Source: Polyangiaceae bacterium
Lineage (GTDB): Bacteria; Myxococcota_A; Polyangia; Polyangiales; Polyangiaceae
Assembly (NCBI GenBank): GCA_023150915.1
Contig: JAKLKA010000024.1
Span: 1 to 64,000 of the forward strand
Length of the DNA stretch: 64,000 nt
Direction of reading: 5' to 3'
Position 1 is the stretch's first letter, and each line of letters opens with the position of its first letter. The notes beneath the pieces were generated by a model that saw only the letters and a list, made by a program, of their open reading frames with translations, was not told the DNA's origin and made no database searches. The translations under genes and the position numbers were made by a program. Positions 1 through 64,000 of this stretch are shown here, piece after piece.

Positions 1-51
1 AATCGTTTCCGCGTGGACGTCCATGCCGACGTATCGTGTAACCTTGCCCAT
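1..51 (-). mobile_element. IS110-family transposase, N-terminal 17 codons only (runs off window)
   Basis: Only the start is in view. Reading leftward from the ATG at 51, the protein begins MGKVTRYVGMDVHAETI. The 'YVGMDVHAETI' segment is the typical beginning of IS110-family (DEDD) transposases, where the Asp of 'GMDVH' is the first catalytic acid. An AAAGGAG ribosome site lies about 7 nt before the ATG. The element separates the toxin-antitoxin cassettes on its right from whatever lies left of the window. Subgroup (IS110 or IS1111) and completeness cannot be judged. Confidence 0.72.
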
Positions 52-228
52 GACCGGCTCCTTTCACGTGTAGCTCTGCGCGCTATCCAGCGCGTAACCT
101 ACGATTTCGTGAACTCGAGCCGGTCGTTCCATTCTGACTAGACGGACGGGAAGACCGCGCTTGCGCATGTGGCGCACATCGAGGACCCGTACCGCATCGC
201 GCCACCGTGCGTGCTATGCTCGCGGCTG
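52..228. other. IS end / cassette leader without a gene
   Basis: This 177 bp region lies between the transposase start and the first cassette gene. It holds a short inverted repeat (GCGCGCT-ATCC-AGCGCGT, about 78-95). The stretch around 109-132 (GTGAAC, then 11 nt, then GTTCCAT) vaguely resembles the right ends of the attC sites further on. It could be the non-coding IS end, an attC remnant cut by the IS, or both. An open frame from 169 runs into the antitoxin gene but its first 20 codons do not look like the family. Confidence 0.35.
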
Positions 229-453
229 ATGCGCCCCGTCGAAGCACGCTACGTAGACGGCCAGCTGAAGCCGGACCGCCCCCTGCCGCTGCAACCTGGC
301 GAGCGGGTCGGCGTCATTCTGGTACGACGACCCGATCCCGCACGATGGGATCTTCGGCGAATCGCCGCAGCGTCCGGGGGCGAAGACGCCGAACTCGCCG
401 CCGTGGGCATGGACGGCTGGGCTGACGCGCTCGATGCAGAGGATCGTCGGTGA
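229..453 (+). CDS. AbrB/AF2212-like (DUF104) antitoxin of cassette 1
   Basis: This encodes a 74-aa protein beginning MRPVEARYVDGQLKP and continuing with RPLPLQPGERVGVI. This single swapped-hairpin pattern is typical of DUF104/AF2212-like antitoxins, which bind their own promoter and neutralise a paired toxin. The ATG at 229 is chosen because family similarity begins there; an upstream in-frame start at 169 would add unrelated residues. A TATGCT hexamer at 215-220 ends 8 nt before the start. Its stop overlaps the GTG of the MazF-like toxin by 4 bp (GTGA), so the pair is translationally coupled. The C-terminal half is acidic and should wrap the toxin. Confidence 0.75.
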   Translation: MRPVEARYVDGQLKPDRPLPLQPGERVGVILVRRPDPARWDLRRIAAASGGEDAELAAVGMDGWADALDAEDRR

Positions 454-800
454 AACGTGGTGAGATTTGGTGGGCCGACCTCGGAGCCCATCGGCCCCGC
501 GAGCAGACTGGCCGTCGCCCGGTCGTGGTTTGGCAGAGCGACGCCCTCACCAGCGTGCTGCAGTCCGTGCTCGTGGTGCCGCTCACCACCAACATGGAGC
601 GCGCCCGGCTCGCTGGGACAGCGCTCATCGCGGCGACCGACATCGGTCCGGCGTCAGACTCGGTTGCGCTTGCGTTCCAGATGCGTGCGATTCCCAAAGC
701 GGCGCTCGATACTTTCGTCCGCGCTCTGACCGAAGCCGAGTTGACAGAGCTCGAGCTCGCGACAGACGAAGCCCTAGGGCGACTTGATCCGGAGCCATGA
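450..800 (+). CDS. MazF/PemK-type endoribonuclease toxin of cassette 1
   Basis: This 116-aa protein starts MKRGEIWWADLG, followed by RRPVVVWQSDA and VLVVPLTTN. These are the conserved N-terminal strand, the 'RP(V/A)vvvQ' segment and the 'VvPlTtn' core of MazF/PemK mRNA interferases, which cleave RNA when free of antitoxin. The length is normal and the frame is intact, so it should be functional. It starts with GTG inside the stop of the antitoxin gene. The attC site begins 20 bp after the stop, which makes 229-989 a compact two-gene cassette. Confidence 0.88.
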   Translation: MKRGEIWWADLGAHRPREQTGRRPVVVWQSDALTSVLQSVLVVPLTTNMERARLAGTALIAATDIGPASDSVALAFQMRAIPKAALDTFVRALTEAELTELELATDEALGRLDPEP

Positions 801-820
801 ACGCCCGCCGCGCCGTCGCC

Positions 821-989
821 GTCTAACTCACGTTGCACCCGCCGAACGCCGGTCTTGCCGACTTCACCGTCCGTTCCGCTTCCGCGGGCGAACATTCTGA
901 TGCGGCACTCGCCCGCGGCTGTCGCGCCTTGCCGACTGACGACTTGACGCTCGGCGTTCGCGGGTGAACGTGTGTCTCGTTCGTTATAC
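821..989 (+). other. Integron attC site 1
   Basis: A 169 bp imperfect palindrome begins GTCTAAC (perfect RYYYAAC) and ends GTTATAC (GTTRRRY with one mismatch). The outer arms CACCCGCCGAACGCCG and CGGCGTTCGCGGGTG pair with one unpaired G, as expected for the extrahelical bases that integron integrase uses on the folded strand. The inner arms CCGCGGGCGA / TCGCCCGCGG pair perfectly. It carries no ORF of interest and closes the MazEF-like cassette. Confidence 0.82.
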
Positions 990-1030
990 ATCCACTGGCA
1001 GATCCCCCATCGCCGAGGCACAATCGACCC

Positions 1031-1243
1031 GTGGCACGCCCAGCCCTCGACATCGCGCAGATGACCCCGGACGAGCGCCTCGATCTAATCGGGGAACTCT
1101 GGGACAGCCTCACCCCCGCGGATGTGCCACTCTCCGATGAGCAGCGCGCCGAACTGAACCGCCGACTTGACCGCCTGGACGCAGAGGGATCGCGTGGCAG
1201 CGCGTGGTCTGAAGTCGTCGCTCGAATTCGCTCTCCCCGGTGA
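1031..1243 (+). CDS. TIGR02574-type addiction-module antitoxin of cassette 2
   Basis: This 70-aa protein contains LTPADVPLSDEQRAELNRRLDR, preceded by a DERLDLIGELWDSL helix. That is the layout of the 'putative addiction module component' antitoxins paired with RelE/ParE toxins. It starts with GTG at 1031. A possible promoter precedes it: CTGGCA at 995-1000 and CACAAT at 1019-1024, 18 bp apart, placing transcription initiation almost on the start codon. The stop overlaps the toxin start, so the two are coupled. It should bind and neutralise the next gene's product. Confidence 0.82.
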   Translation: MARPALDIAQMTPDERLDLIGELWDSLTPADVPLSDEQRAELNRRLDRLDAEGSRGSAWSEVVARIRSPR

Positions 1244-1536
1244 TGACCCGCGTCGTCCTGGAGCCCGAAGCCGAGCGCGACATCACCGACGCTTACGACT
1301 GGTACGAGGAACAACGCTCGGGCCTAGGCGAGCGCTTCCTGGCCTCGGTTGCGGAATCGCTCGAGCAGATCGCACACGCCCCCAAGGCGAATCCGATCGT
1401 CGAACGCAACGTGCGCCGCAAGCTTCTCCGGACGTTCCCATATAGCGTTCTCTACCGCGATTCCGACGACACGCTGTTTGTCGTGGCGTGCTTCCACGGC
1501 AAGCGCGACCCTGCTGTCTGGCGACGACGGCTGTGA
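1243..1536 (+). CDS. RelE/ParE-family toxin of cassette 2
   Basis: This 97-aa protein starts MTRVVLEPEAERDITDAYDWYEEQ, then GLGERFLASV, VRRKLLRTFPYSVLYR, and ends HGKRDPAVWRRRL. This is the complete RelE/ParE fold pattern: helical hairpin, then a beta sheet with an 'R.FPY.v.Y' strand and a C-terminal 'H..r.P..W' motif. Members either cleave mRNA on ribosomes or poison gyrase; the sequence alone does not decide. ATG at 1243 is preferred to GTG at 1240; both overlap the antitoxin stop. The stop lies 2 nt before attC2. The frame is intact. Confidence 0.87.
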   Translation: MTRVVLEPEAERDITDAYDWYEEQRSGLGERFLASVAESLEQIAHAPKANPIVERNVRRKLLRTFPYSVLYRDSDDTLFVVACFHGKRDPAVWRRRL

Positions 1537-1537
1537 T

Positions 1538-1705
1538 GCATAACTGGACGTTGCACCCGCCGAACGCCGCTAGTGCCGAGTTTCACCGTCCGTTCCGCGC
1601 CGGCGGGCGACCACTCTGTCTTCGGCACTGGCCCGCCTCTGCGGCGCCTCGCGCTCTGCTACGATGATCTCCGGCGTTCGCGGGTGAACGCCATTCTCGT
1701 TATTC
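1538..1705 (+). other. Integron attC site 2
   Basis: A 168 bp imperfect palindrome begins GCATAAC (one mismatch to RYYYAAC) and ends GTTATTC. It shares the outer arm GTTGCACCCGCCGAACGCCG and its partner CGGCGTTCGCGGGTGAACG with sites 1 and 3. The inner arms differ in sequence from site 1 (GGCGGGC / GCCCGCC) but still pair, so structure rather than sequence is conserved. Confidence 0.8.
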
Positions 1706-1769
1706 GGCCGCTGCCGACGACGCCGCGCCACTTGTCCCTCGTCACCGACCGAAGCACACTCCGCAGCCC

Positions 1770-2229
<460 letters not shown>

Positions 2230-2235
<6 letters not shown>

Positions 2236-2393
2236 CTGGACGTTGCACCCGCCGAACGCCGCTCTGGCCTTGCCCAACCGTCCGTCCCGCTCCCGCGGGC
2301 GCCCATTGTTCAGCGGCACGCGCCCGCGTGAGTGCGCCTCGCGCTCTGTTATCTTGGAGTCCGGCGTTCGCGGGTGAACGCCGTTCGTTAGGC
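2230..2393 (+). other. Integron attC site 3
   Basis: A 164 bp imperfect palindrome begins GTCTAAC and ends GTTAGGC; both fit the RYYYAAC/GTTRRRY consensus exactly. Its outer arms are the same as in sites 1 and 2, again with one unpaired base. The inner arms are CGCGGGCGC / GCGCCCGCG. It includes the stop codon of the antitoxin gene of cassette 3. Confidence 0.83.
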
Positions 2394-2425
2394 GGACAAC
2401 AGCAGCGCCGCCCTCGCGACTTGCA

Positions 2426-2724
2426 GTGTATGCACGTTTGTGCATACTGCTCCGGTGGACTTCGAAGTGGGACCCGCCCAAAGCCCGCGAGAACCTCCGG
2501 AAGCACCGCGTCGATTTGCCGATGCAGTTGGCGTCTTCGACGATCCGATGGCCCTCACACGCGACGACTCTCACCCCGACGAGCCGCGCCAGCTAACTCT
2601 CGGTGCGGACCACCTGAACCGGGTTCTGGTCGTCTCTTGGACACCACGCCGAAACGCAATCCGCATCATCTCAGCTCGCCGGGCAACACCGGCCGAGCGC
2701 CGCCAGTACGAGGAGAACACCTGA
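2426..2724 (+). pseudogene. BrnT-family toxin of cassette 4, frameshifted
   Basis: From GTG 2426 one frame reads SKWDPPKARENLRKHRVD, the BrnT N-terminus. At 2513-2518 (GATTTG) the homology moves to another frame, which continues FADAVGVFDDPMAL, then IRIISARRATPAERRQYEE to the stop at 2722. Joining them gives the family motif VDFADAVGVF exactly, so one base is missing or a -1 slip occurs. An ORF starting at GTG 2440 stays open throughout but replaces the first 25 or so residues with unrelated sequence. The antitoxin gene follows 1 bp after the stop and is intact. Confidence 0.72.
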
Positions 2725-2725
2725 C

Positions 2726-3013
2726 ATGCGCAAGCAGTACGACTTCACCGGGGCGCGCCGAGGGGCGGTGGTTTCGGTTCCCAAAGGGAAGACCCGGATC
2801 ACCATCCGGCTGGACGAAGAAGTTCTCACTTGGTTTCGGCGACAAGTGCACGCCGCGGGCGGGGGCAGCTACCAGTCGCTGATCAACGACGCCCTGCTCG
2901 AGTTCATCGGCACGAAGCGTGAGCCCGTCGAGGCCATCGTTCGCAGAGTCGTTCGAGAGGAGCTCCGCCACGTCGTCACCCCGAAGCGTTCGCGCAAGGC
3001 GAAGGCCGCCTAA
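2726..3013 (+). CDS. BrnA-type antitoxin (ribbon-helix-helix) of cassette 4
   Basis: This 95-aa protein contains KGKTRITIRLDEEVLTWFRRQ, then GGGSYQSLINDALLEFI. This is the BrnA/CopG pattern: a beta strand that pairs into a DNA-binding ribbon, then two helices with the 'g.gYqslin.aL' signature. BrnA binds the operon promoter and neutralises the BrnT ribonuclease. The ATG lies 1 bp after the stop of the frameshifted toxin frame. The TAA stop at 3011-3013 sits inside the GCCTAAC box of attC4. The Lys-rich tail (KRSRKAKAA) is not family-typical. Confidence 0.85.
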   Translation: MRKQYDFTGARRGAVVSVPKGKTRITIRLDEEVLTWFRRQVHAAGGGSYQSLINDALLEFIGTKREPVEAIVRRVVREELRHVVTPKRSRKAKAA

Positions 3014-3169
3014 CTCGCTGCTGCTCCCGACGAGCGCGGCCTTGCCGACTTCAACGTCCGTTCCGCGGCGGCCGGCGACACACTGATACGGCACACGCCG
3101 GCCTCGAATATGCCCTGCGGTCTGTTACGATGGTTCCTCGCGCTCGCGGCGCGAATCCGTTCGTTATTC
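3008..3169 (+). other. Integron attC site 4 (diverged)
   Basis: A 162 bp site begins GCCTAAC (perfect RYYYAAC) and ends GTTATTC. Its outer arms differ from sites 1-3 (CCGACGAGCGCG / CGCGCTCGCGG instead of CCGCCGAACGCCG / CGGCGTTCGCGG), yet the changes on the two sides compensate and leave one unpaired base. The inner arms GGCCGGCG / CGCCGGCC also pair. It is the most diverged of the four, so its cassette may come from another array. Confidence 0.78.
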
Positions 3170-3251
3170 GGCTGCGACGAAGCGCCGAGTGCTTTCAGCT
3201 CGAACCTCGACGCCCGATTGCCCAACGGCACGACGTGGTACGCTTGGCGCG

Positions 3252-3491
3252 ATGTCCCGCATCGACCTCATTCTCGCGGAAGCGCTTGAGCTTCCCGACG
3301 ACGAGCGCGCTCAGCTCGCCCTCCGGCTGGCCGAGAGCTTGACCCCGACACCAGCGCCGTCTGCGCACGACGCTTGGGTTGGTGAAATTGCGCGACGGGT
3401 CGAGCGCCTTCGTGACGGAACCGCGAAGACTGTCTCCGCACAGGACGCGCTCTCGATGGCTCGAGCCGCAGTGGCTGCTCGCCGTGCCTGA
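3252..3491 (+). CDS. TIGR02574-type addiction-module antitoxin of cassette 5
   Basis: This 79-aa protein reads MSRIDLILAEALELPDDERAQLALRLAESL, then HDAWVGEIARRVERLRDGTAKTVSAQDAL. The pattern 'll.ea..Lp.deR..La..L..Sl' followed by 'W..Ei.rRv.e...G...' is the RelE/ParE-partner antitoxin family. ATG 3252 is chosen over in-frame upstream codons because the family begins there. A TACGCT hexamer ends 7 nt upstream, with TTGCCC 15 bp further up. The last codons overlap the GTG start of the next gene by 8 bp. Confidence 0.8.
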   Translation: MSRIDLILAEALELPDDERAQLALRLAESLTPTPAPSAHDAWVGEIARRVERLRDGTAKTVSAQDALSMARAAVAARRA

Positions 3492-3807
3492 AGTCCTCGA
3501 CGCGGCCTCGCGTGAGCTCGCCGCGAACGCTGTCTGGTACGAGGAAAGGCGGTCCGTCTACGGCTCCCGCTTCATCGACGAAACCGAAGACATCTTCCGG
3601 CTGCTCGACGAGTCTCCTCTGCTCGGCCCGCCCTGGGTCCTGGAGGGCGTCCCGCCCGGCGTTCGGCATGTCGTTCTGCGCACGTTCCCCGTGCTCGTCG
3701 TCCATACCGAGGAGGACGAGGACTCCGTTCGTATCATCAGCGCCCGATGGGCCTCCAAGCAGGAGCGCTCGTTGTTCCGTTCATATCTGAAAGGTACCCA
3801 TGACTGA
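3484..3807 (+). CDS. Hybrid toxin: RelE/ParE N-terminal part fused to BrnT C-terminal part
   Basis: This is a 107-aa protein. Residues 1-69 are RelE/ParE-like (AANAVWYEERRSVYGSRFIDE, then GVRHVVLRTFP; compare cassette 2, RRKLLRTFPYS). From about residue 70 it reads VLVVHTEEDED, then SVRIISARWASKQERSLF, which is the BrnT C-terminus (compare cassette 3, [11 protein letters not shown] and IRLISAR). The join is near nt 3691. The RelE 'H..r.P..W' end is missing, and so is the BrnT N-terminal half. It starts with GTG 3484 inside the upstream antitoxin gene and ends inside the start of the downstream HTH gene (8 bp overlap). Whether it is toxic is unknown. Confidence 0.7.
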   Translation: MPEVLDAASRELAANAVWYEERRSVYGSRFIDETEDIFRLLDESPLLGPPWVLEGVPPGVRHVVLRTFPVLVVHTEEDEDSVRIISARWASKQERSLFRSYLKGTHD

Positions 3808-4172
3808 CATCCCCGAGCTCACCGAACGGGACTTCGCGCGCGCCATTCCGGCTCGCGTTCGTCGACGTCTGATTGCCGGTCTGTTCGAGTCCGGGGATGA
3901 CGTGATCGCGTTGCGCAAGTTCGTGGGACTGAGCCAGTCCCAATTCGCGCGTGCAGTTGGCATCAGCGTTCACAGGCTTCGCAACTGGGAGCAAGGCCGA
4001 CGGCAACCTGAAGGCCCAGCGACCGCGTTGCTCCGCATCGCTAGCGAGCTTGCTGCAGGGCGAAGGCGAGCGACCGCCACGCGCTCGACTTGGCGCGGCG
4101 CTTCGAGCAGGCGTGAGCGGGAGCGCGCCATGGTCCCGCGCTGGCGCAGGACCGGCAACGCTGCGTGGCAGC

Positions 4173-4198
<26 letters not shown>
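3800..4198 (+). CDS. XRE-family HTH antitoxin of cassette 5 with an aberrant C-terminus
   Basis: Residues 1-85 fit a HigA/XRE antitoxin of the kind found after BrnT or RelE toxins: [16 protein letters not shown], a [22 protein letters not shown] helix-turn-helix, then [18 protein letters not shown]. Such proteins normally stop a few residues later. Here the frame runs on for about 47 Arg/Ala-rich residues that look like out-of-frame sequence and finally overlaps the 3' end of mglA on the other strand (4173-4198). No attC follows. The natural end of the cassette was probably deleted near 4055 and the gene now uses a chance stop. Confidence 0.72.
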
Positions 4199-4760
<562 letters not shown>

Positions 4761-4775
4761 CGGCGGGGCCTCTCC

Positions 4776-5258
4776 TCAGTCGTTGAAGAGGTTGTCGATG
4801 TCTTCATCGGTGATTTCTGCGAACGGCGAGTCTGCGCCCGGCGCCGCGACCTTCGAGAGCAACGCCTCGAAGATGCGGTTGAGCTCGTCCGTGGCCTTGC
4901 GCACGCGCAAGCGGACCAGCCCCAAGCTCGACTTGGCGTCGAAGATCACCACGAGAATCACGCGGTTACCCACGAGCTGGATGTGGATGTTCGCCTTTTC
5001 GCCCTCGTGGAACTGAGCGGCAAACTCGTTCTCTCGGAGCAACTTGGCGATGCCGCCCGTAGCGGCGATGTTGCCCGCCGTCAGCGAGGCCAGCGACGTC
5101 GTGTCCAGGTTGTCGACGTCGCCAGCTGCTGCGATGAGCTGCCCATTCTTGTCGACGATGAAGACGACCCTGGCGTTCGCTTCCTTCACCAGGCGGTCTA
5201 CGACCGTTTGGATCTGGTTGAACTCCTCTTCGTACATCACCATCTGCGGGTTAACCAT
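4776..5258 (-). CDS. mglB: MglB, roadblock/LC7 GTPase-activating partner of MglA
   Basis: This 160-aa roadblock/LC7 protein forms a complex with MglA, stimulates GTP hydrolysis and marks the lagging pole. The diagnostic core VMYEEEFNQI, then IDTTSLASLTAG-like DTTSLASLTAG, NEFAAQFHEGE and a C-terminal SPFAEITDEDIDNLF tail all match myxobacterial MglB. ATG 5258 is preceded by GGAGG at 5 nt. It is the promoter-proximal gene of mglBA. The upstream intergenic region to the divergent gene at 5560 must hold promoters for both directions. Confidence 0.95.
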   Translation of the reverse strand: MVNPQMVMYEEEFNQIQTVVDRLVKEANARVVFIVDKNGQLIAAAGDVDNLDTTSLASLTAGNIAATGGIAKLLRENEFAAQFHEGEKANIHIQLVGNRVILVVIFDAKSSLGLVRLRVRKATDELNRIFEALLSKVAAPGADSPFAEITDEDIDNLFND

Positions 5259-5559
5259 CCGAACCTCCGCAAGCCGCCCGCGTGATTTCGCGAGCGCCGC
5301 CTACGCGGCACCGGAGCGGCGTGCTAAGTGCCGCGCCGGGTGTTCCCCCCACGCTTCGACGAAAACCGCCGGAGAAGGAAGGGATCGAGCCTGATAGCGT
5401 TTCACCCTTCTACCGAACCCCCTACGGGCCAGCAAGCGCGGCATCGCGGGGGGCTCGCGGGCCGAAGAAACGCGCGGTTTTCGCCACCGTCCGGCCCAGC
5501 GGCTCGGACCCGAGCGGCGCTGTTTGCAGGTCCTCGGGACCGGTGCTTATGGTCCCGGC
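5259..5559. promoter_or_regulatory. Divergent intergenic region between mglB and the DUF3857 lipoprotein gene
   Basis: About 300 bp without a convincing gene. It must contain the start signals for mglBA (leftward) and the large lipoprotein gene (rightward). I see the GGAGG site of mglB at its left end but no convincing sigma-70 or sigma-54 promoter and no clear operator repeat. Confidence 0.4.
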
Positions 5560-8500
5560 GTGAAACGCCATGCTCTTGGGGTTTTCTTGCTGGTCGGGTG
5601 CCTTGCCCATGACGGCAAGGCCAACGACGGCCGATTTCATCCCGAGCTTCAGACGGAGCTCGCTCGGCTCGATGCCTCGAAGGGGCCCCAGGCCTACGAG
5701 GCGCTGCGGGCGATCTGGAACACCTGGGACCGCGCCGACCCGACGCAGGTGGAAGAGGCCCTGCTTTCCGCCGAGCAGAACGCGAAGCTCGGACCGCCGG
5801 TTCGCGCGTATGCGGGCATGCTGGCGGCGTACGCGCGCATCCGCCGCGGCGACGTGAACCAAGCGCGATCGAAGATCGACTCGCTGGGCTTCGTTCGACG
5901 CTGGCTGGTGGTGGGCCCGTTCGACAACGAAGACCGCGGTGGGCTCGACGTGGAGCACGGCCCAGAGGCGGACTTCGCGCAGGCGATCGTGCCGGGGCGC
6001 GCTTACTCTGGAAAGGAGCGCCCGGTGCGCTGGCGGGCGGCGCCGGACGCGTTTCCGTTCGGTTACATCGACTTCGGTTCGCTGCTGCGGCCAGAGCGGA
6101 AGATCTGCGCGTTTGCCACGAGCTTCGTGCGCGCAAAGCCCGGCTCGAAGGCGCCGCGTACGATCAGCGCGTGGGTCGGCGCGAGCGGCGGCTTCACGCT
6201 CTATTGGAACGGGCGGCCGGTGCTGAAAGACCCGGCGCATCGCGGTCACGATGCAGATCGCTTCGCGACCCAGCTGAGCTTGAGCCCTGGCTACAACGGG
6301 CTGACCGTGAAGGTGTGCAGCGACGATGCGCCGCCGGCCGTCTCGGTGCGTCTGGGGGACGCCAGCGGTGCGCCCGACTTGGCGCTGGAAACCACCAATG
6401 ACCTGGGCGCCAGCGCCGAGGCGGCCAAGCGGGCACCGGCTGCGCCCGACAAGAAGGCCGCGCTGCCGGCTGCGCGGGGTCCACTGGGGCCGGTGCAGGC
6501 CTTCCAGGGCGTGGTGACTGGCAAGACCGCACGGGCCGCCGATCTGGAGGCCTGGGCGCGCTACCTGCAGGCGACCAGCGGCGACGACAAGAACAAGCAC
6601 GAAGCGCGCGACGCGGCGCGACGCGCCGCCGAGCTCGAGCCCAGCGTGGGGCGACTGCTCTTGGCCGGCGAGCTCGCCGAGGACCGCAACCAGCGACGCG
6701 AGTGGATCGACAAGGCCGAAGCGCTGACCAAGAAGCGCGGCAAAGAGAGCGTGGACGTTCTTCTGGCCCAGGCCGAGCTGGCGCGCACCGGACTGAGCTG
6801 GCAGACCGCGACACGCCATTTCGATCGCATCTTGGCCATCGACCCCGACCAGGTCGATGCCATCGCCGGGCGCGTGGCCACGTACAACACCGCCGGCCTC
6901 AAGCGCACCGCGCTGGCAACGCTGGAGGGGGCGCTGCAGCGCAACCCGAACGCGCTGGGCTTGCTCAACATGTATGCCTCGCAGCTGCGTTCGCTCGGGC
7001 GAACCACCGAGGCGGGCGAGGCCGAGGCGCGATACGCCGCGCTGCGCTTCGACGACCCGGCGCTGCTCAACGCGCAGATCGATCTGGCGCTGACGCGCAA
7101 CGACCGCGCAGCGACCACCCGCTGGGTGGACCGGCTGCTCGAGATCGACCCCGACAGTCAGTGGTCCCACGGGGTGGCGGCGCGGGCGTACCGCGCGCTG
7201 GGGCAGCCCGAGCGTGCTGTTGCGAGCTATCAACGCGCGCTGGCGCTGGCGCCGGAAGACGTGGGAACGCTGCGCGCGCTGGCGGACCTGCAGGGCGATC
7301 TGGGGCGGCGCGACGAGCAGCTGAAGCTGCTGCAGGCGATCTTGAAGATTCGCCCGCAAGACAAGGACGTGCGCGAATATGTGGAGCACATCGAGCCGCA
7401 GAAGCCACGACCGGACGAGGCGTGGGCCTACAAGAGCGAGAAGTTCCTGAAGCTGCGGCATGCGCCGGCCGCGGGGCAGAACCGGCGCACGCTACGCGAC
7501 CTGACGGTGACCACGGTCTACGAGAACGGGCTCAGCAGCAAGTTCCGGCAGGTGGTGTTCCAGCCGCTGAACGACGCGGGGGCCGCGCTGGCTCGGCAGT
7601 ACGCCTTCCAGTACGAGTCGGATCGCGAGGTGGTTCAGCTGCGGGGCGCGCGCGTGTACCGCGGTGACGGGCGCACCGACGAGGCGGTGGAGTTCGGCGA
7701 GGGCGCTGCGGACGATCCGTCGATCAGCATGTACACCTCGGCGCGGAACTTCTACGTGCAGTTTCCACGACTCGACCCCGGTGACGTGGTCGAGCTTCGC
7801 TACCGCGTGGACGAGGTGACCCCGCGCAACGAGTACGCCGACTATTTCGGCGAGGTGGTGTACCTGCAGTCGAGCGAGCCGATGCAGAACGCCGAATACG
7901 TGCTGATCACGCCGAAGAAGCGCACGCTTCACATCGACGAGAAGGTGCCGGGGCTGAAGCGCGAGACCACCGAGCGCGGGGATCAGCGCATCTATCGCTT
8001 CTTCGCCGACAAGGTGCCGCCGCTGGTGCCCGAGAGCGCGATGGCGCCCTGGTCCGAGGTGCTGGGGTTCGTCCACGTGTCGACCTACAAGGACTGGAAG
8101 GACCTGGGTCGCTGGTACTGGGGCTTCGTCAAGGAACAGTTCGACCTGGACGCCGAGACCAAGAAGCTGGCGCGCGAGGTGGCGAAGGACGCGAAGACCG
8201 ACCAGGAGAAGGTCAAGGCCGTCTACAACTGGGTGGTCAAGAACACGCGCTACGTGGCGCTGGAGTTCGGCATCTATGGCTACAAGCCGCGGCGCTGCGT
8301 GCAGACGGTGACCCGCGGCTGGGGCGACTGCAAGGACAAGGCGACGGTGATCGTCACCCTGCTGGAAGAGCTGGGCGTGCCAGCCACGATCGTGATCCTG
8401 CGGACGCAGATGCGTGGCGACTTCCGCTCGAGCGTTGCGAGCCTCTCGCCCTTCGATCACGCCATTGCCTACGTGCCGTCGCTGGACCTCTATCTGGACG

Positions 8501-9255
8501 GCACGGCGGAATACACCGGTTCGGCCGAGCTCCCGGACATGGATGCGGGGGCGCTGGCGCTCTTGGTGAACAAGGGCGACGCCAAGCTGGTGCGCCTGCC
8601 CGAGCGCGATCCGAAGAAGAACGTCCTTGCCCGCACGGTGGTGGCCCAGGTGGCCGCGACCGGCGACGCCAAGCTGGAGCTCGACTATGAAGCGCGGGGC
8701 TCGGAAGCGGCAGATTGGCGCCGGCGCTATCATGCCGAGCAGACCCGGCGCACGCGGGTGAATGCCGATCTGGGCCACGAGTTCCCGGGATTCGAGATCG
8801 CCGCCGGGGCGACCGGCATCGTGGCCGGCGATCTGCAAAACCTGGAGGTGTCGCCGAAGTTGAAGGTGCGGGGCACCGCCCGGGGCTTTGCGCGGAAAGA
8901 GGGGGACGCGCTGAGCATGGCCGTCACGCCCAGCGTGCGGCTCACCGCGAACTTCGCCGCGCTCTCGCAGCGCAAGCAAGACGTGCGGATCGCGTCGTTC
9001 TCGAGCATCGACGACACCTTCGTGGTGAAGCTGCCGCCGGGGGCGAAGCTCAAATCGGCGCCCCAGCCGGCCGAGGGCAGCTCGCCGTTCGGATCGTACC
9101 GAGTGGAGCTGGCCGTGGCCGGCGGACAGGTCACGGTGAAGAGCCGTGTCGAGGTCAGCGCCACGCGCGTCACGCCGGCGCAATACCCCGCGTTCAAGAA
9201 GTTCTGCGAAGAGGTGGACCGCGCCATCGGAGCGCGACTGGTGGTGGAGCAGTGA
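5560..9255 (+). CDS. Large TPR / DUF3857 / transglutaminase-like lipoprotein
   Basis: This is a 1231-aa protein. Starting at GTG 5560 it has a short signal peptide with a lipobox (LLVGC), so it should be an envelope lipoprotein; a GTG-less upstream extension from 5524 would hide this. The first ~600 residues contain a beta-rich segment and TPR-like repeats (RALGQPERAVASYQRAL and similar). The second half has the DUF3857 beta domain and a transglutaminase-like domain with an intact triad: WGDCKDKA (Cys ~924), FDHAIAYV (His ~967), LYLDGT (Asp ~980). Natural substrate unknown. It overlaps the next, paralogous gene by 4 bp (GTGA). Confidence 0.85.
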   Translation: MKRHALGVFLLVGCLAHDGKANDGRFHPELQTELARLDASKGPQAYEALRAIWNTWDRADPTQVEEALLSAEQNAKLGPPVRAYAGMLAAYARIRRGDVNQARSKIDSLGFVRRWLVVGPFDNEDRGGLDVEHGPEADFAQAIVPGRAYSGKERPVRWRAAPDAFPFGYIDFGSLLRPERKICAFATSFVRAKPGSKAPRTISAWVGASGGFTLYWNGRPVLKDPAHRGHDADRFATQLSLSPGYNGLTVKVCSDDAPPAVSVRLGDASGAPDLALETTNDLGASAEAAKRAPAAPDKKAALPAARGPLGPVQAFQGVVTGKTARAADLEAWARYLQATSGDDKNKHEARDAARRAAELEPSVGRLLLAGELAEDRNQRREWIDKAEALTKKRGKESVDVLLAQAELARTGLSWQTATRHFDRILAIDPDQVDAIAGRVATYNTAGLKRTALATLEGALQRNPNALGLLNMYASQLRSLGRTTEAGEAEARYAALRFDDPALLNAQIDLALTRNDRAATTRWVDRLLEIDPDSQWSHGVAARAYRALGQPERAVASYQRALALAPEDVGTLRALADLQGDLGRRDEQLKLLQAILKIRPQDKDVREYVEHIEPQKPRPDEAWAYKSEKFLKLRHAPAAGQNRRTLRDLTVTTVYENGLSSKFRQVVFQPLNDAGAALARQYAFQYESDREVVQLRGARVYRGDGRTDEAVEFGEGAADDPSISMYTSARNFYVQFPRLDPGDVVELRYRVDEVTPRNEYADYFGEVVYLQSSEPMQNAEYVLITPKKRTLHIDEKVPGLKRETTERGDQRIYRFFADKVPPLVPESAMAPWSEVLGFVHVSTYKDWKDLGRWYWGFVKEQFDLDAETKKLAREVAKDAKTDQEKVKAVYNWVVKNTRYVALEFGIYGYKPRRCVQTVTRGWGDCKDKATVIVTLLEELGVPATIVILRTQMRGDFRSSVASLSPFDHAIAYVPSLDLYLDGTAEYTGSAELPDMDAGALALLVNKGDAKLVRLPERDPKKNVLARTVVAQVAATGDAKLELDYEARGSEAADWRRRYHAEQTRRTRVNADLGHEFPGFEIAAGATGIVAGDLQNLEVSPKLKVRGTARGFARKEGDALSMAVTPSVRLTANFAALSQRKQDVRIASFSSIDDTFVVKLPPGAKLKSAPQPAEGSSPFGSYRVELAVAGGQVTVKSRVEVSATRVTPAQYPAFKKFCEEVDRAIGARLVVEQ

Positions 9256-12200
9256 AGCGTTTCATCTTCTTGATCCTGTTGGCGCTCACGGCGGCCTGCG
9301 CCGGCGGCCGCAGCGCCGAGCACGCGCAGACGCCGCTGGCCGAGCTGCGACGGGTCGGGCCCGCCACCACCAGCGCCGAGCTTGCCGGCGAGTGGCTCTT
9401 GGCAGAGCTGATCTCGCCGGGCGGCGACGCCCGCACCGCAGTGAAGGCCCGGGCGCGGCTCGACGAGATCGGCGGGGGCGGAATGCTGGCGCACCTGTCG
9501 CGCGGACTGGACGACGCCATTCACGGCCGCATGCAGAGTGCGCCGGACCACTATCTGAACGCGACCCGCGCCGCGCGTGCTTCGAACGATCCGCGCGCGC
9601 CCATGGTGGCGTGGTTTGCGGCGAACCGCGCGGTGGCGCTGAGGAGCCACGGCAAAGATCTGTGGCCCCGCTGGCAGGCGTTCGTGTCCGACGCGATGAA
9701 GGAGCCGCTGGCCATGGGCTGGCGTGCGCGAGCCGAGCTGGTCGAGTGGTGGGCAGACGAGGCGTATGCCGGTGCCACCCGGAACGTGGAGCAGCAGTCG
9801 GCGCGCGAGTATGGCTGCGTGGGCAACCTGCGCCTGGCTGGGCCCTTTGGCCGCGGCGTGGCGCCCGATTCTTACCGCCGCTTCGACGCCGAGCGCCCCG
9901 GTCCGTGGCCCGAACGCTGGGAGCCGTCGCGGGGGGCCCCGGTGGCGCCGCGCGTCTTGAGGTCCAAGCAAGAGGGCTGCTTCTTGCGCGTGGACGAGCC
10001 GGTGAGCGCCGGCGTCTTCTATGTCGAGACGTTCATCGAGCTGGAGGCCCCGGCGGAGGTGATCGTGGCCGCGCAGGGTGCACTGGCGTTGTTCGTGGAC
10101 GACGCGAAGCTGCTCGATCGTGACCCGCGCATCTGGGGCGTCTGGCCGCGCTTCGGCGTGCACACGTGGCTGGAGGCAGGTCGCCACCGGGTGGTGGCGC
10201 GCCTGGCCGATCCGCAGACCAGCGTGCGCGTGCTGACTGCGGACGGTCGCCCGGCAAAGGTCACGACCTCGAGCGACGCGGCCGCACCCTACAGCGTGGT
10301 GCCGCCGAAGACGGTGTCGGACCCGAACCTGGTGAGCCGGCAGGTGAAGAACGGCGACGTGGTGGACCCAGGGGACGACCTGTCGCGGTTCTTGCTGGCG
10401 TATCTGGCCTATGCCGAGGGGCAGGGGGACGTGGCCGCGGTCTTGACCGAGCCACTGCTCAAAGAGAGCGCGAGCGCCACCGGTCTGGTGCTGGGGGCGT
10501 CGGCCACCTTCGCCGACAAGGACCCGCTGTTCGACCAGACCAGCGTGCGCGATCTGTCGCGCGAGCTGCACGAGCGCGCGCTCAAGAAAGATCCGAAGCT
10601 CTGGCAGTCGGAGCTGAGCTTGGCGCTGTGGCAGGGCGAGCGCGCGGGCCCGACCGAGGCCGTGCGCCGCCTGCGCAAGCTGACCGACGACTACCCCCAG
10701 GTGTCGGGGCTCGCGTTCGCTCTCGCCCGGTTGTACGGCGAGCTGGGCTGGAGCGCGGAATATGCCCAGACCGCCAAGAAGCTGGCCGAGCGCTTCCCCG
10801 ACGACATCGAGGCGCTGTCGACCGCGCTCTCGGTCTACGAGTCCCAGGGCGAGCGGGCGAAAGCCGAGGAGCTGGCGAAGCGCATCAAGCGCCTGGCTCC
10901 GGACAGCGAGGTCGATCTGACGCGCGCGCTTGCCCGCGAAGACTTCGCGGCGGCGACGCGCGAGCTTCGCCGGATTGGCGCGCGTCACCCCGAGCGCAAA
11001 GACGTGGCGGAGCGCCTGCACGACGTGCTGGTGCGTGCCGGCAACACCGCCGAGACGTGGAAGAAGCTCGAGGCCGCCATCAACAAGAGCCCGCACGACG
11101 GTGGAGCGCGGCTGGCGCTGGCCGACGCGCGTTTCGGCGCCGGAGAGCGCGATGCCCTGCGCAAAGCGCTGGTCGACGCCCTGGCGAACGGCGCCGGCAC
11201 GGTGGCACTGGAAGAGGCCATCGACCTGGTCGAGGGCACGACCGAGCTCGAGCACTATCGTCTGGACGCCCGCAAGGTCATCCGGGACTACGAGGCGAGC
11301 GGCGTGACCTTGCAAGGCACCGCAGCGCGCGTGCTCGACTATGCCGCGATCTGGGTCCACGACGACGGCTCGAGCCGCATGCTGGAGCACGAGGTGGTGC
11401 GCATTCAGAGCCCCGAGGCCATCGGCAAGCTGGCAGAGCACCCGAAGCTGGAGGGCGTGGTGCTGCACGCGCGCGTGATCAAGAAAGACGGCCGCGTGCT
11501 CGAGCCCGAGGAAGTGCCCGGCAAGCCGACCATCACCTTTCCGCACCTGGAGGTGGGCGACTACATCGAGACCGAACACGTGATGACCAAGGCCGGAGAC
11601 GGCCGGGGCAAGCAATACGTGAGCCCGCACTGGTTCTTCCGTGAAGAGAACATCGCCTACTCGCGCAGCGAGTTCGTGGTGATCGTGCCGGACGGCAAGC
11701 AGCTCGAGATCGAGACCCTGGGCAACGTTCCCCCGCCGACGGTGGAGAAGAAGGACGGCACCGTGAGCCGTCGCTGGCGCGTGGACAAGAGCCCGGCGGC
11801 CGAGGTGGAGCCGGGCAGCCCGCCCATCACCGAGTTCTTGCCGAGCGTGCGCCTGGGCTGGGGCATCGAGCTCACCGAGCGCGTGGCAGCGCTGGGCGAC
11901 TCGCTGAGCGACGTGGCGCCGATCGATCCGCGGGTGCGGCGCATCGCGCGCAAAATCGTCGATCCGGTGGGGGCCGGCGAGACACGTGAGCGCGCGCGCC
12001 GGCTCTACCGCTGGGTGCTCTCGAACGTGGAAGAGGGGCAAGAGGCCGACGGTCGGCGCGTGGTGGTGAGCAAACGCGGCAATCGCTGGCGCGCGTTCAT
12101 GACGCTGTGCCGCTCGCTGGGGATCCAGACCGAGTACGCCGTGGCCAAGAACCGGCTGTCGCCGGAGTCGGTGGGCAAGATCACCAGCGCCACTCAGTTC

Positions 12201-13004
12201 GTGGAGCCCCTGGTGCGCCTCAAGACCAAGCAGGGGGACCTGTGGCTCACGGTGAGCAGCAAGTTCGCGCCCTTCGCCTACGTTCCCGCCGAGGTCCGCG
12301 GCGTGCCCGCCTATGTGCTTGCCGAGAGCGGCCCCAGGCTGGTCATGACACCGGCCGGCGGCACCGAAGACGCCGTGACCTACGAGGGCTCGGTGGAGCT
12401 GGCGCCGGACGGGTCGGCCAAGCTGGATCTGACCCAGCGCTTCACCGGAAAGTACGCGATGGCCGTGCGCAGCGCGTTCATGCAACTTCCGGAGAGCCAG
12501 CTGCGCGATCTGGTGGAGTCGAAGCTCTTGGGCCGCGCGCTGCGCGGGGCGCGCTTGATCAAGCACGAGATCGCCCACCTGGACGACCTGGATCAGCCGT
12601 TGCTCTTGAAGATGCGCGCCGAGATGGCGGGCTTTGCCCAGCAGACCAGCGGTGAGCTGGCGATCTCGCCGCCGTTTTCGCCGCGGGTGGCGCAGCTGGC
12701 GGCGCTGCCGGTCAGGCAAACGCCGCTGATGATCGGCGAGGCCACGCACCAAGAAGTGCGGCTGCGGGTGCAGTTGCCCAAGGGCGCGGCGCTCCGCGAC
12801 GTGCTGGCAGGAAGCACCATCAAAGACGGTGACCGGTCGGTGAAGATCGCCGATCGCCTGGAGGGCGACGCGATCGTGCTCGATCGCGTGCTCGACATCC
12901 CCGCCGGCCGCGTCAAGCCGGAGGCCTACCCCGCCTTCTTGGACTTTGCTCGTCGCGCCGACGCGGCGCTGGGCCGCGATGTGCGCCTGCGCGTGGGGCG
13001 CTGA
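9252..13004 (+). CDS. DUF3857-type lipoprotein paralogue with a degenerate transglutaminase domain
   Basis: This is a 1250-aa protein starting at GTG 9252, with signal FIFLILLALTAAC giving a lipobox Cys. TPR-like repeats fill residues ~370-600, then DUF3857 (VVLHARVIKKDGRVLEP; ITFPHLEVGDYIE). The transglutaminase-like region is recognisable (RRLYRWVLSNVEEG, then RAFMTLCRSLG), but the catalytic Cys position holds Asn (RGNRWRAF, ~944) and no His or Asp partner is visible. It is thus probably a non-catalytic partner of the upstream paralogue, with which it is translationally coupled. Long ORFs in other frames here are shadows. Confidence 0.82.
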   Translation: MKRFIFLILLALTAACAGGRSAEHAQTPLAELRRVGPATTSAELAGEWLLAELISPGGDARTAVKARARLDEIGGGGMLAHLSRGLDDAIHGRMQSAPDHYLNATRAARASNDPRAPMVAWFAANRAVALRSHGKDLWPRWQAFVSDAMKEPLAMGWRARAELVEWWADEAYAGATRNVEQQSAREYGCVGNLRLAGPFGRGVAPDSYRRFDAERPGPWPERWEPSRGAPVAPRVLRSKQEGCFLRVDEPVSAGVFYVETFIELEAPAEVIVAAQGALALFVDDAKLLDRDPRIWGVWPRFGVHTWLEAGRHRVVARLADPQTSVRVLTADGRPAKVTTSSDAAAPYSVVPPKTVSDPNLVSRQVKNGDVVDPGDDLSRFLLAYLAYAEGQGDVAAVLTEPLLKESASATGLVLGASATFADKDPLFDQTSVRDLSRELHERALKKDPKLWQSELSLALWQGERAGPTEAVRRLRKLTDDYPQVSGLAFALARLYGELGWSAEYAQTAKKLAERFPDDIEALSTALSVYESQGERAKAEELAKRIKRLAPDSEVDLTRALAREDFAAATRELRRIGARHPERKDVAERLHDVLVRAGNTAETWKKLEAAINKSPHDGGARLALADARFGAGERDALRKALVDALANGAGTVALEEAIDLVEGTTELEHYRLDARKVIRDYEASGVTLQGTAARVLDYAAIWVHDDGSSRMLEHEVVRIQSPEAIGKLAEHPKLEGVVLHARVIKKDGRVLEPEEVPGKPTITFPHLEVGDYIETEHVMTKAGDGRGKQYVSPHWFFREENIAYSRSEFVVIVPDGKQLEIETLGNVPPPTVEKKDGTVSRRWRVDKSPAAEVEPGSPPITEFLPSVRLGWGIELTERVAALGDSLSDVAPIDPRVRRIARKIVDPVGAGETRERARRLYRWVLSNVEEGQEADGRRVVVSKRGNRWRAFMTLCRSLGIQTEYAVAKNRLSPESVGKITSATQFVEPLVRLKTKQGDLWLTVSSKFAPFAYVPAEVRGVPAYVLAESGPRLVMTPAGGTEDAVTYEGSVELAPDGSAKLDLTQRFTGKYAMAVRSAFMQLPESQLRDLVESKLLGRALRGARLIKHEIAHLDDLDQPLLLKMRAEMAGFAQQTSGELAISPPFSPRVAQLAALPVRQTPLMIGEATHQEVRLRVQLPKGAALRDVLAGSTIKDGDRSVKIADRLEGDAIVLDRVLDIPAGRVKPEAYPAFLDFARRADAALGRDVRLRVGR

Positions 13005-13007
13005 GCC

Positions 13008-13613
13008 TCACTTGTCGGGCTTGGTGGACTCGGCGTCCTTCTTGGCCTTGGCATCGGCCTCTTTCAGTCGAGCTTCGATGCGCTTCTTCACCGCGGCATA
13101 GTCCGAGACCAGCTTGGTCCAGCTGGCGATCTTGCCTTTGCGGTCCTCGGCGGACTTGGGGAACGCCTTGGCCGCGGGCTGCTGCTGCGCGAACTGCGCG
13201 TACGCGTTCCAACGATCGGTGGCGTCGTCGAACGACTTCTGCCGCTCGCGCAGATCGGCGAGCACGAACAAGATCTTGGCCTTGAGCGGGTGGTCGGTGC
13301 CGACGAACCGAAGCGCGGCGACCCACGAGGTCTCTGCCTCTTGCGTGTCGTTCTTGGCGAGGTGCGCTTCGCCGATGCGATAGTGACCCAGGGCGTTCTG
13401 CGGCTCTTTGGTGATCGCCTCTTTGTAGGCCGCGATTGCGCCGTCGAAGTCGCGGGCCACGTACAGGTCGTCGCCCTTCTTGATCTGCTCCCAGAACGGG
13501 CTGATCCCCTTGACCCCCTGCGGATCTTTGCGCGGACCCGCGTCGTCCTTCGCGGCCGCGGGCAGCGCGAGCACGAGCGACACGAGCGGCAGCACCCAGA
13601 ACCTGCTCTTCAT
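13008..13613 (-). CDS. Secreted TPR-repeat protein
   Basis: This 201-aa protein has a clear signal peptide (MKSRFWVLPLVSLVLALPAAAKDD). TPR units follow: GDDLYVARDFDGAIAAYKEAITKEPQNALGHYRIGEAHL and a second repeat. It ends in a Lys/Ala/Glu-rich helix. ATG 13613 is chosen because the signal peptide begins there; the longer in-frame extension has no such feature. It converges with the DUF3857 lipoprotein gene, with 3 bp between the stops. It is likely periplasmic and a protein-binding scaffold; no specific partner can be named. Confidence 0.8.
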   Translation of the reverse strand: MKSRFWVLPLVSLVLALPAAAKDDAGPRKDPQGVKGISPFWEQIKKGDDLYVARDFDGAIAAYKEAITKEPQNALGHYRIGEAHLAKNDTQEAETSWVAALRFVGTDHPLKAKILFVLADLRERQKSFDDATDRWNAYAQFAQQQPAAKAFPKSAEDRKGKIASWTKLVSDYAAVKKRIEARLKEADAKAKKDAESTKPDK

Positions 13614-13715
13614 GCCCGAGACGCTATCATGGGCCCGAGCGACGGCGCGACAAGACCCGGGCAAACCCCGGGAAATGGGCGCGTTTTCTGGGCCAGACGT
13701 GGTAACACGACAGAC

Positions 13716-14780
13716 ATGCGCGTCTCCGCGTATCCGTGGGCTTCGCTCGAGCGACTCCCCCGCGCCGCCCACCGCGAGCTCGGGCGCGCGCGGCGCGCGT
13801 TATCGCGGTCGGTGCGCGTCAGCGGGCTCGCGAAGGCCGCCGGCGAGCTCTTGTCGGTCGAGACGGCGCTGGTACCCGGCGACGTGACCCTCGAGGTGAT
13901 GCCGGTGGACGCTGATGCCATCGCTTTCGAGGCAGCCGATGGCTCGCGCTTGGCCTTGGCGCTGGAGCCGGCGCTGATCTCTGCCGTGCTGGGGCGCGTG
14001 CTGGGGCGTCCGGCGGGGCTCTCGGCACCCGGCACGCGACTGGATGCCACCGCAGCAGGGGCCATGGCGGCAGTGGCGGTGGAGATCGCCCGCCGAAGCG
14101 GGGCTCAGCAGGCGCTGGCGACGACGGCACGAAGCCTGGCCGGCGAGACCTGCGTGCAGATCACGGCGACGGTGCTGTACGACGGTCGACCGTACGCGGC
14201 GCGCGCGTGGGTGAAGCCGGCGGCGGCGGACGAGCCCGAGGTGAGCCTGGCGGGGCTGGGCGAGGTGCCGATCGCGCTCGGCGTGGTGGTGGCCCGGAGC
14301 CTGGCCAGCCCCGACGAGATCGCCGCGCTGGTTCCGGGTGACGCCTGGCTGCCGGGCGCAGGTTGGTGGATCGACCACACGGGCGCGGGCCGCGCCGCGC
14401 TGGCGGCACCGGGGAGCGAACGAGGGGTTTCGCTGGCCTTGGCCTCCGACGGGCAGGCCGTGTTAGGGGACGAAGTGGTCGAGCTTTCGCTCGACGTGGA
14501 CGGTGCGATGAGCTCGGAGCGAGACGACGTGGGTGGGGTGCTGGCCGACGCGGTGCTCGACGCACCGCTGGTGGTGCGGGTCGAGATCGGGACGGTGTCG
14601 CTCACGGCACGCGAGTGGGCTGCCATGGCCCCGGGGGACGTGATCGAAACCGGCCGGCGAATCAACGAACCGGTGGTGCTGCGGGTCGCCGGGCGAGAGG
14701 TCGCCCGGGGCGAGCTGGTCGAGGTCGAAGGCGAGCTGGGCGTTCGCATCCGCGAGATCGTGAGCGGAGGGGCGCGGTGA
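13716..14780 (+). CDS. SctQ/YscQ-like type III secretion C-ring protein (SpoA domain)
   Basis: This is a 354-aa protein. The C-terminal ~80 residues form a SpoA/FliN domain: VVRVEIGTVSLTAREWAAMAPGD, then VVLRVAGREVARGELVEVEGELGVRI. The N-terminal part (AISAVLGRVLG-like LISAVLGRVLGRPAGLS; AGAMAAVAVEIARRSG) fits SctQ, the sorting-platform protein of injectisomes, better than FliN or FliM. ATG 13716 gives an N-terminus without extra residues. No other secretion or flagellar gene lies near, so it is an orphan here. It overlaps the next lipoprotein gene by 4 bp (GTGA). Confidence 0.77.
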   Translation: MRVSAYPWASLERLPRAAHRELGRARRALSRSVRVSGLAKAAGELLSVETALVPGDVTLEVMPVDADAIAFEAADGSRLALALEPALISAVLGRVLGRPAGLSAPGTRLDATAAGAMAAVAVEIARRSGAQQALATTARSLAGETCVQITATVLYDGRPYAARAWVKPAAADEPEVSLAGLGEVPIALGVVVARSLASPDEIAALVPGDAWLPGAGWWIDHTGAGRAALAAPGSERGVSLALASDGQAVLGDEVVELSLDVDGAMSSERDDVGGVLADAVLDAPLVVRVEIGTVSLTAREWAAMAPGDVIETGRRINEPVVLRVAGREVARGELVEVEGELGVRIREIVSGGAR

Positions 14781-15343
14781 GGCTCTGCGTCGCCATCGCG
14801 CTCGTGGCGATGGGCTGCGACAAGCCCGTGCCGCCGGCACCCGCGGCCAGCGCGTCGGCCGCGCCACAGGCGCCCAGCGCAGCGCCCGCCGCCAGCGCGA
14901 GCACGGCGCCCAGTGCGGCGCCGGCGAAGGAGCAGCGCTGGCGCGGCGAGTACACCGCGCAGGCTTACGCCATCGAGGTCCCGAAGAACGAGGGCGCGCG
15001 TGAGTGGGGCGCAGACGACGGCGGCGAGCTGTCGGGCAAGGGCACCCTGGGTTTCACGGTCGCCGCCTCGGGAGCCATCCACGGCAACGCGAGCGGTGCG
15101 CTGGGCGAGCACGACGTGGTGGGCCAAGTGGAGGGCGACGCGCTGCGCATTCGCTTCGTGCCCAAGGCGCCCGGCGACCGCGCCTTCGGCGGGGTGGCAG
15201 TCTTGGCGCTCGAAGGCGACGCGATGAAGGGCCGCTTGCAGGGCTCGACCGGCGACAGCAAGACGGTGCGCGACGCGCTGATCAGCGTCAGCCGCGAGGG
15301 CGCGACCGCCGCGCCAAGCCCGGCTCCGTCGTCGTCTCGGTGA
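14777..15343 (+). CDS. Small lipoprotein of unknown function, coupled to the SctQ-like gene
   Basis: This 188-aa protein starts at GTG 14777 with a short signal and lipobox (ALVAMGC). An Ala/Pro/Ser-rich linker (residues ~20-55) follows, then a globular beta-rich domain (GTLGFTVAASGAIHGNASGALGEHDVVGQVEGDALRI). It ends in another Ala/Pro/Ser stretch. No family recognised. The 4-bp overlap with the SctQ-like gene says they are co-translated, which could mean a shared envelope function, but this is inference. Confidence 0.7.
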   Translation: MRLCVAIALVAMGCDKPVPPAPAASASAAPQAPSAAPAASASTAPSAAPAKEQRWRGEYTAQAYAIEVPKNEGAREWGADDGGELSGKGTLGFTVAASGAIHGNASGALGEHDVVGQVEGDALRIRFVPKAPGDRAFGGVAVLALEGDAMKGRLQGSTGDSKTVRDALISVSREGATAAPSPAPSSSR

Positions 15344-15365
15344 CGAATCGTGCTAGATCGCGGCG

Positions 15366-16559
15366 GTGGCCACGGCGCTGCTCGACTTGACCGTGCTCGC
15401 GACCCACGCGAGGACGCGGGGCATCGGGCGCTATGTCGCGGACCTTGCGCTGGGCCTGGCCCGCGCGGGCAAGCGCGCCGATGATCTGCGCGTGCTGGGG
15501 GTGGAAGAGCTGGGGTTTGCCGGCGGCGCGCAGGTCACCGAAGATCTGAGCGGCGCAGTGCAACGGCTGAGCCGAAGCTCGGTGCAGGCCCACGCGACCT
15601 GGGCCTACCGCGTACGCGTGGCGCTGTCGGCCGCAGCGCGCGCGCTGTCGCCCGACGTGCTTCATACGGGCCACCCGAACGCCACGCCGCTGGGCAACCC
15701 CGGATGCCCGCGCGTCACGACCTGCCACGATCTGATCCCACTGCGCTTTCCCAAGCACTATGTCGGCTGGCGCGACGGCACGCGGGCGAGCCGAGAGTGG
15801 CTCGATCGGCGGCGCTTCCACTCGGCGGACCACGTGATCGCAGTGAGCGAATCGACGGCCAACGACCTGATCACGCTCTTGGGGGTGTCGTCGCAGCGGA
15901 TCACGGTGGTGCACAACGGAGTGGATCTGGCTCGCTGGTCGAGCGAGCCGGGCGAGCAAGACGGCGCCGTGCGGGCGCGGCTGGGCCTGAGCGAGTCGCA
16001 CTATGTGCTCTGCGTGGGATCGGCGGATTTTCGCAAGAACCACCACCGCATGCTGGCGGCGCTCGCCAAGGTCCGCAGGGCTCGTCCGGACTCGGACGTG
16101 GTGATGGTCTGGGCCGCGCGCCTCGATCTGGGGATGCAGCTCGAGCTGCGACGTTCGGCGCTGGAGCACGGCGTCTCGGGCGCGCTGAAGCTGGTGGGGT
16201 ACGTCTCGGACGACGATCTGGCGGCGCTGTACCGCGGCGCGGTGGCCCAGCTGTTTCCGTCCCGCGCCGAGGGCTTCGGCTACCCGGTGGTCGAGGCGAT
16301 GGCCGCAGGCTGCCCGGTGGTGACCAGCGATCGCTCGAGCCTGGCCGAGATCGCCGGCGACGCGGCGTACCAGGTGGATCCGGAGGACGACGACGCCATC
16401 GCAGACGCGATCCAGACCTTGCTCACCGACTCGGGCGAGCGCGACCGGATGAGCGCGCGGGGCACGGTTCGCGCGCGCCGCTTCGCGCTCGAGCGCATGG
16501 CCGAGGGCACGCTCGAGGTGTATCGCGACGTGGTGGCGCGGGCGCGGAGGGGCGATTGA
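15366..16559 (+). CDS. GT4-family glycosyltransferase
   Basis: This 397-aa, GT-B fold enzyme probably transfers a sugar from a nucleotide sugar to a surface glycan. The N-terminal acceptor side has TRGIGRYVADLALGLARAG. In the donor half VLCVGSADFRKNHHRMLAAL, then LVGYVSDDDLAALYRGA and the E-x7-E motif in EGFGYPVVEAMAAGCPVV (GT4 signature) are clear. It starts with GTG 15366, with no strong ribosome site. It overlaps the next gene (TTGA). The acceptor and donor cannot be named, and no polysaccharide cluster is adjacent. Confidence 0.88.
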   Translation: MATALLDLTVLATHARTRGIGRYVADLALGLARAGKRADDLRVLGVEELGFAGGAQVTEDLSGAVQRLSRSSVQAHATWAYRVRVALSAAARALSPDVLHTGHPNATPLGNPGCPRVTTCHDLIPLRFPKHYVGWRDGTRASREWLDRRRFHSADHVIAVSESTANDLITLLGVSSQRITVVHNGVDLARWSSEPGEQDGAVRARLGLSESHYVLCVGSADFRKNHHRMLAALAKVRRARPDSDVVMVWAARLDLGMQLELRRSALEHGVSGALKLVGYVSDDDLAALYRGAVAQLFPSRAEGFGYPVVEAMAAGCPVVTSDRSSLAEIAGDAAYQVDPEDDDAIADAIQTLLTDSGERDRMSARGTVRARRFALERMAEGTLEVYRDVVARARRGD

Positions 16560-17245
16560 GTGACGATCTTGCCGCGCGCCTTGCGGCCGTGAACGCGCGC
16601 ATCGCGCGGGCCGTGGAGGGCGCCGGCCGACCGCCGGGGTCGGTGCGCTTGCTCGCCGTCACGAAGACCAAACCACCGGCCGCCGTGCGCGCCGCGTATG
16701 CCGCCGGGCAGCGGGATTTCGGCGAGAACTATGTTCAAGAGCTGGTGGACAAGGCCGCCGCGCTGGCCGATCTGGATGGCATTCGCTGGCACATGATCGG
16801 TCACCTGCAGCGCAACAAAGTGCGGCACGTGGTCAAGCTGGTGAGCGCCGTGCACACCGTGGACTCGGTGCGGCTGGCGGAAGAGCTGGGCAAGCGCGCG
16901 AGCGACGCCGGGCGCAGCCCGCTGACCACGCTGGTAGAGGTCAACGTGGGCGGCGAAGCGCAGAAGGGCGGCTGCAGCCCGGAAGAGCTGGGTTCGGTCT
17001 TGGCGGCGGTGGAGCGGGCACCGGGCCTGGCGCTGTCTGGGCTGATGACCGTGCCACCCCACACCGACGACCCGGCCGGCGCGCGCCCGTTCTTCGACCG
17101 CCTGGTCGCGCTGCGGGACGCACACGGCGGCGCGGCCCGGTTGCCCGAGCTCAGCATGGGCATGACCCACGACCTGGAGCACGCCATCTTGGCCGGGGCG
17201 ACCTGGGTGCGGGTGGGCACGGCCATCTTCGGAGAGCGCGGCTGA
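16556..17245 (+). CDS. YggS/PLPBP-family pyridoxal-phosphate homeostasis protein
   Basis: This 229-aa, alanine-racemase-fold protein binds PLP and helps buffer vitamin B6 and amino-acid pools. The PLP Lys lies in LLAVTKTKP; DFGENYVQEL, WHMIGHLQRNKV, VNVGGEAQKGG, LSMGMTHDLEHAI and VRVGTAIFG are all family signatures. The start is TTG 16556, overlapping the previous stop by 4 bp; the other near start (GTG 16560) is out of frame. It ends overlapping the ATG of rarA by 1 bp. Confidence 0.93.
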   Translation: MSDDLAARLAAVNARIARAVEGAGRPPGSVRLLAVTKTKPPAAVRAAYAAGQRDFGENYVQELVDKAAALADLDGIRWHMIGHLQRNKVRHVVKLVSAVHTVDSVRLAEELGKRASDAGRSPLTTLVEVNVGGEAQKGGCSPEELGSVLAAVERAPGLALSGLMTVPPHTDDPAGARPFFDRLVALRDAHGGAARLPELSMGMTHDLEHAILAGATWVRVGTAIFGERG

Positions 17246-18588
17246 TGGCCGCCCGTCGGCGCGAGGCTCCCGTCCAGCCGACCCTCTTGGCGGCGAAGGC
17301 GAGCGGCAGCGCGCCGCTGGCCGACCGCATGCGCCCGCGGGCGCTGGGGGACGTGGTGGGCCAGCGCCACCTGATCGGCGAGGGCAAGTGGCTGGCCGAC
17401 GCGATCCTTCGCGACCGCGTGCCGTCGCTCTTGCTGTGGGGTCCGCCCGGCGCCGGTAAGACCAGCCTGGCCCACGTGATCGCCGGCTCGACGCGCTCGG
17501 AGTTCGTGCCCTTCTCGGCGGTGCTGGGCGGCGTGGCCGAGCTGCGCGAGATCATCGACGCGGCGCGCGAGCGTCTGGCCTATCAGGGCCGCCGCACCAC
17601 GCTGTTCGTCGACGAGATCCACCGCTTCAACAAGAGCCAGCAAGACGCCTTCTTGCCCCACGTGGAGGCCGGCACCATCACGCTGATCGGCGCCACCACC
17701 GAGAACCCTTCTTTCTCGGTGAACGCGGCGGTGCTCTCGCGCTGCAAGGTGCTGCGGCTGCACGCTTTGGACGAGGACGACCTTGCGGGCCTGTTGGCGC
17801 GTGCGCTGAGCGATGGCGAGCGCGGGTTGGGTGCGCGCTTGGTGACCGCGGCACCCGAAGCGCTGCGCCTGATCGCACAGAGCGCGAGTGGTGACGCGCG
17901 GCGGGCGCTGGGCTTGCTGGAGACCGCGGTCACGCTCTTGCCCGAGGGCCAGGCGACGCTCGAGCCCGACGACGTGAAGCGCGGCGCCGAAGAGCGCACG
18001 CTGCTCTACGACAAGAGCGGCGAAGAGCACTACAACGTGTCGAGCGCGCTGATCAAAGCCATGCGCGGCAACGACCCCGACGCCGCCATCTATTGGCTCT
18101 TGCGCATGCTGGACGCCGGCGACGACCCGCTGTTCCTTTCCCGCCGCTTGATCATCTTTGCCAGCGAGGACGTGGGCAACGCGGACCCGCGCGCGTTGCA
18201 AGTGGCGGTGGCCGCGGACGACGCCTTCCGGCGGGTGGGGTTGCCCGAGGGCGTGTACCCCCTGGCGCACGCTTGCCTGTATCTGGCGAGCTGCCCCAAG
18301 TCGAACGCGGTCAAGCGGGCCATCGAGGCCACGCGCGCCTCGCTGGCCGAGCGGGGGGCGCTGCCAGTGCCGATGAAGCTGCGCAACGCGGTGACCCCGT
18401 TGATGCGCGACGAGGGCTACGGCCAGGGCTATCAGTACGCCCACGATTTTCCGGGCAGCCACGTTGCCGGCGAGAGCTACCTTCCGGACGAGCTGGTCGG
18501 GCGTCGCCTGTATCAGCCCTCGAACGAGGGGCTCGAGAAGCAGATCCGGGAACGCCTGGAGCGAATCAACCGCCGCCCGGAGAAATGA
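17245..18588 (+). CDS. rarA: RarA (MgsA) replication-associated recombination AAA ATPase
   Basis: This is a 447-aa protein. RarA acts at stalled forks and interacts with SSB and polymerase. It has Walker A GPPGAGKT at 66-73 and Walker [11 protein letters not shown] at ~121-130. Sensor region GATTENPSF and the C-terminal tetramerisation domain ([44 protein letters not shown]) follow. Length is normal. The end is convergent with hpt, overlapping by 23 bp. It is translationally coupled to the PLP protein upstream. Confidence 0.95.
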
Positions 18589-19114
18589 CCACGCCGATCT
18601 CGGGCATGTTCCGGTACTTCTGCGCCCAGTCCAGGCCGTAGCCCACCACGAACACGTCGTCGATGGTGAAGCCCAGGTAGTCGATCGACACCTTCTTCTT
18701 GGTCCGCGCGGGCTTGTGGAGCAGCGCGCAGATCTTCACGCTGGCGGCGTTGCGCGCTTGCACCTGGTGCATCAGATAGTCGAGCGTCAGGCCAGTGTCG
18801 ACGATGTCCTCGACGATCAACACGTCTTCGCCGTCGACGGGCCGGGCCAGATCGAGCGTGATCTGCACCACGCCGCTGCTGGTGGTGTCGTCGCCGTAAG
18901 ACTGCACACCCAAGAACTCGACGCGCAACGGCAGATCGATGGCCCGGGCCAGGTCGGCGGCGAACACGAAGCTGCCCTTGAGCACGCACAACAAGACCAG
19001 CGGCCGATCCCGGTAGTCGCGTGTGATGAGCGCGCCCAGCTCGCGAATGCGCGCCTGGATCTGCTCGGGGGTGTACAGCGTCTCGACCTTCTCTCGGTAC
19101 CAACCGTCGCCCAT
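18566..19114 (-). CDS. hpt: Hypoxanthine phosphoribosyltransferase
   Basis: This 182-aa purine salvage enzyme makes IMP/GMP from hypoxanthine/guanine and PRPP. The PRPP motif [14 protein letters not shown], the [10 protein letters not shown] loop, the DDTTSSG flexible loop and the C-terminal [18 protein letters not shown] base-binding stretch are all present. ATG 19114 is used; GTG one codon earlier is possible. It converges on rarA. It stands alone in its direction, with comEC ending/starting further left-to-right on the same strand 31 bp away. Confidence 0.95.
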
Positions 19115-19145
19115 CACCCGCGGGTACCGATTCGCGACGCGCCCG

Positions 19146-21503
19146 TCAATCCGCGCGTGGCACCGTGACGCCGACCTTCACGTCGCGTCCGTCGGTGAGC
19201 CAGAAAGCTGCCCCGTCCTGATCTGTGCGTAAGGTGTGGATGCCTCGCTTGCGGAGCTCTGCCAGCGTCTCTGGATGGGGGTGGCCGAAGCGATTTCTGA
19301 GTCCACAGGAAATCCCCACGTGGGTGGGTCGCGCCGCCGCCAGGAGCGCCGGGCTGCTCGAGGTCCGGCTGCCGTGGTGCCCGAGCTTCACGAAGTCCGC
19401 AGCCAGCGCGCCGGGGTGATGCGCGACCAGCTCGGCCTCTTCTTCACGCTCGGCGTCACCGAGCAAGAGCGCGCGCCGCTGGCCCAGCGCGAGCGCGAGC
19501 ACGATCGAGTTGTCGTTGCCGTCGCGACCGGGAACGAAGTCGGGGCAAGGCGCGAGCACGCTGACGGTTGCGGCGCCAAACTGCCGCCGGCCACACAGCT
19601 CGCCGGGGCGCACGACGCGCGTCCCACGCTGGCGCAGGCTCGCCAAGAGGGCGCGATACACCGGACCTGCGCCTTCGCGCTCCCCCTGACCGTTGTCCCA
19701 GAGCTCGCCCACGGTCACCCGTTCGAGCGCCCCCGCGAGCCCGCCGAAGTGGTCGGGATGCGGGTGCGTGAGCACGACGATGTCGACGTGCTTGCGGCGG
19801 CGTGCGCGCAACATGGGTGCGATGACCCGTGCGCCGGGATCGATGGGGCTACCGACGGTGCCACCGCCGTCGACCAGCATCAGCGAACCGTCGGGGAGAT
19901 CGATCAACAGCGCGTCCCCCTGACCGACGTCGAGCAACGTGATGCGCAGCCGATCGCGCGGATGCCCGGCACGAACCGCTGCGAGCTCGACCGCCACCAG
20001 CAAGACCGCGCCGGTGCCGAGCCACGCCCAGCGTGGGCGACGGAGCCACGCGCCGATCACCGCCAGCGCCAGCGCGGCCAGGTGCCACGCGCCCGGCGCG
20101 GGGATGGGAAATGCCGCCCACGTTGCCGAAGCGCCGAGGTGCGCCACGAATCGCACCCAGAGCAGCGCACCGGAGCCAACCAGCGCCACGCCGTGCCCGA
20201 GCCCCGGGATCGTGCTGATCAGCGGGTGCAGCAGGCAGAGCGGCAGCGCCACCGCCTCGCCGATCGGAGCCGCAAGGCCGTTGGCCACCACGCCGGCCAG
20301 CGTCTGGTCGGGCGACATGAGCGCCAAGAGCGGCGCGCAAGGGATCATCGCCGAGAGCGTGGTGGCCACCGACCCAACCACGAAGCGAAGCACGCGCTGA
20401 TCGATCCGCTCGCAGAGCGCGCCGAAGGGGCGCCCGAGCACCACCAGGCCCACGGTCGCCGCCGCCGACAGCAAGAACGAGACGTCGAAGGGCAGCAGCG
20501 GATCGGCGCACACGCCGGCGATGAGCGAGACGGCCAGCGTGCGCTCGGGGCGCGCGTGTCGCCCGAGGGCCCGGATGGCGTACGCGGCCGCCAGCATCCA
20601 CGCGGCGCGCCAGGCCGAGCCGCTGCCGCCCGCGAAGTCGGCGTAGACCAGCGCCGTGGGCACGCCCGCTGCTGCGGCGATTCGCCCGGCGTCCACCCGG
20701 GCGGCGAGGCGCTCGATGCGAACCAGAAGCGCGGTGAGCGCGCCGATCAGCGAGGCCACCGCGAAGACCAGGTGCGTGCCGCTCACGGCGAGCAGATGCG
20801 AGAGCCCACTCTGGCGAAACGCGCGGTCGTCATCCGGGGCAAGGTCGGACTCGCCGAGCACCAGCGCCCGCGCCAGGGGCGCCGCGGCCGGCACGAACGA
20901 GCGGTCGATGGCGCGACGGGCGTGGTTACGGGCCGCGTCGATCCAGGCCGAAAGCGATCGGGAGCGCGAGACCAGCTCGGCGGTGAGGGCGGCGCCGCTG
21001 GCCGTGGCCTGCCGGCGTGCAGCCCCCGGCAGGGGATCGGGCAGCTCGCGGTTGCGGAACAGCTCGACGGGGGCAAGCTGCGCGATCACGGCCAGCTGAT
21101 CACCGCGCCGGAGATCGTGGTGCTCGGTGTGGAGGCGCGCCGTCAGGCCAGCGACGGCAGCGCCCTCGCACTCGAGCTGGCTCAGATCGGCCAGGAACGA
21201 GGTGCGATCGCCGTGCCGGGTGGGCGAGGCGATGATCCGCGCGACGGCGGCGCAGCGCGTGGGCTGCCGGAACGCGGAGCGAGCCTTCTGCCACTGTCGC
21301 TGATATCGGGCCAGAGCCGCGTGCGCGCCCATGCCGCCGGCACCGAAGGCGAGGGCCGCGATCAGCAAGACGCGTGCTTGCACTCGGCCAAGGGCCAGCG
21401 CCAGCGCGACGACGAAGGCGATGAGCGTGGCCGCCGGCGCCACCGCGGCCAGCGGACCGGCGGCCAGCGCCAGCGCGACGATCAAGAGTGAGTCGGCGCG
21501 CAC
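19146..21503 (-). CDS. comEC: ComEC/Rec2 DNA-uptake channel
   Basis: This 785-aa inner-membrane protein transports single-stranded DNA during natural transformation. It starts with hydrophobic segments, then an N-terminal soluble region ([12 protein letters not shown]). The competence domain follows ([16 protein letters not shown]...[19 protein letters not shown]) with many TM helices to ~residue 500. The C-terminal metallo-beta-lactamase domain has [11 protein letters not shown] (~575) and [10 protein letters not shown] (~708). The start is GTG 21503. With cinA elsewhere in the window and an integron at its left end, uptake of cassettes by this cell is plausible, but that is inference. Confidence 0.93.
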
Positions 21504-21541
21504 GAAGCACGCGAGAGCAATCCGCGGACCAGTGCCCCAAT

Positions 21542-21576
21542 GACGAAAGCGCCCGGGAAAGCCCGAGCGCTTCGTC
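21542..21576 (-). terminator. Hairpin between the Gly-rich lipoprotein gene and comEC
   Basis: A strong stem-loop: GACGAAAGCGC pairs with GCGCTTCGTC (one bulged base) around an inner CGGG-AAAG-CCCG hairpin. It follows the leftward lipoprotein gene by about 45 bp and precedes comEC. There is no clean T-run, so it may terminate weakly or protect the mRNA end. Confidence 0.5.
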
Positions 21577-21620
21577 GTTCGATGACTGGCGAGGCGCCGG
21601 TCACCGGGTGGCGATCGCCA

Positions 21621-22088
21621 CTATCCGCAGTAAGCCGAACACGCTTGCGCGTTGTTCTGCGTGGCGCACATGCAGGTCTCGCAGTTGTCGGTGCAGCCCG
21701 AGCAGCTTGGGTACTCGCACGAGCCCGTGCCGCCACCCATGCCGCCACCGCCGCCGCCGGCCATGCCGCCCATGCCGCCGTCGCCGCCGCCCATGCCGCC
21801 CATGCCGCCGCCGCCCATGCCGCCGCCGGCCATGCCGCCGTCGCCGCCGCCGATGCCGCCGCCGCCTTGCGCGCCGCTGCCGCCCATGCCGCCGTCACCG
21901 CCACCTTGACCGCCGCCGCCGCCTTGGGCGCCGCCGCCGGGGGTGGTGATGCCGCCGCCCTTGGTGGGCTGGCTCTTGTTGCCGGGCGGATTGTGATCGT
22001 CGTCGAGCCCCGTCACGTCCCCACCGTTGCCGGTGGAGGCGCAGCCCAGAAACAGGATCGCGGTACCCAGCCAGATCAAGCGCTTCAT
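21621..22088 (-). CDS. Glycine-rich, Cys-tailed lipoprotein
   Basis: This 155-aa protein starts with a lipoprotein signal (LIWLGTAILFLGC). Residues ~45-118 are almost entirely Gly with Met, Asp and Ala (GGMGG/GGDGGMGG repeats). The last ~33 residues hold eight Cys (SCEYPSCSGC, CETCMC). GGGAG precedes the ATG by about 8 nt. Such low-complexity lipoproteins are common in myxobacterial genomes; no function is known to me. The repeats appear as CCGCCCATG units on the plus strand and are coding, not CRISPR. Confidence 0.78.
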   Translation of the reverse strand: MKRLIWLGTAILFLGCASTGNGGDVTGLDDDHNPPGNKSQPTKGGGITTPGGGAQGGGGGQGGGDGGMGGSGAQGGGGIGGGDGGMAGGGMGGGGMGGMGGGDGGMGGMAGGGGGGMGGGTGSCEYPSCSGCTDNCETCMCATQNNAQACSAYCG

Positions 22089-22116
22089 CGGCGGATGCTC
22101 CCTTCGAGCTAGCTTA

Positions 22117-22902
22117 TCAGAAGTAGTAGAGCGCGGCGACGTTGCTCGTGAAGATGTTCCACGGGTTGTCGTAGACGCTGGTGGTGATCACTGTGTTCTT
22201 GTCCTCGTAGGACGTGCTCGCACCCGAGGGCGGGGTGTATTCGCCGGTGCGGCTGGTGTTCTGGAAGTACGCGCCAACGCTGCCCTGAAGGCTGAGCTCG
22301 GGCACGCCCATGAAGCCGAAGTGCAGCTCGGCGCCGATGCGCACGCCGACCTCGACCAAGAGGCCGCTGAGCTTGAGCTCGTCGTTGGCTGCCTGCACGT
22401 CTTTCTGGGTCTGCTGCGCGAAGCCGATGTTCGCCTCGGGCACCAGCTGGAAGCTCATGTGCTTGTGGTTGGCCAGGGCCAGCGGGACGCCGGCGTGGAG
22501 CAGCACGGCGTTGACGCCGGCCTTGTCGGTCGACGTGTTGCCGGCCTTGGAGCTGCCGCTGGTGCTCAGGAAGCCGAGACCCGCGTCGAGGCCCAGGCCC
22601 TGATCGAGCCAGTAGCGCAGGCCGATGACCGGAGCCTGCTGATCGTTGGGGGTGAGCGCCGTGCCGCTGACGCCGCCCATCGGAACGGTGCGCGCACCGA
22701 GATAGCCGACCGCGAACCGCCCCACCATCTGATCGTGATCGGTCTCGCCCTCGGTGGCCTTCGCCTTCGGGGCGCCGCCGGGCAGCGTCATGCCCACGTC
22801 GGCGCTGGCAGCCGCCTCGCCCTCTTGCGCCAGTGCGCCACCCGCGAACGAAACCGTCGCCACCACCACAGCCGCTCCAACACTGAGCTTCGACATGCGC
22901 AT
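22117..22902 (-). CDS. Putative outer-membrane beta-barrel protein
   Basis: This 261-aa protein has a signal peptide (MRMSKLSVGAAVVVATVSFAGGALA). Alternating beta strands follow (MVGRFAVGYLGAR; VIGLRYWLDQGLGLDAGLGFL; ELHFGFMGVPELSLQGSVGAYF). It ends in YYF; a C-terminal aromatic residue is the usual signal for BAM-dependent barrel insertion. GGAGG lies 8 nt before ATG 22902. Distance to the Gly-rich lipoprotein downstream is 28 bp on the same strand, so they may be co-transcribed. No known family; function unknown. Confidence 0.72.
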   Translation of the reverse strand: MRMSKLSVGAAVVVATVSFAGGALAQEGEAAASADVGMTLPGGAPKAKATEGETDHDQMVGRFAVGYLGARTVPMGGVSGTALTPNDQQAPVIGLRYWLDQGLGLDAGLGFLSTSGSSKAGNTSTDKAGVNAVLLHAGVPLALANHKHMSFQLVPEANIGFAQQTQKDVQAANDELKLSGLLVEVGVRIGAELHFGFMGVPELSLQGSVGAYFQNTSRTGEYTPPSGASTSYEDKNTVITTSVYDNPWNIFTSNVAALYYF

Positions 22903-23101
22903 CTACTGATCCTCCGATGAAGGCCGCTTCGGCCCGGGAACTGAAAAGGGTGCCCTGCTTGGGGCGGGCGCATGGTTGCCCGAGGGCGACGACGCAGTCA
23001 ACAAACCCATGCCCAAGCAAGAAAGGCGGGTTTTGCCCGCTCGGGCTGCTCTTACGAGACCGCTGGTGCCCATCTTCCCCGCCTGGCGGTAGAACAGGCC
23101 G

Positions 23102-23953
23102 GTGACCCTGGATAGACGCGCGTTTCTGGCGGCTTTGGCCGCCCTGGCGTGCGCGCGGGCCCGCCCTGCGGGGGGCCCGGCACTGCGGGTGGTATCGCTC
23201 TCGCCGGCCACCACCGAGGCCGTGTTCGCCCTGGGTCATGGGCCCCGGGTGGTCGGTCGCTCGCGTTACTGCGACTACCCGCCCGAGGTGAAGAGCGTGC
23301 CCCCGGTGGGCGGGTTCGTCGACCCCAGCCTGGAGGCCATCTTGGGGGTGAAGCCGGATCTGGTGGTGGGGGTACAGGGACCGGGGCTCCGCGACTTTGC
23401 CGAGCGACTGGACGCGCGGGGCATCGGGACGTTCTTCCCGCCGACCCAGAGCTTCGCCGAGATCGGCGCGATGCTGGTCGGGCTCGCGCGCCAGCTGGGG
23501 GACGAATCGCGGGGGGAAGCGGAGCGCGCCCGGCTGGAGCGCGAGCGACTGGCGGTCGAGCAGGCCATCGCCGGCCGACCGCGCCCCCGTGCGCTGTTCG
23601 TCTTCGGGTTGCGGCCCATCGTGGTGGCGGGGGCCGGCAGCTTCCCCGACGAGATGCTGCGCCTGGCGGGCGCGACCAACGCCATCGTCGGCGACGAGCA
23701 ACGCTTCCCCACCTTGGGTGTGGAGCGCGTGCTGGCGCTCGACCCCGACGTGGTGATCGACGCCACCGGAGGCGCGATGCGCGAGGGCATCAGCATCACC
23801 AAGGATCTGCCAGGTTGGGGTGAGATCCGGGCGGTGCGCGAAGGCCGCCTGATCGTGGCCAGCGACGATCGCTTGCTGCGCCCAGGCCCGCGGGTGGGCC
23901 AGGGCCTGGCGATCTTGGCGCGCGCGCTGCACCCGGGAGCGAGCATTCCGTGA
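23102..23953 (+). CDS. BtuF-like cobalamin/siderophore substrate-binding protein
   Basis: This 283-aa helical-backbone periplasmic-binding protein (BtuF/FhuD fold) delivers a metal chelate, perhaps vitamin B12, to an ABC importer. RVVSLSPATTEAVFALGHGPRVVGRSRYCDYPPEV, then VPPVGGFVDPSLEAILGVKPDLVV and LGVERVLALDPDVVID are typical. It starts at GTG 23102 with a Tat-like N-terminus (DRRAFLAALAALACA), an 'RR-F' signal with a Cys. No permease or ATPase gene lies next to it. It overlaps the TlyA gene by 4 bp. Confidence 0.86.
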   Translation: MTLDRRAFLAALAALACARARPAGGPALRVVSLSPATTEAVFALGHGPRVVGRSRYCDYPPEVKSVPPVGGFVDPSLEAILGVKPDLVVGVQGPGLRDFAERLDARGIGTFFPPTQSFAEIGAMLVGLARQLGDESRGEAERARLERERLAVEQAIAGRPRPRALFVFGLRPIVVAGAGSFPDEMLRLAGATNAIVGDEQRFPTLGVERVLALDPDVVIDATGGAMREGISITKDLPGWGEIRAVREGRLIVASDDRLLRPGPRVGQGLAILARALHPGASIP

Positions 23954-24708
23954 AGATCCGCGCCGACGTGCTGCTGGTGGAGCGGGCGCTGGCCGCGTCA
24001 CGCGCGCAGGCGCAAGCGCTGATCTTGGCGGGCCGCGTGTTCTCGGGTGAGCGGCGTGTGGAGAAGGCCGGCGAGACGCTGGCAGAAGGCGCGGAGCTGT
24101 CGGTGCGCGGCGGCCCGCGCTACGTGTCGCGGGGCGGCGACAAGCTGGAGGGCGCGCTCGCAGATCTGGGGGTCGACGTGTGCGGCACGGTGGTGGTGGA
24201 CATCGGAGCGTCGACCGGTGGCTTCACCGACTGCGTGCTGCAGCACGGCGCGACACAGGTCTTCGCCGTGGACGTCGGCCACGGGCAGCTGGCACAGAAG
24301 CTGCGCGACGACCCTCGAGTGGTGGCGATGGAGCGCACCAACGCGCGCCACCTGGAGGCAGGCTCGTTTCCGAGGCGAATCGAGCTGGTGGTGGTCGATG
24401 CCTCGTTCATCGGCCTGGACAAGCTGATGCCGGCGATTGCCGCGATTTTGCCGGCGGGCGGCCGCCTCTTGGCGCTGGTCAAGCCGCAGTTCGAGGCAGG
24501 CCGCGAGGCGGTGCGGCGCGGGCGCGGAGTGATCCGCGATCCCGCGGTCCGCAGCGCGGCCATCGGCGCGGCCAAGGGCGCCATCGAGGCGGCGGGCTTC
24601 CGGCTCGAGGCCGAGTGCGACTGCCGGGTGCCGGGCCCGAAGGGCAACGTGGAGTGCTTCGTGCTGGCGATCCGGGCCGCTCAGAACACCAGCACCCAGA
24701 CGTCGTAG
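23950..24708 (+). CDS. tlyA: TlyA-family rRNA 2'-O-methyltransferase
   Basis: This is a 252-aa protein. The N-terminal S4 RNA-binding domain (RADVLLVERALAASRAQAQALILAGRV) is followed by an FtsJ-type SAM domain with VVVDIGASTGGFTD (~81-94). Catalytic K-D-K-E positions are visible: GGDKLEGAL, VVVDASFIGL, LVKPQFEAG and VECFVLAI. TlyA methylates cytidines in 16S and/or 23S rRNA; it was first called a hemolysin. GTG 23950 overlaps the preceding stop. Its 3' end overlaps the CPBP gene on the other strand by 28 bp. Confidence 0.93.
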   Translation: MKIRADVLLVERALAASRAQAQALILAGRVFSGERRVEKAGETLAEGAELSVRGGPRYVSRGGDKLEGALADLGVDVCGTVVVDIGASTGGFTDCVLQHGATQVFAVDVGHGQLAQKLRDDPRVVAMERTNARHLEAGSFPRRIELVVVDASFIGLDKLMPAIAAILPAGGRLLALVKPQFEAGREAVRRGRGVIRDPAVRSAAIGAAKGAIEAAGFRLEAECDCRVPGPKGNVECFVLAIRAAQNTSTQTS

Positions 24709-25406
24709 AGCGTGTGCGTCCACACCGCCGGGGCAAAGCCGCGGAAGCGGTAGATGACGGTGAACACCACGCCGCAGGTCCAGCGGAACACGAACGAGCG
24801 CAACTCGAACGGGTCGCCGTAGGCGCCGACGTAGTGCCAGCCGCTGAAGACCGCCGCCGCCACGAGCGCCCAGCCCAGCTCCATCAGGCGCGGCCGCACC
24901 GGATCGATCATCGGGAACATCAGCTTCAGCACGCGGATGCCAAGGCCGAAGATCACCACGCGGAACGCGATCTCTTCGTAGAGCCCCGCGCCAGCGCTCA
25001 TCACCGCACCGCTGAAGCCGCCCTCGAGGGGCGAGCCCGCGAGCGTCAGCTTGCCCACCACCCAGCCGGCCACGAAGCGCATGGCAACGGCGTAGATCGT
25101 GCCCTCGACCGCGATGAACGCGAAGCGCTCCCACTCGAGGGCGTGACCGCGCCCCAGCATCAACAGCACCCCCACGAAGACGGCGCCGATCAGCAGGGTG
25201 AGCCCGGCGTAGGCCAGCATGTTGTGGTTGGCCAGCGCGGTGAGCTCGCTGGTGACCACGTCGGCGGCGTTGCGCACCGGCAAGAACACCACGCCCAGGT
25301 GGTAGACGATGAAGATCGGCAGCGTGAGGACCAGGTCGGACCAGGCGTCGCTGGCCTTGGCGAAGAACCCAGGCTTCGCTTCTGGCTTCTTCTCGGGCTC
25401 GGCCAT
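24681..25406 (-). CDS. CPBP-family intramembrane glutamic protease
   Basis: This 241-aa, multi-helix membrane protein has the CPBP (Rce1/Abi) motifs EEIAFR (~144-149), FSGWH (~187-191) and a late His in WTHTLYD. Bacterial members serve in bacteriocin immunity, prenyl-protein processing or stress signalling. It starts 1 bp after the UbiA gene stop, so the two form an operon. A prenyl-group enzyme next to an Rce1-like protease is suggestive, but many such pairs are chance. Confidence 0.87.
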   Translation of the reverse strand: MAEPEKKPEAKPGFFAKASDAWSDLVLTLPIFIVYHLGVVFLPVRNAADVVTSELTALANHNMLAYAGLTLLIGAVFVGVLLMLGRGHALEWERFAFIAVEGTIYAVAMRFVAGWVVGKLTLAGSPLEGGFSGAVMSAGAGLYEEIAFRVVIFGLGIRVLKLMFPMIDPVRPRLMELGWALVAAAVFSGWHYVGAYGDPFELRSFVFRWTCGVVFTVIYRFRGFAPAVWTHTLYDVWVLVF

Positions 25407-25407
25407 G

Positions 25408-26415
25408 TCAGCCGGGCCGAAGGTGGTAGACGACCCACATCACGAGCACGACCCAGAGGAGCACGATGCCGACGAACGGCCCATCTTTCAGCATTTCTTG
25501 GGTGGGGCTCTCGGCGCGCGGGCGACTGCGCACCAGGTGCAAGAAGCGCCAGACCCCGAGCACCACGAAGGCGGTGCTGGGCCAGAGCCACTTGGTCTTG
25601 AAGAACTCCTGCGTGCGCGGATCCAGGGTGTAGGCCACGTAGGTCGCGATGGTCGCCAGGGCGGTCACCGTGAGTGCCACGTCGATGCCCCGCGCGGTGT
25701 ACGACTCGAGGGCGGCGCGCGTCTTGCCGCTGCCGCCCAGGGCCGCCACCGCCAGCTCGTGCCGGCGCTTGCCGAACCCCAGGAACAGCGCCAGAAGCGC
25801 GGTGCACACCAACAGATAGTGCGAGACCGAGATCTGCGTCGCGAAACCGCCGCCCATCACGCGCAGCACGAAGCCGGCAGCGATGCAGCCCACGTCCAGA
25901 TAGGCGATGTGCTTGAGCTTGAACGAGTACGCGACGTTGAGCGCGAAGTAAGCCGCGGCGGCCGCGAAGAACTGCCACGAGCGGAGCGCAGAGCCGGCAA
26001 GCGCGCCCGTGACCAGCACCACTGCCAGCACCCGCGCTGCCCCGATCGGCACCCTTCCCGAGGCGATGGGGCGAAAGCGCTTCACGGGGTGCTGGCGATC
26101 GGCCTCGACGTCGGCCAGATCGTTCATGGTGTAGACCGCGCCGGCGAGCAGGCAGAACGCCAGGAAGGCCGCGCCCGCACGCCACAAGAGGAGCGGGTCG
26201 AAGATCTCTTTCGCGAACACCACCGGCGCCAGCACGAAGACGTTCTTCACCCACTGGTGGGGCCGGATGGTCTTGACGATGCCGCGCACCCGCCAGACGA
26301 GGTCGCCCTCGCTCTTCGGGTGCTCGGACGGAGCCAGGCTCACATGGGGCGGCTCTTCGGGTTCCGAGTCGCGGAGCTCGGCGTCGGTCAGGGCTTCTCG
26401 CGGCGCGTCCGCCAT
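25408..26415 (-). CDS. UbiA-family prenyltransferase (decaprenyl-phosphate phosphoribosyltransferase-like)
   Basis: This 335-aa membrane enzyme starts at ATG 26415. After an acidic N-terminus of ~35 residues comes KTIRPHQWVKNVFVLAPV. Next is the Asp-rich motif NDLADVEADRQHPVKRFRPIASG (~98-120), then GFVLRVMGGGFATQISVSHY and GFGKRRHEL. The NDxxDxxxD plus 'HP.KR.RP' pattern resembles DPPR synthase, which makes decaprenyl-phosphoryl ribose for arabinose donors, more than ubiquinone/menaquinone UbiA. The real product is uncertain. It is the first gene of a pair with the CPBP protease. Confidence 0.83.
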   Translation of the reverse strand: MADAPREALTDAELRDSEPEEPPHVSLAPSEHPKSEGDLVWRVRGIVKTIRPHQWVKNVFVLAPVVFAKEIFDPLLLWRAGAAFLAFCLLAGAVYTMNDLADVEADRQHPVKRFRPIASGRVPIGAARVLAVVLVTGALAGSALRSWQFFAAAAAYFALNVAYSFKLKHIAYLDVGCIAAGFVLRVMGGGFATQISVSHYLLVCTALLALFLGFGKRRHELAVAALGGSGKTRAALESYTARGIDVALTVTALATIATYVAYTLDPRTQEFFKTKWLWPSTAFVVLGVWRFLHLVRSRPRAESPTQEMLKDGPFVGIVLLWVVLVMWVVYHLRPG

Positions 26416-26495
26416 CGGAGGCGGGACCTTAGCGCAATCGGGGCGATGGGCGCGACCATCCCCAGCCTTTGCGATCCGAGCTAGTCTCGGGCGCC

Positions 26496-30324
<3,829 letters not shown>

Positions 30325-30327
30325 ATC

Positions 30328-32022
30328 GTGCTGCTCCCCACCGCTTATGCGCTGGTCGTCGCGGGCTTCGACTTCGCCGTGGCAGCGCTGTGCTGGGGTT
30401 GGCCGCGCGGTGAGCTCTGGCCACTGGGCACGCGCCTCACCGCGGTGGCCGCGGCCCTCGCGGGGCTCACCTCGATCGCGGCGGCGCTGCTCATGGCCGG
30501 CGTCGCCCCCGAGCTTTCGATGCGCGCGCTGGTGGCGCTGTGCATCGTGTCGTTCGTCGCGGGCACGGCGGCGGTGATCCCCTCGGATCTGGAGCGGGCG
30601 CGGCGCTATCGCACGCTGCTGGGCGTGGTGGCCGTGCCGATACCCCTGGGGGTCGCGCTGGCCATCGACACACTGCCGGGGGTCAGCTCGGCAATGGGGG
30701 CGCCCAGCCGAATTCTGCCCTGGGGCTCGGCGGTGCTCTTCGCGCTGAGCTGCGGCGCGTTCCAGCTGATCGAGGCCCTGTCGATCGCGGCGTTCTGGCC
30801 GAAGAGCCACGCGCGATCGTCGTTGCCGGCGCTGCTCTTGGTGTTCTGCGCCGGCTTCGTGGACGTTGCGGCGCTGGTGGGCAGGCCGTTGCCGCTGGTG
30901 GGCGCCGTCACGGCGGCGGCCATCGCCTGCGGCTTCATCGCCTCGCGCATGCTGCTGCAGTTCCGGGTCGCGCTCGAAGGCGCCGAGGGCCGCGTTCCCG
31001 GTTTTGCTTTGCAGCGCTTCCTGGGCGCCGGCGGCATGGCCGAGGTGTTCGTGGCCGAGGCGGTGGGGCTGCTCGGGTCGCGGCGCCTGGCCGCGGTGAA
31101 GCGCGTGCGCCGCGACCTGGTGGAGAACGCCGAGCTGTGCTCGATGTTCCTGGAAGAAGCGCGGCTTGCCGCTCAGTTGCACCATCCGAACATCGTCGAG
31201 GTGCTCTCTTTCGGCACCGGCGGCCGGGGCTCGCACGTGCGGCCCTACATCGCCATGGAGCTGATCGATGGCCTGCCGCTCGCCGTGCTGCTCCGCCATT
31301 CGGCCGCGGCCGCCCGCCCGCTGCCGCTGGCCGCAGTGAGCGAGATCGGCATTGCGCTGGCGTCGGCGCTGCACCACGCGCACACGCTGCGCAGCGCGGA
31401 CGGGCAGCCGCTCGAGGTGGTGCACCGCGACGTCTCGCCGCACAACGTGCTGATCTCGCGGACCGGAGAGGTCAAGCTGATCGACTTCGGCATCGCGCGC
31501 GCCGCTTCACGCGCCACCCACACCAAGACCGGGCACATGCGCGGCAAGCTGGCCTATGCCGCGCCCGAGCAGGTGGCGGGGACGGGCGTGGACGCGCGGA
31601 CCGACGTGTTCGCGCTGGGGGTGCTGCTTTACGAAGCAGCCACGCTCACGCGCCCATTCACCGGCGACAGCGAGCCGGCGATCGTCAGCGCCATCTTGGA
31701 GGGCCGACGCAAGGCGGTGATCGAGCTGCGGGCCGATGCCACGCCGCTCGCGGCCGCCATCGAGCGCGCGATGAACGTCGACCCCAAGAAGCGCTGGCAG
31801 ACCGCCCACGATCTAGAGGCAGCCCTGAGGAAGGCGCTGCCCCCCGCCGACGCCGGCCCGAGCGCGCTGGCCGAGCTCGTGACCTTGGTGGAGCGCGATC
31901 GCAGGCGAAATGCGTCGACCGGCAGCGCGCCCTTGATCGAGCTGGCGCCCGAGACGGTGTCGAGCGGTCCGCCCAGCACCGGCGACACCGCAACGGTGGC
32001 CGATCGCGCGACGGAGCGATGA
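30328..32022 (+). CDS. Ser/Thr protein kinase with an N-terminal multi-helix membrane domain
   Basis: This is a 564-aa protein. Residues 1-215 hold about six hydrophobic helices. A Hanks-type kinase follows: glycine loop GAGGMAEVF (~233), VAVK-type Lys in AAVKRVRRD (~257), HRDVSPHNVLI (~366), DFGIARAASR (~386), GKLAYAAPEQ. The tail (~500-564) is Ala/Pro/Ser-rich. Catalytic Lys, Asp and DFG are present, so it should be active. Most myxobacterial kinases put the kinase first and a single TM after; here the order is reversed. Start GTG 30328. One bp separates it from the next gene. Confidence 0.9.
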   Translation: MLLPTAYALVVAGFDFAVAALCWGWPRGELWPLGTRLTAVAAALAGLTSIAAALLMAGVAPELSMRALVALCIVSFVAGTAAVIPSDLERARRYRTLLGVVAVPIPLGVALAIDTLPGVSSAMGAPSRILPWGSAVLFALSCGAFQLIEALSIAAFWPKSHARSSLPALLLVFCAGFVDVAALVGRPLPLVGAVTAAAIACGFIASRMLLQFRVALEGAEGRVPGFALQRFLGAGGMAEVFVAEAVGLLGSRRLAAVKRVRRDLVENAELCSMFLEEARLAAQLHHPNIVEVLSFGTGGRGSHVRPYIAMELIDGLPLAVLLRHSAAAARPLPLAAVSEIGIALASALHHAHTLRSADGQPLEVVHRDVSPHNVLISRTGEVKLIDFGIARAASRATHTKTGHMRGKLAYAAPEQVAGTGVDARTDVFALGVLLYEAATLTRPFTGDSEPAIVSAILEGRRKAVIELRADATPLAAAIERAMNVDPKKRWQTAHDLEAALRKALPPADAGPSALAELVTLVERDRRRNASTGSAPLIELAPETVSSGPPSTGDTATVADRATER

Positions 32023-32023
32023 G

Positions 32024-33415
32024 ATGCAGCGGCTCGCCAAGATCGTGCTGCTCGTGACCCTGGCCGCCGCCTGCTGGGGTTGGGTGCGCCTGGCGAGCGT
32101 GGCGTGGGGTTTCGCACGCCTTCCGGGGCGCGGGGCGACGCAGCGCGAGCGGGGCTGGCCCGCGCGCTGGGAGCGGATCGAGAAGGTGCTCCTCTTGCCC
32201 GATGGGCAGTCGGCCTTCTTGGTGCCCACCCGCGGCGAAGGGGCCGCCGTGTGCCACCTAGAGCTGACCACGGGCCGAATGTCGTACTGCACCGAAGTCC
32301 CGTACACGCACCCCGGCGGCGGGCTATCGCACGCCTACGGTTCGAGCACGCTGCTGGTGGTGTCGTGGCGGGGGCCCCAGGGCACTGCCATGGCGAGCCT
32401 GTTCACCGCGGCCGGACGACAGCGCGAGGTGGAGCTGCGCGACGTGGGGCGCATCACCAACGCGGCATTCGACGGCGAAAAGCGGCGGTTCTCCGTTTCC
32501 TACGTGGTCGAAGGGAAGTCGCACTGGCACGCGCGGTTCGGGCGGGCGCACATACCGCTGGACGGAGGCGAGCCCGAGCTCGAGAAGGACGAGTACGTCA
32601 ACACCGCCTTGCACGAGTTCGAAGGCGACGAGCTGATCGCGAGCTTCCCGACGGGCACGCTGGTGTTCGGGCGGTGGCGAGCACCCGGCCGGTGCGTGGC
32701 CGGGGCAGGGCGGGGCGCGCGCCGCTGCGTCGAGGGCGAGCGGACGATCTTCGTGGGCTCGACGATGGGTTCGACGGCCCTCCGCCCCAATGCCGGTGAC
32801 CTCTGGGTCGACGCTCGAGGCGTCGAGACGCCGCTGGGCAAGGCTGCCGAGGGCTTCGAGCGGCAACCGGGCGGTCCTTGCGATCTGGCCATCCAAGTTC
32901 GCGACGACGGCAGCGAAGGGCCCGAGCTGGCCTGCCCGACCGTCGACAACGTCATGGAGGTGAGGCGCGGCAGCGAGCTCTTGCGCTTTCGAACCCTCCG
33001 GGGCGGGGGCGAGTCGGTGCTGGTGGCCGAGCGCGCCGACGGAACCGAGGCGCGCGTGGCGCGTGGCGCCAACGAGGCGCCGCACGTGGGGTACTTCATG
33101 GGCCAGAGAGCGGTGCTGCTGAACACGCCCTATCTCATGCCGCTGACCGACGACCTGAGGCCGCAAAAGCCGGAACCACCGCGCGTGCGCCTGGGTCAGA
33201 TCCTGGAGCGACGTTTCGAGCTCGCGCGCGCCGAGACGGCGGCGTTTCTCGGGGCGCTGCTGGTGCTGCCCCTCCTGGCGTGGGGCGCCCTGCGTTTGCT
33301 GCGAAGCGCCGCACCCACTCGCTGGATCTGGCTCTTGTCGCTGGCGCTGACGCTTCACGGCGCGTTTGCCGCGGTGGCGCTCGGCCGATTCGCCGAGTTC
33401 TTGATCGTGCCCTGA
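32024..33415 (+). CDS. Membrane protein of unknown function, partner of the kinase gene
   Basis: This 463-aa protein has an N-terminal TM helix (AKIVLLVTLAAACWGWVRLASVAW). A large extracytoplasmic, beta-propeller-like region follows (residues ~40-390; repeated strands such as AFLVPTRGEGAAVCHLELTTG, LLVVSWRGPQGTAMASLF). It ends in two C-terminal TM helices (ALLVLPLLAWGALRLL; WIWLLSLALTLHGAFAAVAL). ATG 32024 is 1 bp after the kinase stop, so they are co-expressed. It may be the kinase's sensor or target; no family recognised. Confidence 0.72.
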   Translation: MQRLAKIVLLVTLAAACWGWVRLASVAWGFARLPGRGATQRERGWPARWERIEKVLLLPDGQSAFLVPTRGEGAAVCHLELTTGRMSYCTEVPYTHPGGGLSHAYGSSTLLVVSWRGPQGTAMASLFTAAGRQREVELRDVGRITNAAFDGEKRRFSVSYVVEGKSHWHARFGRAHIPLDGGEPELEKDEYVNTALHEFEGDELIASFPTGTLVFGRWRAPGRCVAGAGRGARRCVEGERTIFVGSTMGSTALRPNAGDLWVDARGVETPLGKAAEGFERQPGGPCDLAIQVRDDGSEGPELACPTVDNVMEVRRGSELLRFRTLRGGGESVLVAERADGTEARVARGANEAPHVGYFMGQRAVLLNTPYLMPLTDDLRPQKPEPPRVRLGQILERRFELARAETAAFLGALLVLPLLAWGALRLLRSAAPTRWIWLLSLALTLHGAFAAVALGRFAEFLIVP

Positions 33416-33419
33416 GGGA

Positions 33420-34241
33420 TCAGTCCCGAACGCCGCTCGTCCGGTCTTTGCCGTAGATGCCGTCGCCGATGCGGCGCATGCGGGCGAGCTCGTCGTCGCT
33501 CATCGGCCCGAGCTCGAGCGCGCGCAGCGCCTCGCGCATCTGCTCGGCGTTGGCCGGGCCGCTCATCACCACGTCCACGTGCGGGTGCGACATCGCAAAG
33601 CGGTAGCAGTCGGAGCCCGTGGGCGTGGCCTCGCCAGGCGGCGTGCGCTTCGGATCGACCAGGTGCCCCCAGCGGGTGGTGGTGTAAGTGATCACGCCGG
33701 GGCGCTTGCCCACGTCGAGGCCGTCGAGCGAGGCGAACACCTCGCGCTCGGCGCCGCGGTGCACGGCGTTGTAGCGGACCTGCCACAGCCCGATGCGCTG
33801 ATCGTCGAGCAAGGTCGGGAACAGAGTGCGGCGATGACCCGACAGGGCGATGTGTCGCACCTTTCCGCCGGCGACCAGCTCGGTGGCGGCGTCCATGATG
33901 CGCGGCGGCGGGTGGTCGTTGTACCACCCCAAGAGCAGCACGTCGGCGTAGTCGATGCTCAGCGACCGGAGCGCCCGCTCGACGGAACGCTTCAGCCAGA
34001 ACCCCATGCGCGCGTAGCTCTGCACGCACACCACCAGCCCCTGCCGGTCCTTCTTGGCAAGGGTGCGGATCGCCTCGCCCATCTCGTCGGTGCGGCGCGA
34101 CCCCCAGTAGAAGTAGTTCACGCCCTGCTCGAACGCCGCTTCCAGAGCCGAAGCCGGCACGCCATAGCTCGAGGCGACGCCGAGCCGGCCGACCTCGAGC
34201 CCGGTGCGCCCGAGCACGATCTTGTCGCGGAAGCTGCTCAT
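33420..34241 (-). CDS. Aldo/keto reductase
   Basis: This 273-aa protein has a (beta/alpha)8 AKR fold. LGRTGLEVGRLGVASSYGV is the N-terminal strand; the catalytic Tyr is in NYFYWGSRRTDEMGEA; ERALRSLSIDYADVLLLGWY, GKVRHIALSGH and a C-terminal SGPANAEQMREAL region follow. The Asp-Tyr-Lys-His tetrad is only partly clear: Tyr is seen, and Lys may lie in LAKKDRQGLVVCVQ. It is short for the family (usually 300-340). Substrate unknown. Divergent from the SUMF1-like gene. Confidence 0.85.
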   Translation of the reverse strand: MSSFRDKIVLGRTGLEVGRLGVASSYGVPASALEAAFEQGVNYFYWGSRRTDEMGEAIRTLAKKDRQGLVVCVQSYARMGFWLKRSVERALRSLSIDYADVLLLGWYNDHPPPRIMDAATELVAGGKVRHIALSGHRRTLFPTLLDDQRIGLWQVRYNAVHRGAEREVFASLDGLDVGKRPGVITYTTTRWGHLVDPKRTPPGEATPTGSDCYRFAMSHPHVDVVMSGPANAEQMREALRALELGPMSDDELARMRRIGDGIYGKDRTSGVRD

Positions 34242-34297
34242 GCTGCGGAGCCGCGAGTCTATGCCAAGACCGCCGCGGAGTGCGATGCTGCGGACGG

Positions 34298-35119
34298 ATG
34301 CGCCGACCGGTGGTCTTGGGGGGGGCAGCTTTGGCCGCTACTATCGCGCTGGGCGCGGTGCTGTTCGTGGCCCGCCGCGAACGGGCGGACCCCGCACGCT
34401 GCCCGCTGGGGCTCGAAGCCCGGGGGGCTCGCTGCTGCGCACCGGGGCAGCGGCTGGAGCGCGGCGCGTGCGTGGGAACGCCGGTCAGCTGCCCCAGCGG
34501 GCTCGCCAACACCGCGGCCGGATGCGTGGCTCCCGAGCGGCGCGTGCGCATCGCCGGCGGCTCTCTCACCCTTGCGCCCAGCGACTGGGAAGCCGAGGGC
34601 ATCGTCGCCAGGACCATCCGCGTGGCGGCGTTCGAGCTCGACGCCGTCGAGGTCACCCGTCAGCGCTACGGCAAGAGCAACGAGCCGGGTCTGCCCGTGG
34701 TTCGGGTGACGCCGGACGAAGCCGAGGCGTTCTGTCGAGCAGCCGGCGGACGCCTGCCGACGGCGGACGAATGGCTGTTCGCCGCCGCCGGCAGCGGTGC
34801 GCGCCGCTTCCCCTGGGGGCCCACCGGGCTGGTGTGTCGCCGCGCCAGCTTCGGCCTGGTCGAAGGGCCCTGCGCCACCGGCGCCACGGGCCCCGAGCTG
34901 GCCGGCGCACGACCCGATGGCCAGAGCCCCGAAGGTGCGCTCGATCTCTCGGGCAACGTGGCCGAGTGGGCGCGGCACCCCGACGGCTCTGCGCGCGCTC
35001 ACGGTGGCAGCTTTCGTTCGCGCGTCGCCGGCGAGCTCAAGTCATGGTCCAGCGAAGCCGCCAGCGGCGCAGCCGATCATGTCGGCTTCCGCTGTGCGTA
35101 TCCCGCGGCGCAGCACTGA
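34298..35119 (+). CDS. SUMF1/formylglycine-generating-enzyme-like protein, membrane-anchored
   Basis: This is a 273-aa protein. An N-terminal TM/signal anchor (VVLGGAALAATIALGAVLFVARR) precedes a Cys-rich short region (ARCPLGLEARGARCCAPGQ). A C-terminal SUMF1-like domain follows: AAFELDAVEVTRQRYG, VTPDEAEAFCRAAGGRLPTADEWLFAAAG, LDLSGNVAEWARHPDG and VGFRCAYP. The catalytic Cys pair of true FGEs is not evident at the C-terminus, so it is more likely a binding or structural relative. Start ATG 34298 is preferred; GTG 34280 adds 6 residues. Confidence 0.83.
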   Translation: MRRPVVLGGAALAATIALGAVLFVARRERADPARCPLGLEARGARCCAPGQRLERGACVGTPVSCPSGLANTAAGCVAPERRVRIAGGSLTLAPSDWEAEGIVARTIRVAAFELDAVEVTRQRYGKSNEPGLPVVRVTPDEAEAFCRAAGGRLPTADEWLFAAAGSGARRFPWGPTGLVCRRASFGLVEGPCATGATGPELAGARPDGQSPEGALDLSGNVAEWARHPDGSARAHGGSFRSRVAGELKSWSSEAASGAADHVGFRCAYPAAQH

Positions 35120-35230
35120 GAGCGGTCGCAGTCGCGGGCGAACTCCAGCGCCCGGACGTCTTGCCCCGGCTCGAGGCGGCGTTCTGGTGGACCGCTTCAA
35201 TTGTCTCCGGACGCGGCCTAAGCTGTGCTC

Positions 35231-36466
35231 ATGTCCGCCGCGGTCCTCTGCATTGGCACCGAGCTCACCCGCGGTGAGATCGTGAACACCAACGCCTCGT
35301 GGCTGTCCGAAGAGCTCACCGACCGCGGGATCGAGGTCGGCGCCATCGAGACCATTGCCGACGATCGCCCGCTGATCGTCGAGACGCTGCACCGGCTCTC
35401 GGCCAAACACCTGGTGATCGTCTGCACCGGCGGCCTTGGGCCCACCACCGACGACATCACCAGCGAGTGCGTGGCCGAGGCGCTGGGCGTGCCGCTGGTG
35501 CGCGACGAGGCGTCGCTCGCGGCGATCCGCACGCGGATGGAGAAGTTCGGGCGGGTGATGGCCGAGTCGAACAAGAAGCAGGCCGACTTCCCCACCGGTG
35601 CGCGGGTCTTGCAGAACCGGAAGGGCACGGCCCCGGGCTTTCAGGTGGCGCTGGGGCACGCGCAGGCGTTCTTCATGCCGGGCGTCCCCCGCGAGATGAA
35701 GAGCATGTTCGGCGAGCAGGTGGCGCCGGCGCTCGAGCCGTTCGTGAAGGGGCAGATGTTCCAGGTGCGGCTCAAGACCTTCGGCATGACCGAGTCGGCG
35801 GTGAACGATCGGCTGGACGGCATCGAGGCCGAGCACGCCGTCACCTTGGCCTATCGCGCGCACTTTCCGGAGATCGAGGTCAAGGTGCTGGCCCGTGGCG
35901 ACAACTGCGCTGATCGGGCTCGCACTGCCGCCGACGCCGTGATTACGCGGCTGGGTCCGGACGTGGTCTACGGCGAGGGGGACGTCACGTTCGCCCAGCA
36001 GCTGGGCAAGCTGCTGGTGGAGCGGAAGCTGACGCTGGCCGTGGCCGAGTCGTGCACCGGCGGCACGGTGGGGCGCCTGCTGACCGAGCGCGGTGGGGCG
36101 AGCGAGTTCTTCGTGGGCGGCGTGATCTGTTACGCCAACCGCGTCAAAGAGGGCCTCTTGGGGGTGCCCGCGCCGCTCTTGGCCGAGCACGGCGCGGTGA
36201 GCGCGCCCGTGGCCCGTTCCATGGCCCAGGGCGCCCTCGCAGAGCTTGGCTCCGATCTGGCGCTGGCGCTCACCGGCGTGGCGGGCCCCGGCGGCGGCAC
36301 GTCCGACAAGCCCGTGGGCCTGGTGCACTTCGCCGTCGCGTCGCTCGCGGGCATCAGCGATCGCCAGATGGTGTTTCCGGGCTCTCGCACCCAGGTGCGC
36401 GATCTGGCCGCATTCGCCGGGCTGTCGCTGGTGCGCAAGGTCTTGCTGCACGGCCACGACGCATGA
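35231..36466 (+). CDS. cinA: CinA-family competence/damage-inducible protein
   Basis: This is a 411-aa protein. The N-terminal MoaB/MogA-like (COG1058) domain has AAVLCIGTELTRGEIVNTNASWLSEELTDRG, then VCTGGLGPTTDDIT and PGVPREMKSMF. The C-terminal CinA (NMN deamidase-type) domain has LAVAESCTGGTVGRLLTERGGASEFFVGGVICYAN and TGVAGPGGGTSDKPVGLV. Members pair ADP-ribose/NMN recycling and competence regulation. ATG 35231 is used; GTG 35225 is possible. It overlaps thpR by 4 bp (ATGA). Confidence 0.94.
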   Translation: MSAAVLCIGTELTRGEIVNTNASWLSEELTDRGIEVGAIETIADDRPLIVETLHRLSAKHLVIVCTGGLGPTTDDITSECVAEALGVPLVRDEASLAAIRTRMEKFGRVMAESNKKQADFPTGARVLQNRKGTAPGFQVALGHAQAFFMPGVPREMKSMFGEQVAPALEPFVKGQMFQVRLKTFGMTESAVNDRLDGIEAEHAVTLAYRAHFPEIEVKVLARGDNCADRARTAADAVITRLGPDVVYGEGDVTFAQQLGKLLVERKLTLAVAESCTGGTVGRLLTERGGASEFFVGGVICYANRVKEGLLGVPAPLLAEHGAVSAPVARSMAQGALAELGSDLALALTGVAGPGGGTSDKPVGLVHFAVASLAGISDRQMVFPGSRTQVRDLAAFAGLSLVRKVLLHGHDA

Positions 36467-37020
36467 GCCGGCTGTTCTTCGCGCTGCCGCTGCCCGAAGC
36501 GGCGCTGATCGCCCTCGAGCGCGCACAGCACGAGGCCAAGCCGGCGGCGGCACGCCTGGCCCCGCGCTGGACGCGCCCGGAGCAGATGCACGTCACGCTG
36601 AAGTTCCTGGGCGAGCAGCCCGACACGGCGCTGCCTGGGCTGCGCGCCGCGCTGGCCGCTCGTGCGCGCGCCGCGCGCCCCATCGAGGCCACCCTGGCTC
36701 GGGTCGCGGCGTTTGGCGGGCAGCGGGCGCGGATCTTGGTCGCCGAGCTCGAGAGCCTGGGCGGGGCGCTGGCCCAGCTGGCCGCCGGGCTCGAGGCCGA
36801 TGCCGCCGAGCTGGGAGTCGAGCGCGAGACGCGACCTTTCGTGGCCCACGTGACGCTGGCCCGGTTCCGCCACCCGGGTGACGCCCGGGCCGTGATCGCA
36901 GCGGCCACGCTCGAGCCGACCGCGCTGCGGTTCACCGAGGTGTGTCTGTATCGCTCGGAGCTGACCCCGGCCGGCAGCCGTTATGCCGTGATCGAGCGCT
37001 GCCCGCTGGGCGAGGCTTGA
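36463..37020 (+). CDS. thpR: RNA 2',3'-cyclic phosphodiesterase
   Basis: This 185-aa 2H phosphoesterase contains two H-x-T motifs: MHVTLKFLGE (~42-51) and VAHVTLARFR (~127-136). LFFALPLPEAALIAL is the typical beginning. ThpR (LigT) opens 2',3'-cyclic phosphates on RNA. It is commonly found next to cinA and recA; here it follows cinA directly with a 4-bp overlap. Its stop lies 1 bp from the convergent lipoprotein gene's stop. Confidence 0.93.
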   Translation: MSRLFFALPLPEAALIALERAQHEAKPAAARLAPRWTRPEQMHVTLKFLGEQPDTALPGLRAALAARARAARPIEATLARVAAFGGQRARILVAELESLGGALAQLAAGLEADAAELGVERETRPFVAHVTLARFRHPGDARAVIAAATLEPTALRFTEVCLYRSELTPAGSRYAVIERCPLGEA

Positions 37021-37021
37021 G

Positions 37022-37666
37022 TCACTGCTCTGGGGGTGCGCCCGGGCAGAGCGAGCTGGGCACGTTACAGTTGGCGATCAGGCACGGGACCATGCTGCCG
37101 CACGCGCTGGTGGCCAGGCAGTTCAGGCACGCGGGGCTCTGACCCGCGGCCGTCGCGCACCCCTCCATGCAGTCACTGAAGGTCATGCCGCTGCAGCACT
37201 GGGTGATGCTGCCGCAGGCCGAGTTGCAGTCGACCCCCGAGCCGCCTCCGCTGCCGGTGCCGCCGCCGCTGCCCGTGCCCCCGCCACTGCCCGTGCCGGT
37301 GGCGCCGCACGCCCCCGAGCTGCACGTGCCGGTGAACTGGCAGGTCCCGGTGCTGGGGTCCTTGCACGAGCCGCTCGACGTCTTGTTGCCGACGTTGGCG
37401 CTGCACGAGACCGGGCCACTGCCGAAGCTGATCGAGGAGCCGCTCACGGTACCCTGGTACACGTCGCCACTGGGCGAGCACGAGAGGGTGATGTTGCAGT
37501 CCTTCTGCGTGACCGTGCAGGCGTTGTCCGCGCAGTTACCGCTCAGCGTCCAGCTACCAGAGACGTCGGCGCAGCTGCCCGGGCCACCGCCCGAAGAGCT
37601 GGAGCCACACGAAGCGGCCAGGAGAAGAACCGCCGGGACTGCGAGCGCACTCTTGAAGATGCCCAT
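37022..37666 (-). CDS. Ser/Gly/Cys-rich lipoprotein
   Basis: This 214-aa protein starts at ATG 37666, with GAGGTGG about 5 nt upstream. The signal is MGIFKSALAVPAVLLLAASC with Cys at the lipobox. A Ser/Gly linker precedes a domain (DVSGSWTLSGNCADNACTV, YQGTVSGSSISFGSGPVSC) that looks like a small beta-sandwich. A Thr/Gly repeat (TGSGGG x3) follows, then a Cys-rich C-terminus (CNSACGSITQCC, CLNCLATSACG). No family recognised. Resembles other lipoproteins in this window in having Gly repeats plus Cys clusters. Confidence 0.75.
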   Translation of the reverse strand: MGIFKSALAVPAVLLLAASCGSSSSGGGPGSCADVSGSWTLSGNCADNACTVTQKDCNITLSCSPSGDVYQGTVSGSSISFGSGPVSCSANVGNKTSSGSCKDPSTGTCQFTGTCSSGACGATGTGSGGGTGSGGGTGSGGGSGVDCNSACGSITQCCSGMTFSDCMEGCATAAGQSPACLNCLATSACGSMVPCLIANCNVPSSLCPGAPPEQ

Positions 37667-37714
37667 GATCCACCTCACCTGCCCGCGGTCTTAGCACGGG
37701 CAGGCGGGGTGCGT

Positions 37715-40360
<2,646 letters not shown>

Positions 40361-40502
40361 GGCTACACCTGTATCGCACGCCCCCGAGCCCGGGGGCCGT
40401 CGCCGCTCAGAACCGCCCCGCGACCCTTCCGGCACGAAGCTCGGACCAAGCTAAGGCCTGATATTTCGGGATCAAGGGGCTACGAGCTGCCATAATCCTC
40501 GG

Positions 40503-40751
40503 GTGACCCAGCGCGACCCTGCCGCGGAGGCTCGGGCGGTTGAGCGACGCCGGACCTGGAGCTTCGGCGTCGCCAGGAGCCCTGCCGAGATGGACGAAGC
40601 GGATCTGGAGTTCTGGCTCTCTGCGACGCCCACCGAGCGGATCCGTGGCATGACGGAGTTGATCCAGGAGATGCTCGCGATCGAAGGCGCCGATGGACCT
40701 GCCCCCCGACTTCAGAGATCTGTTTTCGGAGCTCGACCGCGAGGCGGTTGA
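40503..40751 (+). CDS. Small protein upstream of and overlapping a nucleotidyltransferase gene
   Basis: This 82-aa protein starts with GTG 40503, with a CATAAT hexamer (40491-40496) just before. The middle (EADLEFWLSATPTERIRGMTELIQEMLA) is helical; similar helices 'FW...p.eR......l' precede several nucleotidyltransferase genes. It overlaps the next gene by 59 bp in another frame, so its last ~20 residues (from about APRLQRS) may be only a by-product. Not a named family, but the pairing recalls two-gene toxin-antitoxin units. Confidence 0.55.
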   Translation: MTQRDPAAEARAVERRRTWSFGVARSPAEMDEADLEFWLSATPTERIRGMTELIQEMLAIEGADGPAPRLQRSVFGARPRGG

Positions 40752-41154
40752 GTACGTCCTGGTCGGGGGATGGGCCGTGGCGTTTCACGGGCGCCCGCGC
40801 GCCACCAAGGACATCGACTTCGTGCTGCGCGGCACGTCCGAGAACCTCGAGCGCGCTGCACGTGCGCTCGAGGCGTTCGGCGCTCCGCCGTCGCTGTGCG
40901 AAGCTGTGCGTGCCATGACCGACGTCGACGTCGTCTTCATGGGTCACCCACCGCTTCGGGTCGACTTCCTGCGCTCGATCTCCGGCGTGCCGAGCGACCG
41001 CCTCTTCGCCAACGCCGAGCGGGCCGACGTCGGCGGCACCACGCTGCGCGTCGCGAGCCTCGACGACCTGATCGCCAACAAGCGCAGCGTCGGCCGTCCG
41101 CAGGACCTGATCGACGTCGCGTTTCTCGAGCGCGTCCGGGCACGCCGCAAATAG
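40693..41154 (+). CDS. DUF6036/MNT-like nucleotidyltransferase-fold protein
   Basis: This is a 153-aa protein. The minimal nucleotidyltransferase pattern is EYVLVGGWAVAFHGRPRATKDIDFVL, with GGW at ~25-27 and DID at ~40-42. A third acidic site lies near RVDFL (~95). The C-terminus has LDDLIANKRSVGRPQDLIDVAFLE, matching DUF6036 proteins. Members act as AMP-transferring antitoxins or toxins in stand-alone pairs. It overlaps the small upstream gene by 59 bp and is alone otherwise. Confidence 0.8.
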   Translation: MDLPPDFRDLFSELDREAVEYVLVGGWAVAFHGRPRATKDIDFVLRGTSENLERAARALEAFGAPPSLCEAVRAMTDVDVVFMGHPPLRVDFLRSISGVPSDRLFANAERADVGGTTLRVASLDDLIANKRSVGRPQDLIDVAFLERVRARRK

Positions 41155-41161
41155 CAAAAGA

Positions 41162-41184
41162 GCCGCGAGGCAATGCCCCGCGGC
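41162..41184 (-). terminator. Intrinsic terminator between convergent genes
   Basis: A hairpin GCCGCG...CGCGGC, loop around GGCAATGCC, lies between the nucleotidyltransferase stop (41154) and the stop of the lipoprotein gene (41213). Read on the minus strand the stem is followed by CTCTTTTGC, a short T-run, so it should end the lipoprotein transcript. On the plus strand no T-run follows. Confidence 0.7.
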
Positions 41185-41212
41185 CCTTCCGCGTCTCGGA
41201 GAAGACCCGAGA

Positions 41213-41917
41213 TCAGTCGGCCTTCGCGTCGCTGGCAGCGTCGCTGCCACCGCCGTCGGTGCCGCCGTCCGTCTTCGGATCCGGGCAGCCGCCGTCGGGC
41301 GAGGTGCCGGGGGTGCACGACGGTGCGCCGGCGTCCGAGCCGAAGGTCGAGTACGGCAGGCAGCCGATGTTCGGGCCGTTGTACGGCGCCTTCGAGATGT
41401 CGATGTTGATGCCGCAGGTCTTGTCCGGCAGGCAGCAGCCATCGAGCCAGGCCGGCTTGCCCTGCAGGTCCTTCACTTCCTTCTGGGGGCAAGACGTGCA
41501 GTCCACGTTGCCGGCCTGGTTGAGCTCGTAGCAGCCCGCCGGCAGGTTGAGGAGCTTGCCGCTTTGCGCCGTGACGTCAGCGCCGCACTTGTCTTTGCTG
41601 CCGCCCGCGCAGCACGGAGACACGTCGATTGCGCCAGCGACCTTCCAGCCGGAGCAGGTGTTGCCGCCGCAGGTGATGCTGGTGCTGCCGCCGGTGCCGC
41701 CGCTGCCGGCCGTGCCGCCGCCAGTGCCCGCGGTGCCGCCGCCGCTGCCGGCCGTGCCGCCGGTGCTGCCACCCGAGCCACCGGTGCTGCCGCCGGAGCC
41801 GCCCTTGCCGCCGCCCGAGCCGCCACCGCCCTCGTCGTCATCACCACAGGCGGCCGTTCCAAAAGCCACCGCGGAAACCAGACCCAACCCAAGAATCAGC
41901 TTCAAAGAACCACGCAT
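41213..41917 (-). CDS. Gly/Ser/Thr-rich lipoprotein with a Cys-rich C-terminal domain
   Basis: This is a 234-aa protein. Its signal peptide is SLKLILGLGLVSAVAFGTAAC, with a Cys lipobox. Residues ~25-78 are a Gly/Ser/Thr repeat tract (GGSGGSTGGSGG). A compact domain with six or more Cys follows (TCGGNTCSGWKVAGAIDVSPCCAGG, CCLPDKTCGIN) and an acidic/Gly tail. No family recognised. A terminator hairpin follows the stop. The ATG lies at 41915-41917. Confidence 0.77.
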   Translation of the reverse strand: MRGSLKLILGLGLVSAVAFGTAACGDDDEGGGGSGGGKGGSGGSTGGSGGSTGGTAGSGGGTAGTGGGTAGSGGTGGSTSITCGGNTCSGWKVAGAIDVSPCCAGGSKDKCGADVTAQSGKLLNLPAGCYELNQAGNVDCTSCPQKEVKDLQGKPAWLDGCCLPDKTCGINIDISKAPYNGPNIGCLPYSTFGSDAGAPSCTPGTSPDGGCPDPKTDGGTDGGGSDAASDAKAD

Positions 41918-42075
41918 AATCGCACCTCGTTAGAATTCGGCCGCGGAATAAAGCACAACTCGGCCGGATGTGAAAAGGAAACCAACCCCCCACCCAAGGA
42001 CGGGAGTCCGGGGTTTCTAGCACAGCTCGCCGGGCCCGGCCGGCGCCAGCTCGGGGCGGCGCGGGCCGGGCGCGG

Positions 42076-47275
<5,200 letters not shown>

Positions 47276-47291
47276 TGGTGAAGGCCGAGAG

Positions 47292-48446
47292 TCAGATTCT
47301 CATCGGCATGATCACGGCGAGGTAGCTCGCCTTGGTGCTCTCGCTGGCGGGCTTGACCACCGCCGGATCGAGCTCGCCGCTGATGCCCAGGATCACTTCG
47401 TCGTCGCTGACGGCGCCGAGCACGTCCAGGAAGTAGCGCGCGTTGAAGCCGATGGTCATCGGACCGCCGTCGTAGTCGATGGGGATCTCGTCGAAGCCCT
47501 CGCCGCTCTCGGGGCTCTCGCTCTCGAGTCGGACCTTGCCGGCGTCGAGCGTCAGCTTGACGCCGCCAGTGCGATCGCTGGCGGCAAGGTGCACGGCCTT
47601 GAGCGAGTCCATGAACGGCAGGCGCGGCACGCGCACGGCCTTCTCGGTAGAGTCGGGAATGACCTGCGAGTACGGGGGAAACTGCGCGTCGACCAGCTTC
47701 ACGCTGAAGCGGAAGCCCGCCAGCTGGAAGAAGGCATTCGGACCGCTCTGACCGAGCTTGATGGTGCTGGCGTCGGCGGCGTCTTCTGCCTTGCCCTGCT
47801 CGGCCTTGGCTTCGTCGCAGAGGCGCTTGAGCTCGAGCACGCCCTTGAGCGGGATCAGCATCGACGCGGACGCCTGCTTGCCGGGCACCTGGATTTCCAT
47901 CTTGCTCAGACGATGACCGTCGGTCGAGACCATGCGCACCCGGTCGCCCTCCCACTCGAACAGCGCGCTGTTCAGGTGCAGGCGAGTCTCGTCGGTCGAA
48001 ACCGAGAACTGCGTGGCGGCGATCAGCTGCGAGAGCGCGTCCACGTCCAGCGAGTGCATGGGCGTGGCTTCGTCGAGCTGCGGGAGCGCGGGGAATTCGT
48101 CCCCCGGAATGCCGTGCACGGTGTAGCGGCGCGCCGCACCGACCGACCGGATGGTGGTTGCCGAACCCTCGGTGGTGGCGATGGAGATCTGCCCCTCGGG
48201 CATCATCTTCACGCGCTCGAAGAGATCACGCGCGCCGACGGCGATGGAGCCGCCCTTGTCGACGCGGGCCTTGATGGTACCGCTGACGGCCAAGTACAGG
48301 TCGGTGGCGGCCAGCCGCAGCTGGTCGGGGCCCGACACCTCGAGGAGCACGTTGCCGAGAACCGGCATGGTGCTCTTCTTGTCCGCAACGCCCTGGCAGC
48401 GCCCGAGGACGCGCAGGAGATCCTTTTTGCTCACCACGACCTGCAT
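47292..48446 (-). CDS. dnaN: DNA polymerase III beta sliding clamp
   Basis: This is a 384-aa protein. MQVVVSKKDLLRVLGRCQGVADKKSTMPVLGNVLLEV is the typical first domain, VSTDGHRLS the middle-domain core, and VIMPMRI the C-terminus used by clamp loader and polymerase. Ring dimer around DNA, needed for processive replication. First gene of dnaN-recF-gyrB (16 bp to recF). Upstream is the candidate origin rather than dnaA. Confidence 0.97.
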   Translation of the reverse strand: MQVVVSKKDLLRVLGRCQGVADKKSTMPVLGNVLLEVSGPDQLRLAATDLYLAVSGTIKARVDKGGSIAVGARDLFERVKMMPEGQISIATTEGSATTIRSVGAARRYTVHGIPGDEFPALPQLDEATPMHSLDVDALSQLIAATQFSVSTDETRLHLNSALFEWEGDRVRMVSTDGHRLSKMEIQVPGKQASASMLIPLKGVLELKRLCDEAKAEQGKAEDAADASTIKLGQSGPNAFFQLAGFRFSVKLVDAQFPPYSQVIPDSTEKAVRVPRLPFMDSLKAVHLAASDRTGGVKLTLDAGKVRLESESPESGEGFDEIPIDYDGGPMTIGFNARYFLDVLGAVSDDEVILGISGELDPAVVKPASESTKASYLAVIMPMRI

Positions 48447-48819
48447 GGTGCGGCCGTCCTAGCTGCGTCCGTGGCAGGGCGCTAGGCGGGACCGCGCGGA
48501 ATTCGAGGGTTTTCTCTGCCCAGGTTGTCCACAGGGCTGGGTGGGGCTGCTCCTGACTCCCTCTTCTCTCTCTCTTAAAGAAATAGATTTGAGAAGTAGC
48601 CTTGGTAGGCCCTGTGGAGACTGGGGAAAACGCAGCAAGCAGCCTGAATCGTTCGATTAAACGGATGCCCACCCTGGGGAGCCATGGATGCAGGGGGATG
48701 TAGGACGGTGTGGAGAGATCGCGGTGGGTGGCAGATGCCCCAGGCTCGCCCGGAACTCTTCCGCAGGGTTTTCCGGAGGTTTTCCCCACCCTGTGGAGAC
48801 CGGTGCACCCAGGGGCTGA
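48447..48819. other. Candidate chromosomal replication origin (oriC-like region)
   Basis: About 370 bp upstream of dnaN without a gene. DnaA-box-like sites include a good TTGTCCACA at 48525-48533 and TGTGGAGAC at 48613-48621 and 48792-48800. TGTGGAGAG at 48709-48717, TGGGGAAAA at 48622-48630 and TTTTCCCCA at 48780-48788 are weaker. An unusually AT-rich and pyrimidine-biased stretch in this genome (48561-48598, TCTCTCTTAAAGAAATAG) could be the unwinding element. AATCGTTCGATT (48647-48658) is palindromic. Position next to dnaN-recF-gyrB supports oriC; absence of dnaA is a caution. Confidence 0.62.
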
Positions 48820-50133
48820 TCAGGCTGCCGGCGCCCGCCTTTTGCGGGGTTTCTCCGGGTGACCCGGCAGGCGGGCTTCGAGCCGCGTCAGCGCATCGAT
48901 CAGCGTCCGATGGGCAGACTCGTACGTCTTGGGGCCGATCTGATCGGAGGCTCGGGCTTGCTCGAGCGCCACCAGCTCGTCGAGCAAGAGCTTCTTGGCG
49001 CGCGCGACGTCGTCCGGGGAGAGTGCCTCGGCGCTGCCTTGGCCTTTGTCCCCGCCCAGGCCGATGTACAGGCCGAGGGCACCAAGTGCGATGGCGAGCC
49101 CTGCCGCGTACCAGCGCGCCGGGCCGGGCGTGGGGATGCCGGTGAGGCGGATCGAGAGCTCTTTCATCTCGGGCTCACCGGGCTTGAGCTGGCGCCCGGT
49201 GACCAGCAGCCGGCGCCCGTCTTCGCGCACCGTGGATTGCGCCGGCGTCATGCCCGAGACCTCGACCCCCATGCCCTTGGCGGCCTCTGCCATCACCTGT
49301 GCTTCGGCCACGTGCGGCGGAAGCGACATCTCGAATTCGACGGTCTCGTCGTGGTGATTGGGAACCTGAAAACGGAACACCACGTCGTGCTGCCCTGGCC
49401 CGAAGGTGCCCATCAGCCGCGCGCCGCGATCCCCCTCGGCGACGAAGCGAGTGTCGCCCATCGACTCTTGGGCCTTGAACCCCTTCCAGCCGCGCGGCAG
49501 ATCGATCACCAGATCGTCGGGCACCCAGGTCACCGCGCCCACGTTGAAGACGCGGAACAGGACCTCGAACTGGAATACGTCGTCGCGCGGCTCGACCATG
49601 ACGAAGCCGCGCATGCCCACCATGACGCGGCGGATGTCGGTGGCGACCGGGTAGACGTGCAGCACCAGGGCTTGCCCGACGTCGTCACGCAGGCTGAAGG
49701 GTGACGAGGCGTATTCTGCAGCCTCGCGCTTCACCGTGAGGCGGTAGCTGATCTTGGCGCCGGTCGCCATGCCGTCGAAGCGCACCTTGCCGTCGGTGCC
49801 CGAGATTGCGGTCTTGAACTCGCGAGCGTCGCCTTCCGAGACGCTCTGCCGCAGCACCGCCAGCCGCGTGGCCACGCCGGGCAGCGGATTGCCCTGGGCA
49901 TCGTTGATGCGCGCCTCGATCACGCCGGCGGGAAGCTCGGCCGAGGGCACGTTCTGGTCGGTGCGCGCCGCAGCGCGCCCGCGGGGCGCCGCCTCGGCCG
50001 GGGCGGCAGAGCCCTGCACCGGCGGGTGGCCCGGTGGCATCTGAGCCGATGCGCCCGGTGGCAGCGGCGCCTGCGCCAGCGCGAGCCCGGTCAGCAGAAG
50101 GCCCGCGCTCCCCAGGACCAGCGCGCGCCTCAC
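48820..50133 (-). CDS. Exported membrane protein with C-terminal TM anchor (cytochrome-assembly operon)
   Basis: This 437-aa protein starts at GTG 50133 with a signal peptide (RALVLGSAGLLLTGLALAQA). After a Pro/Ala linker a carboxypeptidase-regulatory-like beta domain appears (VIEARINDAQGNPLPGVATRLAVL, SGTDGKVRFDGM). More beta strands follow (VFQFEVLFRVFNVG). A TM helix (WYAAGLAIALGALGLYIGL) and a charged cytoplasmic tail with a helix (LLLDELVALEQARASDQIGPKTYESAHRTLIDAL) end it. No named family. It overlaps the upstream gene by 4 bp. Confidence 0.75.
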   Translation of the reverse strand: MRRALVLGSAGLLLTGLALAQAPLPPGASAQMPPGHPPVQGSAAPAEAAPRGRAAARTDQNVPSAELPAGVIEARINDAQGNPLPGVATRLAVLRQSVSEGDAREFKTAISGTDGKVRFDGMATGAKISYRLTVKREAAEYASSPFSLRDDVGQALVLHVYPVATDIRRVMVGMRGFVMVEPRDDVFQFEVLFRVFNVGAVTWVPDDLVIDLPRGWKGFKAQESMGDTRFVAEGDRGARLMGTFGPGQHDVVFRFQVPNHHDETVEFEMSLPPHVAEAQVMAEAAKGMGVEVSGMTPAQSTVREDGRRLLVTGRQLKPGEPEMKELSIRLTGIPTPGPARWYAAGLAIALGALGLYIGLGGDKGQGSAEALSPDDVARAKKLLLDELVALEQARASDQIGPKTYESAHRTLIDALTRLEARLPGHPEKPRKRRAPAA

Positions 50134-50810
50134 CCCAGCGCCTCTCCGCACTTCTTGCAGAAGCGCGCGTCGGGATCGTTCTCGGTATCGCATTCGGTGC
50201 ACGTCGGCTTCCCGCTGGCTTCTGGAGCGCGCTCGCTCTCGGTGTCGCCCGCGGTCTCGGTGTCGGAGTCCAGCTCGGTGTCGCCCGCGGTCTCGGTGTC
50301 GGAGTCCAGCTCGGTGTCGTCGCCTTGGGCCTCGCTTTCGGGAGGCGCTCGTCGAGGCGGCGGCGGTGCGGCACCCCCCAGGCGCCGAGCCAAGAGCTTC
50401 TCGACCCGCGCCCGCGCCGGCAGCTCGGCGTCGTTCAGCTCGCGCAGCAGCCGGCGCGCCTCTTCACGATATCGGGTCGAGAGCTCGAGGTAGTCCGCGT
50501 CGCCGATCTTGCCGACGTTGCGCTCGTATTCGAGATCTTTGAGAGCGCGCAGCACCGAGCGCTTCTTCTCTTCTTCGGCCGACGGCGCCGCCAGCGCCAG
50601 TGCCTCGTCCAGGCTGAGCGCCGCGTCGTCCCCCAGGCTCTGTACGCTGGCCCAGAGGCTGCCGATGGCGTAGAGCAGCATTCCACCGGCCAGCACCAAG
50701 AGCGAAAGCCCGAGCCCCCGGGTGAGCGCCGCGCCGATCACCGCGGCCGCCAGCAAGAGCGGCGTGAAGGGGCGCGCTCGCAGCAAGAGGTCGTTCACGC
50801 GGACCGGCAC
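50130..50810 (-). CDS. Membrane protein with coiled-coil and C-terminal zinc ribbon
   Basis: This is a 226-aa protein. Two TM helices (FTPLLLAAAVIGAAL, GLSLLVLAGGMLLYAIGSL) come first. A helical region (VLRALKDLEYERNVGKIGDADYLELSTRYREEARRLLREL) follows that is typical of proteins beside CcmF/CcmH in cytochrome c biogenesis. Then an acidic tandem repeat (DTELDSDTETAG twice) and a zinc ribbon (CTECDTENDPDARFCKKCGEAL). Located between CcmF and the exported protein, all same strand. Confidence 0.78.
   Translation of the reverse strand: MPVRVNDLLLRARPFTPLLLAAAVIGAALTRGLGLSLLVLAGGMLLYAIGSLWASVQSLGDDAALSLDEALALAAPSAEEEKKRSVLRALKDLEYERNVGKIGDADYLELSTRYREEARRLLRELNDAELPARARVEKLLARRLGGAAPPPPRRAPPESEAQGDDTELDSDTETAGDTELDSDTETAGDTESERAPEASGKPTCTECDTENDPDARFCKKCGEALG
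50238..50309. repeat. Exact 36-bp tandem repeat inside the zinc-ribbon protein gene
   Basis: Two adjacent identical copies, 50238-50273 and 50274-50309, encode the repeated acidic segment DTELDSDTETAG. A third partial copy continues (CTCGGTGTCG). Likely prone to slippage in whole 12-codon steps, which keeps the frame. Confidence 0.85.
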
Positions 50811-50843
50811 GAACCTCCGGTTACCAGCTTCGGCGCCATGTCG

Positions 50844-53129
50844 CTATCGTTCCGCGCGGCGGCGGCGGATCGCCACCGCGGCCAGGCCCATGCCACCGAA
50901 GAGCGCCGCCCCGGCCCCGCCCAGAGGCAGATCGCCCCAGCTCGGTGGCGCCCGGTGGGTGGGCGGGGGTCGCCCTTCGCGCGCGCTGGCGTAGGCCGTG
51001 GACGGGCTCATGCCCAGCCACACCGCGAAGGCGATGGCCGAGAGGCCCGCGGCGGCCGTGCGCACGTAGCCCCAGGCGCCCATCTCGCGCAGGGCCATCT
51101 CGGGCCAGAGTGACACCGTGCTGCCGAAGATCAGGACCACCACGCCCAGCCAGATCCAGCTCACCAGGGGGTTCACGTGGAGCTGAAACGAGGCCTTCTT
51201 GCTCTCGGGGCTGACCATGCCGACCACCAGATACAGGTCGTCGCGGAAGCTGCGATGCATGGCGACCTCGGTGGTGGGCATTTCGGCCGAGCGCTTGTAG
51301 ATGAATTTGGCCGGCGACATCACGCCGAGCGAGTGGCCCCCGCGCGTCACCTCGACGTCGGCGAAGACCATCCGCTTGTTCACGTCGACCTCCATGCGCG
51401 AGCCCTTGTAGGTCAAGGTGTAGTCGCCGAGCGCCACCTGATCGCCCGGGGCCATGGTGGCCTCTTTGTCGATGCTCCACGCCTTGCCCGTGAAGCCGAT
51501 GAACATCAGCACGATCCCGAAGTGGACGATGTATCCGCCGTAGCGACGACGGCTCTTGTCGACCAGCCGGATCAGCGAGGCGTACCAGCTCTCGCGGTCG
51601 CCCGCCTTGTCGCTCGAACGCTGGCGGGCTGCCACGCCGCGCGCGAACTCTTGCACGATCACGGCCGTGTTGAACGCGGCGAGCGCGATCACCACCATCG
51701 GCAAGATCGAGCCCAGTTTCTGCAAGATCGCGCCGACCACGCCGGGGTAGAACTGATCGGTGTGGACCCAGGCCGGGTAGCCCAGGCGGCTGCCGAGTGC
51801 CAGGTGCAGCACCAGCATCACGGCCGCCGCCCCCAGCGGCCAGGCGAACGCCCGCTTGAGCGAGGCTTCGCTGGTCTTGCGCCAGCCGAACAGCGGCGCC
51901 ACGCCCATCAGCAAGAAGAGCAGCACCCCCGCCGGCGCGATCCAGCGATTGAAGAACGGCGGGCCGACGGTGACGCTCTCTTTGTACAGCCACTCGCTGA
52001 TCTTCGGCCAGAGCGTGGCCACCGTGACGAAGGTCATGATGCCCACCAACACCCAGTTGTTGAGCACGAAGGCCGCTTCGCGGCTGGCCACTGCCTCGAT
52101 GCGGCCCTCGGATCGTAGCTCGCGCCAGCGCCAGGCGATCAGCCCGGCGGCGACTGCGATCACGAAGCCCATGTAATAGACGAAGAAGATGCCGATGTTG
52201 CTCTGGGCGAAGCTGTGCACGCTGGCGATGAGGCCCGAGCGGGTCAAGAACGTGCCGAAGATGGTGAGCAAGAAGGTCACGCAGATCAGCACCACGTTCC
52301 ACACCTTGAGCATGTTGCGGCGCTCTTGGATCATGGTGGAGTGCACGTAGGCGCTGGCGGTGAACCAGGGCAAACATGCGGCATTTTCCACCGGATCCCA
52401 CGCCCAGTACCCGCCCCAGCCCAGCTCTTCATAGGCCCAGATCATGCCCAGGGCGTTGCCGATGCTGAGGAACAGCCAGGCGAACAGCATCCACTTGCGC
52501 ACCGCGATGACCCAGTCGTTGTCGAGCCGGCCGGTGACCAGGGCGGCGATCGCGAACGAGAACGGGACCGCGCAGCCGACGAACCCCAGGTACAGCGCGG
52601 GCGGGTGGATCGCCATCCAGTAGTTCTGGAGCAGAGGGTTCAACCCCTCGCCGTCGAGCGATGCCCCCGCCATGCTGGTCGAGAACGGGTTGGCGGCGAA
52701 CAGCATCAGCACCGCGAAGAACGCCACGATGCTCATCAGCGTGGCGATCACATAGGGCTGCAGCTGGCGGTAGCGCCCCTTCATCCAGCGCAGGCAGGCC
52801 GAGGTGTACCCGGCGAGCAGCGCCGCCCACCAGAGCAGCGAGCCGTCTTGCCCGCCCCAGAGCGACGCGAACAGATACGCGGTGGGCATCGACCGGTCGC
52901 TGTAACGGGCGACGTAGCGGATGCGGAAGTCATGCGTGATGAAGGCGTAGGCGAGCAGCACCGTGCCCAGACCGATCAACGCGCAGGTGGCGTAGCCGCC
53001 GAAGCGCGCGGCGTCGAGCAGGCGCGGTCGCCCGCGGCCAGCGGCGATCGCCACCGCGAAGGTGTAGGCCGCGGCCACGAGGACCGCATAGATGATGCCA
53101 GTTCCGAGCTCGGGCAGGGTTTGCCACAT
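50844..53129 (-). CDS. ccmF: CcmF/CcsA-type cytochrome c heme lyase subunit
   Basis: This is a 761-aa membrane protein. GGQDGSLLWWAALLAGYTSACL, then QNYWMAIHPPALYLGFVGCAVPFSFAIAAL (heme-ligand His) and the tryptophan-rich WWD-type motif WGGYWAWDPVENAA (~245) lie in the heme-handling domain. A later periplasmic domain (MAPGDQVALGDYTLTYKGSRMEVDVNKRMVFADVEV) and C-terminal TMs match CcmF. Role: attaching heme to apocytochrome c. It tops an operon with the zinc-ribbon and exported proteins; 33 bp to the next. Confidence 0.95.
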   Translation of the reverse strand: MWQTLPELGTGIIYAVLVAAAYTFAVAIAAGRGRPRLLDAARFGGYATCALIGLGTVLLAYAFITHDFRIRYVARYSDRSMPTAYLFASLWGGQDGSLLWWAALLAGYTSACLRWMKGRYRQLQPYVIATLMSIVAFFAVLMLFAANPFSTSMAGASLDGEGLNPLLQNYWMAIHPPALYLGFVGCAVPFSFAIAALVTGRLDNDWVIAVRKWMLFAWLFLSIGNALGMIWAYEELGWGGYWAWDPVENAACLPWFTASAYVHSTMIQERRNMLKVWNVVLICVTFLLTIFGTFLTRSGLIASVHSFAQSNIGIFFVYYMGFVIAVAAGLIAWRWRELRSEGRIEAVASREAAFVLNNWVLVGIMTFVTVATLWPKISEWLYKESVTVGPPFFNRWIAPAGVLLFLLMGVAPLFGWRKTSEASLKRAFAWPLGAAAVMLVLHLALGSRLGYPAWVHTDQFYPGVVGAILQKLGSILPMVVIALAAFNTAVIVQEFARGVAARQRSSDKAGDRESWYASLIRLVDKSRRRYGGYIVHFGIVLMFIGFTGKAWSIDKEATMAPGDQVALGDYTLTYKGSRMEVDVNKRMVFADVEVTRGGHSLGVMSPAKFIYKRSAEMPTTEVAMHRSFRDDLYLVVGMVSPESKKASFQLHVNPLVSWIWLGVVVLIFGSTVSLWPEMALREMGAWGYVRTAAAGLSAIAFAVWLGMSPSTAYASAREGRPPPTHRAPPSWGDLPLGGAGAALFGGMGLAAVAIRRRRAER

Positions 53130-53175
53130 GGCGGGGAGCGAAGCGTAACACGCGATTGCGTGTTCAGAAGTGGCG

Positions 53176-53910
53176 CTAACCTTCGTCCGAGACGATGGTG
53201 CCGACGTCGTCGCCCAGGCAGACGCGCTTGATGTTGCCCGGGGTCATCTTGAACACGCGGATCGGCAGGCCGTTCTCACGGCAGAGTGCCACGGCCGTCG
53301 CGTCCATCACCTTCAGGTTCTCGCTCAGGAAGCGCTCGTAGGCCACCGCCTTGAGCAGCGTGGCGCCCTCGTGGCGGACCGGATCGCGGTCGTAGATGCC
53401 GTCGACCTTGGTGGCCTTCAGCAGGGCCTCGGCCCGGATCTCCATCGCGCGCAGGGCGGCGGCGGTGTCCGTCGAGAAGTAAGGGTTGCCGGTGCCGGCG
53501 GCAAAGATCACGATGTGCCCCCGGTCCAGGTGGCGGATGGCGCGCCGCCGGATGTACGGCTCGGCCACCTGGCGGATCTCGATGGCGGTCATCACGCGCG
53601 TGGGGATGCCGCGCCGCTCCAGGGCGTCTTGCAGCGCCAGCGCGTTGATCACCGTCGCCAGCATGCCCATGTAGTCGCTCTGCGCGCGGTCCATGCCCTC
53701 GCTGGCGCCCTTCAGCCCGCGAAAGATGTTGCCGCCGCCCACCACCAGCCCGACCTGCACGCCCGAACCGTGGACCTCGCCCAGCTCGGCCGCGGTGGCC
53801 TCGAGCGTCGCGGTGTCGATCCCCGACCCGCCGGTTCCACCCGAGAGCGCCTCGCCGCTCAGCTTGATGATCACCCGGCGGTACTTGAGAGTGGCGGCTG
53901 GATTCGTCAC
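53176..53910 (-). CDS. pyrH: UMP kinase
   Basis: This 244-aa, amino-acid-kinase-fold enzyme makes UDP from [98 protein letters not shown] and [13 protein letters not shown] are all typical. GTG 53910 is chosen as start because the homologous sequence begins with [13 protein letters not shown]; the longer frame upstream is not like PyrH. Gap to ccmF is 46 bp. Confidence 0.96.
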
Positions 53911-53989
53911 GGCGACGAGACCTAGCCGTGCTGCGGCCGCCCTGCAACGCCTGGCACCGTCGAGCCGGTCGTAGTATTCGGTCCCCACC

Positions 53990-55000
53990 ATGCCGAGGCC
54001 CCTCGCCGCCGTCTTGCTCGTGTCCGGGCTCGTCGGGCTGGCCTGCAACGAGAAGGCCGTCGACAAACCCGCCCCCGCCGACGGGGGCGCCGCGCCGGCC
54101 GCCAGCGGGCTCACGCCCGAGCTGGCCCAGAAGCCCATTGCCACCGTGGGCGACAAGGTGATCACGCTGGGCGAGTTCGCGGCCACCATCGACCGGATGG
54201 ATCAGTTCGAGCGGCTGCGTTACCAGTCGGTCGAGCGGCGTCGCCAGCTGCTGGACGAGATCATCAAGGCCGAGCTGCTGGCCCTCGAGGCCAAGCGCCG
54301 CGGCCTGGATCAGAAGCCCGAGGTCAAGGAGCGCATCCGGCAGATCTTGCGCGAGGACGTGATGCGTCAGACGCGGACCGAGGTCACCGCGCCGGCAGAC
54401 ATCCCCGAGAGCGAGGTGCGCGCCTATTACGACTCGCACCGGGACGAGTTCCGCGACCCCGAGCGGCGCCGTGTGGCGCACATCGTGATGGCTGACGAGG
54501 CGAAGGCCAAGAAGGTGCTCGAAGACGCCAAGAAGGCCTCGCCCACCGACTGGGGCAAGCTGGTGCGCGACCACTCGCTCGAGAAGCCCCCGCAGGGCGC
54601 GGCCACCGGCCCTGCCGAGCTGGCCGGCGACCTGGGCATCGTCGGCCCGCCTGGCGCTGCCAAGGGCGACAACCCCCGGGTGCCCGAGCCGCTGCGCGAC
54701 GCCGTGTTCAAGATCGGCGCGGTCGGCGGGATCTTTGCCGAGCTGGTGGCCGAGGGCGGCAAGTTCCACGTGGTGCGCATGACGGGCAAGACCGACGCGC
54801 GCGATCGCACGCTGGCCGAGGCCGAGCGGACCATCCGCGTGGCCATCTTGCAGGAGCGCGTGCGCACCGCCGAGGCCCGCATCGAGAAGGAGCTTCGCGA
54901 GCGCTACCCGGTCAAGATCGACGACAAGGCGCTCGAAAAGGTCGAGCTGCCGAAGTCACCGCTGGAAAAGCTGGATGCAGGCGCCCGAGCGCCCAAGTAG
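53990..55000 (+). CDS. PpiC/SurA-like peptidyl-prolyl isomerase lipoprotein
   Basis: This is a 336-aa protein. The signal [15 protein letters not shown] has a Cys lipobox. An N-terminal SurA-like helical chaperone part ([32 protein letters not shown]) leads to a parvulin domain ([23 protein letters not shown], then [29 protein letters not shown]). Likely works in outer-membrane protein folding in the periplasm. Overlaps the KamA-type gene by 26 bp. Confidence 0.9.
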
Positions 55001-56120
55001 CGCGCGGCTGGTTCTGCCCCACGCTGGCGACCCCGACTCGCAGCGGCGCACGCCCGAGTGGAAGTGGCAGCTGGCCCGCGCCGTGCGTTCCGCGCGCGAG
55101 CTGGGTGAACACCTCGCGCTGAGTGACGCGGAGCGTGCCGGCGCCGAGCGCGCCGAGCGCGAGGGCTTCCCGCTGGCGATCACGCCCTACTATCTGTCGC
55201 TGGTCGACGGCAGCGATCCGCGCTGCCCGATCCGCCGTCAGGTGGTGCCGCACGTGGCCGAGCGCGAGACCACCCGCGGAGACCTGGTCGACCCGCTGGG
55301 CGAGGTGGCCCACGAGGTCGCGCCCGATCTGGTGCAGCGCTACCCCGATCGGGCGCTGGTGCTGGCGACCGATCGCTGCGCCGTCTATTGCCGCTTCTGC
55401 ACCCGCAGCCGGATGGTGGGTGGCGGCAGCGGCACGCGCTCGGTCGAGCACCTTTCCGCCGCCTTCGAGTGGCTGGCAGGTCACCCCGAGGTGCGCGACG
55501 TGATCGTGAGCGGCGGCGATCCGCTCACGCTGGCCACCGATCGACTGGTGGCGGTGATCGAGCGCTTGCGACAGATCGAGAGCATCGAGACGATTCGCCT
55601 CGCCACCCGCGTGCCGGTGGTGTTGCCCCACCGCATCACGGCCGAGCTCTTGTCTGCGCTCGCGCCCTTCCACCCGCTGTGGGTGATGACGCATTTCAAC
55701 CACCCGAAAGAGCTCACGCCGCTGGCTCGGGCCGGGCTCGAGCGCCTGGCGAACGCCGGCTTTCCGGTGATGAACCAGAGCGTGCTCTTGCGAGGCGTGA
55801 ACGACGACGCCGCGGTTCTGGCCGAGCTGTTCCGCGGGCTCACACGCTGTCGCGCGCGGCCCTATTACCTGCTTCAGGCCGACCCCGCCAAGGGCACCGG
55901 ACACCTGCGCACGCCCATCGGGGCCGGCATCGCCATCATGGAGCAGCTCTGGGGGCGCCTGTCCGGCATCGCACTGCCGAAGCTGGTGGTGGATACGCCG
56001 GGCGGGTTCGGCAAGGTTCCGATCGGTCCCGACTACGTCATCGAGCGACGGCCGGGGGTGACCCGGTTCCGCACGCCGCGGGGAGTCGAGGTCGAGTACT
56101 TCGACCCTGCCGCCGAGTGA
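54975..56120 (+). CDS. KamA-family radical SAM aminomutase-like protein
   Basis: This is a 381-aa protein. The radical SAM motif CAVYCRFCTR (C135, C139, C142) is present. VSGGDPLTLATDRL, PLWVMTHFNHPKEL, NQSVLLRGVNDD, YYLLQADPAKGTGHLRTPI and VVDTPGGFGKVPI (PLP-binding Lys region) match lysine 2,3-aminomutase relatives. Could be a catabolic aminomutase or an EpmB-type EF-P modifier; no EF-P gene is near. The ATG at 54975 lies inside the ppiC-like gene. Confidence 0.92.
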   Translation: MQAPERPSSARLVLPHAGDPDSQRRTPEWKWQLARAVRSARELGEHLALSDAERAGAERAEREGFPLAITPYYLSLVDGSDPRCPIRRQVVPHVAERETTRGDLVDPLGEVAHEVAPDLVQRYPDRALVLATDRCAVYCRFCTRSRMVGGGSGTRSVEHLSAAFEWLAGHPEVRDVIVSGGDPLTLATDRLVAVIERLRQIESIETIRLATRVPVVLPHRITAELLSALAPFHPLWVMTHFNHPKELTPLARAGLERLANAGFPVMNQSVLLRGVNDDAAVLAELFRGLTRCRARPYYLLQADPAKGTGHLRTPIGAGIAIMEQLWGRLSGIALPKLVVDTPGGFGKVPIGPDYVIERRPGVTRFRTPRGVEVEYFDPAAE

Positions 56121-56154
56121 CGCAGCGCGGCGCTCATGCTAGCGAGGGCGCCCC

Positions 56155-57708
<1,554 letters not shown>

Positions 57709-57720
57709 CCCGGGTCGGGC

Positions 57721-59163
57721 CTAGAGCACGATCAGCAAGACGATCAGCAAGACGAGCCCGCCCACCACGCCGGCCACCAAGAGGTAGCCCTTCTTCACGA
57801 CCTGCCGGTCGTAGGTGTCGAGCGCGGCCAGGTGCAGCGCGCTGGCTTCGGCGAGCCGCTTGTGATTGACCTCGCCGCCGCGGATCGCGCTCAGCGTGGC
57901 GGCGGGGAACCCCAGGGACTCGTCCTGGGCGATCAGGCTGCGCCCGATGCCGGCCAGGGCCGTGGTCAGCTCGCGCTGGGCCTCCGAGACGCTGGCCGAC
58001 GCGGCGCTCAGCTGGCCCTGGAACTGGCGGGCGAGGGCCTTCTGCTGATCCTGGATGCGACGGGTGTGCTGCCCGAGCAGGCCGATCTGCCCGCGCACCT
58101 GCTGCAGCACGCCCTGGGCTTCTGCCAGCGCTTGCTGCAAGGTCGCGACCTCGGGCTGCATGGCCGCCGCCTGCGCCTCGAGCCCCTGGATCTGAGCCGC
58201 GGCCTCGGGGGAAGGCGGCGTGTTCGGCGGGGCGCCCTGCTGGGCGCTCATCTTGATCGAGCGCGCCTCGATCAAGAAGCGCTTCTGCTTGGCCGCCACG
58301 CGCGCGAGCACGCCTTCGCGCTCGGTGACCTCGGCGGTGGCGCGATCGCGCTCGGCCTCGAGCGGCGGCAGCTGAGCGCGGATCGCCTGCAGCTGTTGCT
58401 CGAGCTGGGCGCTCTGGGCATCGAGCGCTTGGTTGGTCTGGCTGAGGACGGCGCCGCGCTCTTGGGCAATGGCCTCGAGCTGCCGCACGGGCTCGTAGTG
58501 GGCGGAAAACCGCGAGTCGGCCTCGAGCTGGGCCCGCATGTCTTGGGCCAGCGAGGCGAAGAGCTCGTCCAGCTTCTTGTCTTGCGCGGCGCTCTCACCG
58601 TTCAGGCGCGCGAGCTCGGCGCGGAGCTCGCGCTGTCGGATCAGCACGCGGAACGCATACAGCGGCGCCAGGTAAATCGGCGACGGGGCGGGGCCGTAGC
58701 GCGCGATCAGGGCCACGGCGCTGGCCTCGACCGCGGGCAGCGCGGGCGCCATGCTTTGGGCGAGCGGGGCGGGCGCCCCGGAGGTGGTCGGCGGTGCCGG
58801 GGGCGCCGTGGGCGCCTGGGGCGCGACGCTTCCTTCGGGGGCCGGGGGCCGGTACGACGAGAGCTCGAGACTCAGGCCCGCTTGCGCGTCGCCGTCATCG
58901 AGATCCATCGAGCTGCCGTCGTAGTTGCCGCTGCTCTTCGTGGCCCCACCGGTGCTCGACAGGGACGAGCCGCTGCCGAAGTGATCGGCGTCGAAGCCGC
59001 CCCCGAACAGATCGAACGCGCCGCCGCCGGAGCTGCCCTGGGCGGGCGCGGGGGCCGGCGCGGCGGCCGCGGGCTTGGGCGCCTCTTGGGTGCGCGGGAC
59101 CAAGGGCCCGAGCTCCAAATCGGGGACATGGCCCGGTCGGGACGGGTTCGCGGGGTCGCCCAT
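57721..59163 (-). CDS. Tail-anchored coiled-coil protein of unknown function
   Basis: This is a 480-aa protein. The first ~150 residues are Pro/Ala/Gly/Ser-rich, with a short hydrophilic region (FDLFGGGFDADHFGSGSSLSS). Residues ~170-400 are a long coiled coil (LNGESAAQDKKLDELFASL; QTNQALDAQSAQLEQQLQAIRAQLPPLEAERDRATAEV). A single C-terminal TM (GYLLVAGVVGGLVLLIVLLIVL) ends the protein. No family recognised. It starts 13 bp before the end of the next gene on the same strand, so they may form a pair. Confidence 0.75.
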   Translation of the reverse strand: MGDPANPSRPGHVPDLELGPLVPRTQEAPKPAAAAPAPAPAQGSSGGGAFDLFGGGFDADHFGSGSSLSSTGGATKSSGNYDGSSMDLDDGDAQAGLSLELSSYRPPAPEGSVAPQAPTAPPAPPTTSGAPAPLAQSMAPALPAVEASAVALIARYGPAPSPIYLAPLYAFRVLIRQRELRAELARLNGESAAQDKKLDELFASLAQDMRAQLEADSRFSAHYEPVRQLEAIAQERGAVLSQTNQALDAQSAQLEQQLQAIRAQLPPLEAERDRATAEVTEREGVLARVAAKQKRFLIEARSIKMSAQQGAPPNTPPSPEAAAQIQGLEAQAAAMQPEVATLQQALAEAQGVLQQVRGQIGLLGQHTRRIQDQQKALARQFQGQLSAASASVSEAQRELTTALAGIGRSLIAQDESLGFPAATLSAIRGGEVNHKRLAEASALHLAALDTYDRQVVKKGYLLVAGVVGGLVLLIVLLIVL

Positions 59164-59175
59164 GGGATCGAACCC

Positions 59176-59943
59176 TCACTCTACGCTGCTTGGCTCGCGC
59201 GCCCAAGCCGTAAGCTCGGCGTGGAACGCGCGAAAGGCCGAGTCTTCAGGCCATTCGGGGGCGCTGTCGAGCAGCTCGCGGGCCTCGGCCCGCTGCCCGC
59301 GATCGATGCACACCACCGCGGCGGCGTAGCGCAGCGGCCAGTGGATCAGCGTGTTCTTGCGGGCCGCCTCCCACAGCAAGATCACGTCGCCCTCTTCCGG
59401 CTGGTGGGCGAACGCTCGCGCCACCGCCGCGATCGCCTCGCGCAACAGGGCCACGCGCGCCCGCAGGTCGTCGGGCACCTGGGGCAGGGGCAGGCGCCGC
59501 AGCTCGTCGGCCTTGCCCAGCGCGGCGCGCCCTTCACCTTCGAACGAATCGAGCAGCGTCTCGACCACCAGCCGGTGCTCGTGCGCCGCAGCCCAGGCCG
59601 CGCCCCGGGCCGCGTGCTCGAGCGCGGTCCGCGCTCGGTCGGTGTGGCCCGTGGCCGCCAGCGCCGTCGCCTTCAGCAGCGGCACCGCCGTGTCGGCGTG
59701 CGGCAGGCTTGCCAGTGACCCTTGCCAGTGCTGCAGCAGCTCTTCCGCGCGGCCTTCGATCAACATGCGACGGACCCGGCGCCGCTCGCTTTCGCGGGCC
59801 GCGAGCGAGGCGCCGACGCCCAGCGCCACCGCGGCCGGCACCACCAGCCACCAGCGGTCGTGGCGCGCCCGGTGCAGCGCGCCCGCGATCAGCGCGGCCG
59901 ATCCGACCAGAAGCAGCGCGCGAACCACGCGGAAACGGAGCAT
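59176..59943 (-). CDS. Membrane-anchored helical (TPR-like) protein
   Basis: This is a 255-aa protein. Two hydrophobic helices at the start (FRVVRALLLVGSAALIAGAL; WWLVVPAAVALGVGASLA) are followed by a basic segment. About 170 residues of helical repeats come next (AVPLLKATALAATGHTDRARTALEHAARG; YAAAVVCIDRGQRAEARELLDSAP), which resemble TPR/SEL1 repeats. Start ATG 59943; extension upstream lacks features. Stop lies 12 bp from the start of the coiled-coil gene, so an operon is likely. Function unknown. Confidence 0.75.
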   Translation of the reverse strand: MLRFRVVRALLLVGSAALIAGALHRARHDRWWLVVPAAVALGVGASLAARESERRRVRRMLIEGRAEELLQHWQGSLASLPHADTAVPLLKATALAATGHTDRARTALEHAARGAAWAAAHEHRLVVETLLDSFEGEGRAALGKADELRRLPLPQVPDDLRARVALLREAIAAVARAFAHQPEEGDVILLWEAARKNTLIHWPLRYAAAVVCIDRGQRAEARELLDSAPEWPEDSAFRAFHAELTAWAREPSSVE

Positions 59944-60029
59944 GTTGCCCCGCGAAGGTGATACCGCCCGGGGCGCTTGTCGAGCGGCTTTACATGGCCC
60001 TGGCCCTGCGCTACCTAATGCCCTGCTTC

Positions 60030-60120
60030 GAGCGTGTGGGCTCGCCAACAGCGCACCTTGAACCCCGCCAGGGCCGGAAGGCAGCAACGGTAGGAGGAGA
60101 GCGGGTGTGGCGGGCCCTTT
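60030..60120 (+). ncRNA. ffs: Signal recognition particle RNA (small bacterial type)
   Basis: The apical loop region CCAGGGCCGGAAGGCAGCAA (60068-60087) carries the conserved GGAA tetraloop and the asymmetric loop of the Ffh-binding domain. The flanks pair: GGGCTCGCCA (60038-60047) with TGGCGGGCCC (60108-60117), allowing G-U. TTTCCCTATTT follows and could end transcription. The RNA binds Ffh and guides membrane proteins to the SecYEG translocon. Ends are estimates, +/- 10 nt. Confidence 0.85.
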
Positions 60121-60127
60121 CCCTATT

Positions 60128-60805
60128 TCACACGCCGAACATCTCGATCACCGCGCCGTTGTGCGCCAGCGGCGCGTCCAGGGCGTAGTGGACCAGCGTG
60201 CGCGCGACGTCGTCGGCGCTCATTCGTGGTGCGAACCCGCTGCCCTCGAGCATCTCGGTGTCGACCGAACCCGGCAGCACCACCAGGGCGATCACCCCGC
60301 TGCCCGTGAGCTCTTCGGCGAGGCTCTTGGTGAAGCCCGTGAGCCCCCACTTCGACGCGGCGTAGGCCGCTGCGTTCGCCGAGCCCAGGGTCGACGAGAT
60401 GCTGCCCACGTGGATGATGCGGCCGCTCTTGCGTGCGCGCAGCGCCGGCAAGAATGCCCGGGCGATCTGGAACGGCGCGCGCAGGTTCACCGCGAGCTGG
60501 TGGTCCCACGCGTCGAGCGACGTGAGCTCGACGCTGCGGCGCTCGATCACCGCGGCGTTGCTGATGATCACGTCGGGCACCGCGCTCGCCAAAACGTGCG
60601 AGCAGGCCGCGCCGAGCGCGGTGCGATCGGCCAGATCGCAGTGCTCGAGGCTGACCTGGACCTTCTGGGCGCAGAGCTCGCCGGTCTGGTCGAGCTCGGC
60701 AGACTGCCGGCCCATCAGCACCAGGTTCACGCCGCGCTCGGCCAGCCAGAGCGCCGTGGCCCGGCCGATGCCGCGGCTGGGACCGGTGACCAATGCCAGC
60801 GTCAC
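60128..60805 (-). CDS. Short-chain dehydrogenase/reductase
   Basis: This 225-aa Rossmann oxidoreductase has TGPSRGIGRATALWLAERG (NADP-binding TGxxxGIG), then NAAV in VIISNAAVIERR. Catalytic Ser is in VGSISSTLGSANAAAYAASKWGL, where Tyr-x-x-x-Lys is YAASK. FTKSLAEEL and VLPGSVDTEM follow. Start GTG 60805 overlaps the folE stop. A place next to folE suggests pteridine reduction, but this is inference from position. Confidence 0.92.
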   Translation of the reverse strand: MTLALVTGPSRGIGRATALWLAERGVNLVLMGRQSAELDQTGELCAQKVQVSLEHCDLADRTALGAACSHVLASAVPDVIISNAAVIERRSVELTSLDAWDHQLAVNLRAPFQIARAFLPALRARKSGRIIHVGSISSTLGSANAAAYAASKWGLTGFTKSLAEELTGSGVIALVVLPGSVDTEMLEGSGFAPRMSADDVARTLVHYALDAPLAHNGAVIEMFGV

Positions 60806-61377
60806 GCCCCGCGCTCCGCGCCCAGGGCCAGATCGAGCTCTCGGGCGCAGGCGGGGTCCGACAGATCGCCGGCGCTGGCCAGGGTGCGCACGGTGGCGTC
60901 GGCCTGACGCGAGCCTCGGGCGCTGAGGCAGCTGTGGCGCAGGGTGATCTGGCAGAACGCCCCGCGCGCCCCGCCGAAGCGCACCAGCGAGTCGACCACC
61001 ATCTCGCCGATCTGCTCTTGCAGCGCCAGGCGGCGAGAGCAGGCGTCGACCAGTCGCGCGATGGTGCCGAGGCCCAGCACGCGGGCGCCGGGGCGGTAGG
61101 CGACGGTGGCGCGCCCCAGGGACGAGAGCAGGTGATGCGGGCAGACCGTGGCGACGGCGATCTCGCGCACCACCACGATGCCGGCGCTCTGACGGGCGGG
61201 TGGGGAGCCGTCGTGCAGCAGCGCCTCGAGATCGGTGGCGTAACCGATGAGCAGCTCATCGGCGAAGGCCTCGGCGACGCGCTTGGGCGTGAGGGCCAGC
61301 TCGGGGTCGCGGGCCGGGTCCCGCCCCAGCGCACGCAAGAAGTCGGCGATGGCTCGCTCGGCGGCAGCGCGATCCAT
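60802..61377 (-). CDS. folE: GTP cyclohydrolase I
   Basis: This 191-aa enzyme makes the first committed step of tetrahydrofolate and other pterins from GTP. Zinc and active-site residues are visible: VCPHHLLSSLGRATVAYRP (Cys, His, His), and LRHSCLSARG (Cys). LGLGTIARLVDACSRRLALQEQIGEM completes the tunnel region. The usual 'CEHH' Glu is Pro here (CPHH). ATG 61377; it follows the DUF2203 gene after 4 bp and overlaps the SDR gene. Confidence 0.92.
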   Translation of the reverse strand: MDRAAAERAIADFLRALGRDPARDPELALTPKRVAEAFADELLIGYATDLEALLHDGSPPARQSAGIVVVREIAVATVCPHHLLSSLGRATVAYRPGARVLGLGTIARLVDACSRRLALQEQIGEMVVDSLVRFGGARGAFCQITLRHSCLSARGSRQADATVRTLASAGDLSDPACARELDLALGAERGA

Positions 61378-61381
61378 GGGC

Positions 61382-61819
61382 TCAGTTCCAGAGGCGCTGG
61401 CGGGCCTCGGCTCGCAGCGGCTTGCGCGAAGAATACCCGCTCTCGAGGCTGTGCCAGTAGCGCAGCGACTCTTCACCGTAGCGCCAGCACAGCCAGACCA
61501 GGTTGCCGTCCACGTTGCCGTAGAAGTCGAGCAGGCCGATTTGCGGGTCCTTCACCACGGCGCCGAGCGCCTGCACCTCGCGCCAGCCGTCGTCGTATTG
61601 CTTGATGCGGTGCGAGAGCTCGAGCTTCAGGCGCACGACCTCGCTCGAATCGTCGTCGGTGGGCTCGATGGTGGCGGGCAGCCCGCCGGCGACCCGGGCC
61701 AGCTCGGCCAGGCCCTCTTCGACCACGCTCTGGCGGCGAAGCTGCTCGGCCACCAGCTCGGTCAGGCGCGGGATCAGCGCGTCGACTTCGGCCGGGGTGA
61801 ACACTCGCGGAATGGCCAT
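61382..61819 (-). CDS. DUF2203 family protein
   Basis: This 145-aa small protein starts MAIPRVFTPAEVDALIPRLTELVAEQLRRQ. The middle is LELSHRIKQYDDGWREVQALGAVVKDPQIGLLDFYGNVDGNLVWLCWRYGEESLRYWHSLESGYSSRKPL; the 'GLLDF....g..V.LCW..GE..i.yWHsle.G...R..l' string is the DUF2203 signature. Function unknown. ATG 61819 is preferred to ATG 61822 because GAGAGGTG lies closer to normal spacing. Operon: MerR-DUF2203-folE-SDR, all leftward. Confidence 0.87.
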   Translation of the reverse strand: MAIPRVFTPAEVDALIPRLTELVAEQLRRQSVVEEGLAELARVAGGLPATIEPTDDDSSEVVRLKLELSHRIKQYDDGWREVQALGAVVKDPQIGLLDFYGNVDGNLVWLCWRYGEESLRYWHSLESGYSSRKPLRAEARQRLWN

Positions 61820-61821
61820 CA

Positions 61822-62379
61822 TCACCTCTCGGTGTCCACGTCCCACAGCACGCCCAGGGCATCGGGGATCCGCCCGGTGCAGCCGAGCTTGGTGCAGCTG
61901 TCGCACCGAGCCGGGAAGGTCGAAGGGTCGGTGCAATTGGCGCACACCGTCAGGTGGGTGCGCGCCGCGTCCAGCTCGACGGCCAGGCGCCTCAGCAGCG
62001 CAATCCGGGTGTTCATCAGCTCGAGCTGCTCGTCGAGCCGCGCCACGATCTTCTGCGACGCGAGCGAGCCGGTCTGGCAGCGGTGCTTCAGGGCCAAGAA
62101 GTCCCGGATCTCTTCCAGGGCGAAGCCCGCCGCCCGCAGATCGCTGACCAAGAGCAGCTTCCGAAGCTCGCGCATGCCGAACAGGCGATGGCCCCCGCGT
62201 GTTCGGCTGTCCGGCTCGAGGACCCCAGCCTCTTCGTAGAAGCGCACGGTGCGGAGCGTGTTCTGCGACAGCCGAGCCATGTCCCCGGTGGTGAGCAGGC
62301 CGTCTTTGCGCCGCGGCTCGGGGGGCGCGCGCCGGCGCACGGACGGCCGGATCGGCTTGGCGGTTGCGACACGTCCCAC
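61822..62379 (-). CDS. MerR-family transcriptional regulator with Cys-rich tail
   Basis: This is a 185-aa protein. After a basic N-terminus comes a MerR helix-turn-helix (LLTTGDMARLSQNTLRTVRFYEEAGVLEP, HRLFGMRELRKLLLVSDLRAAGFALEEIRDFL). A coiled-coil dimer helix (VARLDEQLELMNTRIALLRRLAVEL) and a C-terminal Cys cluster follow (CANC, CDSC, GC), five Cys in about 22 residues, perhaps a metal or redox sensor. GTG 62379 is the best of several possible starts. Immediately upstream of DUF2203-folE (its stop precedes the DUF2203 start), so it may regulate that operon. Confidence 0.82.
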   Translation of the reverse strand: MGRVATAKPIRPSVRRRAPPEPRRKDGLLTTGDMARLSQNTLRTVRFYEEAGVLEPDSRTRGGHRLFGMRELRKLLLVSDLRAAGFALEEIRDFLALKHRCQTGSLASQKIVARLDEQLELMNTRIALLRRLAVELDAARTHLTVCANCTDPSTFPARCDSCTKLGCTGRIPDALGVLWDVDTER

Positions 62380-62436
62380 TTCGAGATCAAAGAGTAGAAG
62401 GCAAGGGCGCCTTGTCAAGCCGCTGAGCCGCGGCAA

Positions 62437-62766
62437 TCAGTCGTTCGCGGCGTCGGGTGCCCCGGCGTCGGGGTTGCAGTTCACGACCCACTTGCCGTCT
62501 TTGCACGTGGCATAGGGCACGCCTTGCTTGCAGACCGAGCTGAACGCGCTCAGATCGAAGATCGGACATTCTTGCGCGCTGGGCCCGCAGGCGGCGGGCG
62601 CATCGTCGACCCACACCGCGCCGCTCTGCACCGCGCCCTGCCGGACCTCGGCGCAGGTGCGCGGCTTGGCCAGGTTGGCGTCGGGGCTGAACTCGGCCGG
62701 GTGGCTTTCGTCCGAGCCGCACGCGCCGCACGCGGCGGCGACGACCAGCGAGAAGAGCGCGCGCAT
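62437..62766 (-). CDS. Small Cys-containing lipoprotein of the Mla-type operon
   Basis: This is a 109-aa protein. The signal MRALFSLVVAAACGAC ends in a lipobox Cys. The mature part contains TCAEVRQGAVQSGAVWVDDAPAACG and a C-terminal CKQGVPYATCKDGKWVVNCNPDAG, with eight Cys overall. The start overlaps the permease stop by 1 bp, so it is translated from the same message. No family known. Confidence 0.73.
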   Translation of the reverse strand: MRALFSLVVAAACGACGSDESHPAEFSPDANLAKPRTCAEVRQGAVQSGAVWVDDAPAACGPSAQECPIFDLSAFSSVCKQGVPYATCKDGKWVVNCNPDAGAPDAAND

Positions 62767-63608
62767 CAGAACCCAGGCATGAGCGCGATGGACGCCTTCG
62801 TCAAGAAGAAGTCGGCGATCAGGATGGAGATCGAGACCACCACCACGGTGCGGGTGGTGCTGTTGCCCACGCCCTCGGTCCCGCCCCGGGTGATCATGCC
62901 GAAATGGCAGCCCACCAGCGCGATGATGGCGCCGAAGAACGGCGTCTTGATCATGCCGCTGACGAAGTCCTTCATGGTGACGGTGCCAAGCGCACTGTAG
63001 AAGAAGAAGCTCGCGGGGATGCCAAACTGGAAATCGGTGATCAGCATGGCGCCGGTGAAGCCCAGCACCAGCGCCAGCGCCCCGAGCACCGGCATCACCA
63101 GCACCGAGGCGAACACCCGCGGCAGCACCAGCTTCTTGTACGGGTCCGCGCCCAGCGCCCGCAGCGCGTCGATCTGCTCGGTGACGGCCATGGACCCCAC
63201 CTCGGCCGCCATGCCGGCGCCGATGCGCCCGCCCACGATCACCGCGGTGAGCGTGGGCGCGAGCTCGCGGGCGAACGACAGCCCCACCACGCGCCCGGTG
63301 TATTCCATGCCGCCGAACTTGCGCAGGCCGAAGGCGAACTGCACCGCCATCACCATGCCGATGAAGATGCTGGTGACCACCACGATGCCCAGCGACCTGA
63401 CGCCCAGCGACTCGAACTGCGTGAGGATGGCGCGCCCTTCGAACGGGCGCTTGAACAGCGCGCGGGTGGTGCGCGCCGTCATCTGCGCCACCATGCCCAG
63501 GTGATCCAAGAAGCCCAGGAAGCGCAGCGACATGGCTGGCTCCACCACCGGGCGCGGCAGCATGCTGGCGCGGCCAGAGGTGGGCTCGGTGTCGATTGGG
63601 TCGGCCAT
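62766..63608 (-). CDS. mlaE: MlaE/YrbE-type ABC transporter permease
   Basis: This is a 280-aa protein. Core: LGIVVVTSIFIGMVMAVQFAFGLRKFGG, then ELAPTLTAVIVGGRIGAGMAAEVGSMAVTEQIDALRALGADP (the MlaE cytoplasmic coupling region), and TRGGTEGVGNSTTRTVVVVSISILIADFFLTKA. Five or six TM helices. MlaE moves phospholipids between membranes in an MCE system. Genes for the ATPase and MCE protein would lie right of the window. Overlaps the small lipoprotein by 1 bp. The N-terminal extension (~45 residues) is longer than in E. coli. Confidence 0.94.
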   Translation of the reverse strand: MADPIDTEPTSGRASMLPRPVVEPAMSLRFLGFLDHLGMVAQMTARTTRALFKRPFEGRAILTQFESLGVRSLGIVVVTSIFIGMVMAVQFAFGLRKFGGMEYTGRVVGLSFARELAPTLTAVIVGGRIGAGMAAEVGSMAVTEQIDALRALGADPYKKLVLPRVFASVLVMPVLGALALVLGFTGAMLITDFQFGIPASFFFYSALGTVTMKDFVSGMIKTPFFGAIIALVGCHFGMITRGGTEGVGNSTTRTVVVVSISILIADFFLTKASIALMPGF

Positions 63609-63611
63609 GGC

Positions 63612-64000
63612 TCAGCCCGCGGTCGAGAAGCCCTGCACGAAACGCTCGAAGCCTTCCATGCCCGATGCGTCGTGCCCGATGCGTACGAAATCGTACACGC
63701 AACCGTCCTTCTTGAGCACCACCACCGTGAAATGCTTCGGCACGCCGTCGAGCTTGGCCAAGAGCACGGTCCTGAGCGCGTCGCGGCCGTCCAGGGCGAG
63801 CTTGTCTTGGGCCGTTATCTGGCGATCGGTGAAGTGCAAGAACAGATGATGAGTCAGCGACTCGAGCGGGACGTCGTCGCCGTCTTTGCCGCAGCGCCCG
63901 TTCACCGCCACGGTGGCGCCCGCGCTGCGGTCGCGGAATGCCAAGAGGGTGCTGTCGGCCTCGATGGGTTGCCACGACTCGGGCACCGGCCCGACCCGGA
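63612..64000 (-). CDS. Protein of unknown function in the Mla-type operon (N-terminus beyond window)
   Basis: Only the C-terminal ~129 residues are in view. The frame is open to the right edge, so the GTG at 63986 need not be the start. Contains LAFRDRSAGATVAVNGRCGKDGDDVPLESLTHHLF, then LDGRDALRTVLLAKLDGVPKHFTVVVLKKDGCVYDFVRIG. I have seen this style in small lipoproteins located with MlaE-type permeases in myxobacteria; no named domain. Ends 3 bp before the permease start. Confidence 0.68.
   Translation of the reverse strand, partial: RVGPVPESWQPIEADSTLLAFRDRSAGATVAVNGRCGKDGDDVPLESLTHHLFLHFTDRQITAQDKLALDGRDALRTVLLAKLDGVPKHFTVVVLKKDGCVYDFVRIGHDASGMEGFERFVQGFSTAG

Follow-up and report, generated by a model that had tools for sequence, protein, structure and literature searches.

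A transglutaminase-fold protein with an intact triad and its catalytically dead paralogue form an ancient gene pair in a Polyangiaceae bacterium

Two overlapping genes in the window, a stretch of 64,000 nucleotides, encode a transglutaminase-fold protein with an intact active site (A) and a full-length paralogue that has lost it (B). The pair is ancient and co-conserved in the host phylum, and this co-conservation lends good support to the description of B as the obligate dead twin of a live enzyme. The reading proposed here, held at a probability of about 0.5, is that A is the catalytic half and B the dead partner of an ancient envelope system, made by coupled translation and likely assembled into a heteromer in which B would anchor A and position its substrate. 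The features of both genes are collected in Table 1.

Table 1. Features of genes A and B, with positions counted from the first letter of the window
Feature	Position	Strand	Basis or remark
Gene A, 1231 aa, GTG start	5560..9255	+	Secreted TPR / DUF3857 / transglutaminase-fold / DUF3858 protein, triad intact
Cys of lipobox-like LVGC, A; not conserved among relatives	5599..5601	+	Pattern matched in 8/62 full-length A rows
N-terminal beta-sandwich-like region of A, WxVxGPF motif, common to B	5893..6369	+	Profile-profile alignment, N-terminal halves
TPR region of A	6751..7395	+	Matches to several TPR families
DUF3857 domain of A (PF12969)	7525..8022	+	86.2 bits, cut-off 24.6
Transglut_core of A (PF01841)	8161..8409	+	45 bits, cut-off 23
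Putative catalytic Cys924 of A in GDCKDKA	8329..8331	+	Multi-row alignment
Putative catalytic His967 of A in FDHAIAY	8458..8460	+	Multi-row alignment
Putative catalytic Asp980 of A in YLDGT	8497..8499	+	Multi-row alignment
DUF3858 of A (PF12970)	8965..9216	+	31.4 bits, cut-off 27
Gene B, 1250 aa, GTG start	9252..13004	+	Catalytically dead full-length paralogue, predicted lipoprotein
GTGA, B start / A stop overlap, 4 bp	9252..9255	+	Frames read
Lipobox Cys of B (TAAC)	9297..9299	+	Lipobox in 58/72 full-length B rows
His713 of B, in DUF3857 domain	11388..11390	+	Invariant in 73/73 B rows
DUF3857 match of B, partial	11529..11801	+	36.2 bits (cut-off 24.6), profile 81-169 of 170
Degenerate transglutaminase fold of B	11964..12155	+	16.5 bits, below Transglut_core cut-off 23
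Invariant Gly943 and Asn944 of B	12078..12083	+	Edge of deleted Asp-Cys-Lys step

The first-pass annotation had described two long frames of similar plan with a 4-bp overlap, and the likeness extends over the whole length of the proteins: blastp gives 22% over 832 aa (E 2e-19), and profile-profile comparison matches the C-terminal halves at E 4.5e-70 and the N-terminal halves at E 9e-39. Third-position GC is 0.88 in A (0.70/0.47/0.88 over the three codon positions) and 0.90 in B, compared to 0.74 in long antisense ORFs. A scores above the Pfam thresholds of all three domains, DUF3857, Transglut_core and DUF3858. The profile check proposed for the pair separates the two proteins, since B shows a partial DUF3857 match and stays below the Transglut_core cut-off; DUF3858 is not listed for B at E values up to 1, and its C terminus aligns to that of A by profile. 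A and B are the only two proteins of the genome above the DUF3857 cut-off. The N-terminal region of A finds no match in Pfam and presumably resembles a sandwich of the sugar-binding type. The PEP_TPR_lipo/PrsT equivalog (TIGR02917) scores 53.3 and 42.2 bits against a cut-off of 312.2, which is a TPR match only. The predicted structure of the C-terminal half of A was set aside at a pLDDT of 42.

The retention of Cys-His-Asp in the first protein, as originally claimed, is borne out in every readable relative of A (Cys 68/68, His 69/69, Asp 69/69) in a multi-row alignment of the C-terminal 640 residues. The absence of the triad from B is equally clear, with the Cys column empty in all B rows (0/73), His present in 0/73 and 7/73 rows of the two columns checked and Asp in 20/73. 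The more specific claim of an Asn in place of the Cys varies with the alignment used: whether few or many sequences are aligned, a deletion of 3 to 5 residues falls over the Cys, the relatives reading GDCK in A and G---[N/S/D/H]R in B. Across the relatives, the aligned sequences favour a three-residue deletion over a Cys-to-Asn swap as the reading of this site. The Asp-Cys-Lys deletion occurs in 38/38 B rows and in 5/6 dead partners from other pairs of the same phylum. An intact triad elsewhere in B, which would have spoken against a dead paralogue, was not found, and the aligned C-terminal half of B holds no conserved Cys. The predicted model of B residues 641 to 1250, used for the fold only, has 3kd4_A as its first match (Foldseek E 9.4e-22; Z 13.2, rmsd 7.9 over 443 residues, at a model pLDDT of only 62.9), and the fold therefore appears to be kept in B. 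Likenesses of this model to ribophorin I/OST1 and to M1 aminopeptidases were left unused, with Z values of 7 to 8.4, a range common for the tool.

Co-conservation was assessed in 187 genomes of the host phylum. A occurs in 84 and B in 83 of them, 80 genomes having both, 4 A alone and 3 B alone. The genes stand as adjacent A-then-B pairs in 73 cases and are clearly apart in five genomes (G115, G159, G047, G128, G097), so the proposed check for co-conservation in the phylum comes out in favour of the pair, and the genes are not usually apart, as the first-pass annotation's refuting condition would have required. An exact 4-bp overlap can be obtained from an in-frame B start in 53 of the 65 pairs read, and the wider neighbourhood contains no other neighbour common beyond close relatives; the frequent overlap and the changing neighbours thus point to a two-gene unit rather than inherited synteny. 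A motility role, suggested by divergent upstream mglA/mglB-like genes, was dropped as a general clue, this arrangement being found in 9 loci of close relatives only. Two genomes (G182 and G163) carry two pairs each and bear on whether a pair is duplicated as a unit. Their first pairs are mutually nearest whether judged by A (68.5%) or by B (55.7%), and for the second pairs B agrees (44.9% vs 36-37%) and A does not decide (58.1% vs 58.3%).

The two proteins differ in their predicted export signals and in where they are conserved. The lipobox pattern is matched in 58 of the 72 full-length rows of B and in 8 of the 62 of A (Fisher p 7e-16); with a different start range the counts are 52/72 and 7/62, and the B of the window is then among the misses. 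The original description of two lipoproteins thus stands for B and is doubtful for A, where the motif reads LVGC in the window and LLGC in one relative (L004) and goes unmatched in another of the same genus as the window (L065). The asymmetry is therefore not clean here, and judged by the pattern A is doubtful as a lipoprotein family, its lipobox being confined to near relatives. In the transglutaminase domain 47 columns of A are conserved at 80% or more, compared to 3 in B, the fewest fixed columns of B among the three regions compared; in the DUF3857 domain the counts are 13 for A and 23 for B. The strongest conservation of B has moved from the former domain to the latter, where D696, G706, E729, K744, G747, G769 and D770 are each conserved at 93% or more.

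These two observations bear on the role of B. B could be a regulator that binds the active site of A or competes for its substrate, keeping A off until a signal arrives, with anchoring secondary. Sharing a fold with the enzyme makes a dead twin a natural candidate for inhibitor or allosteric partner, and overlapping genes would fix the ratio of A to B; however, a surface fitted to a conserved partner site is not expected to be the least fixed domain of B, and the lipobox asymmetry is left unexplained, so a regulatory role appears unlikely. The first-pass annotation had proposed a hetero-complex with a regulatory or scaffold half, and of these two roles an anchor or scaffold is the better fit, since the lipoprotein signal is usually on B rather than on A and the strongest conservation of B lies in its DUF3857 domain. 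That same domain could instead be the centre of a function of B's own beside A, not as its subunit, such as the binding of a ligand or metal, or catalysis at a new centre, around H713, D696, E729 and K744. The invariance of H713 and the seven further conserved residues speak for this, as does the lack of the His in A, whose consensus apparently has Gln there when the consensus lines are compared by eye. Nevertheless, the conserved residues of B include only one His and no Cys, the model has a pLDDT of about 50-60 in this region, and the co-occurrence with A in 80/87 genomes having either gene argues for a joint function, which leaves an independent role distinctly improbable. Tandem duplicates are common and other subfamilies have single live genes, yet ordinary paralogy, with an old duplication kept as an operon whose products act separately on related targets and whose pairing has no mechanism, is very unlikely given 73 adjacent pairs with mostly the same overlap in many families of the phylum amid changing neighbours, and an active-site loss that is complete and one-sided in every B.

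In the preferred reading, A would be the catalytic half, exported to the periplasm: a hydrolase or acyl-transferase of papain-like transglutaminase fold that probably acts on amide bonds, with its TPRs and beta-sandwich-like region serving for binding. B would be a full-length copy that retains the fold but lacks the nucleophile loop (Asp-Cys-Lys), the His and the Asp, and that has a predicted lipoprotein signal in most lineages of the host phylum. Made together via coupled translation, the two would most likely assemble as a heteromer, with B anchoring A to a membrane, probably the outer rather than the inner one, and the substrate may be positioned through the conserved DUF3857 domain of B.

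The closest structural counterpart of B is BDI_1141 of Parabacteroides distasonis (PDB 3kd4; DUF3857, transglutaminase fold and DUF3858), which resembles its C-terminal half. In locus L147 its gene immediately follows a live DUF3857/transglutaminase gene, and the protein itself lacks the triad, with GTP replacing GxC; unlike B, it shows no TPR match, N-terminal sandwich-like region, lipobox or loop deletion. 3KD4 is the sole solved DUF3857/DUF3858 chain found, its entry is titled "putative protease", and the literature searched yielded no paper on its function. Live and dead peptidase paralogues that are encoded or work together, as A and B may do, are known from PqqF/PqqG, in which PqqG of M. 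extorquens is dead, from mitochondrial processing peptidase and from M16B; these are zinc peptidases whose fold differs from that of A and B. We know of no case among them in which the dead half is a membrane anchor. PqqF and PqqG form a heterodimer in M. extorquens according to PMC12997753. A has the same papain-like Cys-His-Asp set as the transglutaminase-like cysteine protease superfamily (LapG, NAT, vasohibins). PMC4866520 lists 3KD4 among the members and places a conserved triad in all of them; contrary to that description, neither the 3KD4 protein nor B has one.

DUF3857 genes recur as live/dead tandems in other subfamilies of the phylum and in Bacteroidota, where the evidence consists of two plasmid records, and the Parabacteroides pair with the 3KD4 protein is one of these. 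Four of the 21 matching plasmid records were examined, two with a live/dead tandem (H12, H19) and two with a single live gene (H2, H20); the plasmid collection holds no match for B. Neither Bacteroidota pair resembles a lipoprotein pair, nor does d3 of L155, so the dead twins cannot all have started out as anchors. Single DUF3857/transglutaminase proteins from Caballeronia (L148), Aureibacter (L145) and several clades of the host phylum (L150, L153, L156-L159, L161-L166) share the Cys motif and a DUF3857-type profile match with A but are not accompanied by a dead twin within the stretch read; in one clade some members (L156, L165, L166) have a lipobox of their own. The tree, built from 74/105 rows with A and B thinned to 24 rows each and the misaligned L161-L163 dropped, has a basal split without support. 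Topology tests on 52 of the 74 rows do not reject a single clade of all dead rows (p-AU 0.54), nor do they reject a duplication of their own for pairs of the Parabacteroides type (p 0.22) or for those of the a2/d2 kind (p 0.08). A tentative and rather doubtful extension is that all twins descend from one two-part envelope system older than the split of Bacteroidota and the host phylum, in which the site was lost once and the pair was inherited and duplicated as a unit, the dead half here becoming a membrane anchor whose DUF3857 domain gained a new His-centred binding site.

Several phyla have DUF3857/transglutaminase proteins. The literature searched mentions DUF3857 only in passing and describes no function for these proteins, which agrees with the first-pass annotation's view that such pairs are functionally undescribed. 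Because these proteins often work naturally as a pair, an assay of the live half alone may miss the activity. The 3KD4 chain is a dead twin, so its structure cannot show the active site. If the proposed reading is true, a pseudoenzyme would here be put to unusual use, the dead paralogue supplying the lipid anchor for its live partner.

The window covers positions 1 to 64,000 of a contig of 77,348 bases in a genome of 8.0 Mb, in which genes A and B are the only DUF3857 matches above the cut-off. Among named relatives, the nearest one found is "Myxococcales bacterium" (locus L004), a groundwater MAG whose A is 91% identical to that of the window. In Pfam, the product of A shows TPRs, DUF3857, Transglut_core, and DUF3858, and that of B shows TPRs and a partial DUF3857, with Transglut_core scoring under the cut-off. 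Profile-profile alignment shows A and B to be paralogous throughout: their C-terminal halves can be aligned across 618 profile columns (E 4.5e-70), and their N-terminal halves, with the GPF-motif region and the TPRs included, across 531 (E 9e-39). The 4-bp overlap reported by the first-pass annotation is present.

Features of the A/B locus and extent of the B model (window positions)
Feature	Positions	Strand	Detail
Gene A	5560-9255	+	
Gene B	9252-13004	+	
Overlap of A end with B start	9252-9255		GTGA
Small GTPase (Arf/Ras match) and Roadblock/LC7 protein, divergent upstream pair	4173-5258	-	
Small TPR protein, convergent with B	13008-13772	-	signal-like start within frame
Model of B, aa 641-1250	11172-13001		pLDDT 62.9

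Simple paralogy of the two genes is one alternative to a working pair, and their co-conservation was followed with profiles of both families in 187 genomes from the phylum. The scores leave a clear gap: copies of B score at least 344 bits (the rest listed, at most 260) and copies of A at least 419 (other DUF3857 paralogues, at most 338); a contig-cut A of 277 bits in G081 was counted because B adjoins it. A occurs in 84 genomes (91 copies) and B in 83 (88 copies), with both in 80, A alone in 4, and B alone in 3. Of the four genomes with A alone, G009 carries a divergent B of 92.5 bits adjoining A, and in G104, G142, and G185 A lies near a contig end. Same-strand, adjacent A-then-B pairs number 73, across 70 genomes. 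G107, G182, and G163 carry two pairs each (L110 and L111, L085 and L086, and L090 and L091). The 18 A and 15 B copies that are not adjacent lie in many cases at contig ends; in five genomes (G115, G159, G047, G128, and G097) the two genes are plainly separated, with enough sequence around them to show it. The exact 4-bp overlap from an in-frame B start recurs in 53 of the 65 pairs read. Flanking genes are common to close relatives only, other families having other neighbors: the upstream genes, which we take to be mglA/mglB-like, are kept beside the pair in 9 loci. The conserved unit is the pair. The small TPR gene is common to 6 close loci.

The catalytic site was compared in 82 loci (the window, L004, and 80 others), with 70 rows of A and 73 of B aligned over their C-terminal parts. 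As first described, A keeps its triad, complete in all readable rows (Cys 68/68, His 69/69, and Asp 69/69). The Cys column of B contains no cysteine (0/73) but Ser (28), Asn (24), Asp (8), His (5), and others (8). When 105 rows were aligned more carefully, the proposed Cys-to-Asn exchange gave way to a deletion: GDCK in 38/38 A rows stands against an invariant glycine followed by a three-residue gap in 38/38 B rows, so that the Asp-Cys-Lys step is deleted. At the other two triad positions of B, histidine occurs in 0/73 and 7/73 rows of the two columns checked, and aspartate in 20/73 rows. A further alternative gives B a site of its own; no conserved cysteine, and hence no intact triad, was found elsewhere in the aligned part, where the sole conserved histidine is H713 of the DUF3857 domain. 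Conservation has moved between the two proteins: the transglutaminase domain has 47 columns at 80% or above in A against 3 in B, and the DUF3857 domain 13 in A against 23 in B.

The model of B matches 3kd4_A, a solved DUF3857/DUF3858 chain, best in the PDB (Foldseek E 9.4e-22; Z 13.2 over 443 residues), which indicates that B, as modeled, keeps the fold; this closest match is itself a dead twin. At Z 7 to 8.4, the model also has parts similar to ribophorin I/OST1 and to the M1 aminopeptidase N-terminal domain.

The description of both products as lipoproteins is supported by sequence pattern for B but doubtful for A as a family. A simple lipobox pattern, applied to whichever N-terminal segment is most hydrophobic in each full-length row, matches 58/72 B and 8/62 A; a different start range gives 52/72 and 7/62, window B being skipped because its open frame extends upstream. 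Most A rows look like ordinary exported proteins. Window A has LVGC and could also be lipidated; its genus mate L065 has no match. The asymmetry persists in the rows called where the genes are apart, A lacking a lipobox in L074 and L076 and B having one in L075, L077, L104, and L135; for B of L129 none was called. That the lipobox sits on B rather than A suggests an anchoring role for B.

Similar pairs of a live gene (triad present) and a dead one (triad absent) occur beyond A/B. Among 20 more loci with live DUF3857 paralogues of the phylum, a tandem dead partner adjoins the live gene in L149, L151, L152, and L154 (GDCDDKA subfamily), L155, and L160; in the stretch read, L150, L153, L156 to L159, and L161 to L166 showed no such partner, and L167 and L168 are A copies close to contig ends. 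Single live proteins of one clade (L156, L165, and L166) have their own lipobox, which the pattern did not match in their kin L157 and L159. In Parabacteroides distasonis (L147, Bacteroidota plasmid record), a live gene with GVCKD, FNHC, and LDPTW lies 13 bases upstream of a dead gene whose product is the PDB 3kd4 protein over 505 residues. Persicobacter (L146, also a Bacteroidota plasmid record) likewise has a live gene with a dead one downstream; Aureibacter and Caballeronia show one live gene each in the stretch read. L160 (G179) is a Parabacteroides-type pair within the phylum (live GVCKD, dead GHTLDK), and both members group with their Parabacteroides-type counterparts in mirror fashion (100 and 99; 74-row tree); it was possibly acquired by transfer.

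The B-type gap recurs in the dead partners of four pairs of another subfamily (a2/d2) and of L155 (d3) and is absent from that of L160 (105-row alignment). The 74-row tree puts every dead row on the same side of a split that has no support; within it, the dead rows of the main pairs cluster with d2 and d3 at 97. A single origin of the site loss is not rejected (p 0.54), nor are separate origins for the Parabacteroides-type (p 0.22) or a2/d2 pairs (p 0.08).

Of two open-access papers that name 3KD4, one concerns the protein and treats it as a superfamily member (PMC4866520). In Xanthomonas campestris a DUF3857 gene immediately precedes lolA, which encodes the lipoprotein carrier, and both have one orientation (PMC6341742). 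In the open-access papers searched, DUF3857 is mentioned by a single paper, in passing, and never together with transglutaminase; none was found on transglutaminase-like pseudoenzymes in bacteria and, among the matches listed, none on the live/dead pair, in agreement with the first-pass view of such pairs as functionally undescribed. B may be regulatory; in the anchoring model preferred here, periplasmic A would carry out the chemistry, hydrolysis or transfer, and B, produced in step with A, would hold A and probably its substrate too. Live/dead enzyme pairs are already known as a kind. What is taken as new here is such a pair built on the transglutaminase fold, its dead half probably being the anchored one.
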